From a virus: a stretch of 40,244 nucleotides of DNA. The number at the start of each line of letters is the position of its first letter. The first letter of the stretch is position 1. Shown piece after piece: positions 1-40,244 of the stretch. Position numbers and translations under genes: made by a program. The notes beneath the pieces were generated by a model, which saw nothing but the letters and a program-made list of their open reading frames with translations, did not search any database and was not told the DNA's origin. The stretch covers positions 1-40,244 of IMG/VR virus record IMGVR_UViG_3300047383_000363; one strand, 5' to 3'.

Positions 1-254
1 TCTAAAGTATACTTCCTAGGGTCATATGAATCATGAGCACCTTCAAACTTTTTAAAGTCCTGTGAACTAACAACATAATTGATTCTATTCTTTAATGGTT
101 TGTGAATACCTAAACTATCCCAAGTTTTGGATCCCATCACTACAACATTATCTTTAGTGTGGTCCATAAACCAACGCATGTCTAAGTCAATTCTAGGCCA
201 GGGTAAATCGTTATTATAACCTATGCCACCGTATTCATCGGCGGCTAGTATCAT
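1..254 (-). CDS. folA: Dihydrofolate reductase, 3' part cut off by window edge
   Basis: The frame opens at the ATG at 254 and is still open at base 1, so only the first 84 residues are seen. They match the N-terminus of dihydrofolate reductase, which reduces dihydrofolate to tetrahydrofolate with NADPH. Visible are the MILAADEYGGIG strand and loop, NNDLPWP, and VVVMGSKTWDSLG, the usual MGRxTWxS cofactor region. Asp25 in IDLDMRWF lines up with the catalytic acid of E. coli DHFR (Asp27). The ATG lies one base after the stop of the preceding gene, so the two are probably translationally coupled. T4-like phages commonly carry this gene for nucleotide synthesis. The family call is firm; the rest of the protein lies outside the window. 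Confidence 0.93.
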   Translation of the reverse strand, partial: MILAADEYGGIGYNNDLPWPRIDLDMRWFMDHTKDNVVVMGSKTWDSLGIHKPLKNRINYVVSSQDFKKFEGAHDSYDPRKYTL

Positions 255-255
255 A

Positions 256-588
256 CTAATCGTCATCCTTTTTCTCCTGCTTTTTCTTTTGCATTTCATT
301 GAAGTGTTGTTCTAAAATCTTTTTAACATTCATAACAACATTCTCACGTATAGCAGGCATATCAATGAATACTTGAATATCCTCGATACTTTCAAAACGT
401 TCTACAAGTTTGTCCCAACTGAAATCATTGGCTACAGGAAGTGGGTTAAGTAATTCTTCACCTTTCAATACGACCTGTGAACCGTTTGCAAGTTTTACAC
501 TAATACTTTTAATAAAGTTAGAAGGTATACTTACTGGAGTAATTTCCTCCATAACTCTATCGAATTCACCTTCTCGGTCATATTCCAT
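256..588 (-). CDS. Small acidic phage protein of unknown function (110 aa)
   Basis: I do not recognise a named family. The protein opens with the acidic stretch MEYDREGEFDRVMEE, has a compact middle with a possible beta-hairpin (ISVKLANGSQVVLKGEELL), and ends in a charged helix and a KKKQEKKDDD tail. There is no signal peptide, membrane segment or cysteine motif. The ATG at 588 overlaps the stop of the gene before it (TAATG), and an AAGGA Shine-Dalgarno sits nine bases upstream, which supports this start. It directly precedes DHFR. The composition fits a small cytoplasmic phage protein. Confidence 0.8.
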   Translation of the reverse strand: MEYDREGEFDRVMEEITPVSIPSNFIKSISVKLANGSQVVLKGEELLNPLPVANDFSWDKLVERFESIEDIQVFIDMPAIRENVVMNVKKILEQHFNEMQKKKQEKKDDD

Positions 589-857
589 TATGATAAATCC
601 TTTTTATCTTTCATAGATTCTAAATGTTCAAGAGCCGCAAGAATTACTGCGGCCGCTTTTATAAAATCATTTTTGAAATCATCTGATGATGGTGGGGTAA
701 GCATAGTTGCTCTCCTAGTATTTTGAGAGAGGTAATAGGATGCGATTGCAATCCAATCGTTAGGAGAGTTATTAACATCATACTCAGAACCAGATAGTTC
801 GACCTGACGTTCTCTTTCTTTTAGAATATCCTCAAGAATTTCACTACGCTTACCCAT
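588..857 (-). CDS. Small phage protein with ERERQ helix (89 aa)
   Basis: The open frame reaches further upstream, to 956, but that part lies inside the preceding gene. The start at 857 follows that gene's stop by a few bases and has a GAGG Shine-Dalgarno nine bases away, so it is preferred. The protein is mostly helical. It has ILEDILKERERQ near the N-terminus and FIKAAAVILAALEHLE near the C-terminus, a layout shared by short phage proteins loosely compared with MazG/DUF550-type proteins. No catalytic acidic motif can be proven. A role in nucleotide pool handling would be a guess, encouraged only by the nearby DHFR. Confidence 0.72.
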   Translation of the reverse strand: MGKRSEILEDILKERERQVELSGSEYDVNNSPNDWIAIASYYLSQNTRRATMLTPPSSDDFKNDFIKAAAVILAALEHLESMKDKKDLS

Positions 858-861
858 TTGA

Positions 862-1533
862 TTACGCCTCGCTTGAAACGGCTTCTGATGTAGTAGTCGT
901 TTCACTCTTAGCCGCAATAGCTTCTTTGGTTGTACCCTTTGGTCTTCCTCTACCACGCTTTGCTGGTTGCATTGCTTTTTCAGTTAGAGAAGGATCATAT
1001 TTTACAGCCTCTTCACGTTTCTTTTCTGCTTCCTTTTCAAGTAGAACGGCCTGCATTAAAAGATTTTGTGCGATAGCTTTATTATCTTCCCCTAAACTTT
1101 GGTCAACTTGTTCCTGAACTCTTTCACCTGCATTGGTATCAGTGTTTTCACTTACCTCAGGTGTTGGATTTTCAGATTCAATCTTGTCCATTTGTCCAAG
1201 AATATCATCAAGTGCCACTTGTTGTTGAGGTGTTGGTTGCATTACAACAGCCGAAGTAGGAACTTTTTTCAAGAACCCTTCTTTGTGCAATGTATCCAAC
1301 ATAGGGTTTCCATGCCAAAATACTTTACGTTGTAAACCTTCATAAAGACTATTTGCTGATTGGCATTCAGGTGACTCAACTGCCGTCATGAAATCATCAT
1401 GATATTTGTCTATCAACTGGTCACTATAAACTACCAACGCATGGTCTTTGTCTTCTGGTAAACGCATAAAGACAACAGTTAATCGTTGACCCGTGCCTTT
1501 GTGTCTACCAATATGTTTTGTCATTATAGTCAT
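862..1533 (-). CDS. Conserved phage protein with C-terminal AT-hook-like motif
   Basis: This 223-residue protein has a compact N-terminal domain (KHIGRHKGTGQRLTVVFMRL to about residue 90), a Gln/Pro-rich linker, a helical segment rich in Glu and Lys near residues 150-180, and a basic stretch KRGRGRPKGT close to the C-terminus. GRGRP is an AT-hook core, so minor-groove DNA binding is plausible. I do not know its function. The N-terminal part resembles hypothetical proteins of marine T4-like phages. Two start codons are possible: ATG at 1533, or ATG at 1524 giving MTKHIG. The first lies two bases after the preceding stop and no strong Shine-Dalgarno separates them. Confidence 0.78.
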   Translation of the reverse strand: MTIMTKHIGRHKGTGQRLTVVFMRLPEDKDHALVVYSDQLIDKYHDDFMTAVESPECQSANSLYEGLQRKVFWHGNPMLDTLHKEGFLKKVPTSAVVMQPTPQQQVALDDILGQMDKIESENPTPEVSENTDTNAGERVQEQVDQSLGEDNKAIAQNLLMQAVLLEKEAEKKREEAVKYDPSLTEKAMQPAKRGRGRPKGTTKEAIAAKSETTTTSEAVSSEA

Positions 1534-1535
1534 TA

Positions 1536-1823
1536 CTAACTAGCCTGACCTTCTGCTGGTGCATCCGTAGATGTTTCAGCTGGTTGCTCTCCGGCCGCTT
1601 CCGCCGCCGCTTTTTGTTGTGCTTGGACATGGTCAACGAATGCCTTCACTTTATTTGCAACTGCTCCAACTGATGAAAGTTCTGCCGCCTGAAAGGCGCC
1701 ACGTTTTGATGCTAAGTCAATGATATTGTAAACATTAACTAGGTCATTTACTGTAACCATAGGCGCTTCTGCTGGCGCATCTGCACTAGCTGGAGCCTGT
1801 GATTGTTTGTTTTCTTCTGTCAT
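1536..1823 (-). CDS. Ala/Glu-rich small phage protein (95 aa)
   Basis: The core MVTVNDLVNVYNIIDLASKR, followed by GAFQAAELSSVGAVANKV, is flanked by low-complexity tails rich in Ala, Pro, Glu and Gln. This core looks like a small conserved protein of marine T4-like phages, function unknown. The tails are probably disordered. The start is well supported: AAAGGAG lies eight bases before the ATG at 1823, and a near-consensus sigma70 promoter ends about 75 bases upstream. It is the first gene of a unit that runs on, with 1-4 base gaps or overlaps, through the next three small genes into DHFR. Confidence 0.82.
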   Translation of the reverse strand: MTEENKQSQAPASADAPAEAPMVTVNDLVNVYNIIDLASKRGAFQAAELSSVGAVANKVKAFVDHVQAQQKAAAEAAGEQPAETSTDAPAEGQAS

Positions 1824-1853
1824 TGTGTATACTCCTTTGACATTAGGTTATTT

Positions 1854-1889
1854 TATATTATATAATATACGAATAGTTTACTCCTATTC
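1854..1889 (-). other. Palindrome and hairpin in the 5' leader of the 1536-1823 gene
   Basis: The leader between the promoter and the ATG at 1823 holds two structures. One is a six-pair hairpin at 1871-1889, arms GAATAG and CTATTC around a seven-base loop. The other is a perfect 16-base palindrome at 1854-1869, TATATTATATAATATA. Both would lie in the transcribed leader. They could stabilise the message or bind a regulator; the sequence does not decide. Confidence 0.45.
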
Positions 1890-1896
1890 ATACTCT

Positions 1897-1925
1897 ATTA
1901 TACTAAATTCTGAGGGCGAAGTCAA
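1897..1925 (-). promoter_or_regulatory. Sigma70-like promoter for the 1536-1823 gene unit
   Basis: On the minus strand TTGACT (1925-1920) is followed by exactly 17 bases and then a perfect TATAAT (1902-1897). The -35 lies six bases beyond the HNH gene stop, so this starts a new unit. The flank is CTATTGACT, shared with three other promoters in the window. Confidence 0.8.
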
Positions 1926-1930
1926 TAGTT

Positions 1931-2476
1931 TTATGCTACTATTTTCACATATTCCTCAGGCCAATCCAAGTAATTTAACCATATTGGATACCTAATAGAT
2001 AATGTGAAGTTCTTTTGTGCCATTAAACTATAGAAATTTGGTTTAATTGGTGTTTTTACTGGCGTTATATCAGTTCTAGAACCTTTTGCAAGGTTACATT
2101 TCTTACATGCAGTTACCATATTATCCCAACCAGACTTACCACCTTTTGACCTAGGGATAACATGGTCCAGTGTTAGTTCTTTTTGTTGGAATGCATCTAA
2201 GCAATACTGACAAGTATAATGGTCACGTATGAATACATTGCGTCTGGAGAAGTTTATACCTTCTCTGTCCTGTTGTATGTATTCTCGTACCGCTATTACA
2301 CTTGGAACTTTCATAGTATGATTGGGACTATGTACTTCCCAATCGTTATGCCATTCTACTACGTTGATTTTGTCTAACCAAATAAGTTTAATACTTTCCT
2401 GCCAAGTTAGAGTTGACAAGGGAGATAAACTTAATGGTTTGTAATCCGCATTTAAAAGTAAGGTATCACTACTCAT
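1931..2476 (-). CDS. HNH endonuclease family protein
   Basis: This 181-residue protein carries a full HNH module in its middle. Cys89-x2-Cys92 (YTCQYC) and Cys124-x2-Cys127 (ACKKC) form the zinc ribbon, Asp104-His105 (LDHVIPRSKGG) holds the catalytic His, and Asn119 lies in GWDNMV. HNH enzymes cut DNA with one metal ion. The N-terminal 80 residues resemble the leader domain of stand-alone bacterial HNH proteins rather than homing enzymes with DNA-recognition repeats. It is not inserted in another gene, which argues against a simple homing element. It follows the VWA gene by about 30 bases and may have its own late promoter. The target in the phage life cycle is unknown. Confidence 0.88.
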   Translation of the reverse strand: MSSDTLLLNADYKPLSLSPLSTLTWQESIKLIWLDKINVVEWHNDWEVHSPNHTMKVPSVIAVREYIQQDREGINFSRRNVFIRDHYTCQYCLDAFQQKELTLDHVIPRSKGGKSGWDNMVTACKKCNLAKGSRTDITPVKTPIKPNFYSLMAQKNFTLSIRYPIWLNYLDWPEEYVKIVA

Positions 2477-2503
2477 TAAAAAACTTTCTGAAATATATAA
2501 AGT

Positions 2504-2511
2504 TATTTATG
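2504..2511 (-). promoter_or_regulatory. Candidate late promoter CATAAATA before the HNH gene
   Basis: CATAAATA on the minus strand overlaps the stop codon of the VWA gene and lies 28 bases before the HNH ATG. NATAAATA is the late promoter motif proposed for cyanophages (T4: TATAAATA). An 8-base motif in AT-rich DNA can occur by chance, so this is only a candidate. Confidence 0.35.
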
Positions 2512-3844
2512 CGGCTTTTTCGTAGTAGGCGTGTTCACCGAACGGTGGGATAATTCTATCGTTACCGTGAATTACAAAAAGTGTATCACAGTATGCCTCG
2601 TTACCCCATGAACCAAACGGATACCCATCAGTAAACATTACGAACTTATCAGGATTGATATCATTATCTTCCATAAAGTTCCAGTTACATTCGAAATCAG
2701 TACCACCACAACCAATGATGTTATAGTCTTTGATTTCATCTGCATTCATAGGAGTAAATTCTTTAAACGACTCTGCATATACCTGAGTATCGAAAGTCCA
2801 AACTCTAAGTCTAAAGTCCTGAAACTGTTGCATGATTCCACCAACTTCACCCATGAAGTCTGCAATCATACTATCATCAATAGAACCTGAAACATCAAGA
2901 CCAATACAAACATCAATCTTTTCATCATTGTCCTGTGCAGGAAGATAGATACCCATTGACCTAGATTTTCTTGATTGTCTCATCCATGTAAAATCTGCTT
3001 TAAGTAAACTTAAGATAGAATTGTTAAGCAACTGTCTCCAGTCCATCTTAGGTTCTGTCATAGACTTAATAAGCCTTGCAACATCACCTGGCATATTACC
3101 AGCACCAGCAGTTTGAGCCGCTTGAATAACAGCCTGTTTCATCTGGTCTTTAATTTGTTTTGCCTCAGCTTTAGAAATTTTGATAGGTGCTTTTCTACCA
3201 GTAGGATCATTCTTACCAGTACCACCTTGAGCATCATTACCATCACCAAACAAGTGTTCATCAAGAGTTTGCTTGTCCTCATGTTGCTCCTTGTTTTGTT
3301 TCATGTATTGATAGATTTCCTCAGTATACTTTCCATGATACTTAGGATCATACAATGCAGACTTTGGCATAACACCAATTTTACTTTCAACACAAGCCTG
3401 ATTAACTTTATAGTCAGCGGCTATGTTCCAAAGTTTAGGATCTCTGTCCTCTTCTTTATAATCTAGTAATCGACCACCTTCACCACAATGGTCATAAACA
3501 CAGTGCATTACCTCGTGACCAACTACAAAGTCAATCTCTTCCGGAGTTAATGTTCTGAAAAAATCTGAGTTGTAATAAAAATGTTTACCGTCAACTGCGG
3601 CAGTTGGACACCATTCTGCCTCAACTAATTTCAATCTTGTAGCAAGTGTACCAAAGAACGGATGTTTGATAAGCATTCTAACACGACCAGAAACAATCAT
3701 TTCTTTGACTTCCCTGTTAGTGTATTCGAATACTACCGGCTCCTCAGAGTTCTCATCTACTTCAATACCTTCTTTTGCGAAAAGGTCGTCAACTAAAGAA
3801 TCTAAATCTTTAGGGTCTTTATCTGTCTGAGTGTTTGTGTTCAT
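2507..3844 (-). CDS. DUF2201-type protein: N-terminal metallopeptidase-like domain plus C-terminal VWA domain
   Basis: The N-terminal half carries a zinc-protease signature, HEVMH at residues 110-114 with further His119, inside the segment around TPEEIDFVVGHEVMHCVYDH. The C-terminal half is a von Willebrand A domain with a MIDAS motif, DVSGS at 317-321, and a later FTDG. This matches the VWA-like proteins that pair with MoxR AAA+ ATPases; such pairs act as chaperones or in metal-centre insertion, and a MoxR gene lies at 10796-11920. The frame is open from 3868, but the promoter -10 ends at 3878, so an ATG at 3868 would be almost leaderless. The ATG at 3844, preceded by AAAGG, is the better start (445 aa). 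The substrate is unknown. Confidence 0.88.
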   Translation of the reverse strand: MNTNTQTDKDPKDLDSLVDDLFAKEGIEVDENSEEPVVFEYTNREVKEMIVSGRVRMLIKHPFFGTLATRLKLVEAEWCPTAAVDGKHFYYNSDFFRTLTPEEIDFVVGHEVMHCVYDHCGEGGRLLDYKEEDRDPKLWNIAADYKVNQACVESKIGVMPKSALYDPKYHGKYTEEIYQYMKQNKEQHEDKQTLDEHLFGDGNDAQGGTGKNDPTGRKAPIKISKAEAKQIKDQMKQAVIQAAQTAGAGNMPGDVARLIKSMTEPKMDWRQLLNNSILSLLKADFTWMRQSRKSRSMGIYLPAQDNDEKIDVCIGLDVSGSIDDSMIADFMGEVGGIMQQFQDFRLRVWTFDTQVYAESFKEFTPMNADEIKDYNIIGCGGTDFECNWNFMEDNDINPDKFVMFTDGYPFGSWGNEAYCDTLFVIHGNDRIIPPFGEHAYYEKAA

Positions 3845-3877
3845 TTTTGATTTACCTTTCGCCTTCATTATGTATAT

Positions 3878-3905
3878 ATAATAACACGATTCTTGAATCT
3901 GTCAA
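3878..3905 (-). promoter_or_regulatory. Extended -10 promoter of the VWA gene, family A
   Basis: TTGACA (3905-3900) is followed by a 16-base spacer ending in TGT, then TATTAT (3883-3878). The spacer contains the inverted repeat GATTC-NN-GAATC. The surrounding bases match the promoters at 4389-4416 and 11954-11981 nearly base for base, including AAACTTGACAGA upstream. The -35 begins three bases after the stop of the secreted-protein gene. Confidence 0.85.
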
Positions 3906-3907
3906 GT

Positions 3908-4363
3908 TTAGTTAAAGTCTCTAAAAGGATCTGCAAGTTCTATTGTTAAAACAGTTCTATTCCAACTTTTATGTTTACTTGGGTTTGCTACTATTTTACA
4001 ATCTCTTACTAGTTTAGTTACTATTGCTGATACCTCATAATAATCTTCCATACCATAATCGAATATATTAGTTTGGGATAATTTTAAAACTGATCCATCT
4101 GTATTCCATTCAATATCATATGTAAGTGAAGGAATCTTAGTATCCACATTATCAACTACATAACTGATACAATCTTTTAAACCTTTTCTAATTAACGCTT
4201 CTTCACTGAAAGTTAGACTATTATTCCAACTATAAGTTTCTTCTACTTCTTTAATTTCGGTCTTGACAATATCGTTAAGAATGTTCTCAACACCTTTATT
4301 TTCTTCTGCATTTGCTACAGAACCAATCAATAAAAAAGCTAAAATAGTTAAAAGTTTGTGCAT
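3908..4363 (-). CDS. Predicted secreted or periplasmic protein of unknown function (151 aa)
   Basis: The N-terminus is a classic Sec signal peptide: a basic MHK, the hydrophobic run LLTILAFLLIGS, and a VANA site before EENKG (cleavage likely after residue 19). The mature part is about 130 residues with two cysteines (GLKDCISYV and LVRDCKIV) that could form a disulphide. I recognise no family. GGAG eight bases before the ATG at 4363 supports the start. It has its own family-A promoter, as do the MoxR and VWA genes, which suggests a shared role. Export puts the product in the host envelope, so a role in lysis, superinfection or envelope change is possible but unproven. Confidence 0.8.
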   Translation of the reverse strand: MHKLLTILAFLLIGSVANAEENKGVENILNDIVKTEIKEVEETYSWNNSLTFSEEALIRKGLKDCISYVVDNVDTKIPSLTYDIEWNTDGSVLKLSQTNIFDYGMEDYYEVSAIVTKLVRDCKIVANPSKHKSWNRTVLTIELADPFRDFN

Positions 4364-4388
4364 AGATATATCTCCGAATTACTTAATT

Positions 4389-4416
4389 ATAATAGCACAA
4401 ATCGTGATTCTGTCAA
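4389..4416 (-). promoter_or_regulatory. Extended -10 promoter of the secreted-protein gene, family A
   Basis: TTGACA (4416-4411), a 16-base spacer ending in TGC, and TATTAT (4394-4389). The spacer carries the arms AATC-GT-GATT. It starts five bases after the ketoacyl synthase stop. It shares the AAACTTGACAGA flank with the other family-A promoters but differs downstream of the -10. Confidence 0.8.
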
Positions 4417-4420
4417 GTTT

Positions 4421-5569
4421 TTAGCTAATAAGAATACTAGCATTAGTACCGCCAAAACCAAAGGAATTGCACAATACAGACGATATTTGATGTGGTTCTG
4501 ATTTACTACGTATGTTTGGACTATATCCCTCAGAAACCTCTTCTACGTTCACCGTAGGCGGTATAATAGCATGTTTTAGAGACATTATAGACACTGCTAA
4601 TTCAACTGCACCAGCGGCTCCCATAAGATGTCCTAGTTGAGATTTATTAGCACAAATTGGAACATCTTGTAACCCTAGTCTATTGATTGCGTCTAATTCT
4701 GCATAGTCTCCCATTGGTGTACTTGTAGCATGTACATTGATTAATCCTGGAGTTCTACCCTTGAGTGTATCTTTCATACATTGTTCTACATGCTCACCTT
4801 TTGGATTAGGTGCGACAGTTTGATATGCATCATTATTCATAGAATACCCATCAATCTTACATATCGTTTTGTCTGTCTTTTGATTACTCAGTAAGAATAA
4901 AGCACCGCCTTCACTTAGTACTAATCCATCACGTTTAGTATCCCAAGGTCTAGATGCTACCTCTGGTGTATCATTATATTTGGTTGATAAGGCTCTTAGT
5001 TTTCCCATTTGTTTATACGCATCTTCATATATAGTTTGGTCTACTGCACCTACAATAACGTTATCTAACATACCCATTTCAATCATCATGGCACCCCATA
5101 TCGCACTATAAACTCCTGTACTACATGCGGTCGTAACCATTGCACTAGCACCAGTAAATCCATATTTCATATTGATATTGTGTGCGGACATATCAGGACA
5201 GTAATGATATATTCCGTCAGTGTTTTCTCTGTTGGCTCTTAGTGCATCTAAGTATACTACAAAGCCTGGAGATACAACTACACCAGTTCGTTTAGGATCA
5301 AGTCCTTCTAAATCTAAATCACTTGCTAGTGCTAACGCCCATTGCATATGCTCTGGTAATCTATCACGTTCTGCTTCTGTAATGATGGGATAATCTTCTG
5401 CATTGAAATGAAACTCACCACCAACTTTACTTCTTGTATACCTACTTGCATTAGGATCAAACTTTGTAATTGGTCCGTAACAAACTTTATTATCTATAAT
5501 AGACTTCCAAGTTTGTTCTAAGTTACCAAAAGGTGTAAATGCTGATACACTATTAATATATACTGTCAT
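4421..5569 (-). CDS. Beta-ketoacyl synthase (FabF/KAS II-like)
   Basis: A full-length 382-residue thiolase-fold condensing enzyme. The catalytic triad is intact: Cys149 in TTACSTG, His280 in VHATSTPMGD, and His314 in NKSQLGHLMGAAG with Lys309. A GFGGTNAS motif closes the protein, as in FabF. The family joins an acyl group to malonyl-ACP with loss of CO2. It is slightly shorter than E. coli FabF (about 413 aa). It is the last gene of a six-gene operon and its start overlaps the desaturase before it by 17 bases. No acyl carrier protein is seen in the window, so host ACP or another phage gene would be needed. Whether it elongates host fatty acids or builds a special product is open. Confidence 0.93.
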   Translation of the reverse strand: MTVYINSVSAFTPFGNLEQTWKSIIDNKVCYGPITKFDPNASRYTRSKVGGEFHFNAEDYPIITEAERDRLPEHMQWALALASDLDLEGLDPKRTGVVVSPGFVVYLDALRANRENTDGIYHYCPDMSAHNINMKYGFTGASAMVTTACSTGVYSAIWGAMMIEMGMLDNVIVGAVDQTIYEDAYKQMGKLRALSTKYNDTPEVASRPWDTKRDGLVLSEGGALFLLSNQKTDKTICKIDGYSMNNDAYQTVAPNPKGEHVEQCMKDTLKGRTPGLINVHATSTPMGDYAELDAINRLGLQDVPICANKSQLGHLMGAAGAVELAVSIMSLKHAIIPPTVNVEEVSEGYSPNIRSKSEPHQISSVLCNSFGFGGTNASILIS

Positions 5570-6338
5570 GCTTTAGGTCCGTTGCTATAAAATATTTAAT
5601 GATAAGTCCTGTTGGATCGATTTGATACCATTTTTCTTGAGTGGTATAACTTAAACTATTATTGTGATGATTGTTATGCCAGCCTTCACCCATTGTAATT
5701 ATTGCTGATAACCATTGGTTTCTACTTTCATCACCGGTGTCGTGGTCTTTACTTCCAAATACATGTGCAACATGTACAATACCAAATGTACCTGCCCAGA
5801 ACATATATACTCCTGTAAATCCAACAATGAATCCTGGTAATAATGGATTAATAAGACCTAATACTACCATTGTTCCAAAGATAAGATAGAAATAATATCT
5901 CTGCATGAATCTAACTTGTGGATCCATAACTAAATCTTTAAACATCTTTTTTTCCATAGGCATAGGAGAATACATACCTAATGCATTTTGCCACCATTTA
6001 TGATGTTTAGGACTGTGTATGTCTTTATCTTCGTCTGAATGTTTGTGATGTAATCTATGTCCAGCTAATACTGTTATTGGTTTACCTGTGCATCCATACA
6101 TACCTAACCATAATAAAAGATACTTTCTGAAATTGTCTGTCTTATAACTTTTGTGTGCCCATAGTCTATGCCAACCCGCATATCCACCTACGGCAGTTGC
6201 CATTACTGCAAATAGTAATGCCCAACCAATGTACTGTGGTGCCATAAATGCACTATAAATTGAAATGACATGTAGTACAAGCCAAAGTCCTCTCATTCTC
6301 CAACCATAATCAAATTTCAATATTAAATCTTTTATCAT
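5553..6338 (-). CDS. Membrane fatty acid desaturase 1 (acyl-CoA/delta-9 type)
   Basis: This 261-residue membrane protein has the three histidine boxes of the desaturase di-iron centre: HRLWAH at 57-62, HRLHH at 94-98 (followed by KHSD), and HNNHH at 221-225. Hydrophobic segments lie near residues 17-50 and 150-190. The box pattern is that of the delta-9 acyl desaturases, which introduce a cis double bond using O2 and an electron donor such as ferredoxin. The ATG at 6338 overlaps the upstream stop (TAATG). It is the longer of two desaturases in the operon. They are not recent duplicates, since little matches outside the boxes, so different positions or substrates are likely. Confidence 0.93.
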   Translation of the reverse strand: MIKDLILKFDYGWRMRGLWLVLHVISIYSAFMAPQYIGWALLFAVMATAVGGYAGWHRLWAHKSYKTDNFRKYLLLWLGMYGCTGKPITVLAGHRLHHKHSDEDKDIHSPKHHKWWQNALGMYSPMPMEKKMFKDLVMDPQVRFMQRYYFYLIFGTMVVLGLINPLLPGFIVGFTGVYMFWAGTFGIVHVAHVFGSKDHDTGDESRNQWLSAIITMGEGWHNNHHNNSLSYTTQEKWYQIDPTGLIIKYFIATDLKHDSIY

Positions 6339-6955
6339 TAAACGTTTACTCCATAATTTATAGGTTCTAGTGTAGCAAAATCACGAAGGTTATAACGGTA
6401 TACATCTTGCTTAACTCCGTACAGTGGAAAATCTTCATATATCATAGTTAACTTTCCTTGCTGAGGATATATCCATTTAGCCGCCTTCCATATCTTATGC
6501 ATAGTTCCTGTATTGTCCTCAAATGGGGGACCTACAGTTGTATTTACACATAATGTGGCACCTTGTTCTAGTGCCCAATCTATCTGCCATGGTATCATTC
6601 TACCAAAACCAAATTCGTTTGTCATTTGTGTAGGTCTTCCTCTAGACCCACATGTTAACCTCCACTCTTTTAGTGTAGCAAGTCGATAGTTAACATAAAA
6701 ACATTTATCATGTATATGAGGCAAATAATGAGCACCTGACATAGCAATTATATCATCTTTATGATACACGAATGTCCAGTATTCCATTGCACCCCATTTA
6801 CCAAACTTCAATGCTTTTAAACTTGCATTGTTTTTGTTTCCTTCTTCACCGCATTTTACACAAAACTCTTTCAACTTATCTAGTTGAGAAGGATCATATT
6901 CTACAGTTCTAAACTCATAACCATTTACACCAGTGAATTCTTCTAATACTTTCAT
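6338..6955 (-). CDS. GNAT-like acyltransferase-fold protein, tentative (205 aa)
   Basis: I recognise no exact family. The protein has alternating strands and helices, with the central stretch KDDIIAMSGAHYLPHIHDKC, then FYVNYRLATLKEWRLTCG followed by SRGRPTQMTNEFGFGRMIPW. This resembles the strand 4, pyrophosphate-loop and helix region of GNAT acyltransferases, and similar proteins occur in marine phages. If correct, it would move an acyl group from CoA or ACP to an amine. Within an operon for acyl activation, desaturation and condensation, an N-acyltransferase that attaches the finished chain is attractive but is inference. Both ends overlap neighbours (ATGA at the end, TAATG at the next start), so it belongs to the operon. 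Confidence 0.5.
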   Translation of the reverse strand: MKVLEEFTGVNGYEFRTVEYDPSQLDKLKEFCVKCGEEGNKNNASLKALKFGKWGAMEYWTFVYHKDDIIAMSGAHYLPHIHDKCFYVNYRLATLKEWRLTCGSRGRPTQMTNEFGFGRMIPWQIDWALEQGATLCVNTTVGPPFEDNTGTMHKIWKAAKWIYPQQGKLTMIYEDFPLYGVKQDVYRYNLRDFATLEPINYGVNV

Positions 6956-7674
6956 TTTTTAGCCAACAATACTGGTATATAATACTTGCCAGCCCAATCT
7001 GTTAAATCGTCATGAGACATATCTAATCTACTAGAATACTTGTGATGTATATCATGGCATCCTTCGCCCATCATCCATATGTTTGAAAAGCCACCTAGCT
7101 TTCTTGGACCATCGTCATGTGCCGCAAAGTTTAACCAGTTCAGTGCTAACCACATATGAGTAAAGTTAAATGCTTGCCAGACAACTAACCAAGGAGTGAT
7201 AACAAAATGCATAATAGTTATCAATGCATATAGTTTCCAATAGTGTTTACTAATAAAAACAACATCACGTTTCTTTAATAAAAATCTCATGCTGATATAA
7301 TCAGTTGGTGTGTTGTACCAACCTAACCACATTTTAAAAAATCCTAGTTCTTTAGGATTGTGTGTATCATTTTCCTTATCTGAATGTTTATGATGATTTA
7401 AGTGTGAATATACATAATGAATAGGATTACCATTTGCACTAATAACAATACTATAAAGCATTGCAATTCTTCCTACAATGTGTGGAACAAATTGGTCATG
7501 ACATAACCATCTATGATAAGCAATTTGTGATAATGCATTTGTTAGACAACCGTACAATGTAAATAACAATGCCATTTGCCATGAACCACCTGATATAAAG
7601 TAAGCTGGTATACCTATCAATGCAATTAAAAGCATTGTGAATACTTTTACAGTAACCTTATACTTATATTCCAT
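6952..7674 (-). CDS. Membrane fatty acid desaturase 2
   Basis: A 240-residue membrane desaturase with three histidine boxes: HRWLCH at 54-59, HLNHH at 91-95 (followed by KHSDKEND), and HDIHH at 207-211. Membrane segments are likely at about residues 10-50, 67-82 and 145-180. It is short for the family but keeps all the iron ligands. The start ATG overlaps the halogenase stop (TAATG). Having two different desaturases in one operon suggests two double bonds, or oxidation of two substrates. The related hydroxylase and ketolase families share these boxes, so hydroxylation cannot be excluded. Confidence 0.92.
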   Translation of the reverse strand: MEYKYKVTVKVFTMLLIALIGIPAYFISGGSWQMALLFTLYGCLTNALSQIAYHRWLCHDQFVPHIVGRIAMLYSIVISANGNPIHYVYSHLNHHKHSDKENDTHNPKELGFFKMWLGWYNTPTDYISMRFLLKKRDVVFISKHYWKLYALITIMHFVITPWLVVWQAFNFTHMWLALNWLNFAAHDDGPRKLGGFSNIWMMGEGCHDIHHKYSSRLDMSHDDLTDWAGKYYIPVLLAKK

Positions 7675-9362
7675 TACGCAATATTCCTAGATGCTTTGGC
7701 CAGTGCCTCTTTTAATACTTGCTTGTAATCTTTCCCTTCAAATAAAAACTTACGGTGCCAATCATAGGCATGTGGTGCATACTTACCGTTTTCTTTACTC
7801 ATTTTATTACAGTATTCAAACATGATATTGGCTTTTTCAATTAATTCTTTCCTAGTATTTAGTTTGACACTATCATCAAACTTGTTCAAATACACTGCTA
7901 ACATAGCCCACATGTAGTCTGGATACACACCATTACCTATATGGTTTGTAGGTCTATTATACTCATTCCAACATGCTTCTTTATGATTTCTTTCAATACC
8001 TAACTGTTTTTGTTTACGCCAGAAAGGTGTGTCTTCTCTATCTGATAGAGTAAAATGATATGCAATAAAGTCTGCGATACCATCTTCTAATTGGCACATG
8101 TTTCTATTATATGCATAAATTTGTGAAGGACTAATTACTGTATCTTTAGAACGATTGATAAGTCTATGCACTAACTGAATACATGCCTGTGCAACATACA
8201 ATGAATTGGCTTCCATTGGTTCTACAAATGCACCAGCCATTCCGATACCAACTACATTTTTATTCCAAGGAGTTTTCATACGACCTGACTCCCATGTAAT
8301 ATGTCTTGGTTCTTTAATAAACTTATACCCGTCCCAATACTTCATAAACTTTTCTTTGGCTTCTTCTGGACTTATCTCAGTTCTATCGAAGATATAACCT
8401 GAACCCATACGATTGAATAGTGAGATAATAAATGTCCAACCTTCATCGCCTGCATATGATTGTGTATAAGGTCTAAACTCTGAATAAACATCTTTGTATT
8501 CTACTGGACCTACAATCGCATCACGTGTAAAGATATGGTCATAATCATGCCAACCATTGTTCATTGTTCCCGTTAGTAAACGATTGAAGCCAGTTGCATC
8601 ACAGAATAAATCTGCTTCAAATTCTGATCCATCTTCTAATACTAATTTCTCTACATAACCTTCATTGTCTTTTACAATATCTTTTACATGACCCCAAACA
8701 TGCTTTACACCATTAGGCAATGCAACTCTATCTCTAACTACTTCTGGAAATCTTTCTGCGTCTACATGATATGTTTTTGCCTGCCAGTTACCAACAAGAA
8801 TATTATCATCCATATCAAATGGGGCTTTATTCATGTCCATTAGATATGTTTGTTCTTGCATATCCTCAGACATTTCCCACCAGTTCTTTCTACCATCACG
8901 GCATAACTGTAACCAGTAATCATTCCATTTATCATCTACACCAGGATTACCTTTTGAGTTAGTAAAGAAATCTTTTGTTTGTAATTGATTATAGAAACTT
9001 GTTGTTAAATGTTTTTCAGGTAAAGCAAATGAGAATGAAAAATATTGTTCTTCAAACTTAGAACAGTTCCAGTGATTAGTAACATGGTGTCTGTTACCTT
9101 CTCTATTCCAACCAACAAACTTATTACCTAGTTTGTATATTGAATTTGTATGACTCATCCAGTCACGTTCTTCAATACCCATTTCTTTAAAGAAGTCACC
9201 AAGTTGAGGTATAGTACTTTCGCCAACACCTATGATGCCTATCTTTTTACTTTCTATTAATGTGATATCGATATCAGGATTTTTATATTTTAAATATCCA
9301 GCAGTGAACCAACCTGCGGCTCCACCACCTAGAATAACAATTTTATTTACTTTACTTTTCAT
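7674..9362 (-). CDS. Flavin-dependent tryptophan halogenase family protein
   Basis: A 562-residue member of the PrnA/RebH family. FAD binding is shown by GGGAAGW at 12-18 and GVGESTIP at 45-52. Lys77 (in NSIYKLGNKFVGW) lines up with PrnA Lys79, which carries the chloramine or directs hypohalous acid, and the EPMEAN segment at 381-386 matches the catalytic Glu region (LEPLES in PrnA). The WxWxIP signature that marks halogenases is altered to GWTFIISLF at 308-316. A marine cyanophage member, VirX1, is known to halogenate with a preference for iodide, so a phage halogenase has precedent. No flavin reductase gene is seen nearby. It overlaps the ligase by 11 bases. The substrate is unknown; the acyl product of the operon is one candidate. 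Confidence 0.9.
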   Translation of the reverse strand: MKSKVNKIVILGGGAAGWFTAGYLKYKNPDIDITLIESKKIGIIGVGESTIPQLGDFFKEMGIEERDWMSHTNSIYKLGNKFVGWNREGNRHHVTNHWNCSKFEEQYFSFSFALPEKHLTTSFYNQLQTKDFFTNSKGNPGVDDKWNDYWLQLCRDGRKNWWEMSEDMQEQTYLMDMNKAPFDMDDNILVGNWQAKTYHVDAERFPEVVRDRVALPNGVKHVWGHVKDIVKDNEGYVEKLVLEDGSEFEADLFCDATGFNRLLTGTMNNGWHDYDHIFTRDAIVGPVEYKDVYSEFRPYTQSYAGDEGWTFIISLFNRMGSGYIFDRTEISPEEAKEKFMKYWDGYKFIKEPRHITWESGRMKTPWNKNVVGIGMAGAFVEPMEANSLYVAQACIQLVHRLINRSKDTVISPSQIYAYNRNMCQLEDGIADFIAYHFTLSDREDTPFWRKQKQLGIERNHKEACWNEYNRPTNHIGNGVYPDYMWAMLAVYLNKFDDSVKLNTRKELIEKANIMFEYCNKMSKENGKYAPHAYDWHRKFLFEGKDYKQVLKEALAKASRNIA

Positions 9363-10722
9363 TCACAAACTTCTCTCTCACAACATGTCGTTGCACCTTA
9401 CCCATTCTATTTCTAGGCAAAGGATCATTAGTAATAATTATTTCTTTTGGTATTTCGTACTGGAATAATTTGTCCCTCGCAAATTTGAGTAATTCCATTG
9501 TATTTATCTCTGTATCCGATGATACAATAGCAACTATTTCCTTTTCTCCTAAGTCTCTATCACGGTATGTTACGCATACTTCATTAACATCAGGGTGTGG
9601 AATGAATGCGTTTTCAATACTTACAGGTGATATATTGAAACTGTTTACCTTAAATAAATCTGTTTTTCTTGATTTGTAAAATAATAGATTATGTTGACGT
9701 TCAAGCACATCACCAGTACACCAATAACCTTCATCGTCTATAGGCGTTTCTTGATTCAAATAACCTTTAGTAATGAGTGGACCCTTAATCCAACATACAT
9801 TATATCTATCTAATTTGAATTGATAGTTTTCAGTAACGTGAATTTGTAATGGATATGGGTCGTCTGGTACTGCTAAGTGTGTGAACATTGGCACATGAGT
9901 TTCAGTGCAACCAAATAGATTTCTTAATGCTGGTGCACCTTTATCGAATAGTTCTTGTAACATTTCATCAGGGCAAACCGTACTACCAAATCCTAATTCA
10001 CGCCAATGTGATAAATCTAATTCTTTCCAGCCTCTTGTTTTATGTAAAGCAACCATCATAGCTGGAACTATAATACCTATTGTAGGTTTGTGTTCTTTGT
10101 TTATCTCAATAAATTTTCTTGGATTAAACATTTCCATAAGTACCGTACAACCTTTTATTAGACCAGGTAACACATATAGATATAATCCACCTATAGTCCA
10201 AGGAGGTAATTGAGATAGTACAAAATCATCTGCAACCAAACTATGAATTTTAATACTTTGTATTGAACCAGATGTACATGCAAACCTTGTGTGTGGGACA
10301 GCCTTTGGTTCTCCTGTAGTACCGCTAGTAAAGATAACAGTATACAGGTCGCTTGTATTCTTTTTGAATAGTAAACCTTGATTATGAGGTTTTAGATTTA
10401 AAGCATCTTCCTCATTTAAAATGACATGGTCAGGTTTACTAGCCGATTTAATTTGATCCAATACATGTTCTGGTAAGTCTGGCATAGTAGGCATAAATGT
10501 TATACCTAAACTATCACATGCTAGAACCATTCTTAAGTAATGATATTCTTTTTTACTGGCAAACAATACACGTTCACCAGGTTTGATTGCAGTTGAGATT
10601 GTGGCTGAAAGTTTTTCTACACTCTCTACCAATTCTGAATATGTATATTTTTTGTCGTGACAGATAAGAGCGGTCTTTCCGCCGTTACTTTTTGCCTGTA
10701 CTTTTATTGCTTCCCAAATCAT
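9352..10722 (-). CDS. Acyl-AMP ligase / acyl-CoA synthetase family protein
   Basis: A 456-residue ANL-superfamily adenylating enzyme with all core motifs: TSGTTGEPK at 132-140 (phosphate loop), GCTET at 271-275, TGD at 336-338 with ribose-binding Asp338, and PRNRMGKVQR at 436-445 with catalytic Lys442. The family activates a carboxylic acid with ATP and passes it to CoA or a carrier thiol. It is the first gene of the operon. The promoter -10 ends ten bases before the ATG at 10722, so its message would be nearly leaderless; the next in-frame Met is residue 65, too far in. Fatty acid is the likeliest substrate given its neighbours, but amino or aryl acids are also used by this family. Confidence 0.92.
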   Translation of the reverse strand: MIWEAIKVQAKSNGGKTALICHDKKYTYSELVESVEKLSATISTAIKPGERVLFASKKEYHYLRMVLACDSLGITFMPTMPDLPEHVLDQIKSASKPDHVILNEEDALNLKPHNQGLLFKKNTSDLYTVIFTSGTTGEPKAVPHTRFACTSGSIQSIKIHSLVADDFVLSQLPPWTIGGLYLYVLPGLIKGCTVLMEMFNPRKFIEINKEHKPTIGIIVPAMMVALHKTRGWKELDLSHWRELGFGSTVCPDEMLQELFDKGAPALRNLFGCTETHVPMFTHLAVPDDPYPLQIHVTENYQFKLDRYNVCWIKGPLITKGYLNQETPIDDEGYWCTGDVLERQHNLLFYKSRKTDLFKVNSFNISPVSIENAFIPHPDVNEVCVTYRDRDLGEKEIVAIVSSDTEINTMELLKFARDKLFQYEIPKEIIITNDPLPRNRMGKVQRHVVREKFVNEK

Positions 10723-10731
10723 AATATATTT

Positions 10732-10760
10732 ATTATAACAAAAAAAGGGAGAGAAGTCAA
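10732..10760 (-). promoter_or_regulatory. Sigma70-like promoter of the ligase-halogenase operon, nested in a terminator
   Basis: TTGACT (10760-10755) lies in the loop of the terminator at 10739-10772. It is followed by exactly 17 bases and a perfect TATAAT (10737-10732) with an extended TGT. The spacer is the terminator's 3' arm and T-run. Transcription would start near 10725, three bases or so before the ATG. Confidence 0.78.
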
Positions 10761-10772
10761 CACCTCTCTCCC
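10739..10772 (-). terminator. Intrinsic terminator after the MoxR gene
   Basis: On the minus strand an eight-pair GC-rich stem GGGAGAGA / TCTCTCCC (10772-10765 and 10754-10747) closes a ten-base loop and is followed at once by seven T. It lies 23 bases after the MoxR stop. It should end MoxR messages, so the ligase operon depends on its own promoter. Confidence 0.88.
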
Positions 10773-10795
10773 TGCTTAAACCAATAATGTCTGCT

Positions 10796-11920
10796 TTATT
10801 GGTTGTGAGCCTCGATAATTAGTTTACCGTATTTCTTGAAGAACTCCTCGATACATGGAACCTTTCTAGGCTCAAGTGGGAGTTTGTAAACTTTAAGTGC
10901 AGTTCTACCACCTAGAACAATCATTTCAGTTTCAAAGTTATCCATCATGAACTTAAAGAAGTTATTAGCCATGTCGTATAACTTGTCAGAACCTTTGTTC
11001 TTTTCTGCATACTCTTTTAGTTCGTAACAAAGTGATGCAGTAAGTGAAAACATTGCTGAGATTTCCTTACCTTCTCTTGATAAAGTTTTTACTTTACCTG
11101 AAAGAATATCAGTTGGGTTTGGAAGTTTCCCAGAGATAGCCCTGTGAGCCATAAACTTAGTAGCAACACCGTCACCAACAGTACCAGCAACCAAGTCATG
11201 AAGTTTATTATCCTCGATAGTCTCACCTTCTTGTGGCATCAACTGTGATGTAAATGTCCAAGACCTTGGAGTTGCGAAAGCCCTTGATGCAGTTTTAGGA
11301 TCAAAGTTAAACAAGTCCATCTTGTTTGATGTTAAGTAACCAATAACATCAGAATGGATTTTGTTTTCAAGAGCCCAAGTCTGCCAATCTTCAAAGTCAA
11401 CACCCATTTCTAAGTGTACAAATCTGTTAGCAAGTGGAGAAGGCATTCTATAAGCAACACCTCTATCTGATTCCCTGTTACCAGCGGCAACAATAAGAAC
11501 ATTATCAGGGAGTGTGTAAGTACCCAATCGTCTGTTAAGAATAAGTTGATAAGCCGCCGCTTGTACTGATTGCGGTGCTTGGTTCATTTCATCTAAGAAC
11601 AAAACAACACATTCGAATTGGTCAGCTAATTCTTGAGTAGGCAAATCAGCAGGCGGAGCCCACATCATTTGACCTGTTTTCTCATTATAGTATGGGATAC
11701 CTCTTAAGTCAGTTGGCTCCATAAGAGCAAGTCTGAGGTCAATCATCATACCAGCACGTTCTTGTGTGATAGTATCAACAATCTCAGATTTACCGACACC
11801 CGGAGGGCCCCAAATAAATACCGGTCGCTTTCTATTAAAAGCATAATTTACTTCTGATTTGATATCGCTAGGTCTTACAATCCTAACATCTAAATCGTTC
11901 ATTGAAACTTGTGCAGACAT
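10796..11920 (-). CDS. MoxR-type AAA+ ATPase
   Basis: A 374-residue AAA+ ATPase. Walker A is GPPGVGKSE at 38-46, Walker B VVLFLDEMN at 105-113, sensor 1 GNRE at 147-150, and LANRF near 164-167 gives a likely arginine finger. MoxR proteins form hexameric rings and work with VWA-domain partners; the VWA/metallopeptidase gene at 2507-3844 is the obvious partner, and both genes have almost identical promoters. The frame is open from 11944, but the -10 ends at 11954. The ATG at 11920, with AAAGGA eight to nine bases before it, is the better start. The target of this pair in phage infection is not known. Confidence 0.92.
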   Translation of the reverse strand: MSAQVSMNDLDVRIVRPSDIKSEVNYAFNRKRPVFIWGPPGVGKSEIVDTITQERAGMMIDLRLALMEPTDLRGIPYYNEKTGQMMWAPPADLPTQELADQFECVVLFLDEMNQAPQSVQAAAYQLILNRRLGTYTLPDNVLIVAAGNRESDRGVAYRMPSPLANRFVHLEMGVDFEDWQTWALENKIHSDVIGYLTSNKMDLFNFDPKTASRAFATPRSWTFTSQLMPQEGETIEDNKLHDLVAGTVGDGVATKFMAHRAISGKLPNPTDILSGKVKTLSREGKEISAMFSLTASLCYELKEYAEKNKGSDKLYDMANNFFKFMMDNFETEMIVLGGRTALKVYKLPLEPRKVPCIEEFFKKYGKLIIEAHNQ

Positions 11921-11953
11921 ATTATCAGTTCCTTTCTTTGTCATTATGTATAT

Positions 11954-11981
11954 ATAATAACACGATTCGTGATTCTGTCAA
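11954..11981 (-). promoter_or_regulatory. Extended -10 promoter of the MoxR gene, family A
   Basis: TTGACA (11981-11976), a 16-base spacer ending in TGT, and TATTAT (11959-11954). The spacer holds an odd-centred palindrome, CACGA-N-TCGTG. From the -35 through the bases after the -10 it differs from the VWA promoter at only a few spacer bases. Confidence 0.87.
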
Positions 11982-12015
11982 GTTTTTGCACCTAATTAAA
12001 AGTGCTTTATTATCA

Positions 12016-12396
12016 CTATTTTTCTTTGGAAAGTAAGTATTTTTGTTCAACCCAATAGTGTATCCCTAACAATAATATCTCAGCCGCTACAGATTCTTCA
12101 TATAAACGGAGTTTTTTGTTATTAAGGATATATGGTGATTTTAGATATCGGTCTAGCATTAAGACCATTTTACCTGATATTTGAGTGCTTGGGTCTGTAT
12201 CATCTACAGGAACATTATCTATCGTATACTCTTTGAAGTGCTTTTTCATCATGTTAGCACCAAAGGATGTCAGTCTGAAATTCTCTATATTACTAGATGA
12301 ACTTATGAAAATATCATTGGTACGAAATTCTTTCCTACCGGCTTTGCGACCCTTAGTATTCTCGTTAAGATACTTTATGAGTTCGTCTTTTTTCAC
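12016..12396 (-). CDS. Unknown phage protein (126 aa), GTG start
   Basis: The start at 12396 is GTG and overlaps the stop of the preceding gene (TAGTG), so translation is probably coupled. The product is helical and basic. Features include an N-terminal helix KKDELIKYLNENTKGRKAGR, the segment FRLTSFGANMMKKHF, and a C-terminal helix with AAEILLLGIHYW. It resembles short hypothetical proteins of T4-like marine phages. T4 gene 33, a late-transcription co-activator, is of similar size and lies in a comparable small-gene setting, but I cannot support that identity. It ends about 35 bases before the MoxR promoter. Confidence 0.75.
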   Translation of the reverse strand: MKKDELIKYLNENTKGRKAGRKEFRTNDIFISSSSNIENFRLTSFGANMMKKHFKEYTIDNVPVDDTDPSTQISGKMVLMLDRYLKSPYILNNKKLRLYEESVAAEILLLGIHYWVEQKYLLSKEK

Positions 12397-12686
12397 TAGT
12401 CCAACTCAAGTTTCTCGCCTTTAGTTAGGACATATACTTCAAAATCATCACACCTGAATAAAGAGTTTAATCTTTGTGCTAGATTAATTGCATGTCCTGG
12501 ATTACTAAAACTCACTTTCTTGTATTTAGGACCTGGAAAATTAACCAATGAATTTAGACTACGTAAATTTATAGCAACTTCTTTATAAAATACCGCATAT
12601 ACGGCATCCGCTTTCAGTACTTGCTCACTTCTGTAAGTCTTATTATCGGTATGTTCCAATAGAATGGTTGGTTTAGGTCTTGCCAT
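12396..12686 (-). CDS. Conserved small phage protein (96 aa)
   Basis: The sequence opens MARPKPTILLEHTDNKTYRS and continues with AVYAVFYKEVAINLRSLNSL, FPGPKYKKVSFSNPGHAINL and a C-terminal FEVYVLTKGEKLELD. This looks like a well-conserved small protein of marine T4-like phages; its function is not known to me. It is mixed alpha/beta with no signal or membrane segment. The ATG at 12686 has AAAGGA about 11 bases upstream and a GATAAATA late promoter candidate at 12718-12725. It is coupled to the next gene by a one-base overlap. Confidence 0.82.
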   Translation of the reverse strand: MARPKPTILLEHTDNKTYRSEQVLKADAVYAVFYKEVAINLRSLNSLVNFPGPKYKKVSFSNPGHAINLAQRLNSLFRCDDFEVYVLTKGEKLELD

Positions 12687-12717
12687 AAATTTATAGTTCC
12701 TTTATTAATTCTATATG

Positions 12718-12725
12718 TATTTATC
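12718..12725 (-). promoter_or_regulatory. Candidate late promoter GATAAATA
   Basis: GATAAATA lies 32 bases before the ATG at 12686, with room for a start site and an AAAGGA ribosome site. A second copy at 12756-12763 overlaps the stop of the protease gene. Two copies in about 70 intergenic bases fit the NATAAATA motif proposed for cyanophage late promoters, but AT richness makes chance hits likely. Confidence 0.42.
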
Positions 12726-12758
12726 TAATTTGATAGAATTAAGTTCGAATATATCTAT

Positions 12759-14015
12759 TTATCTAGGCTTATTACGTTGCGACAACCAGCTACGCATTTC
12801 TTTTTCATCTTTTTCTGGTAATACGAAAGTAAACTCTAGTTCTTCATCACCTCTTCGTACTTTGAATGTAAATTCATCACCAGGTAATGATATTATAGCT
12901 GACTTAATCATTTGTAATGGGCTTCTAACTTCATCACCGTTCAATTCTAAAATGATATCACCAGTACGTAAACCTGCCTCATATGCTGAACCTTCTTCAT
13001 TATCATCCATATGTGCGTATACCATTTTTCTATCTTTTTTATCCAGTTCTAGTTGACCATTTTCTTTTAATTCATCATATGTAAATGTTTTAAAAGAATA
13101 CGGCATTTCTGCATAAGGAACCCACTCTACAGTTTCGCCCTCTTTATGATTATCAAATATATAATTAATTGCACGTTGGGATATCTCTGATGTAACTGCT
13201 AAACCTACACCGTCCCAACCAGGTATCTGTCTACCAGGAGATAATATACTCACAACAATACCTGCTACTTTACCATCAGTAGTAATAACAGGTCCTCCTG
13301 AATTGCCTTGATTAACAACTGCATCTATTTGTAAATGTAATGTGTATATGCCTGTACCAAATCTATTAACATAATTAATATGACCTGATGATGCAGTATA
13401 AGGCAAAGACATACCATGACCAATAACAACTATTGGATCGCCTTCTGATATATCTGTACTAGAATCTTCTACAAACTCTAATGCTTCCCATTCTTCGTTA
13501 TCTTTTTTTCTAATTCTAATAATGGCCACATCGGCAACAGGATCCATACCTAATACATCTGCTTCATAATCCCACCAATCAACACCGGTATTGACTTGCA
13601 TTTTGATATTTTTTGATAACATGATAGCACGTTCAATAACATGAAAGTTAGTTGCAATATAACCAAATTCTTCATCTACTTTTATGAAAAATCCTGTACC
13701 CTGTCCACCTAGATTTTGTACAAAACTATCTTCTGTTGGTATTAATTTTATAGATACAACACTTTTATATTTTTCATTGATAGTATGTTTAATATCACGT
13801 TCGCCATCAAACCCTTTACCGTTAAATAATACACCATTGGCGTCATATAGAAATTCACCTACATCAGGATTTATGTCTCTCCATACCCAACCAATACCTT
13901 CATGTATCTTTGTTTGAATTTCTCTTATGTAAGAGTTCACCACAAATGATAAAACCACTGCTAGTGATACCACTAGAGTGGTGGATAGTACCTTTTTCTT
14001 TTTTTTCGAATCCAT
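12759..14015 (-). CDS. Membrane-anchored HtrA/DegS-like serine protease with PDZ domain
   Basis: This 418-residue protein has a short basic N-terminus and one membrane segment (residues 9-27, VLSTTLVVSLAVVLSFVV), then a trypsin-like domain and a C-terminal PDZ domain (about 330-410, with GLRTGDIILELNGDEVRSP). The triad is intact: His125 in ATNFHVIE, Asp162 in DPVADVAI and Ser239 in NQGNSGGPV. The layout matches DegS, which sits in the inner membrane facing the periplasm and cuts misfolded or regulatory proteins. GGAGGG seven bases before the ATG at 14015 supports the start. Such a protease could help survival under envelope stress, or process a phage-exported protein such as the 3908-4363 product; that link is inference. 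Confidence 0.93.
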   Translation of the reverse strand: MDSKKKKKVLSTTLVVSLAVVLSFVVNSYIREIQTKIHEGIGWVWRDINPDVGEFLYDANGVLFNGKGFDGERDIKHTINEKYKSVVSIKLIPTEDSFVQNLGGQGTGFFIKVDEEFGYIATNFHVIERAIMLSKNIKMQVNTGVDWWDYEADVLGMDPVADVAIIRIRKKDNEEWEALEFVEDSSTDISEGDPIVVIGHGMSLPYTASSGHINYVNRFGTGIYTLHLQIDAVVNQGNSGGPVITTDGKVAGIVVSILSPGRQIPGWDGVGLAVTSEISQRAINYIFDNHKEGETVEWVPYAEMPYSFKTFTYDELKENGQLELDKKDRKMVYAHMDDNEEGSAYEAGLRTGDIILELNGDEVRSPLQMIKSAIISLPGDEFTFKVRRGDEELEFTFVLPEKDEKEMRSWLSQRNKPR

Positions 14016-14029
14016 TGGATCCCTCCATT

Positions 14030-14221
14030 CTATTGGCGAAAACCTCCACCATCAATTACTGTACTCCCCTTGTTTTTGGCTACTTCTTCTTTTTCTAAAA
14101 GCAATTTAGTAAGGTCGCTAACTATTTCATTTGCATCATTTATTGATAATCTTATATCTGTTTCTTTACGTAAATTTGCTCTATTTACTATTGATACAAA
14201 TTCTTTTAGTTTTTTATACAT
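14030..14221 (-). CDS. Small coiled-coil-like phage protein (63 aa)
   Basis: The protein is nearly all helix, MYKKLKEFVSIVNRANLRKE through VSDLTKLLLEKEEVA, with a short Gly-rich tail ending in DGGGFRQ. It looks like a small conserved protein of marine T4-like phages, function unknown. Its start overlaps the end of the preceding gene by eight bases and it ends 14 bases before the protease gene, so these are likely co-transcribed. Length, spacing and codon pattern support it as real. Confidence 0.72.
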   Translation of the reverse strand: MYKKLKEFVSIVNRANLRKETDIRLSINDANEIVSDLTKLLLEKEEVAKNKGSTVIDGGGFRQ

Positions 14222-14705
14222 CCTTACTTGCCTTTAGTGCTTCGGCTTCTACTTCTGATTTTGACTTAAATGGTCCTACAAATTCGTAGTTTTCTAAAGT
14301 CTCCAGCTTAACGCAATACGTATTACGCCAGACGCCGTTAAAATGTAACCCATAGTAACCAGCGGCATAAAGCGTTTTACTATTTTCTGTCTTTGTATAT
14401 ACAGGTACTTGTTTTCCTTTTATGTCTTTTAGTACTGTATTAAACCCCTTGTGTTTGCATGGGTAACCTAAGACTTCATCTATAGATTTCCCATACTCTA
14501 CACTTTCAATGCGTTTGACAAGTTTTGGTTCTAAAATCGATGAACCATATTTTGTAGTAAGAGCATCAGTACTTAGGATTTCAATTCCTTCGTTTCTGAT
14601 GATGACCTCAAAGTCTGAGTCATCTTTCTTTCTGATAGTACCGAGTTTAACACCCGCATCTTCCAGTATCCAAAACTTGTCTTTTATAATCTCAGTTGTA
14701 TACAT
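14214..14705 (-). CDS. Unknown phage protein (163 aa)
   Basis: I recognise no named family. The protein is beta-rich, with KFWILEDAGVKLGTIRKKDD, FEVIIRNEGIEIL, VPVYTKTENSKTLYAAGYYG and a C-terminal ENYEFVGPFKSKSEVEAEAL. Similar hypothetical proteins occur in marine T4-like phages. No signal or membrane segment is seen. AGG six to eight bases before the ATG at 14705 supports the start. A GATAAATA motif (14747-14754) and a hairpin lie upstream, so it may begin its own transcript. The order with the next small gene and the protease suggests one unit. Confidence 0.77.
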   Translation of the reverse strand: MYTTEIIKDKFWILEDAGVKLGTIRKKDDSDFEVIIRNEGIEILSTDALTTKYGSSILEPKLVKRIESVEYGKSIDEVLGYPCKHKGFNTVLKDIKGKQVPVYTKTENSKTLYAAGYYGLHFNGVWRNTYCVKLETLENYEFVGPFKSKSEVEAEALKASKDV

Positions 14706-14720
14706 AATTTACCTAAAATT

Positions 14721-14744
14721 ATTAGCACACAATTATGTGCTAAT
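14721..14744 (-). other. Nine-pair hairpin between the SbmA-like gene and the next gene
   Basis: Perfect inverted repeat ATTAGCACA / TGTGCTAAT around a six-base loop, 18 bases after the transporter gene stop. On the minus strand it is followed only by AATTTTAGG, so it is a weak terminator at best. It may instead be a 3' stabiliser or an operator beside the GATAAATA at 14747-14754. Confidence 0.55.
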
Positions 14745-14762
14745 ATTATTTATCCTTTCTGG

Positions 14763-15737
14763 TTACTTCTTTTCATTTATTTGACGTTCAAATTCTCTTA
14801 AACGTTTAAACACGCTCATTAACTCAATAAGAGTAGGCCATGCTTTAAATAGATATTGAAGTGAGCCTTCTACTCTACCAAATGCACGAATAATCTGTTG
14901 CATGACACCTAATGTCACAACTCCTGCCACAATCGCAGGTGCTAAGAATACGTATGCTGATAAAACGTTTGCTTGTAAATATGTAATACGACCAATATTA
15001 AAATACAAATAACGCAGATAAGATTTAAAATGAATTGAACGAACGCCTTCAAACAGTTCATTGATTGTTTTTGGTCTTACAGTTTCATCATCTTCTGCAA
15101 TAACAAGTATCTTTCTATAAGCCGCTTCCTTCTTCTGCAAGTCATATTCAACACCGACTAGTCTTAGTAACCAACCTAATCCAATTAAGAATAGTGTACC
15201 ACCTACTGACCAAACGATAGCGCCTGTAATCAATCCATATTGCCAATCTCCAAAGAAGAAGATAGGAATACCTACTGATAAACCAAATAGAATAGGAACA
15301 AACTGTACTAGAACCATAATCGATTCAATGAAACTTGTACCTAGTCCTTCCATAATACGTGAAAATTTAATCGTATCTTCTTGTACCCTTTGTGCCGCAC
15401 CTTCAATAGTTCTTGCTTTATCATATACACTATGATACCAATCTACCATTGCATTACGCCATCTAAACAAATAGTGTGCCGTAAAGAAACTTACTGCCAC
15501 TGCAATAGCAACATATATCATCGCTAGATAGATAAATGTTCCTAAACTACTCCAATACTCACCAATAGTAATAGCATTGGGTTCTGCTAGGGCTTTCTGG
15601 ATCATGTCATAAAACTGACCGAACCACTCGTTAATCTTAACATCAATCTCAACTTGTATCCAGAGTGATGATAGGATTAATGCAGACCCTAACCAAGACC
15701 ATAAGGCCCATTCTTTTACTGTAAAAAATCTAAACAT
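14763..15737 (-). CDS. SbmA/BacA-like inner-membrane peptide transporter
   Basis: A 324-residue membrane protein with hydrophobic segments near residues 12-28, 65-90, 138-160, 165-185, 188-215 and 260-285. Segments such as YLFRWRNAMVDWYHSVYDKA, GAAQRVQEDTIKFSRIMEGL, SLQYLFKAWPTLIEL and a final RLREFE match the SbmA/BacA family. SbmA (406 aa in E. coli) takes up Pro-rich peptides, microcins and other small molecules using the proton gradient; the family lacks an ATPase. This copy is about 80 residues shorter, mainly at the ends. AGGAG seven bases before the ATG at 15737 supports the start. In a phage, it might import peptides or a precursor, or alter host sensitivity; none of this is shown. 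Confidence 0.9.
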   Translation of the reverse strand: MFRFFTVKEWALWSWLGSALILSSLWIQVEIDVKINEWFGQFYDMIQKALAEPNAITIGEYWSSLGTFIYLAMIYVAIAVAVSFFTAHYLFRWRNAMVDWYHSVYDKARTIEGAAQRVQEDTIKFSRIMEGLGTSFIESIMVLVQFVPILFGLSVGIPIFFFGDWQYGLITGAIVWSVGGTLFLIGLGWLLRLVGVEYDLQKKEAAYRKILVIAEDDETVRPKTINELFEGVRSIHFKSYLRYLYFNIGRITYLQANVLSAYVFLAPAIVAGVVTLGVMQQIIRAFGRVEGSLQYLFKAWPTLIELMSVFKRLREFERQINEKK

Positions 15738-15747
15738 GTTTATTCTC

Positions 15748-16782
15748 CTATGTTAGTCCCCCTACCTTCAACCCATTAACACCATAATAGTTCAAAAGAT
15801 AGTTCTTTATAACTAACGGGTCTTCTTCGTATATACTTATACCTTTATCTTCTATGTCTTTTTTATTCTTAATTTGCCATAGACGTACATCATTTGTTCC
15901 TACATTTACATTTATAGTATTTTTAATTTGATTGAATACACTTTCATTATCACCAAAGCACCAATCAAATGCATCAACAATTTTTCTTTCTCTGTCAATA
16001 ACATAATTTTTTTCTACTACAAGTGAACCAAAATTTTGATGCTCATGATTCCACACATCAATAAAATGTTCAAAGTCTGTACGAAATTCTTTTCCTTGAT
16101 AAAAGTTTTCTTTATTCTTTGATGCTATTTCAATTTGCCAAGCATAGTATCCATCATCTGATTTATATTTTTCTAAGAACCACTTATACATTTCACTGCC
16201 TAACTGTAGTTCTACTCGCTCTTGTTCTAAATTCTTTCTATTGAACCAACGTCTTAAAAACATACGCAATGTAAGTATCTGTGTATTTTTTAAAGGATAT
16301 AGATATAAGGAATTGATACCTTGAAGTTGTTCGTATTCTCTAAAAAGATAATGTGTACGTAAAACTAAATTAGATTGTTCCCTATTATTAGTGACAACTG
16401 AATTCTTTTCATCATCAGATATAGTTCTGATTTCTCCGCCCTTTTCTAATTCAAGGCATTCTTTTCTGTAGTATCTTAAAAGTTTTAAGTTTGATGCTAG
16501 TTTGTGTATATCATGTGTGTCTACTAGTCCATCATATAACAGATAAGGTTTAGTGTAATCAAATATATTAGGTTGCGTATATTGATTAAAGAAACTGTCT
16601 TCCACACCATAGTTTGCAGTACCTTCTTCGCCTGTTCTCCAATCTACATTAGATTGTGCATGAACAATGTTTGCTATAGTTTCAGCTAGTTTCTCTCCGC
16701 CTGTACCACCAGAGTATTCTATATGATATAAGTTAGACCAATCATACCCATTGAGAGTTATAGGGTCTGTAGTATTCGCCAT
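15748..16782 (-). CDS. Unknown protein with N-terminal P-loop-like motif (344 aa)
   Basis: I do not recognise the family. Near the N-terminus YHIEYSGGTGGEKLAETIANI resembles the strand, glycine loop and helix of P-loop folds such as sulfotransferases, although no classic GKT/GKS is present. The rest is rich in aromatic and charged residues, with LRTHYLFREYEQLQG and FLRRWFNRKNLEQERVEL. The frame is open from 16794, but GGAAG sits close before the ATG at 16782 (MANTTDP), which I prefer. It overlaps the phosphomannomutase-like gene by 25 bases. With the neighbouring methyltransferase and sugar-phosphate-type enzyme it could belong to surface or glycan modification, a loose inference. Confidence 0.7.
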   Translation of the reverse strand: MANTTDPITLNGYDWSNLYHIEYSGGTGGEKLAETIANIVHAQSNVDWRTGEEGTANYGVEDSFFNQYTQPNIFDYTKPYLLYDGLVDTHDIHKLASNLKLLRYYRKECLELEKGGEIRTISDDEKNSVVTNNREQSNLVLRTHYLFREYEQLQGINSLYLYPLKNTQILTLRMFLRRWFNRKNLEQERVELQLGSEMYKWFLEKYKSDDGYYAWQIEIASKNKENFYQGKEFRTDFEHFIDVWNHEHQNFGSLVVEKNYVIDRERKIVDAFDWCFGDNESVFNQIKNTINVNVGTNDVRLWQIKNKKDIEDKGISIYEEDPLVIKNYLLNYYGVNGLKVGGLT

Positions 16783-17468
16783 GTTTCTTCCCATCCATCG
16801 ACATGATAAACTACACCATTGTCTCTCTGTTTTACTGCGTAGGCGATATCAAAATCATTTCCACCTTGTTGACATTTATCACCAAAGAAAACTATTTCTG
16901 CATCTGTAGTAAAGTCATCAAGTATTTGTTGTTTGCCTTTTCCTATAGGCATAATATCTAAACCAGTTTCGCCTGCGACTTGGGCGACAACATTATATTC
17001 CTTAGAAAAGTTGTTATTAAATTCTTTTGCTATATCAAATCTATCATTGTTTGCTAAATCATATTCAACATATTTTTTACGTTGTTCTGTTGTTGCATTT
17101 CTACCAACAATACTATAATTTATTAGACCTGGGCGTTCATCAAAATGCCAACCTGTTTTAGTATCAAAGTTGTGATGTATAAGTTTTGTTTCTAAGAAGT
17201 GCCATGGGAGTTGTTCAAGTTTCCAATCATTATTATAAACGTTTGTACCTTTTTCCCATACTGAATTGCCACTGCAATTATAAACACGTTTTACTTCTGC
17301 AAATACATCTTCACCTATTTGTTCTATTGTCTTTGGTGCATCACTTCCTGTAGCAAGATAAACAGAATTCTCACTATTGAATTTAAGAAACCATTTCTTA
17401 AACTCTGAGTCCATTAGACCTCTACTAGGTGTTAGTGTTCCATCTACATCGAATATATAATATTTCAT
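16758..17468 (-). CDS. Phosphomannomutase-like HAD-superfamily protein
   Basis: This 236-residue protein has the HAD motif FDVDGTLTPSR (Asp7 and Asp9) and a C-terminal FFGDKCQQGGNDFDIAYAV with GDK at 196-198 and GGND at 202-205. With the cap-domain stretch PGLINYSIVGRNATTEQR it resembles the eukaryote-type phosphomannomutase (PMM) family, which interconverts mannose-6-P and mannose-1-P; a related sugar phosphatase is the main alternative. The ATG at 17468 overlaps the methyltransferase stop in ATGA, so it is chosen over an open frame starting at 17510. PMM supplies GDP-mannose for glycans; a glycosyltransferase gene lies at 22932-24020, but no GDP-mannose synthase is seen here. Confidence 0.82.
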   Translation of the reverse strand: MKYYIFDVDGTLTPSRGLMDSEFKKWFLKFNSENSVYLATGSDAPKTIEQIGEDVFAEVKRVYNCSGNSVWEKGTNVYNNDWKLEQLPWHFLETKLIHHNFDTKTGWHFDERPGLINYSIVGRNATTEQRKKYVEYDLANNDRFDIAKEFNNNFSKEYNVVAQVAGETGLDIMPIGKGKQQILDDFTTDAEIVFFGDKCQQGGNDFDIAYAVKQRDNGVVYHVDGWEETWRILQTL

Positions 17469-18121
17469 GATTTTAGTGTTATATTTTTTTGTTTCTGTAA
17501 TACATACCAATCGTATGTTTCCGTAAAAGTTTTATTACCTTGTTTTAAATCTTTTAAAACTATTTCATCATAGCCTTTTAGTTCAAAACCTGCTCTTTGA
17601 AATAGACTTTTGTACATTGGAGCACCCATGATACTGTAATGATTTTTCCAATGCTCTAGTCCACGTTCACTATTTTTAAGTCTTTCTATACTAGGCTGAG
17701 GCATTTCTACATATAACCAGCCACCTACTTTAAGCATCTTATTTAATTGATAGATTGTATAGAAAGGAAACGGAGAATGTTCTAGTACATGTCGCATCCA
17801 AACTGCATCAAATTCTTCATTAAATCCTGTAAAGTTGAAATCTACGTTATGTACTTTGAACCCATCGGCTTCACATGATTCTACATCTTCATCATTTAAT
17901 GTAAGACCTTCAACATTTGTAAACCCTAGTTCTCTCATTTTTCTCATGGCATAACCGGCACCACACCCTAAGTCTAATACTCTCATATTAGTTTTAAGAA
18001 GTTGCAAAAAACCTGGTAGCATAGCATCAGTAACTTGTGTTGTCAAAACACTATCAGGTTCATGATATACTTCACCTAATAAGTCACTGTAAAATGCATC
18101 AAAGTCTTTCCATTTATTCAT
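17465..18121 (-). CDS. Class I SAM-dependent methyltransferase
   Basis: A 218-residue Rossmann-fold methyltransferase. Motif I is VLDLGCGAGYA at residues 48-58, followed by the acidic loop and WMRHVLEHSPFPF (motif IV region) and LKVGGWLYVEMPQP (motif V-VI). The type resembles UbiE/Coq5-like small-molecule methyltransferases rather than DNA enzymes, as no NPPY motif is present. Substrate unknown. It overlaps the RNase H gene by eight bases upstream and the PMM-like gene by four bases downstream, so all three are coupled. The pairing with a sugar-phosphate enzyme suggests glycan or sugar methylation, but that is inference. Confidence 0.87.
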   Translation of the reverse strand: MNKWKDFDAFYSDLLGEVYHEPDSVLTTQVTDAMLPGFLQLLKTNMRVLDLGCGAGYAMRKMRELGFTNVEGLTLNDEDVESCEADGFKVHNVDFNFTGFNEEFDAVWMRHVLEHSPFPFYTIYQLNKMLKVGGWLYVEMPQPSIERLKNSERGLEHWKNHYSIMGAPMYKSLFQRAGFELKGYDEIVLKDLKQGNKTFTETYDWYVLQKQKNITLKS

Positions 18122-19115
18122 GAGGATATGCTCTGTTTAGAATAGCCGCCATTTCATCTGGTGCTTTAGATAAGTTCTGTAAGTCCCACTCACCGCACCA
18201 TTTCAGAAAGTTTATACCAACACCTGGAATAGATTTAGGTTTACTTGCATCTGCAATAGTTTGAACAAACTCTACTTTTAATTCTGTTGGTTGAGCATGT
18301 AAGTCAATTAAAATCTTATTGCGTTCATAATCTTCACGTACTGTATGTTCATCACCATTATGGTCAGTCCACTTTTGTAACATAAAGTTATTCCAATTAA
18401 AACCGCCTGTTGCTTTATCTTCATATGCTTCTAGCATACCTGTTTTATTACGTGAGCCTTTCTTACGTACACCTGGATATGCTGAAAAGATATTATCGCT
18501 TGTGTCACCACGAATACATTTCTCAAACAACAACCACTCAGGGTCTGGAGCAGGCATAACTTCTTTTGTCTTTTTATCTTTCATAGGTGTCATGTTCTTA
18601 TCATCTTTAAAGAAGCCATCTTTAGTAATGATACGATTTTGTACACCGTCATAAATCCTTACGTTGTCTTGAATTAGTTGTAGATAATCACTATCACTTG
18701 AAATAACAATGTGGTCATCGTTAGGATGAGACTCAATAAACATAGCAATCATATCATCTGCTTCTGCTTGTTTATTTTGTAGTAATGTTACATTAGTTTT
18801 CTTATCTAAGAATTGAACCATGTTATCGTATGCATCAAACATGATTTGATTTTCTTCTTGTTCTCGCACAGATAAAGCCTCACGTGCATCTTTACGATTA
18901 CGTTTATACGGCTCATAGAAATCTTTACGCCATGAACGACCTTCTAAACAAAATACTGCATGGTCGGCATTGAATTTATTGTAACACATTTTCACACTAT
19001 TCATCATAATATGAAACGCCATGCCAATACGCATATCGACATTTGAACCACGCATTGCTACGTGTTTTGCTCTGTGATACATGTTGAAACTGTCAACAAG
19101 GATGAAAGTAGCCAT
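18114..19115 (-). CDS. rnh: T4 RNase H-like 5'-3' exonuclease (FEN family)
   Basis: A 333-residue member of the FEN-1/T5 exonuclease superfamily, close in size to T4 RNase H (305 aa), which removes RNA primers from lagging-strand fragments. Metal-binding acids are in place: Asp8 in ILVDSFN, Glu118-Ala-Asp120-Asp121 in AEADD, Asp141 and Asp143 in SSDSDYLQL, and Asp204 and Asp207 in RGDTSDN. A helix-hairpin-helix like stretch KPKSIPGVGINFL lies toward the C-terminus. GAGG before the ATG at 19115 and a sigma70-like promoter upstream support the start. It works with the polymerase and clamp encoded at 27573-32495. Confidence 0.93.
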   Translation of the reverse strand: MATFILVDSFNMYHRAKHVAMRGSNVDMRIGMAFHIMMNSVKMCYNKFNADHAVFCLEGRSWRKDFYEPYKRNRKDAREALSVREQEENQIMFDAYDNMVQFLDKKTNVTLLQNKQAEADDMIAMFIESHPNDDHIVISSDSDYLQLIQDNVRIYDGVQNRIITKDGFFKDDKNMTPMKDKKTKEVMPAPDPEWLLFEKCIRGDTSDNIFSAYPGVRKKGSRNKTGMLEAYEDKATGGFNWNNFMLQKWTDHNGDEHTVREDYERNKILIDLHAQPTELKVEFVQTIADASKPKSIPGVGINFLKWCGEWDLQNLSKAPDEMAAILNRAYPHE

Positions 19116-19144
19116 TATTACCTCTTTAAGTTATATACGTACTT

Positions 19145-19173
19145 AATATAACACAGTTTACTGGAAATGTCAA
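19145..19173 (-). promoter_or_regulatory. Sigma70-like promoter of the RNase H gene
   Basis: TTGACA (19173-19168), a 17-base spacer ending in TGT, and TATATT (19150-19145). The -35 overlaps the last bases of the preceding gene (stop at 19170). The leader to the ATG at 19115 is about 22 bases. Confidence 0.72.
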
Positions 19174-19634
19174 GAGTATTCAGCGGTATCTTCGCCAGTT
19201 TTTAATCGTTGAACAATAAGTCCTTCTTTACTTTTAGCATCAACACTTTTAGTAATGCCTTCTTCGTCTTCAAGACCTTCCATTACAATGTTTTTGCATA
19301 AGTCATTAAACCAATTGTCTACAATTTTATCTGGTTCTGTGCCTTCGTATCCTGAGTTCGCAAGATATTCAACAAATTCTTCATTGAAATCTAATTCAAA
19401 GAAACCTGAACCGGGCTTTTCTTTATCAAGTTCCATCTTAAGAACTTTAACCCAAGGCTCTCCTTTTGCAGTCGCCTGTCTTTTGTCATGTTCAATCTTA
19501 GATATGTGTCCATATTTAAAATCTATTTCTGCCATACGTTTTTGCATAGCTTTATCATCACTTATTTTTCTAGCTTCCGCTCTATCGTTTTCTTCGTCTG
19601 TCTTGAACCATGTACTAGGTTTTAAAATATCCAT
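19170..19634 (-). CDS. Conserved phage protein of unknown function (154 aa)
   Basis: The sequence starts MDILKPSTWFKTDEENDRAE, has a charged helical region (residues 17-60, including HISKIEHDKRQATAKGEPWV), then GSGFFELDFNEEFVEYLANS and a C-terminal NWFNDLCKNIVMEGLEDEEG. The pattern matches a hypothetical protein common in marine T4-like phages, without known function. It is soluble and acidic overall. AAAGGA five to six bases before the ATG at 19634 supports the start. It lies between the rhodanese and RNase H genes. Confidence 0.8.
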   Translation of the reverse strand: MDILKPSTWFKTDEENDRAEARKISDDKAMQKRMAEIDFKYGHISKIEHDKRQATAKGEPWVKVLKMELDKEKPGSGFFELDFNEEFVEYLANSGYEGTEPDKIVDNWFNDLCKNIVMEGLEDEEGITKSVDAKSKEGLIVQRLKTGEDTAEYS

Positions 19635-19644
19635 TTTATTCCTT

Positions 19645-19992
19645 TCAGTTCACTTTTAATTCTGGTACTGATTTTAATAGTTCATCAATACCGCCTTCGA
19701 TATAAATCATATTTTTATATCCATTATTTTTAATGTACTTTGTTACTTGTTCTGCTCTTGTACCGTCTTGGCAAAGCATTAAACAAATAATATAAGTAGG
19801 AGCCATATCTATCTGGTCAGGTATTTCGTACATTGAAATATTAAATGTACCTTTAATAATACCTTTCTCAGTTCGTTCTTCTGCCTCTCGTATGTCAACA
19901 AGCATGTACTCTTGTTTATCATACCATTCGTTAACGAATTCTTCTACTGTTATTGACAGTGTATCATCATTTGTTTTATAAAATTCAGTCAT
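19645..19992 (-). CDS. Single-domain rhodanese-like protein
   Basis: A 115-residue single rhodanese domain. LVDIREAEER at 31-40 is the entry motif and CQDGTRA at 74-80 gives the active loop with catalytic Cys74 and Arg79, as in PspE/GlpE-type proteins. These move sulfane sulfur to thiols or cyanide. It follows the MetK gene with a three-base gap, and precedes the 19170-19634 gene. A sulfur-transfer partner is not visible; tRNA thiolation or a sulfur-trafficking role tied to methionine/SAM use is speculation. The active site is complete, so it is likely functional. Confidence 0.88.
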   Translation of the reverse strand: MTEFYKTNDDTLSITVEEFVNEWYDKQEYMLVDIREAEERTEKGIIKGTFNISMYEIPDQIDMAPTYIICLMLCQDGTRAEQVTKYIKNNGYKNMIYIEGGIDELLKSVPELKVN

Positions 19993-19995
19993 TGT

Positions 19996-21144
19996 CTAAC
20001 ATCCTTCATTAATTTCTTTTTCCCATTCGTCAGCATCAGCGAATTTTCTTTCCCAACCTATTTGTTCCCATGGAACATTCTTTTCACCAAAGTGACCAAA
20101 TATACAGTTCTCACTATAGTTGTAGAATTCAAATAATTTAAATCTATCAATGATACCTTTAGGAGTTAAGTCAATATTGTCTCTGACAAATTTGTGAATT
20201 GAACGATTGTGTCCATTACTATCAATGTAAATACTTGTAGGTTCTTTTACACCAATAGCATATGACAACTGCACATTGCACCAATCTGCCATGTTATCTG
20301 CTACAATATTCTTTGCTAACCATCTTGCCATATAAGCCGCTGACCTATCTACTTTGGTAGGATCTTTTCCGCTAAAAGCACCACCACCGTGAGGAGCAAA
20401 ACCGCCATAGGTATCCACGATAATTTTGCGTCCGGTGAGGCCTGTGTCGCCATCAGGACCACCAACAAGAAACTTGCCAGTAGGGTTAAAATGATATACA
20501 GTGTCTTTATCAATTAAATCTCCTAACACTTCTTCAACTGTATCTTTAATAGGCATTCTAATACTATGTTCCATACCTTCTGTATGTTGACATGATACAA
20601 CTACCTGGTCTACACGTTTTACTTTACCGCCTTCATACTGTACACTAACTTGTGATTTGCTATCAGGCTGTATGTATTTATAATCCTCATTTACACGTAG
20701 ACTTCTTAATTTCTTTAGAATTTCGTGTGAGTAATGTATGGGTGCAGGCATCATGCTTGGAGTATCGTTTGATGCATATCCAAACATAATACCTTGGTCA
20801 CCCGCCCCAAAGTTATCAGTACCTAAACCGATATCACCACTTTGTTTATGAATTTTTTGTACAACTTCTAAGTCTTTCCAGTGAAATCCAGATTGTTCGT
20901 ATCCAATTTCTTTGACTTTATCTCTAACGATTTGTTCTACTTCTTCTGTAGAAACGTTAAAGTTTTTTACTTCGCCCGCCAACGTTACGTAGTTGGTAGT
21001 TACAAGTGTCTCTATTGCTACACGTGTTGTTTCATCACCATTCTTAAGTCCAGCATCAACTAGTGCATCACTAATTTGGTCTGCTACTTTATCTGGGTGA
21101 CCATCACTAACACTTTCGCTAGTAAAAATATAATCGTTCATCAT
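19996..21144 (-). CDS. metK: S-adenosylmethionine synthetase
   Basis: A 382-residue, full-length MetK that makes S-adenosylmethionine from ATP and methionine. Signatures are GHPDKVADQISDAL at 15-28, GAGDQGIMFGY at 113-123 (first PROSITE motif), GGPDGDTGLTGRK at 228-240, and GGGAFSGKDPTKVD at 253-266 (P-loop-like second motif). Two adjacent ATG codons at 21144 and 21141 serve as the start, after AAGGATAAGGA. A complete metK is uncommon in phages. This window holds several SAM users: two radical SAM proteins and two methyltransferase-like proteins. The codon use looks like its neighbours', so acquisition is not recent. Confidence 0.96.
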   Translation of the reverse strand: MMNDYIFTSESVSDGHPDKVADQISDALVDAGLKNGDETTRVAIETLVTTNYVTLAGEVKNFNVSTEEVEQIVRDKVKEIGYEQSGFHWKDLEVVQKIHKQSGDIGLGTDNFGAGDQGIMFGYASNDTPSMMPAPIHYSHEILKKLRSLRVNEDYKYIQPDSKSQVSVQYEGGKVKRVDQVVVSCQHTEGMEHSIRMPIKDTVEEVLGDLIDKDTVYHFNPTGKFLVGGPDGDTGLTGRKIIVDTYGGFAPHGGGAFSGKDPTKVDRSAAYMARWLAKNIVADNMADWCNVQLSYAIGVKEPTSIYIDSNGHNRSIHKFVRDNIDLTPKGIIDRFKLFEFYNYSENCIFGHFGEKNVPWEQIGWERKFADADEWEKEINEGC

Positions 21145-21159
21145 AAGTTATCCTTATCC

Positions 21160-21282
21160 TTAATATCCGGCTTCCCGAATTCTTTTCTCTAAATCATTAT
21201 GATTTATTTCTTTTTTCATAACATTTTCCGTATGTTCATTTGTATATCTAGATGCAGTTCCATCATCAAGTACCCCAGGCAT
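21160..21282 (-). CDS. Possible small protein (40 aa) between queE and metK
   Basis: A short frame from the ATG at 21282 gives MPGVLDDGTASRYTNEHTEN followed by VMKKEINHNDLEKRIREAGY. Its start overlaps the end of queE by 17 bases and it fills the otherwise empty stretch before metK. GGAA directly before the ATG is poorly spaced. The same frame stays open far upstream, but there it lies within queE and reads as hydrophobic nonsense, so only the distal part is plausible. Charged, soluble, function unknown. Confidence 0.42.
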   Translation of the reverse strand: MPGVLDDGTASRYTNEHTENVMKKEINHNDLEKRIREAGY

Positions 21283-22159
21283 TTCCGAATAGGGATATGT
21301 GTAATCTGGGCGTGAATCTCCATCCTTTCTCCATGCAAAGTTCAGCGACTTGCTTGACCGTAAGATTGTATTCTTCACTTCTACCGCCCAACGGCATAAG
21401 ATAGACAGGACATTCAATGCCCACTGCACGATACTCGTTAACGGCCCTATTAGCATCGTTAACATCTGTATCATCAGAAACAACAAACTTAAAGTACATA
21501 CTAGACCCAGGAATGTCATTGTAATCACTAGCGATATCAGGTTTGATAGCAGTGTCCCAAGGTTCTCCCGAAACTGGGAGTTTTGGAGAGCAACTAAATG
21601 TTGTTTTAAATCTTGCCTTACTTGAGAGATATTCTTTAAACTCTGGGTGTAGACTTTGTGTAGTGTTTGTTTCAAATGTAACATTTTTTAAATCACGCAT
21701 CCTTTCATGTTCGAACAATTCAATATACAAACGTTGCCACGCTAACAAAGGTTCACCGCCAGTCATTATTAAATGAACATCCTGACCGTTATCTTGTGTC
21801 CACTTGCCATTAGGTGTAAGAGATAGTAAATGTTCTACTACTTCATCTACCGTTGCTTGTTTATTAAAATGTTTAAATTCAGGATAGATACTTGCATAAG
21901 TATCACACCCTGTATGTATAATAGGTAAGTCTTCGAATTCTTTTGTAGTTTTATGAACACCTTTATCAATTAGTTCCTTAACTTCATCATTATATCGATT
22001 TCCTGCCTTTTGTTTTTCGTCACGCATTGGTTCATCTTTTAGACCAAAGTTCATACAACGAAAGTTACAACCGAAAGTACGTAAGAATACACTTGGTACC
22101 CCTACGTATTTACCTTCACCTTGTACTGAATAGAATGCTTCTGAATATCTCAGTTTCAT
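21266..22159 (-). CDS. queE: QueE-like 7-carboxy-7-deazaguanine synthase (radical SAM) with split cysteine motif
   Basis: A 297-residue QueE-like radical SAM enzyme, which turns 6-carboxy-tetrahydropterin into 7-carboxy-7-deazaguanine. The N-terminus SEAFYSVQGEGKYVGVPSVF is typical. The iron-sulfur motif begins as Cys31-x3-Cys35 (GCNFRCMNFG), but the third cysteine is displaced: a segment of about 49 residues intervenes before GCDTYAS with Cys85, which matches the usual WCDTxYS. TGGEPLL at 132-138 is the SAM-binding GGEP motif. E. coli QueE is 223 aa, and the insertion explains much of the extra length. It sits two bases after folE, and queD and a DpdA-like gene lie upstream, so it belongs to the deazaguanine pathway. 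Confidence 0.9.
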   Translation of the reverse strand: MKLRYSEAFYSVQGEGKYVGVPSVFLRTFGCNFRCMNFGLKDEPMRDEKQKAGNRYNDEVKELIDKGVHKTTKEFEDLPIIHTGCDTYASIYPEFKHFNKQATVDEVVEHLLSLTPNGKWTQDNGQDVHLIMTGGEPLLAWQRLYIELFEHERMRDLKNVTFETNTTQSLHPEFKEYLSSKARFKTTFSCSPKLPVSGEPWDTAIKPDIASDYNDIPGSSMYFKFVVSDDTDVNDANRAVNEYRAVGIECPVYLMPLGGRSEEYNLTVKQVAELCMEKGWRFTPRLHISLFGNAWGT

Positions 22160-22160
22160 T

Positions 22161-22838
22161 CTACTTATGACCTTTCATACTCAACATTAAATTATAAAAT
22201 TCTTGTTTAAGATTAGGATCGTCCCTAAACTTACCTAACATTACCGCAGTAGTCATATCACTATCATGTTCTTTAACACCTCTATGTGTCATGCAATGAT
22301 GTTCTGCTTTGACAACAACCGCAACATTAGGTGTCTTTGCGTATTTCACAAGTTTATCTGCAATCTGTGTTGTCATTTCTTCTTGAATCTGTGGACGTTC
22401 AGCAATGTGATGTACAAGTCTATTAAACTTGGATAGACCAATAACTTCTTCTTCTGGAAATATACCTACCCAACATTTACCTACAATGTTTTGAAGATGA
22501 TGGGCACAAGTACTACGAATAGTAATTGGACCTGTTGTATACAAGTTATTATATCCCATGTTAGGAAAACTTGTTACTCTTGGTTCTGGTATGTAACGTC
22601 CACCAAATGTCTCATTTAAAAACATTTTAGCTACACGTTTTGCAGTTTCTTTTGTGTTATGGTCGTGTTCTGTGTCTATAACTAGACTACTTAACACCCG
22701 TTGCATTTCATCCTGTACTTCTGCTTGAAGTAGTTCTAATTCACCGGGCTTGATAAACTCTGCTATATTATCGTTAGCATGAAATCTCGTTTTTGCCGTA
22801 ACGATACGTTCTTTGATTATATCGGAAGTCTTTCTCAT
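22161..22838 (-). CDS. folE: GTP cyclohydrolase I
   Basis: A 225-residue GTP cyclohydrolase I, first enzyme of both folate and 7-deazaguanine synthesis, giving dihydroneopterin triphosphate. Zinc ligands are visible: Cys111 and His114 in STCAHH, and Cys182 in HHCMTHRG. IGLSKFNRLVHHIAERPQIQ is the family signature around residues 133-152. AAGGA nine bases before the ATG at 22838 supports the start. It begins a transcript from a consensus promoter at 22895-22923. In this setting, upstream of queE and near queD, its product most likely feeds queuosine-type bases; it would also serve folate alongside the phage DHFR. Confidence 0.96.
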   Translation of the reverse strand: MRKTSDIIKERIVTAKTRFHANDNIAEFIKPGELELLQAEVQDEMQRVLSSLVIDTEHDHNTKETAKRVAKMFLNETFGGRYIPEPRVTSFPNMGYNNLYTTGPITIRSTCAHHLQNIVGKCWVGIFPEEEVIGLSKFNRLVHHIAERPQIQEEMTTQIADKLVKYAKTPNVAVVVKAEHHCMTHRGVKEHDSDMTTAVMLGKFRDDPNLKQEFYNLMLSMKGHK

Positions 22839-22894
22839 GTACTATGTTCCTTTTCATTATGTTATACGGTGGAATCCCACGCATATATCTTATT

Positions 22895-22923
22895 ATTATA
22901 TATGAATGATACTCCTATGTCAA
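22895..22923 (-). promoter_or_regulatory. Consensus sigma70 promoter of the folE-queE unit
   Basis: Perfect TTGACA (22923-22918), a 17-base spacer, and perfect TATAAT (22900-22895). It lies just after the glycosyltransferase stop at 22932, in the CTATTGACA context. The leader includes a short inverted repeat, GTGG-GATT-CCAC, near 22869-22880. This is the strongest promoter match in the window. Confidence 0.88.
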
Positions 22924-22931
22924 TAGATATT

Positions 22932-24020
22932 TTAAGCAAATTTAACTGGATCCATATTTTCAGTTAATCTTTCTATCAATCTATCTGTAGAATAGAATGA
23001 CTTTACATTATCTATTTCTTTACTCATAATATCTTGTAAATCTGTATTGCTTTTCATAAGAATGCGTATACGTGTTTTGATATTATCAATATTCTGTTTT
23101 GTTGATTCTAAATCTCTAGTCCATTCACTTGGATATTTGAATGTATCTGACCACATTTCAGAATAACTTAACCTATCAGGTACTAATGGTATAGCACCAA
23201 CTACAAGTCCTTCATAGACAGATATGCCTAGAGTTTCTTGTAAGTTGGCACTAAAAACCATCTTTGCCTTACCAAGCAAATTGTGGTATTCTTCTTTTGA
23301 AAGATTAAGTTCTTGACATTTTATAAACTTGTATTCAGGCATTTGCTCTGCAAGATAGTCAAAAACCTCAGGTTGTTTTTCAGGAGCAAGTCTATGAGGA
23401 AATAAAATAATGTCCTCTTTTTCCATGCCCTTGTAAGGTGCTAAATCGCTTTCAATGTATTCCATAGGCCAACCCACTTGTCGTATTGAGTGAAGCAGTT
23501 GCCGGTCGATATCCCTATCGTCCTCAAAAAACGTCTGGGTAAACATGTCAATGTGAAATTTAGTTGCGAAAAAGTTATCATCGAAACATTCATACATTGT
23601 CATTTCAGCATTTCGAACCCACGGCTTATTACCTATCAATCTTCCCAAAAAGTCTTGAGGGTCATACGAACCTGCATGCCACATACCCCCAATACGGATT
23701 TTAACACCCAACAGTTCAGCCATATATTTTAGCTGAATAACTGTTGGGTTCCAAGCATCAGTATATAAAAAATAATCCCCATCCTTAACTTTGCCACTGC
23801 AAAATAATTCTGCTATTTTCGATATCTGTGCCGCCTTGTAGATGTTAGTACCACCGAAATTCAAAAAAGCACCGGGTGTAGTGGCTTCGGGAATGCCTGC
23901 ACTAGGGCCGTCTATCACCGTCACATTCAGTCCGTTGTTTTTTAGAACAGTTGGGAAATGTGTCTTCCATTGCTTAGTGTAGCGGGATTCAACACTTTCC
24001 AAATCTACAAGATATATCAT
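22932..24020 (-). CDS. GT-B glycosyltransferase-like protein
   Basis: A 362-residue protein with two Rossmann-like halves. The C-terminal half has HRLAPEKQPE at 209-218, and NLQETLGISVYEGLVVGAIP with Glu262 and Glu270, the E-x7-E motif of GT4-type retaining glycosyltransferases that holds the nucleotide-sugar. The N-terminal half has INFGGTN-like acceptor loops (NFGGTNIYKAAQ). The sugar and acceptor are unknown. T4-like phages use glycosyltransferases on DNA or on proteins, and this one lies between the deazaguanine genes apt/queD and folE, so sugar addition to a modified base is possible. AAAGGA six bases before the ATG at 24020 supports the start. Confidence 0.82.
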   Translation of the reverse strand: MIYLVDLESVESRYTKQWKTHFPTVLKNNGLNVTVIDGPSAGIPEATTPGAFLNFGGTNIYKAAQISKIAELFCSGKVKDGDYFLYTDAWNPTVIQLKYMAELLGVKIRIGGMWHAGSYDPQDFLGRLIGNKPWVRNAEMTMYECFDDNFFATKFHIDMFTQTFFEDDRDIDRQLLHSIRQVGWPMEYIESDLAPYKGMEKEDIILFPHRLAPEKQPEVFDYLAEQMPEYKFIKCQELNLSKEEYHNLLGKAKMVFSANLQETLGISVYEGLVVGAIPLVPDRLSYSEMWSDTFKYPSEWTRDLESTKQNIDNIKTRIRILMKSNTDLQDIMSKEIDNVKSFYSTDRLIERLTENMDPVKFA

Positions 24021-24022
24021 AA

Positions 24023-24583
24023 TTATTCCTTTAGTATTGTATAAACATTATAGCCTTGAGATTTCAGTTTATCAGAACCTCCTAAGAAAGTCAAGTCCAT
24101 AATACCTGCAATACCTATAACCTCGGCTTTAAATTCTTTCACTAACGATGTAGCCGCTTCTAGTGTTCCACCAGTAGCGATTACATCATCAATGATTAAA
24201 ACACGGTCGCCTTCTAACACTGCGTCTGTTTGTAGGTGTAGTTCGTCCGTACCGTATTCTAATTCGTATTCTCTAAAAATAGTTTCACCGGGAAGTTTCC
24301 CCTTTTTTCGTGCCATAGCAAATGGTCTATTCATATCTGCACTTAGATATCCTGCCATTGGAAAGCCTCTAGCATCTAATCCTATAATTCTGTTGTATTC
24401 GTATGCAATTTCAGTTTCATACATCCAATCTTTTATAAGTGTCATTACTTTGGACAAACCGTTTTGGTTATTAAACACACTTGCCATATCCTGATACATG
24501 ACACCAGGTCTAGGATGATCCGGTATAACTCTAATCATATCTTGTATATCTTGTACAAGACCTTTTTTATAATCAGGCGTCAT
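24023..24583 (-). CDS. apt: Adenine phosphoribosyltransferase-like protein
   Basis: A 186-residue type I phosphoribosyltransferase. The PRPP-binding motif is VLIIDDVIATGGT at 128-140. Apt-specific parts are DHPRPGVMYQDM near 22-33 and IIGLDARGFPMAGYL at 66-80, close to the E. coli pattern. It converts adenine and PRPP into AMP. A slightly longer frame would need a TTG codon at 24589; the ATG at 24583 is preferred, overlapping queD by 11 bases. In the phage it would recover adenine, for instance that released by SAM metabolism or host DNA breakdown; use of a different purine, such as a deazaguanine precursor, cannot be ruled out. Confidence 0.9.
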   Translation of the reverse strand: MTPDYKKGLVQDIQDMIRVIPDHPRPGVMYQDMASVFNNQNGLSKVMTLIKDWMYETEIAYEYNRIIGLDARGFPMAGYLSADMNRPFAMARKKGKLPGETIFREYELEYGTDELHLQTDAVLEGDRVLIIDDVIATGGTLEAATSLVKEFKAEVIGIAGIMDLTFLGGSDKLKSQGYNVYTILKE

Positions 24584-24977
24584 ATTCAATCAAAGCCCCA
24601 TTTTCTCCGTCTTCGGATACTTCAATTTTAACACTACGATTAGGATATTTCTCTGCAATCTTATCAAACAAATCATCACTCATCATTTCACATGACTTGT
24701 AATCTAGTTCTAAAGTTTTCTCTGCATATAGTTTCTCTAACCAACGTTTAAACTGAATGAATTCAATATCCCTATCGTTGTGTGTAACTGTAATTGCTAC
24801 ACGAAAATGAAAGATATGTCTGTGAGGATATCCTAGAAAACTAACATCATACTCATCACCAGTTGCTAACGCAGGGTCATCAAGTGCCGCTGGATATTTG
24901 TGTATACCTTCTTTCTGAAACGTAACCCAAATCCATCTTGTTGCATTTTGTTTTTGTTTTTTAATATCGTCTTCCAT
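24573..24977 (-). CDS. queD: QueD-like 6-carboxy-tetrahydropterin synthase
   Basis: A 134-residue member of the 6-pyruvoyl-tetrahydropterin synthase/QueD family, as found in marine phages. His25 (GIHKYPAA) and the pair His52 and His54 (YPHRHIFHF) fit the zinc ligands, and LDYKSCEMMSDDLFDKIAEK with a late EVSEDGENG fits the rest of the fold. The cysteine usually four residues before the HxH pair is Leu48 here, so the active site is divergent. The frame is open from 25025, but AGAAAGG five bases before the ATG at 24977 marks the start. QueD turns dihydroneopterin triphosphate (from FolE) into the QueE substrate. Confidence 0.83.
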   Translation of the reverse strand: MEDDIKKQKQNATRWIWVTFQKEGIHKYPAALDDPALATGDEYDVSFLGYPHRHIFHFRVAITVTHNDRDIEFIQFKRWLEKLYAEKTLELDYKSCEMMSDDLFDKIAEKYPNRSVKIEVSEDGENGALIEYDA

Positions 24978-25017
24978 ATTAGCCTTTCTGCTTTCGTTTA
25001 GCATATAGTTATAGTAA

Positions 25018-25218
25018 CTACCCATTTACTTGTGACCCTAATTCGTTTTCTAGGGACACAATTTCTTCTTTTAATTTTAATTTTTCAACCTTTTTGCCTT
25101 GAACGTCTTGATACTTATTATAATCTTTTTTAATTTCTTTGTCAAGTTCTCTATGGACTGCTCTGAGTTTTTCAAGTCTATGTGCTTTCTTTTTAGCAAA
25201 TGTTCTTTGTCTTGTCAT
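25018..25218 (-). CDS. YdcH/DUF465-like small coiled-coil protein (66 aa)
   Basis: A basic, all-helical 66-residue protein. AHRLEKLRAVHRELDKEIKK, then VEKLKLKEEIVSLENELG, fit the DUF465 (YdcH) pattern of a short two-helix coiled coil, function unknown. AGGAGG five bases before the ATG at 25218 is the strongest ribosome site in this part. It lies between a perfect hairpin (25245-25272) and queD. It may bind nucleic acid or a protein partner, given its charge. Confidence 0.72.
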   Translation of the reverse strand: MTRQRTFAKKKAHRLEKLRAVHRELDKEIKKDYNKYQDVQGKKVEKLKLKEEIVSLENELGSQVNG

Positions 25219-25244
25219 TTTGTCCTCCTAATTAAAATGTTGTG

Positions 25245-25272
25245 TATATGTAGGGGGTAACCCCTACATATA
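25245..25272 (-). other. Perfect 12-pair hairpin between transporter and YdcH-like genes
   Basis: Arms TATATGTAGGGG and CCCCTACATATA (25245-25256 and 25261-25272) pair without mismatch around a four-base loop. There is no T-run after it on the minus strand, so a classic terminator is unlikely. It lies 15 bases after the transporter stop. A processing site, message stabiliser or attenuator is possible. Confidence 0.8.
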
Positions 25273-25286
25273 ATTATTTCAAATGA

Positions 25287-25976
25287 CTACTTCTTAGTCT
25301 TCTTTTTAGTAGTCTTTTTAGTAGTCTTTTTTACTTTACCCTTTTCTCCAAGAAAAGAAAGTAATAGTCCGTAAGCTGGTAAGAATACAATCAGTCCTAC
25401 CACAATCTTGGTCAATGTATTGTTCTGTGCAACAATGTGCCAGTTAGCACCTATCCAAGTTAGGTTACCTTCTGCATCTGTTGATCCAGCAAAGGCAACG
25501 AAAAAGAACGAATATGTATCAATGATATTCGCCGCAATAGTAGAGAATGCCGGAGCCGCCCACCATGCTTCTGTGTACTTCTCTCTGATATGTTGAAAGA
25601 CGTATACATCTAACATAGTACCGATTGCATAAGCACTACCACTAGCAATACCTACTCTGTATGCATGTTCATCGCCTAAAGCCATTAACACTAATACAGA
25701 GGCAACGATTGCCGGGATAATTGCCATAGCAACAACAGCCCTACCAGCCTCTTTACCAACTAAACGTACAGTTAAGTCGGTCGCAACAACCACAATTGGA
25801 AATGTAAACGCCGCGGCCGCTAACGGAAATTCACCAAAGAATGGTAAGTCAGCACCTGGGAATACATTGAATTGTATCGTTACTAAGTAATTCGACACTG
25901 CAATAACTAGTGTGTGAAGAATTACTAAATTACGGACAAGTATTCTGTCTACATTGCCCAATATTTTATCTAACAT
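25287..25976 (-). CDS. yhhQ: YhhQ/VUT-family queuosine precursor transporter
   Basis: A 229-residue membrane protein with about six hydrophobic segments (near 15-38, 50-66, 78-98, 105-120, 140-162 and 186-206). AAAFTFPIVVVATDLTVRLV and SGSAYAIGTMLDVYVFQHIR match the YhhQ (VUT) family, whose members import preQ0, preQ1 or related 7-deazaguanine precursors. The C-terminus is a lysine/threonine-rich tail of about 17 residues, built of repeated KKTT units, absent from typical YhhQ. AAGGAGG eight bases before the ATG at 25976 supports the start. It lies between the DpdA-like gene and queD, so it probably feeds base precursor to the DNA-modifying enzyme. Confidence 0.88.
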   Translation of the reverse strand: MLDKILGNVDRILVRNLVILHTLVIAVSNYLVTIQFNVFPGADLPFFGEFPLAAAAFTFPIVVVATDLTVRLVGKEAGRAVVAMAIIPAIVASVLVLMALGDEHAYRVGIASGSAYAIGTMLDVYVFQHIREKYTEAWWAAPAFSTIAANIIDTYSFFFVAFAGSTDAEGNLTWIGANWHIVAQNNTLTKIVVGLIVFLPAYGLLLSFLGEKGKVKKTTKKTTKKKTKK

Positions 25977-25997
25977 AGTTAGTTCCTCCTTATTACA

Positions 25998-27542
25998 TTA
26001 AGCAAACAAATCTGACACTGTATCAGGTGTTTCGTATTCTTTACGTTTACCTTTTACTGCTTCAACAAATTCGTCTGTCTTAACGTTTGCTTCCTCAAAC
26101 TCCATAAAGTCTGGAGTTGTAGAAATATTTTGAACACGTGAACCTTCGCACTTACGTAAAAATGCTTTAAAATTAGTTAACATGTCCATTGGTTTATCTG
26201 ATACAAAAAGTTCTTCTACAAATTTTGCAAAATACAATACTGTATCAGGTACAACATCACTCAGCACATTAGTTTTACCTAAATTCATGTTGTGAATGTC
26301 AATCTTATCATGTAACATTTCATATTCATGGTCAAATCTACGCAATGCATCTTGCATACCTCTGATATGATACTCCGTGTTGTGTGCTTGAATTAATATA
26401 TAGGATAGGCTATCCCAACTTGATTTTGCTTCTTTCTTGTTTCTATTCAACATACCTGGTTGCATATAGTTGATATCACGCATATTTAATCGTGAACCAA
26501 TAGCACCTTCATACATCCAAGGTTGATCCGGATTAGAAATATCTTGTCTCCAGTTCAACTTTTTAGTTTTATAAGACCAAGCATTAGCAGTCAGGTCAGG
26601 ATAGTCATAAGCTAGTCCTTTTGATGCAGTGATATAGGGAGACGCCGCATCAAAAGATATTGTGATATTTGGATTTACATGTTCTCTTAGTTGTCGTTGT
26701 ATAGCCGTTAAAAAACAGCCCCAAGGGAGAACACTAATGCCTAGAACATGAATCCAAACATCGTCACCTGCTAACATACCATCATCACGCATTGTGATTA
26801 ATCGTCTTAGCAGAAGTTCTGCATCACCGGCATGGTCACCAGCCATAGCCCAACCTTCAAATGCTCTATCGCCATAGACTTTAGGGTCATTGAATTGTTT
26901 GACTGCCTGATACCATTTCTCACTAGTTTCCCAATTAGCACCATGTAGTGTGTTGAGAAACTTAGTTTTACCCGGGATACGGTTATCAATAAAAAATTTG
27001 TGATTGAATATTGTTTTCTCTAAACATTCATCGGCAGATTTTAAACCTGTTTTATCACGATACTGTGGAAGATAACCCCACATAGGAATATCAAGTGTCA
27101 TACTATAATCACAGTATTCTTCTAACCATGTCATAATACCACATCTTGTCTTTTGCCAATCAGCGCCTGTCTCAAAATTACTCCAGTCTAGTTTCCAAGC
27201 ACCAGAGCCTATTTGATATCCACCCGAATCCCCAACAAGTACTGTGTTTTCACGGTTTCGATTTACAACCATACCATCATCAACTTTTGAACCATCTAAG
27301 TCTAGATTGGCATGTCCTGCCGAATATAGACCATGTGAATAATGCACATAACCTTTATCTTTATCTAATATATTCAATCCATCAAGACCATTTTCAAATC
27401 CTTTTGGGATACGTTCTGGTGGGAACATGTCTGTAACACCTGCATAGTGTTGTGATATCTTTCTTACATAGAAGTTAGAAATTGCAGGAAGAAAGACTGC
27501 GTACCCACTAGTTTTGTTATTTTTGCTTAGGTCATTAACCAT
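25998..27542 (-). CDS. dpdA: DpdA-like transglycosylase (tRNA-guanine transglycosylase family), putative 7-deazaguanine insertion into DNA
   Basis: A 514-residue member of the TGT superfamily. GDSGGYQIGSG at 104-114 matches the DSGGFQ motif with substrate-binding Asp105, and ISFDAASPY at 295-303 holds Asp298 at the place of the nucleophile. HVLGISVLPWG at 265-275 is the family's HLLGIG-like segment. The CxCxxC zinc site of bacterial tRNA enzymes is not seen, and the match is to the DpdA group, which exchanges guanine for a 7-deazaguanine in DNA and protects phages from restriction enzymes. AGGAGG nine bases before the ATG at 27542 supports the start. Folate/queuosine genes downstream back the assignment. 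The DpdA subgroup and final base are not decided here. Confidence 0.87.
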   Translation of the reverse strand: MVNDLSKNNKTSGYAVFLPAISNFYVRKISQHYAGVTDMFPPERIPKGFENGLDGLNILDKDKGYVHYSHGLYSAGHANLDLDGSKVDDGMVVNRNRENTVLVGDSGGYQIGSGAWKLDWSNFETGADWQKTRCGIMTWLEEYCDYSMTLDIPMWGYLPQYRDKTGLKSADECLEKTIFNHKFFIDNRIPGKTKFLNTLHGANWETSEKWYQAVKQFNDPKVYGDRAFEGWAMAGDHAGDAELLLRRLITMRDDGMLAGDDVWIHVLGISVLPWGCFLTAIQRQLREHVNPNITISFDAASPYITASKGLAYDYPDLTANAWSYKTKKLNWRQDISNPDQPWMYEGAIGSRLNMRDINYMQPGMLNRNKKEAKSSWDSLSYILIQAHNTEYHIRGMQDALRRFDHEYEMLHDKIDIHNMNLGKTNVLSDVVPDTVLYFAKFVEELFVSDKPMDMLTNFKAFLRKCEGSRVQNISTTPDFMEFEEANVKTDEFVEAVKGKRKEYETPDTVSDLFA

Positions 27543-27572
27543 GTTAAATATCCTCCTATGATATTATTTAGG

Positions 27573-28328
27573 TTAATTGCCTGATTTAGCTGGTAAAATG
27601 TACTCATATAGGCCTAAACCTGAGTCCACTTGAATCATCATCGCACCTTGGTCTGAGATTTTCACACTCATTGTGCTTGTATCACCAAGTTTTAGAATTG
27701 TTAAAACAGTCGATAGAGGAAAACTCCAGCCTGTTTTTAATTCACCGTTTACATTTTGTGCAAATGGAAGTTCTACTCTGTCAGTTGAACGGTCACCGAT
27801 AAAGAATTTTAGTACACCGTCTACTGTTCGAACAGTAAATAAAGGATCATATGCTCCTAGAATACCTGAAAAGTATTGTAAGTCTTTGATTGCCTTTTGT
27901 GTTGGCATAACTTCAACGTCCCATTTGGCACCTTTAAAGTTTGCAGTTTTGATTTGTGCATCAACAAGTTCACTTACGATTACACGATAAGTTGATTGCA
28001 TTGCACCTGGAATAGAAAATGAAAGTTGTGTTGGCACTGTTTCACCATTACGTTCTTCATGACCTACTTCTACTGATGCTTTAACAGACTTACCTTCTCT
28101 GTCTTCGCCTTCGTAGTTTAGATAACCGTTTAATACTCCAAGTCTACCTAAACCAAATTTACCTGTAAATTCAGGAACTGGTGTGTGAAGTTTTCCACGT
28201 AATACTACAGTTCTGTCATCATCCATTGCGTCAATCAATGTTCCGCCATCATCTGTTGTAACCTTAGCCGCTTGAATAATACCAAGCGAATGTGTATGCT
28301 TCACAATATCTTTTAATATATCTTGCAT
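27573..28328 (-). CDS. gp45: DNA polymerase sliding clamp (gp45 type)
   Basis: This 251-residue protein matches the gp45 clamps of T4-like phages (T4: 228 aa), trimeric rings that hold the polymerase on DNA and also activate late transcription. FTGKFGLGRLGVLNGYLNYE is typical, as is the final GLGLYEYILPAKSGN. The frame is open from 28388, but that would overlap the promoter; AAGGAGA eight bases before the ATG at 28328 (MQDILKD) decides the start. It has its own sigma70-like promoter inside the end of the methylase-like gene. It works with the DNA polymerase at 29700-32495. Confidence 0.9.
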   Translation of the reverse strand: MQDILKDIVKHTHSLGIIQAAKVTTDDGGTLIDAMDDDRTVVLRGKLHTPVPEFTGKFGLGRLGVLNGYLNYEGEDREGKSVKASVEVGHEERNGETVPTQLSFSIPGAMQSTYRVIVSELVDAQIKTANFKGAKWDVEVMPTQKAIKDLQYFSGILGAYDPLFTVRTVDGVLKFFIGDRSTDRVELPFAQNVNGELKTGWSFPLSTVLTILKLGDTSTMSVKISDQGAMMIQVDSGLGLYEYILPAKSGN

Positions 28329-28359
28329 TGTTATGTTCTCCTTATGGTTCATTAATACT

Positions 28360-28388
28360 ATAATAACATTATTCGTTACCAATGTCAA
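28360..28388 (-). promoter_or_regulatory. Sigma70-like promoter of the clamp gene
   Basis: TTGACA (28388-28383), a 17-base spacer ending in TGT, and TATTAT (28365-28360). It lies within the last codons and just past the stop of the methylase-like gene (stop at 28369). It has the CTATTGACA context shared with the 1897, 22895 and 32811 promoters. Confidence 0.83.
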
Positions 28389-28914
28389 TAGTCTTTTTTA
28401 CTCTTCCTGATACTGGATTATCTACCCAATGTATTTGATTTGGAGGCATAAACCCCCATATAAACCAAGCATTTCCAAATGTAGGTGATCCTTTTCCAGT
28501 AAAATCAATACGAAAGTTATACACAAGGGCAGACATTCCCTTGTCCATAAACATTTTACCTCGTTTTGCACCCTGAAAACTTGTTACAGGAAGCAATAAA
28601 GCAAATGGTTTATCTAAAGAATAGCAGTGTTCCAAAAATTGGTCTTTCTTACTATACGGTGGATTAGTTATAATGCCATCATAGACATCACTCCGTGTAC
28701 AATCAAAGAAATCCCTACCGTTAGACCCAACAATATTATAACCGTATTTGTTGAATCCGGAAACAATGCTACCGCTTTTTTCACTAGTCGCTTCATAATA
28801 AGTCTTATCCTTATCTAAATATTTTAGCAGAGGAAGTATTTGATCCTCTGGTGTATAGCATTCATCTGATGCTTCGTTAGTTGCTCTACGATTTATTAAA
28901 TCAGTGTAAGACAT
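28369..28914 (-). CDS. Adenine-N6 methyltransferase-like phage protein
   Basis: A 181-residue protein with ECYTPEDQ at 18-25 and NPPY at 84-87. NPPY is the catalytic motif IV of amino-methyltransferases acting on adenine (DNA or rRNA/tRNA). The SAM site is minimal: YYEATSEKSGSIVSGFNKYG is in the motif I position without the usual FxGxG. The C-terminal half carries FGNAWFIWGF. Similar short proteins are widespread in marine T4-like phages and often named methylases without proof. The ATG at 28914 is chosen over one at 28935 since it lies within the upstream gene's last codons and fits the conserved start MSYTDL. The target is unknown. Confidence 0.78.
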   Translation of the reverse strand: MSYTDLINRRATNEASDECYTPEDQILPLLKYLDKDKTYYEATSEKSGSIVSGFNKYGYNIVGSNGRDFFDCTRSDVYDGIITNPPYSKKDQFLEHCYSLDKPFALLLPVTSFQGAKRGKMFMDKGMSALVYNFRIDFTGKGSPTFGNAWFIWGFMPPNQIHWVDNPVSGRVKKTIDIGNE

Positions 28915-29698
28915 GGCTAGACGCTCTTTTAACATTATTAATGTTTTTTGCTTTCTCTAGTTTGGGTGCAATAAAATCCTTTACCATTTCCTCATTAATA
29001 AAATCATTGAAATGGTCACCATCACAAAATATTTTATCTGGGTCATTGTATTTGTTTGCATAATATTGATGTGCATTTAATCCGTTAAAATCTACATGAA
29101 TTGACTTTTGTATCATAGAGTCGAATCCAGGTAAAGAATTAAAGTTCCAAGATTTTTGCCAAGTGATTACTTCAATATCTAACATCTTGCAAAGTCTAAT
29201 AGCTTGATATATATCTAGCATACCCCAAAATTCCATTGCATGATGCGTTGATGCTATATTCCATTGTACATCTTTCCAAATCTCAAATGCTTTTACTGAA
29301 GGAGCAAACGTATGTTCTTGCATATCTTGTATTATTGCTCTCCAATATTCCCATGATGATGCTGATGATTTGTAAACATCTTCTTCTATATCTGCCATAT
29401 CACTTGTTCTTTGTATTTTACTGTATGCATCTGGAAGACATTTAAAGTTTAGCATAGACCTATTATTGACTAGTTCCATTAGTATTACATCTACGTTATG
29501 CTTTTCTTTCAAATACACAATCTTATTTAGGTAAAGTTCAGTACCTTTACCAGCACATGCTGAGTTAAAAAACTGCATGTTGGTTGTATATTTTTCTAAC
29601 CATGTTTCAAATGGTAATGCTAAATCGTTTTCTCCAGTCTCTTTGTTATGATGTGACCCCACACTATAACTAGACCCTAATATTCCTACTTTACACAT
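28901..29698 (-). CDS. SGNH/GDSL-like hydrolase fold protein, tentative (265 aa)
   Basis: The sequence begins MCKVGILGSSYSVGS with Ser9 or Ser10 in the position of the GDS nucleophile. It follows with NSACAGKG near 46-52 and VDVILMELVNNRS near 69-81 (the block with catalytic-loop Asn), and ends with CDGDHFND, where Asp226 and His229 form a DxxH pair. These fit the SGNH fold, whose enzymes remove acyl or acetyl groups from lipids or sugars. Block I is not canonical, so confidence is moderate. The ATG at 29698 lies two bases after the DNA polymerase stop. No signal peptide is visible, so it would act inside the cell. Confidence 0.68.
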   Translation of the reverse strand: MCKVGILGSSYSVGSHHNKETGENDLALPFETWLEKYTTNMQFFNSACAGKGTELYLNKIVYLKEKHNVDVILMELVNNRSMLNFKCLPDAYSKIQRTSDMADIEEDVYKSSASSWEYWRAIIQDMQEHTFAPSVKAFEIWKDVQWNIASTHHAMEFWGMLDIYQAIRLCKMLDIEVITWQKSWNFNSLPGFDSMIQKSIHVDFNGLNAHQYYANKYNDPDKIFCDGDHFNDFINEEMVKDFIAPKLEKAKNINNVKRASSHVLH

Positions 29699-29699
29699 A

Positions 29700-32495
29700 T
29701 TAAAAATCAAACAAACTTTGAAATTGTTCTGATGCATCTGCATCACTTAGATCCCATTTAAGGACACCAATAAGATTGTCTAGTTTCTTATCAATAATTG
29801 TTGTTTCCATTAATTCATGGTCAAAAGGAAGTTCTTGAAACCATTCTGGGATTCTATTCTCATCAATAGGATATGCAACACTTGTCATTTTCAATGCGTT
29901 AGGCTTGAGTTTACATACGATAGTTTTCATACCATCAACAATCTCAATAGAATACCTATCACCATTTAGTTCACGTAATGTATTCCAGTTAAGAGCCGCA
30001 CTAACATGACCTGGAAGATGTACCTTATCTTTCTTGTTGTCTGCACCTTCTAATTTAAAATCTCTGCCTTGTTGTTTCATAATCTTTTGTATTTTGTTTT
30101 TGTACATAGTAAGATTATTAACTCGTTTAGGAGTACCTTTCTCCCAACCAGGCTTTGCTCTAAATTCTTTTTTAAATTCTTTAACCATATCGATTACATT
30201 TTGTTCTGTACCGTCTGTTAGAATTGTAACAAGTACATCACTCAAAAAGTTCTGCATATAATCAGGAGTATCACTACGTTTCAAGTCAAGACCCATAGCT
30301 TTTACTTTACCAGGATTACCATCTACGTCTTTTCTTACGCCTTCATCATCATAGATTAGCATAGCATAACGTTTCTTCTTAATAAAGATACCCATAGTTG
30401 CACAGTTTTCACGACCTGCCGCAATAATCTCACCTTGTTTACGTGGAGCATTAAAGAAGTCTTTCATAAAGTCAGGAAAACTTATATTGACTTGATTTGC
30501 AATTTCATCATACAGTTCTAGAACCTTTTCTTTAGACCACTCAATCTTGCCTGCATCGATGTCTTCCTTATAAACAGGATACATAGAATAATAGATACTA
30601 TCTGTATCACCATATATAATGGACTCGCCTTTGTAATCATAATCACCAGCGATTACTTCATTAGTTTTGGCGCCCATGTGTCTTGTAATACAACGACCAG
30701 ATAGAGTCGTACTCTGACCAATACGTTTATCATAGAAACGACAACCGGGATTAAGAATCGCACCATATAAACTGTTTAAGTTAATCTTTTTCACAAGTTG
30801 TCGCTTATCCCAGAACGTAATAGCTTCTTTATCACCTTCATCAATAGCTTTCTTCTTGTTTGCTTGTAATACTTTACGTTCAGCATACCAACGTTCTAAC
30901 AAACTTGGAATAATACCTTGTACGTCTTGTTTCAGTATTGTACCATTGGCAGTGACTGCCCATGGCAAGTCACTATGAAATACAAGATTATGTATTTCTG
31001 CACCAGTCATTTCATTTCTGCTATCTTTATTATCTTCTAATACAAGATTAATTTTTTCTGTCTTGTCTTTCTCATTGACTAGTCTAAATTCTTCTGCACT
31101 AAACGTATCTTCCCAAGCCTGTGCCGCTCCGAAACCTTTACTGCCACCTCGTCTACCATTCGCAATTCTATCACCAATCATTTTTTCTGTTAGAGTTGGT
31201 TCAAGTTGTGCAACAATAGTTTCTGGACTCATGTTCAATGCACGAATAATTGAAGGATAAAGTGAATTGATATCAATACCCGATACCCATCGCTGAATGC
31301 CTGTTTTTGGATTAGCCACAAAGGCACCTGCGGCTTTTTGTTTTTCTGCTTCTTCTAGTTCTGCGTCTGTGGGTTCAACATCCTCTTCGCCCCAATCTTT
31401 CGCTTTTCTATCAGGAACAACCATACCTCTACGATGTGCTTCATTGATAATTGCTTGTTCTGTAACCGCAACTGCGCCCATAGTTGTTTTGATATTAACT
31501 GTATTGTCATGTGCGATTTCATTTGCTAAGTCGATAAACTGTAGCTTTTTGTCTAAGTTGCCTAGTAGTGCAACGTCTTGTCTGTTATATTCAACAAACT
31601 TATAAAAATCTCTATTATATAATTGGTCTAGTGTACCATCATATGCAATCTTCTTGTCACCAAGTTCATATTCACCGATAGCATCAAGTGAGTATGAATG
31701 CATTTCGTGATATGTATATTTACGATATAGTTCAAGATAGTCTAAGTGAATACGACCTGATAAGTCATATGTCACACTTTCTTTACCAAATTTAACTACT
31801 CGTCTTTCGTGTGGAAACAAATCCCATAAACATAATTTACGTGTATGAGATTTACTCATAATACGTGTGATACGTCTAACTGTATATGGAATATCAAAAC
31901 CTTCTGAGTTCCAACCAGATACAACGTCAGCATCATCAATCAATGCAATAAAGTCATTCATCATATCTACTTCATCAAGATATAAAAATGTATCTTCAAA
32001 TTGATTACATATGCGTTCTGCTTCTTCTAGTCCTTCACCCTCATGCATATGCTTTGGAGGCATAACAAAAGTAACAAGTTTGTCTAACCATTGTAGATAA
32101 ACTGTAATTGCAGTGATAGGCATAAAGGGATCCTCTGGAGGAGCAAACCCTTTATCTGCATCAAAGTCAACCTCGATATCGAAAAACGCAACATGAAGTT
32201 TAGGAGAGTCAACACCATTATAGTTTTCACTAAGGCACCTGACTTCTGGTTTTAAGTCGCTCTCATAAAACTTCTTGCCTGCGTTTATTCGTCTTTCTTT
32301 ATGTAAGTCTTTTAGTCGCTTACATTTGATTTGACGTACCTTATCGCCATGTATACTTACATGGTCACCACGTGGATCTTTTACGTAAAAAGTACGCCAT
32401 GCTGGAAAGTCGTTGTATACACGTTTTCCATTGACACGTTCAACTACTTGAACAATATCTTTGTCTCTGTTATAAAATGCGTCAACATAACTCAT
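29700..32495 (-). CDS. gp43: Family B DNA polymerase (T4 gp43-like) with proofreading exonuclease
   Basis: A 931-residue replicative polymerase (T4 gp43: 898 aa). Exonuclease motif I is FFDIEVDFD with Asp106 and Glu108. The palm motifs are complete: motif A DINSLYPSI near residue 405, motif B KKINLNSLYGA near 570, and motif C YGDTDSIYY near 625. The C-terminus ends ASEQFQSLFDF, which resembles the short hydrophobic tail by which gp43 binds the clamp. The ATG overlaps the stop of the DsbA-like gene (TAATG). No intein or homing insertion is seen. It belongs to a unit starting at the promoter at 32811-32839. Confidence 0.97.
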   Translation of the reverse strand: MSYVDAFYNRDKDIVQVVERVNGKRVYNDFPAWRTFYVKDPRGDHVSIHGDKVRQIKCKRLKDLHKERRINAGKKFYESDLKPEVRCLSENYNGVDSPKLHVAFFDIEVDFDADKGFAPPEDPFMPITAITVYLQWLDKLVTFVMPPKHMHEGEGLEEAERICNQFEDTFLYLDEVDMMNDFIALIDDADVVSGWNSEGFDIPYTVRRITRIMSKSHTRKLCLWDLFPHERRVVKFGKESVTYDLSGRIHLDYLELYRKYTYHEMHSYSLDAIGEYELGDKKIAYDGTLDQLYNRDFYKFVEYNRQDVALLGNLDKKLQFIDLANEIAHDNTVNIKTTMGAVAVTEQAIINEAHRRGMVVPDRKAKDWGEEDVEPTDAELEEAEKQKAAGAFVANPKTGIQRWVSGIDINSLYPSIIRALNMSPETIVAQLEPTLTEKMIGDRIANGRRGGSKGFGAAQAWEDTFSAEEFRLVNEKDKTEKINLVLEDNKDSRNEMTGAEIHNLVFHSDLPWAVTANGTILKQDVQGIIPSLLERWYAERKVLQANKKKAIDEGDKEAITFWDKRQLVKKINLNSLYGAILNPGCRFYDKRIGQSTTLSGRCITRHMGAKTNEVIAGDYDYKGESIIYGDTDSIYYSMYPVYKEDIDAGKIEWSKEKVLELYDEIANQVNISFPDFMKDFFNAPRKQGEIIAAGRENCATMGIFIKKKRYAMLIYDDEGVRKDVDGNPGKVKAMGLDLKRSDTPDYMQNFLSDVLVTILTDGTEQNVIDMVKEFKKEFRAKPGWEKGTPKRVNNLTMYKNKIQKIMKQQGRDFKLEGADNKKDKVHLPGHVSAALNWNTLRELNGDRYSIEIVDGMKTIVCKLKPNALKMTSVAYPIDENRIPEWFQELPFDHELMETTIIDKKLDNLIGVLKWDLSDADASEQFQSLFDF

Positions 32496-32755
32496 TAAAG
32501 AGTTTTTCCTACAGTAGTTAAGACATGTTCCACATCTTCGAATTCTTGTCTTGCTTCTGAGAGTTTGGCTTTATGCGCCAAGCTGATTGCTTTGTTTAGA
32601 ACACTAGGTTTAATGTCCATTTCATCTGCGATTGATTTGATTGTGTCACGTAGACCACCTTTGAGGTCATCTACTTCTTGAAGGACTTGCATACCTTCAT
32701 CAACTAACTGAGTTAGTTTTGCTTTGTCCTCTGAACTTAAATTGTCGATTGACAT
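32495..32755 (-). CDS. DsbA-like small dsDNA-binding protein (T4 late-region type), tentative (86 aa)
   Basis: An 86-residue all-helical protein: a regular N-terminal helix (EDKAKLTQLVDEGMQVLQEV), then LRDTIKSIADEMDIKPSVLN and KAISLAHKAKLSEARQEFED. This order and the terminal VEHVL resemble T4 DsbA, a double-strand DNA-binding protein near late promoters. I give it moderate weight because short helical proteins are hard to place. The frame is open from 32764 with GTG, but AAGGAGG eight bases before the ATG at 32755 is clearly the start. It is first in the polymerase transcript. Confidence 0.62.
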   Translation of the reverse strand: MSIDNLSSEDKAKLTQLVDEGMQVLQEVDDLKGGLRDTIKSIADEMDIKPSVLNKAISLAHKAKLSEARQEFEDVEHVLTTVGKTL

Positions 32756-32775
32756 GTAATTCACCTCCTTAAATT

Positions 32776-32810
32776 AAAAAAAGAGTGCCCTATTTCTAGA
32801 ACACTCTTTT
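32776..32810 (-). terminator. Intrinsic terminator after the 32843-34642 gene
   Basis: AAAAGAGTG (32810-32802) and CACTCTTTT (32787-32779) form a nine-pair stem around a 14-base loop, followed by a T-run of seven that includes the last stem bases. It lies 33 bases after the upstream gene's stop. The opposite strand also has a short T-run, so it may work both ways. Confidence 0.8.
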
Positions 32811-32839
32811 ATAATACATTAAGTGACTACGAAAGTCAA
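32811..32839 (-). promoter_or_regulatory. Sigma70-like promoter of the DsbA-like/polymerase unit, next to the terminator
   Basis: TTGACT (32839-32834), a 17-base spacer, and TATTAT (32816-32811). The -10 abuts the terminator's first arm at 32810. Transcription would start near 32804, inside that arm, so new transcripts could not form the full stem while read-through transcripts could. Confidence 0.75.
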
Positions 32840-32842
32840 TAG

Positions 32843-34642
32843 TTATTTTCGTTTTTTTCCATGTGAACCGCAACTTCCGTCCATTAGCTTCTGTGCTACT
32901 ACATCGATTTTTGCGATATCTGAGTCAGTTAGGTCTGACATTTTCTTTGGATTAGATTTTAGTTTGATGTTCTTACCACCAACTGTGATAGAGTCACCAG
33001 CTTTTTTGCCTGATTTAGCCGCTTTATCTAGTTCCTTGTAGAATTCATTGTATTCTGACATGTTGATTTTAGCGGATCTGTCTACTAGTCTATTTGCAAA
33101 ATCATCTGAGTTGAATACTTTTTTCTTTCCTAGTTGACCGCCTGTTGCTTTGCCTAGTTCATCTTTAGCAAAGTTAATCATACCTTTAAGGCCTTTCTTT
33201 GCCAAACCACCGGCAACTTTGGCTCCTGCTTGAGCCATTCTGCCTTTTTGTGTATCTGCTTGTTTTTTACCACGTACTTTGTCAATACCACCTTTAACTG
33301 CTCCAGCTATTTGGCCTGCTTTTTTAACCATAGCTAATGGGTTTTCAGCAACAAGTTTGCCTTCTTTCATAGAACCCATGGCGAAGTCTGCAATTTTAAG
33401 CATACCAGCTTTTGTTTTTAGCATGTTGTCAATTTTTTCTTTGTTAGCATCGTTAACTTTATCATAAACCTGTGTAACAGCCGATGCAGTAAATAAATCT
33501 ACTTTCATCTGACCATCATCAAATTTAACAGGCATATTTTGTTTGTCTGCCACGATTTTCTTTAGAGTATCCATTGCACCTTCTTCAATCATTGCTGATT
33601 CTTCTACTGCCAAATGTGCATCGATACCAGCAGTTGACTTCATCTTCCAATGTGCCGCCGCCTTTTTAGCCGCTCCGTATGAAGAAGTCGCATGACATTC
33701 GTGTTTGCCTTTATCGGCATGTACACAAATATATGGTTTTTCGTCTGCTTCTGAAACTGATTCATTTGCATGACCAAGTTCTTTCATTCTTTTAGCAACA
33801 ATATCTCTAACGTCTTTGTTACCTTCGTCTTGTGCTACATACATATCATCTAGTAGTTCATCATCAAAAACAAATTGCATAATCATATCACTTGTTTCTT
33901 CACTTGCTGGGCGAGGTTGAGACATAAAATCATTGTATGATTTTACTGCATTAGAATATTCTTCTTCTGGCTGACCATCATATTTCATTAAGCCACCAAT
34001 CATAGTGCCTTCTTTAATACCCATTGCTTTTGCTTGGTCTTCAAGTTCTGCTTTTCTACGCATTAATTCTTTTTTAAGTTCTTCGTTTTTATTTGTGTCA
34101 GGGTCCATCTGAATACGTTGCAATTCTTTTTTCTTTGCCATGTAATCTTCTTTATTTTTGAGAGCATTTGAAGATTCATCGATACTTTCTTCTGTAGTAT
34201 CTTCATCAGCATCTGGCTTATTAGCCATTACTGCATCATAGTCTGCCATTTCTTCATCGCTTGGCATTTCATCTGCATCTGGTGTTTCCATATCCATACC
34301 AGGTTGTTCTGGAGCCATGTCCATATCACTTGGTGCTTCTGCATCCATATCTGGATTGTCCATTGCAGGAACTTCTGCTGGAACATCCATTCCAGGTTCC
34401 ATTGCAGGTTGACCTAATTCTAATGTGTGCATTCTAGCCATTAAACTATCTGACATACGTTCATATGCCTCATATGATTTATTATGTTGGCTAGAAAATG
34501 TAAGTGCTAAATCATGTACCGCATCACGGGCATTTTTACCACCTTCTAATTCTGTTTTTAGTTGTTCAGTAGAACGATTTAAATAATCCTCAAACTCATC
34601 ATTTGAGATTACAAAGTTCTCTGTTAATTGTGTAAGTTTCAT
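32843..34642 (-). CDS. Large virion-associated-like protein of unknown function (599 aa)
   Basis: The N-terminus MKLTQLTENFVIS resembles a T4 capsid-targeting sequence, with LTE at 6-8 fitting the (L/I)xE cut site of the prohead protease. Residues 80-155 are a low-complexity Met/Asp/Pro/Glu region, followed by a charged helical part. A compact domain lies near 302-345, KPYICVHADKGKHECHATSS followed by YGAAKKAAAHWKMKS, and the C-terminal part is basic with Lys/Gly-rich stretches. Further (I/L)xE sites are IDE156, IKE211 and IEE354. I do not know its function; a scaffold or internal head protein is the best inference. The start overlaps the preceding gene by ATGA and a terminator follows. Confidence 0.78.
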   Translation of the reverse strand: MKLTQLTENFVISNDEFEDYLNRSTEQLKTELEGGKNARDAVHDLALTFSSQHNKSYEAYERMSDSLMARMHTLELGQPAMEPGMDVPAEVPAMDNPDMDAEAPSDMDMAPEQPGMDMETPDADEMPSDEEMADYDAVMANKPDADEDTTEESIDESSNALKNKEDYMAKKKELQRIQMDPDTNKNEELKKELMRRKAELEDQAKAMGIKEGTMIGGLMKYDGQPEEEYSNAVKSYNDFMSQPRPASEETSDMIMQFVFDDELLDDMYVAQDEGNKDVRDIVAKRMKELGHANESVSEADEKPYICVHADKGKHECHATSSYGAAKKAAAHWKMKSTAGIDAHLAVEESAMIEEGAMDTLKKIVADKQNMPVKFDDGQMKVDLFTASAVTQVYDKVNDANKEKIDNMLKTKAGMLKIADFAMGSMKEGKLVAENPLAMVKKAGQIAGAVKGGIDKVRGKKQADTQKGRMAQAGAKVAGGLAKKGLKGMINFAKDELGKATGGQLGKKKVFNSDDFANRLVDRSAKINMSEYNEFYKELDKAAKSGKKAGDSITVGGKNIKLKSNPKKMSDLTDSDIAKIDVVAQKLMDGSCGSHGKKRK

Positions 34643-34875
34643 TGTTTTGCTCTCTTAATCATTGGACTCTTGACAGGCTTATTATAAACTAAGTTACCTA
34701 CATCAGCAGAAAAACCCATCTTATAGTTCTCTTTTTTCTTTTTCTTAGGCGTAATATATCCCATAGGATCAACTGCCTTTCTGGCATCTTTAGCCTTCGT
34801 TCCCGGTGTCATTGGAAATGCCACACTAGCGAAACTACCACTAAAATTTTCACCTAATATATCACGTATTTTCAT
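34639..34875 (-). CDS. Small protein with capsid-targeting-like N-terminus (78 aa)
   Basis: The sequence starts MKIRDILGENFSGSFASVAF, then has a basic middle (YITPKKKKKENYKMGFS) and a short tail ending SPMIKRAKQ. LGE at 7-9 fits the (L/I)xE cut site used by the T4 prohead protease on internal head proteins, so the mature form may be packaged with DNA; its high lysine content fits DNA binding. The ATG at 34875 is used; a longer reading would need TTG at 34890. The gene overlaps the next by ATGA. A GATAAATA lies at 34881-34888, but too near the ATG to be a convincing promoter for it. Confidence 0.75.
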   Translation of the reverse strand: MKIRDILGENFSGSFASVAFPMTPGTKAKDARKAVDPMGYITPKKKKKENYKMGFSADVGNLVYNKPVKSPMIKRAKQ

Positions 34876-34902
34876 ATTACTATTTATCAAATAAATTCAT
34901 TT

Positions 34903-36225
34903 TTAATTATTTACTAGTTCACTAAAATGTGGGAAGTGTTCAGCAAACGATATTTTACGTCTATCTTCTAGTATTTTAAACTGTATTTCAGCAAATTTCT
35001 TAGTATTCTCTGGAACTTCGCTTTCTACTAATGTTTTCATAGTATGCATCAAAGATATATATCTTTGTTTATTTAAAAAATTACCTGGCATGTTCTTAAA
35101 GTAATCTATTTGTTCATCTATCTTATCTGCATGTATTGGGTCTAATGCCGATACTGCTAAATGTTCTGGATTATCTACCCAGTTTTGATGCATTATAATA
35201 TCTTTATCAAATTTAAATTTATTAATCTTATTATTCAAATGTACCAAAAAGTCTTTGAAATAAGGAAGACTTAGACTATTATGGGCACAACCAAATCCTA
35301 ATATAAGATTATCTATAACTTTTGCTTGTTCAAAGAATAGATTTAAGTTATCATCCCATTTGTTGAAGTCTAATCCCCACCTAATCAATTCACTTTTACG
35401 ACCCAATGCTTCACCAGATAATTGCATTTCATATCTGATATTTGGGGTTCTTTTTACAAGTTCAATAAACTTGTCAAACTTATGTTTAGGAAAATTAAGA
35501 TTAGTTGTTACTGTTACTACTACAATCTGTTCTTCTCTTTTTGTATCATTAATCTTAACCATAAAGTCTTCTATGAATTTATACATATGGTCTGTGAAGA
35601 ATGGTTCACCACCGAGTAAACTAAAGTTAACATGTTTTTTACCTTTTAATGCTTTTGACCAATAATCATTTAATATAACTAATAGCTTATCAAACATAGC
35701 ATCGTCTGTATCTGGAAATCTTTGACCAACTTCTTTTTGCCATCTTGTACTAGAACCTGCCCAACAATAAGCACAAGCCATGTTACATTTGTTTGTTAGT
35801 TCTATTTCAATAAACTTAAAGTTATCTAAAGACATCATGTCTTTATGAAACTGTATTCTTCTCTTAGGATGGGCTCTTGCTTTAGAATATTGTTTTAACA
35901 AAGGGTAATCGTAATTCTTCATGTATTCAGTTCTTACACTGTTACCTCCTGCTTGTTCTGTTTTCCAACATAGTTCACAATCTTTATTATGAGTACCACC
36001 ACTTAAGTCATGCTTTCTCTGTTGTAGTATAGGATGATTAAAAATAAAATCCTCTGTTAATGTATCGTAATCAAATGTAAGTTCTTTCATTTGTTCTTTT
36101 GTATAAACAGTTTTGCAACACCACTTAACAGTTCTTTGAGGTAAGGATATAACAACGTCATTCCAAGTTTTGAAACACATTGTATTATGTAAATTATGTA
36201 AGTTTGGATTTAGTTCTACAATCAT
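34903..36225 (-). CDS. Phage radical SAM protein (twitch-type)
   Basis: A 440-residue radical SAM protein. CNMACAYC holds Cys147, Cys151 and Cys154, the CX3CX2C cluster motif, and NFSLLGGEPFF near 200 holds the GGEP motif. The N-terminal 90 residues carry extra cysteines (WCC at 35-37 and CELC at 83-86), which might bind a second cluster or zinc. These proteins occur in several marine T4-like phages and are often labelled twitch-domain radical SAM; substrates are not known. It overlaps the 1145-residue protein gene by ATGA and precedes head-type proteins. It may modify a virion protein or an RNA; neither is shown. Confidence 0.87.
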   Translation of the reverse strand: MIVELNPNLHNLHNTMCFKTWNDVVISLPQRTVKWCCKTVYTKEQMKELTFDYDTLTEDFIFNHPILQQRKHDLSGGTHNKDCELCWKTEQAGGNSVRTEYMKNYDYPLLKQYSKARAHPKRRIQFHKDMMSLDNFKFIEIELTNKCNMACAYCWAGSSTRWQKEVGQRFPDTDDAMFDKLLVILNDYWSKALKGKKHVNFSLLGGEPFFTDHMYKFIEDFMVKINDTKREEQIVVVTVTTNLNFPKHKFDKFIELVKRTPNIRYEMQLSGEALGRKSELIRWGLDFNKWDDNLNLFFEQAKVIDNLILGFGCAHNSLSLPYFKDFLVHLNNKINKFKFDKDIIMHQNWVDNPEHLAVSALDPIHADKIDEQIDYFKNMPGNFLNKQRYISLMHTMKTLVESEVPENTKKFAEIQFKILEDRRKISFAEHFPHFSELVNN

Positions 36226-39200
36226 TTTTTCTTTGTACGCAGTAATTTCTTAGGAAACCCATCTTTGTTTACGTCATTGCCAAACTTTTTTGCTTGTTTA
36301 ACAATCTCGTTAGGTCCTACGTCAACTGTGGTATTTATGCCTGGTACAACACGACCGACCCCACCAGCTTCACTTACTGTTTTTGAAAAAACTTTTTTGA
36401 TAGCATTAACTGTATTACTTGTAGTTGTAGTATGGTGTTTGATTGCTATCCCACCAGCTGATTGCCACGCATTAACATTCTTACCAAAATCATCAATTAG
36501 TAAGTTGGGTGAACCGTCTGGTTTCTTTGCATATTTTGATTTGTTATGGTCAATAATAACTTTCTCTGGTCTAAAGAACCCTAGATGTTTTCTTACCCAT
36601 TCACGTTTACCTGGATCAACATTAGGATCATTTGCTAGAGGAGAACTTAATATTTTATATCTGCCTTTTACTGCTTTGATTGTTTGTAGCAAATCTTTGT
36701 AACCTGATAATGTTGGTAAGTCTTCCCAAAAGTTTGGTGTATCAACAATCTTTTTTAATGCTTTAGGTATATCTCTTTTTGATATATCTCTGTATGATTT
36801 AACACCAACTAGTCTAGCCCATTCATTAAAGAAATCAACTAGAACACCGTCCATATCGACATATACATCTGGAGTACTATCAAGGTCTTCTTTTAAACCT
36901 TTTTCTATTGCTCCCATATAATCAGGTATTTTTGTTTTAACCCATGGACCTCTGTGCATAAATCTTGCACTCATCATAACATTTGTACCACGTAATTCTT
37001 CTGGATCAAATATCATTACTTGATATTGTCTCTTTTCATTATCAACTGCTACTACTTCTACATTCATTTCATCGTACTTCTTACCTTTGTAAGTAATACC
37101 ATGACCTGTCATAAATCTAGCAACTGCTTCGAATAATGCATTTTCTCTAACTGGAACTTTCTTTAGTAGTTCTTCTTTGCTTAATTTATAGTTAGAATTC
37201 ATCCACTCATCTTTTAAATCATCAATCATCTTACCAAGATTAGGGCCAGCTACATAACCTCTTGCTAGTAAGTCTTTACCATTAATTGGAAAGTCTGGTT
37301 GTTCAAATCCCTGTACTGCATCGTATACATCATTCTTGCCGTGCATGTTAGCCCATGCAAGTAAATGGTCTTGTGATGCACCTTTGATAATCATATCTTG
37401 TGCTTGTTTTGAATTAATGTTTTCACCTTTGTGCTTGATTAAGAAGTCAAACATTTCTCTATCGTAATTGCTCATCTTCCAATCTCTTGCTATACTGCTA
37501 CTGTCTAGCATTCTTGCAAGTGCAATAATAGGTCCTGTAGGCTCACCTAGTTTAGCTGGATTGATACCTTCAAGTCCAATCTTACTTGATACGCCTGTCT
37601 TGTTCATCCATTCAAGTGCTTCTTTGGCACTCGAACCCATTAACAATTTGCCCATTTCTTGCCAAATTCTTTCAACAGATAAACCTGTCATACCATCTGC
37701 ATTATCTTTGATTGCATTTAATGTAGCATCGTCCCACTTTGGACTATCTAACTTAGATTGAAATCTAAAGTATCTTAAGATACGCAAATAATCTTCTTTA
37801 ATTCTTTCTTCTGGATCCCCTACGAACCTACTTACTTTATCTTGCAAGTCGTCCATACCACCATTGTAATCATGTACCGTACCGTCAATGTCCATTGACA
37901 TTGCGTTGTATGTTAAGTCTCTACGTTTAGCATCTTCTTCCCATGAACGTACAAATTCTACATCAGCATGTCTACCATCAGTATTTGTATCTGCACGTAG
38001 AGTTGTTATTTCAAAATCTTCACCATCGATAACCGCAGTTATTGTACCATGCTCTATGCCTGTAGGAATGTGTCTGATACCTTCTTTGTCAAGCATAGCA
38101 ATCATTTCATCTGGTGTAGCATCTGTGGCAAAGTCGATATCTTTTGGCTCTTTACCTAATGCAATATCTCTTACTGCACCACCTACTATTCTGACTTCAT
38201 ATTGATTCTTTTTAAATACTTTATCTAGTTTACGAATAGCAGGAGTAATTATTGATTTAACATTTAGTGCTTCCTCGTTCAAAGACTCTTTAACTGAGTT
38301 TTCAAACATTGCGTTACCAAACATATCAAGGTATTCTTGCTCAAGTTCACGATAATTTATTTTATTGTTTGTTTGCATTGCTAACATCTGTGCATAATAG
38401 GCAAGTGAATGTCTAAGTTTACCACCTGTTTCTTTATATTTTCTTGTAAGTATTTTGTGCATCATCTTAGCCATATTAACATATGCTTTCTTATGAATTA
38501 AATGACTAGCCTTACGAGAAAGTAAACCGAAAGGTGTTTCTTCTTTTATGCCATGCTTTTTTCTAAATGCTTTTAAATCATCTTCTGCATCTTTACTTCT
38601 TTTCTTAGATGCCTCAGCATCTTTAACATTATCTGAATGCATCTTATCTACATCGATGCCTTTTCTTTTTAATTGCTTGTTAAAGTTTGCTCTGCCAAAC
38701 GCCTCATCTACTACTGATTTTAATTCATCAGGTAATAATGCGATAGCTTGTTTTCTTAAATTCTGATTGCCCTTTGTCATAACTCTTAGCAAGTCTGCCT
38801 TTTCTGCATGATAGACTTTAGCAAACTTAGGGTCATTCTTACCTATGTCTCTGCCATTGCTTATCAAGTCTGCATACTTAACTGTCTGTGCTTCTGCACT
38901 AACACCTGCTAGTTTATCTCTATCGATTGCTTTACGTGTTTTTCTATTACCGTCTTCTGGTTTACTTACATCAGTAAGTTCAACAACTAGTTTAGCAATC
39001 TTAGGACCAAATTCTCTTGTTACATCTACTGGTGTAACACTTGTATCTTCAACTGTATCATGTAACAATGCGGCCGCTTGTTGTTCTATTGTACCGCCTG
39101 CTTGTTTTACTATGTTTCTAACTTCATCTAAATGGACATAATAAGGATCACCAGTATATTTTCTCTGATGGTTTTTGTGTGCCTCTTGTGCAAACTGTTC

Positions 39201-39659
39201 TGCTTTTTGAATCACGTCCATTGATTCTTCCTCTTCTGTGTAGATATCTTTAAAGTATACACGAGGATATTTTAATGTCAATGCTAATAATTCATTTCCG
39301 TCTGCATTTGCACGTAAAATTGAAACTTTATGACCACTATTAAGAGCCGCTAACCATCTATGATGGCCATCGACAATGTAACTGTCGCTACTTGCTAGTA
39401 ATGGTTTTGGGTTTATACCAGCACCCTTTTCTTTATTTCTTTTTAATTGTTTTTCTACACCTTGGTCAGAAAATTCTTTCTGCATAGGCTTTAAGTCTTT
39501 TGCATCTACTACTTGAGGTCTTAGAGTTACACCATTATCTTTTAGATATTTCTTGTAATCTTCATAGTCATCTGATTTAACCTGAGGCATTTTGTCTCTT
39601 GTGATACCCATAGTATCACTAGCCTTTGGTTTATCTATTTTGAATTCATCTAGGCGCAT
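36222..39659 (-). CDS. 1145-residue multidomain protein: ParB-like, RelA/SpoT-type HD, CCA/poly(A) polymerase and 5'-nucleotidase HAD domains
   Basis: Four enzyme-like domains in one chain. (1) ParB/sulfiredoxin-like, IVDGHHRWLAAL at 95-106. (2) An RSH-type HD phosphohydrolase at about 150-310, with HDTVED at 200-205. (3) A class II CCA/poly(A) polymerase head at 485-600, with GGAVRD at 493-498, DIDFATDATP at 507-516 and RRDLTYNAM at 579-587, followed by its RNA-binding part YLRILRYFRF. (4) A C-terminal 5'(3')-nucleotidase HAD domain with DMDGVLVDF at 935-943 and LLIDDFG at 1053-1059. (I/L)xE sites lie near borders (LDE5, IKE373, LNE462, LFE844, LKE924). Head-protease cutting and packaging of the pieces is inference. 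Confidence 0.85.
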   Translation of the reverse strand: MRLDEFKIDKPKASDTMGITRDKMPQVKSDDYEDYKKYLKDNGVTLRPQVVDAKDLKPMQKEFSDQGVEKQLKRNKEKGAGINPKPLLASSDSYIVDGHHRWLAALNSGHKVSILRANADGNELLALTLKYPRVYFKDIYTEEEESMDVIQKAEQFAQEAHKNHQRKYTGDPYYVHLDEVRNIVKQAGGTIEQQAAALLHDTVEDTSVTPVDVTREFGPKIAKLVVELTDVSKPEDGNRKTRKAIDRDKLAGVSAEAQTVKYADLISNGRDIGKNDPKFAKVYHAEKADLLRVMTKGNQNLRKQAIALLPDELKSVVDEAFGRANFNKQLKRKGIDVDKMHSDNVKDAEASKKRSKDAEDDLKAFRKKHGIKEETPFGLLSRKASHLIHKKAYVNMAKMMHKILTRKYKETGGKLRHSLAYYAQMLAMQTNNKINYRELEQEYLDMFGNAMFENSVKESLNEEALNVKSIITPAIRKLDKVFKKNQYEVRIVGGAVRDIALGKEPKDIDFATDATPDEMIAMLDKEGIRHIPTGIEHGTITAVIDGEDFEITTLRADTNTDGRHADVEFVRSWEEDAKRRDLTYNAMSMDIDGTVHDYNGGMDDLQDKVSRFVGDPEERIKEDYLRILRYFRFQSKLDSPKWDDATLNAIKDNADGMTGLSVERIWQEMGKLLMGSSAKEALEWMNKTGVSSKIGLEGINPAKLGEPTGPIIALARMLDSSSIARDWKMSNYDREMFDFLIKHKGENINSKQAQDMIIKGASQDHLLAWANMHGKNDVYDAVQGFEQPDFPINGKDLLARGYVAGPNLGKMIDDLKDEWMNSNYKLSKEELLKKVPVRENALFEAVARFMTGHGITYKGKKYDEMNVEVVAVDNEKRQYQVMIFDPEELRGTNVMMSARFMHRGPWVKTKIPDYMGAIEKGLKEDLDSTPDVYVDMDGVLVDFFNEWARLVGVKSYRDISKRDIPKALKKIVDTPNFWEDLPTLSGYKDLLQTIKAVKGRYKILSSPLANDPNVDPGKREWVRKHLGFFRPEKVIIDHNKSKYAKKPDGSPNLLIDDFGKNVNAWQSAGGIAIKHHTTTTSNTVNAIKKVFSKTVSEAGGVGRVVPGINTTVDVGPNEIVKQAKKFGNDVNKDGFPKKLLRTKKK

Positions 39660-39674
39660 TTAAAACAATCCTAA

Positions 39675-40244
39675 TTATGTAATATTTCTATCTAAGCTGG
39701 CTAAATTTGCGTTTGCATTTTTACCAAAGTCATTCTTTTTTAGTTGCATTTGATTTACAATTTTCTTAAAACCTTCTTTAGTTCTTAGATATTGTTTAAT
39801 TACTTCTTTTTGTTCTGGTCTTGCAATATCATGATACGCCATTGTAAATCTTCTCGCAAGTTCAGGTGTGACTTTAATTTCTTCATTATCCTTAAATTTA
39901 ATTGGAAAAGGCATATTGTCTTTACGTGATGCTAAGTTGTCTAATACTCTCAAAGGATCAGATTGTTTAACAGGCTGACCTTTATTATATTCTACAATTA
40001 AATAAAAATCATCGTTAGATTTTTCTTGTACTGATTCACCTAAATCTGTCTGCATATCAACTAGAGTTGCGGCCATATCACCCATTGCTAGAGATACTTT
40101 GTCGCCTCTTTTGTATAAGAAAAATTTAACACCAGCTGGAACACCTTCTGCACTAATTTGTTGCATTGAAAATTTTGATAGATTATATTTCTCTGACTTA
40201 GTACGTCTACCCATTTTAAATGGCTTATACTTCTCACCACGTTT
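39675..40244 (-). CDS. Unknown phage protein, 5' end beyond window edge
   Basis: The frame is open to the last base of the window. An ATG at 40214 could start a 179-residue protein, but it has no Shine-Dalgarno and the ten codons upstream (KRGEKYKPFK) are all sense and basic like the residues that follow, so the gene most likely begins outside. The visible part has GVKFFLYKRGDKVSLAMGDM, a segment DFYLIVEYNKGQPVKQSDPL, and a C-terminal helix RTKEGFKKIVNQMQLKKNDF. I do not recognise the family. It ends 15 bases before the 1145-residue gene. Confidence 0.72.
   Translation of the reverse strand, partial: KRGEKYKPFKMGRRTKSEKYNLSKFSMQQISAEGVPAGVKFFLYKRGDKVSLAMGDMAATLVDMQTDLGESVQEKSNDDFYLIVEYNKGQPVKQSDPLRVLDNLASRKDNMPFPIKFKDNEEIKVTPELARRFTMAYHDIARPEQKEVIKQYLRTKEGFKKIVNQMQLKKNDFGKNANANLASLDRNIT

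Follow-up and report, generated by a model that had tools for sequence, protein, structure and literature searches.

A promoter-bounded gene cassette of marine phages that may encode acyl activation and N-acyl transfer

The starter module of jamaicamide comprises JamA, JamB and JamC, to which the halogenase JamD is added, an enzyme that halogenates a terminal alkyne. In the systems of the FeeM-type N-acyl amino acid synthases, a GNAT-fold enzyme transfers the acyl group of acyl-ACP to an amine, and its partners are an acid ligase and an ACP (PMC8762209). Biosynthetic clusters carried by phages are rare, found mostly in temperate phages and mostly devoted to bacteriocins, according to the account of Dragos et al. 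2021 that is cited in PMC10452541. Lone flavin-dependent halogenases have been reported in 20 of 153 cyanophages (PMC10452541); these and VirX1 from cyanophage Syn10 (PDB 6QGM) are single genes whose natural substrate is unknown (PMC8407142, PMC10452541). Text searches of the literature, with most subscription papers outside their coverage, returned no description in phages of a conserved acyl gene set such as the one presented here, in agreement with a previous sequence-only reading of this DNA, which knew of no description of the full set of six genes in a phage.

The window, i.e., the whole stretch of DNA that was analyzed, is a viral record of 40,244 bases. It carries six intact ORFs on the minus strand, which are listed below in the order of their transcription together with the features at their borders.

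10796..11944, minus strand: MoxR-type AAA ATPase, a phage core gene at the upstream border of the cassette site (phrog_1297, 8e-98)
10746..10773, minus strand: terminator-like hairpin after MoxR, whose loop and 3' arm contain the -35 hexamer of the operon promoter
10732..10760, minus strand: promoter-like site of the operon (TTGACT, 17, TATAAT; 11/12 consensus match), preceding LIG in 12/12 relatives checked
9352..10722, minus strand: LIG, AMP-forming acyl/aryl acid ligase, 456 aa (PF00501, 2e-43; PF13193; motifs conserved)
7674..9362, minus strand: HAL, flavin-dependent halogenase, 562 aa (PF04820, 2e-91; Lys77 and Glu384 conserved)
6952..7674, minus strand: DES2, membrane desaturase, 240 aa, with His boxes HRWLCH, HLNHH and HDIHH
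6338..6955, minus strand: GNAT-fold acyltransferase of a phage-specific family, 205 aa (AlphaFold2 pLDDT 89.7; Foldseek GNAT matches)
5553..6338, minus strand: DES1, membrane desaturase, 261 aa, with His boxes HRLWAH, HRLHH and HNNHH (NCBIfam DesA family, 2.7e-12)
4421..5569, minus strand: KS, elongating-type beta-ketoacyl synthase (FabF-like), 382 aa (PF00109/PF02801, 1e-22 to 1e-23)
4389..4416, minus strand: promoter-like site for the next gene, directly after the KS stop (consensus match)
2507..3868, minus strand: VWA/DUF2201 metallopeptidase-like core gene at the downstream border of the cassette site (PF13203, 3e-36; PF09967; syntenic in relatives)

Successive genes overlap by 11, 1, 4, 1 and 17 bases from LIG to KS. 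The recomputed coordinates and overlaps bear out the sequence-only reading, which had described six genes in one direction overlapping by 1-17 bases, and LIG-HAL-DES2-GNAT-DES1-KS is apparently one transcription unit. Four minus-strand promoter-like sites, each with 11/12 matches and a TG extension, lie upstream of MoxR, LIG, a small post-KS gene and VWA. In most of the 12 relatives checked, the site before LIG overlaps a terminator-like hairpin and a further promoter-like site directly follows the KS stop; no site with at least 11 matches is found inside the operon of relatives, with the exception of L070 and L085. Since such sites are consensus matches only and are not enriched overall (38 against 49.5 in shuffles), their weight rests on position and conservation. 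The hairpin after MoxR and the -35 hexamer overlap at 10732-10773 (compared with the corresponding site ahead of LIG in L064-L093); most relatives preserve this arrangement, although the stem differs in sequence.

Host contamination was excluded, as the window carries a T4-type DNA polymerase (phrog_262, 6e-191) and the cassette is flanked by phage core genes. The MoxR gene finds matches in 847 phage records, and the GC content of the cassette shows no clear difference from that of its flanks. Elsewhere in the window, separate parts of a 1145-aa ORF (36222-39659) match the metal-dependent phosphohydrolase, tRNA nucleotidyltransferase and deoxyribonucleotidase families, and the next gene in transcription encodes a radical SAM protein (34903-36225). 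PHROG 1314, which is labelled HNH endonuclease, matches the VWA gene (2507-3868) at 1e-110; given that the adjoining gene (1931-2476) resembles an HNH endonuclease by the sequence of its relatives, this label may be misplaced.

IMG/VR was scanned with KS, ligase, GNAT and halogenase, and all four scans led to one consistent set. LIG-HAL-GNAT-KS is present in the same order and at the same site in at least 29 related viral contigs (those reaching KS), after MoxR and, wherever the contig continues, before VWA. Clustering at 95% identity over LIG-HAL yielded 15 genotypes, the window counted, in which these four genes are syntenic, neither scattered nor single, and this supports the common pathway suggested earlier. 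Values of dN/dS between 0.05 and 0.42 indicate that the cassette genes are under purifying selection. The site is empty in L115 and L116, where MoxR (80% and 78% identical, respectively) and VWA are adjacent without a cassette, and a reduced LIG-GNAT version occupies it in L112. Unrelated auxiliary genes or a chance assembly were ruled out by the synteny across the related contigs covering the region. It is highly improbable that such genes share no pathway and merely gathered at a hot spot of insertion: remote relatives do carry other cargo in the MoxR-VWA interval, among it a lone halogenase in L145, but the order is invariant in 15 genotypes, the genes overlap, there is one promoter-like site, an ACP co-occurs with the cassette and LIG-(HAL)-GNAT recurs in another lineage, where its site is a different one.

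Family searches and motif alignments agree with the earlier family assignments for the six genes and with the statement that catalytic residues are intact in the ligase, the desaturases and the synthase, as are the FAD site and Lys77 in the halogenase. LIG belongs to the ANL superfamily by its P-loop (TSGTTG), its TGD motif and a C-terminal Lys (K442) that is conserved in the alignment. In KS, the Cys-His-His and Lys residues (C149, H280, H314 and K309) are present in all aligned sequences, and the match to the NCBIfam FabF equivalog (2.5e-71, 240.5 bits) stays below its cut-off of 493.75, which leaves KS outside that equivalog. Matches of KS and ligase in named 'phage' records came mostly from unannotated Listeria, Staphylococcus, Enterococcus and faecal 'phages' and were excluded, as they look like host sequence. 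In L010 (11149-11547) and L070 (14114-14512), a 132-aa gene with a CxxC motif follows KS; that of L010 overlaps KS by 4 bases and has no Pfam or PHROG match.

The identity of DES1 and DES2 as desaturases rests on their histidine boxes and on a profile match to stearoyl-CoA desaturase structures (4zyo, 5.4e-27). The boxes HRxxxH, HxxHH and HxxHH are invariant across ten sequences, in keeping with membrane di-iron acyl desaturases. DES2 and DES1 flank GNAT in six of the 15 genotypes (window included; one is cut off before DES1), while the remaining nine have a single different desaturase (two), one placed after KS (one) or none (six). Unsaturation of the product, as proposed from the sequence, is thus optional. 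The same distribution bears on the reading in which the desaturases and KS would alter host fatty acids during infection, the rest being secondary. Although DES1 and DES2 resemble acyl-CoA/acyl-lipid delta-9 type desaturases and KS is FabF-like, such membrane remodelling is quite improbable, as the desaturases are the optional part of the cassette and LIG, HAL, GNAT and KS the constant part.

HAL matches PF04820 with 307.6 bits (cut-off 21), and its N-terminal GGGAAGW provides the flavin-binding motif GxGxxG. K77 aligns with K79 and E384 with E346 of PrnA, and the motif YKLGNKF is found in 12/12 sequences. Free tryptophan is an unlikely substrate, because the halogenase motif WxWxIP is degenerate (WTFIIS in the window; relatives have W-x-F-x-I, and only some of them the P) and because HAL is unaligned with the tryptophan halogenases from about profile residue 91 to 164-195, the substrate-side region of PrnA and RebH. 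Identity to the phage records found is only 25-31%, the top phage match being Syn10 with 26.6%, and the nearest bacterial halogenases from one pattern scan (seven loci, 27-31% identity) have no similar gene set alongside. Among relatives, HAL is the gene that tracks its neighbours least. Comparisons with L064 and L066 indicate that halogenase alleles were probably exchanged by recombination between genomes, since HAL of the window and of L064 are 96% identical, against 79% for LIG and DES2. Lone flavin halogenases also occur inside the MoxR-VWA interval or a few kb off it in remote relatives (L145:12404-13987, L160:5426-7108).

As regards the halogenated substrate, chemistry of the jamaicamide type, leading to a halo-alkyne or halo-alkene, would cast LIG, a desaturase/acetylenase, an ACP and HAL in the roles of JamA, JamB, JamC and JamD. 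The same four enzyme types are indeed present; this route is nevertheless improbable, as HAL is kept without a desaturase in six genotypes, so that its substrate cannot generally need one.

The GNAT was modelled with AlphaFold2 from 25 homologues (pLDDT 89.7, five concordant models), which supersedes a less certain model from nine sequences. Foldseek listed 50 PDB matches, all of them GNAT enzymes (E 2e-6, probability 1.0, TM-score by query 0.39-0.56), so the predicted fold matches the GNAT-like label given earlier to the 6338-6955 product. Sequence searches with the window GNAT gave no Pfam match above cut-off and no match in a collection of 50,697 phage records, and its profile found nothing in the PDB. 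The CoA pyrophosphate motif Q/RxxGxG/A is absent from all GNATs tested (0/13), which fits an acyl donor other than CoA, such as acyl-ACP. Against the FeeM profile (PF21926), the window GNAT has no match and two members of a second family, GNAT2, reach 13-14.5 bits (E 0.03-0.08), below the cut-off of 27. The 'N-' of the proposed N-acylation is read from the modelled fold alone.

By hhalign (99.9%, E 7e-32), the window GNAT shares homology with this second, divergent family (A7). With one A7 member as query, 30 viral contigs were obtained, four of which were not newly found. They represent a second phage lineage without KS, in which nearly all contigs have GNAT2 after or near an ORF of ~480 aa that is called tail-fibre-like from weak PHROG matches, arranged as LIG2-HAL2-GNAT2, as LIG2-GNAT2 or as GNAT2 without LIG2 and HAL2. 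The contigs can be set in a series, from GNAT through LIG-GNAT, LIG-HAL-GNAT and LIG-HAL-GNAT-KS to those with added desaturases, and no evolutionary direction is implied. Since the LIG-GNAT pair recurs in another lineage, with or without the halogenase, ligase and GNAT look like the core and the other genes like additions. N-acyl transfer, for which the sequence-only reading had a 'perhaps', accordingly moves to the center of the proposal. Small DUF6356 membrane proteins adjoin ligase-GNAT modules in two unrelated settings (L096:8736-8954, L112:12835-13116).

The context of this lineage also suggests a different target. The GNAT could attach the acyl group to a tail fibre protein or its amino sugar and so alter host recognition. 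GNATs often acylate proteins, LIG-(HAL)-GNAT directly follows the tail-fibre-like ORF in the second lineage, relatives with the MoxR-VWA pair have ligase or GNAT genes in the vicinity of fibre ORFs that carry Mtd_N (major tropism determinant) domains, and in one case a few genes separate an ACP block from a tail-fibre-like ORF. Virion decoration is still considered unlikely: the cassette of the window lineage does not adjoin a fibre gene, protein modification does not usually involve a KS or membrane desaturases, and the fibre-like label itself comes from weak matches.

An acyl-activation pathway would call for a carrier protein. The earlier finding of no ACP stands for the 40-kb window, but not for related genomes: one or more ACPs, with a canonical DSxD serine, are encoded by 13/16 contigs that carry the cassette and have a length of 55 kb or more (the remaining seven records searched fall below this length or come from the second lineage), compared with 0/15 cassette-less relatives, among them contigs of 202, 320 and 338 kb. 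An example of such a phage ACP gene is L187:5125-5364. Counted per contig, this co-occurrence gives a Fisher p of 3e-6, which is confounded by kinship. The same confounding applies by genotype, where an ACP is present in 6/7 cassette-bearing genotypes versus 0/14 cassette-less records of at least 70 kb, with G024 as the sole close cassette-less relative of useful length; no ACP was found in one cassette-bearing genotype of 71.8 kb. An AcpS-type PPTase is encoded by 2/16 cassette-bearing contigs. Host partners had been implied by the sequence-only reading; the ACP is phage-encoded and does not necessarily come from the host, but a flavin reductase (PF01613) and a ferredoxin (PF00111) were looked for in the phages and none was found, nor was a FabG-like SDR (PF13561). 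Therefore, host reductase or ferredoxin partners are still needed.

One ACP type lies in a block with the order HscB-like, IscA, nitroreductase-like, IscA, ACP and then MotA/ExbB-like. Blocks of HscB-like, IscA, nitroreductase-like, IscA and ACP genes were observed in L187, L191, L192, L195, L196, L198, L243 and L244, and the block is absent in L242; in G024, the MotA-like neighbourhood is syntenic and the block is missing. The first IscA and the nitroreductase-like gene are both present in the four two-desaturase records, the one-desaturase record has this IscA without the nitroreductase-like gene, and three desaturase-free records have neither. As their presence follows that of the desaturases, there is a hint of electron or iron supply for these enzymes, confounded by kinship. 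A second ACP of these phages comes immediately after a radical SAM gene (L189:5084-6296, L194:3939-5098) and precedes several unassigned genes of 330-340 aa, possibly another carrier-protein pathway.

On balance, the promoter-bounded cassette of these marine phages rather probably encodes a pathway of acyl activation and N-acyl transfer. By family, such ligases form an acyl-AMP and then a thioester, ketosynthases a beta-ketoacyl thioester and GNATs an amide, while desaturases oxidize the chain. LIG would adenylate a carboxylic acid and load the acyl-AMP as a thioester onto the phage (or host) ACP, KS would extend the chain by decarboxylative condensation to a beta-ketoacyl-ACP, and the desaturases, if present, would oxidize it. 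HAL would act on an electron-rich carbon: candidates are the alpha-carbon activated within the beta-keto thioester, a carbon at a conjugated or alkynyl site, and one in an aromatic ring. The GNAT would then pass the acyl group to an amine, which could belong to a small molecule, the tail fibre or a glycan. Activation by LIG and transfer by the GNAT would be the core act, with the remaining enzymes tailoring the chain. The alpha-carbon is proposed as the halogenation site in desaturase-free genotypes because the KS-HAL pairing is constant in the lineage of the window; as KS is missing from the second lineage, a mechanism with KS acting first would not be general. The common acyl pathway with N-acyl transfer put forward earlier is retained as far as a shared pathway is concerned, in view of the conserved order, the promoter-bounded unit, the purifying selection and the ACP co-occurrence, with unsaturation now optional. 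More tentatively, the two islands of these large marine phages, operon and ACP/iron-sulphur block, could form a dedicated pathway whose product, an N-acyl molecule or a decoration of the virion, would be halogenated and often unsaturated and would represent a new class among the products of phages.

An acyl pathway that is conserved, and of which other phages have simpler forms, offers a genetic context for finding the substrate of a phage halogenase. It also raises the possibility that phages produce lipid-like molecules or acylate the virions they build. Like HAL, VirX1 is a flavin halogenase of a marine phage (profile match 1.4e-66); HAL differs from VirX1-type lone halogenases in having WxFxI in place of WxWxIP and in its operon with ligase, GNAT and synthase. 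The FeeM clusters share the GNAT fold, the acid ligase and the ACP, together with the sub-threshold similarity of two GNAT2 members, whereas the halogenase, KS and desaturases within the operon are particular to the phage cassette. The jamaicamide module likewise unites an acid ligase, a membrane desaturase, an ACP and a flavin halogenase, a likeness of enzyme type; in the phages, the ACP is encoded outside the operon, the modular PKS is replaced by a discrete KS and a GNAT, and the desaturases are optional. Finally, the clusters surveyed by Dragos et al. 2021 are phage-borne as well, while the genes described here would constitute a pathway for acyl groups, carried by large phages whose DNA polymerase is of the T4 type.
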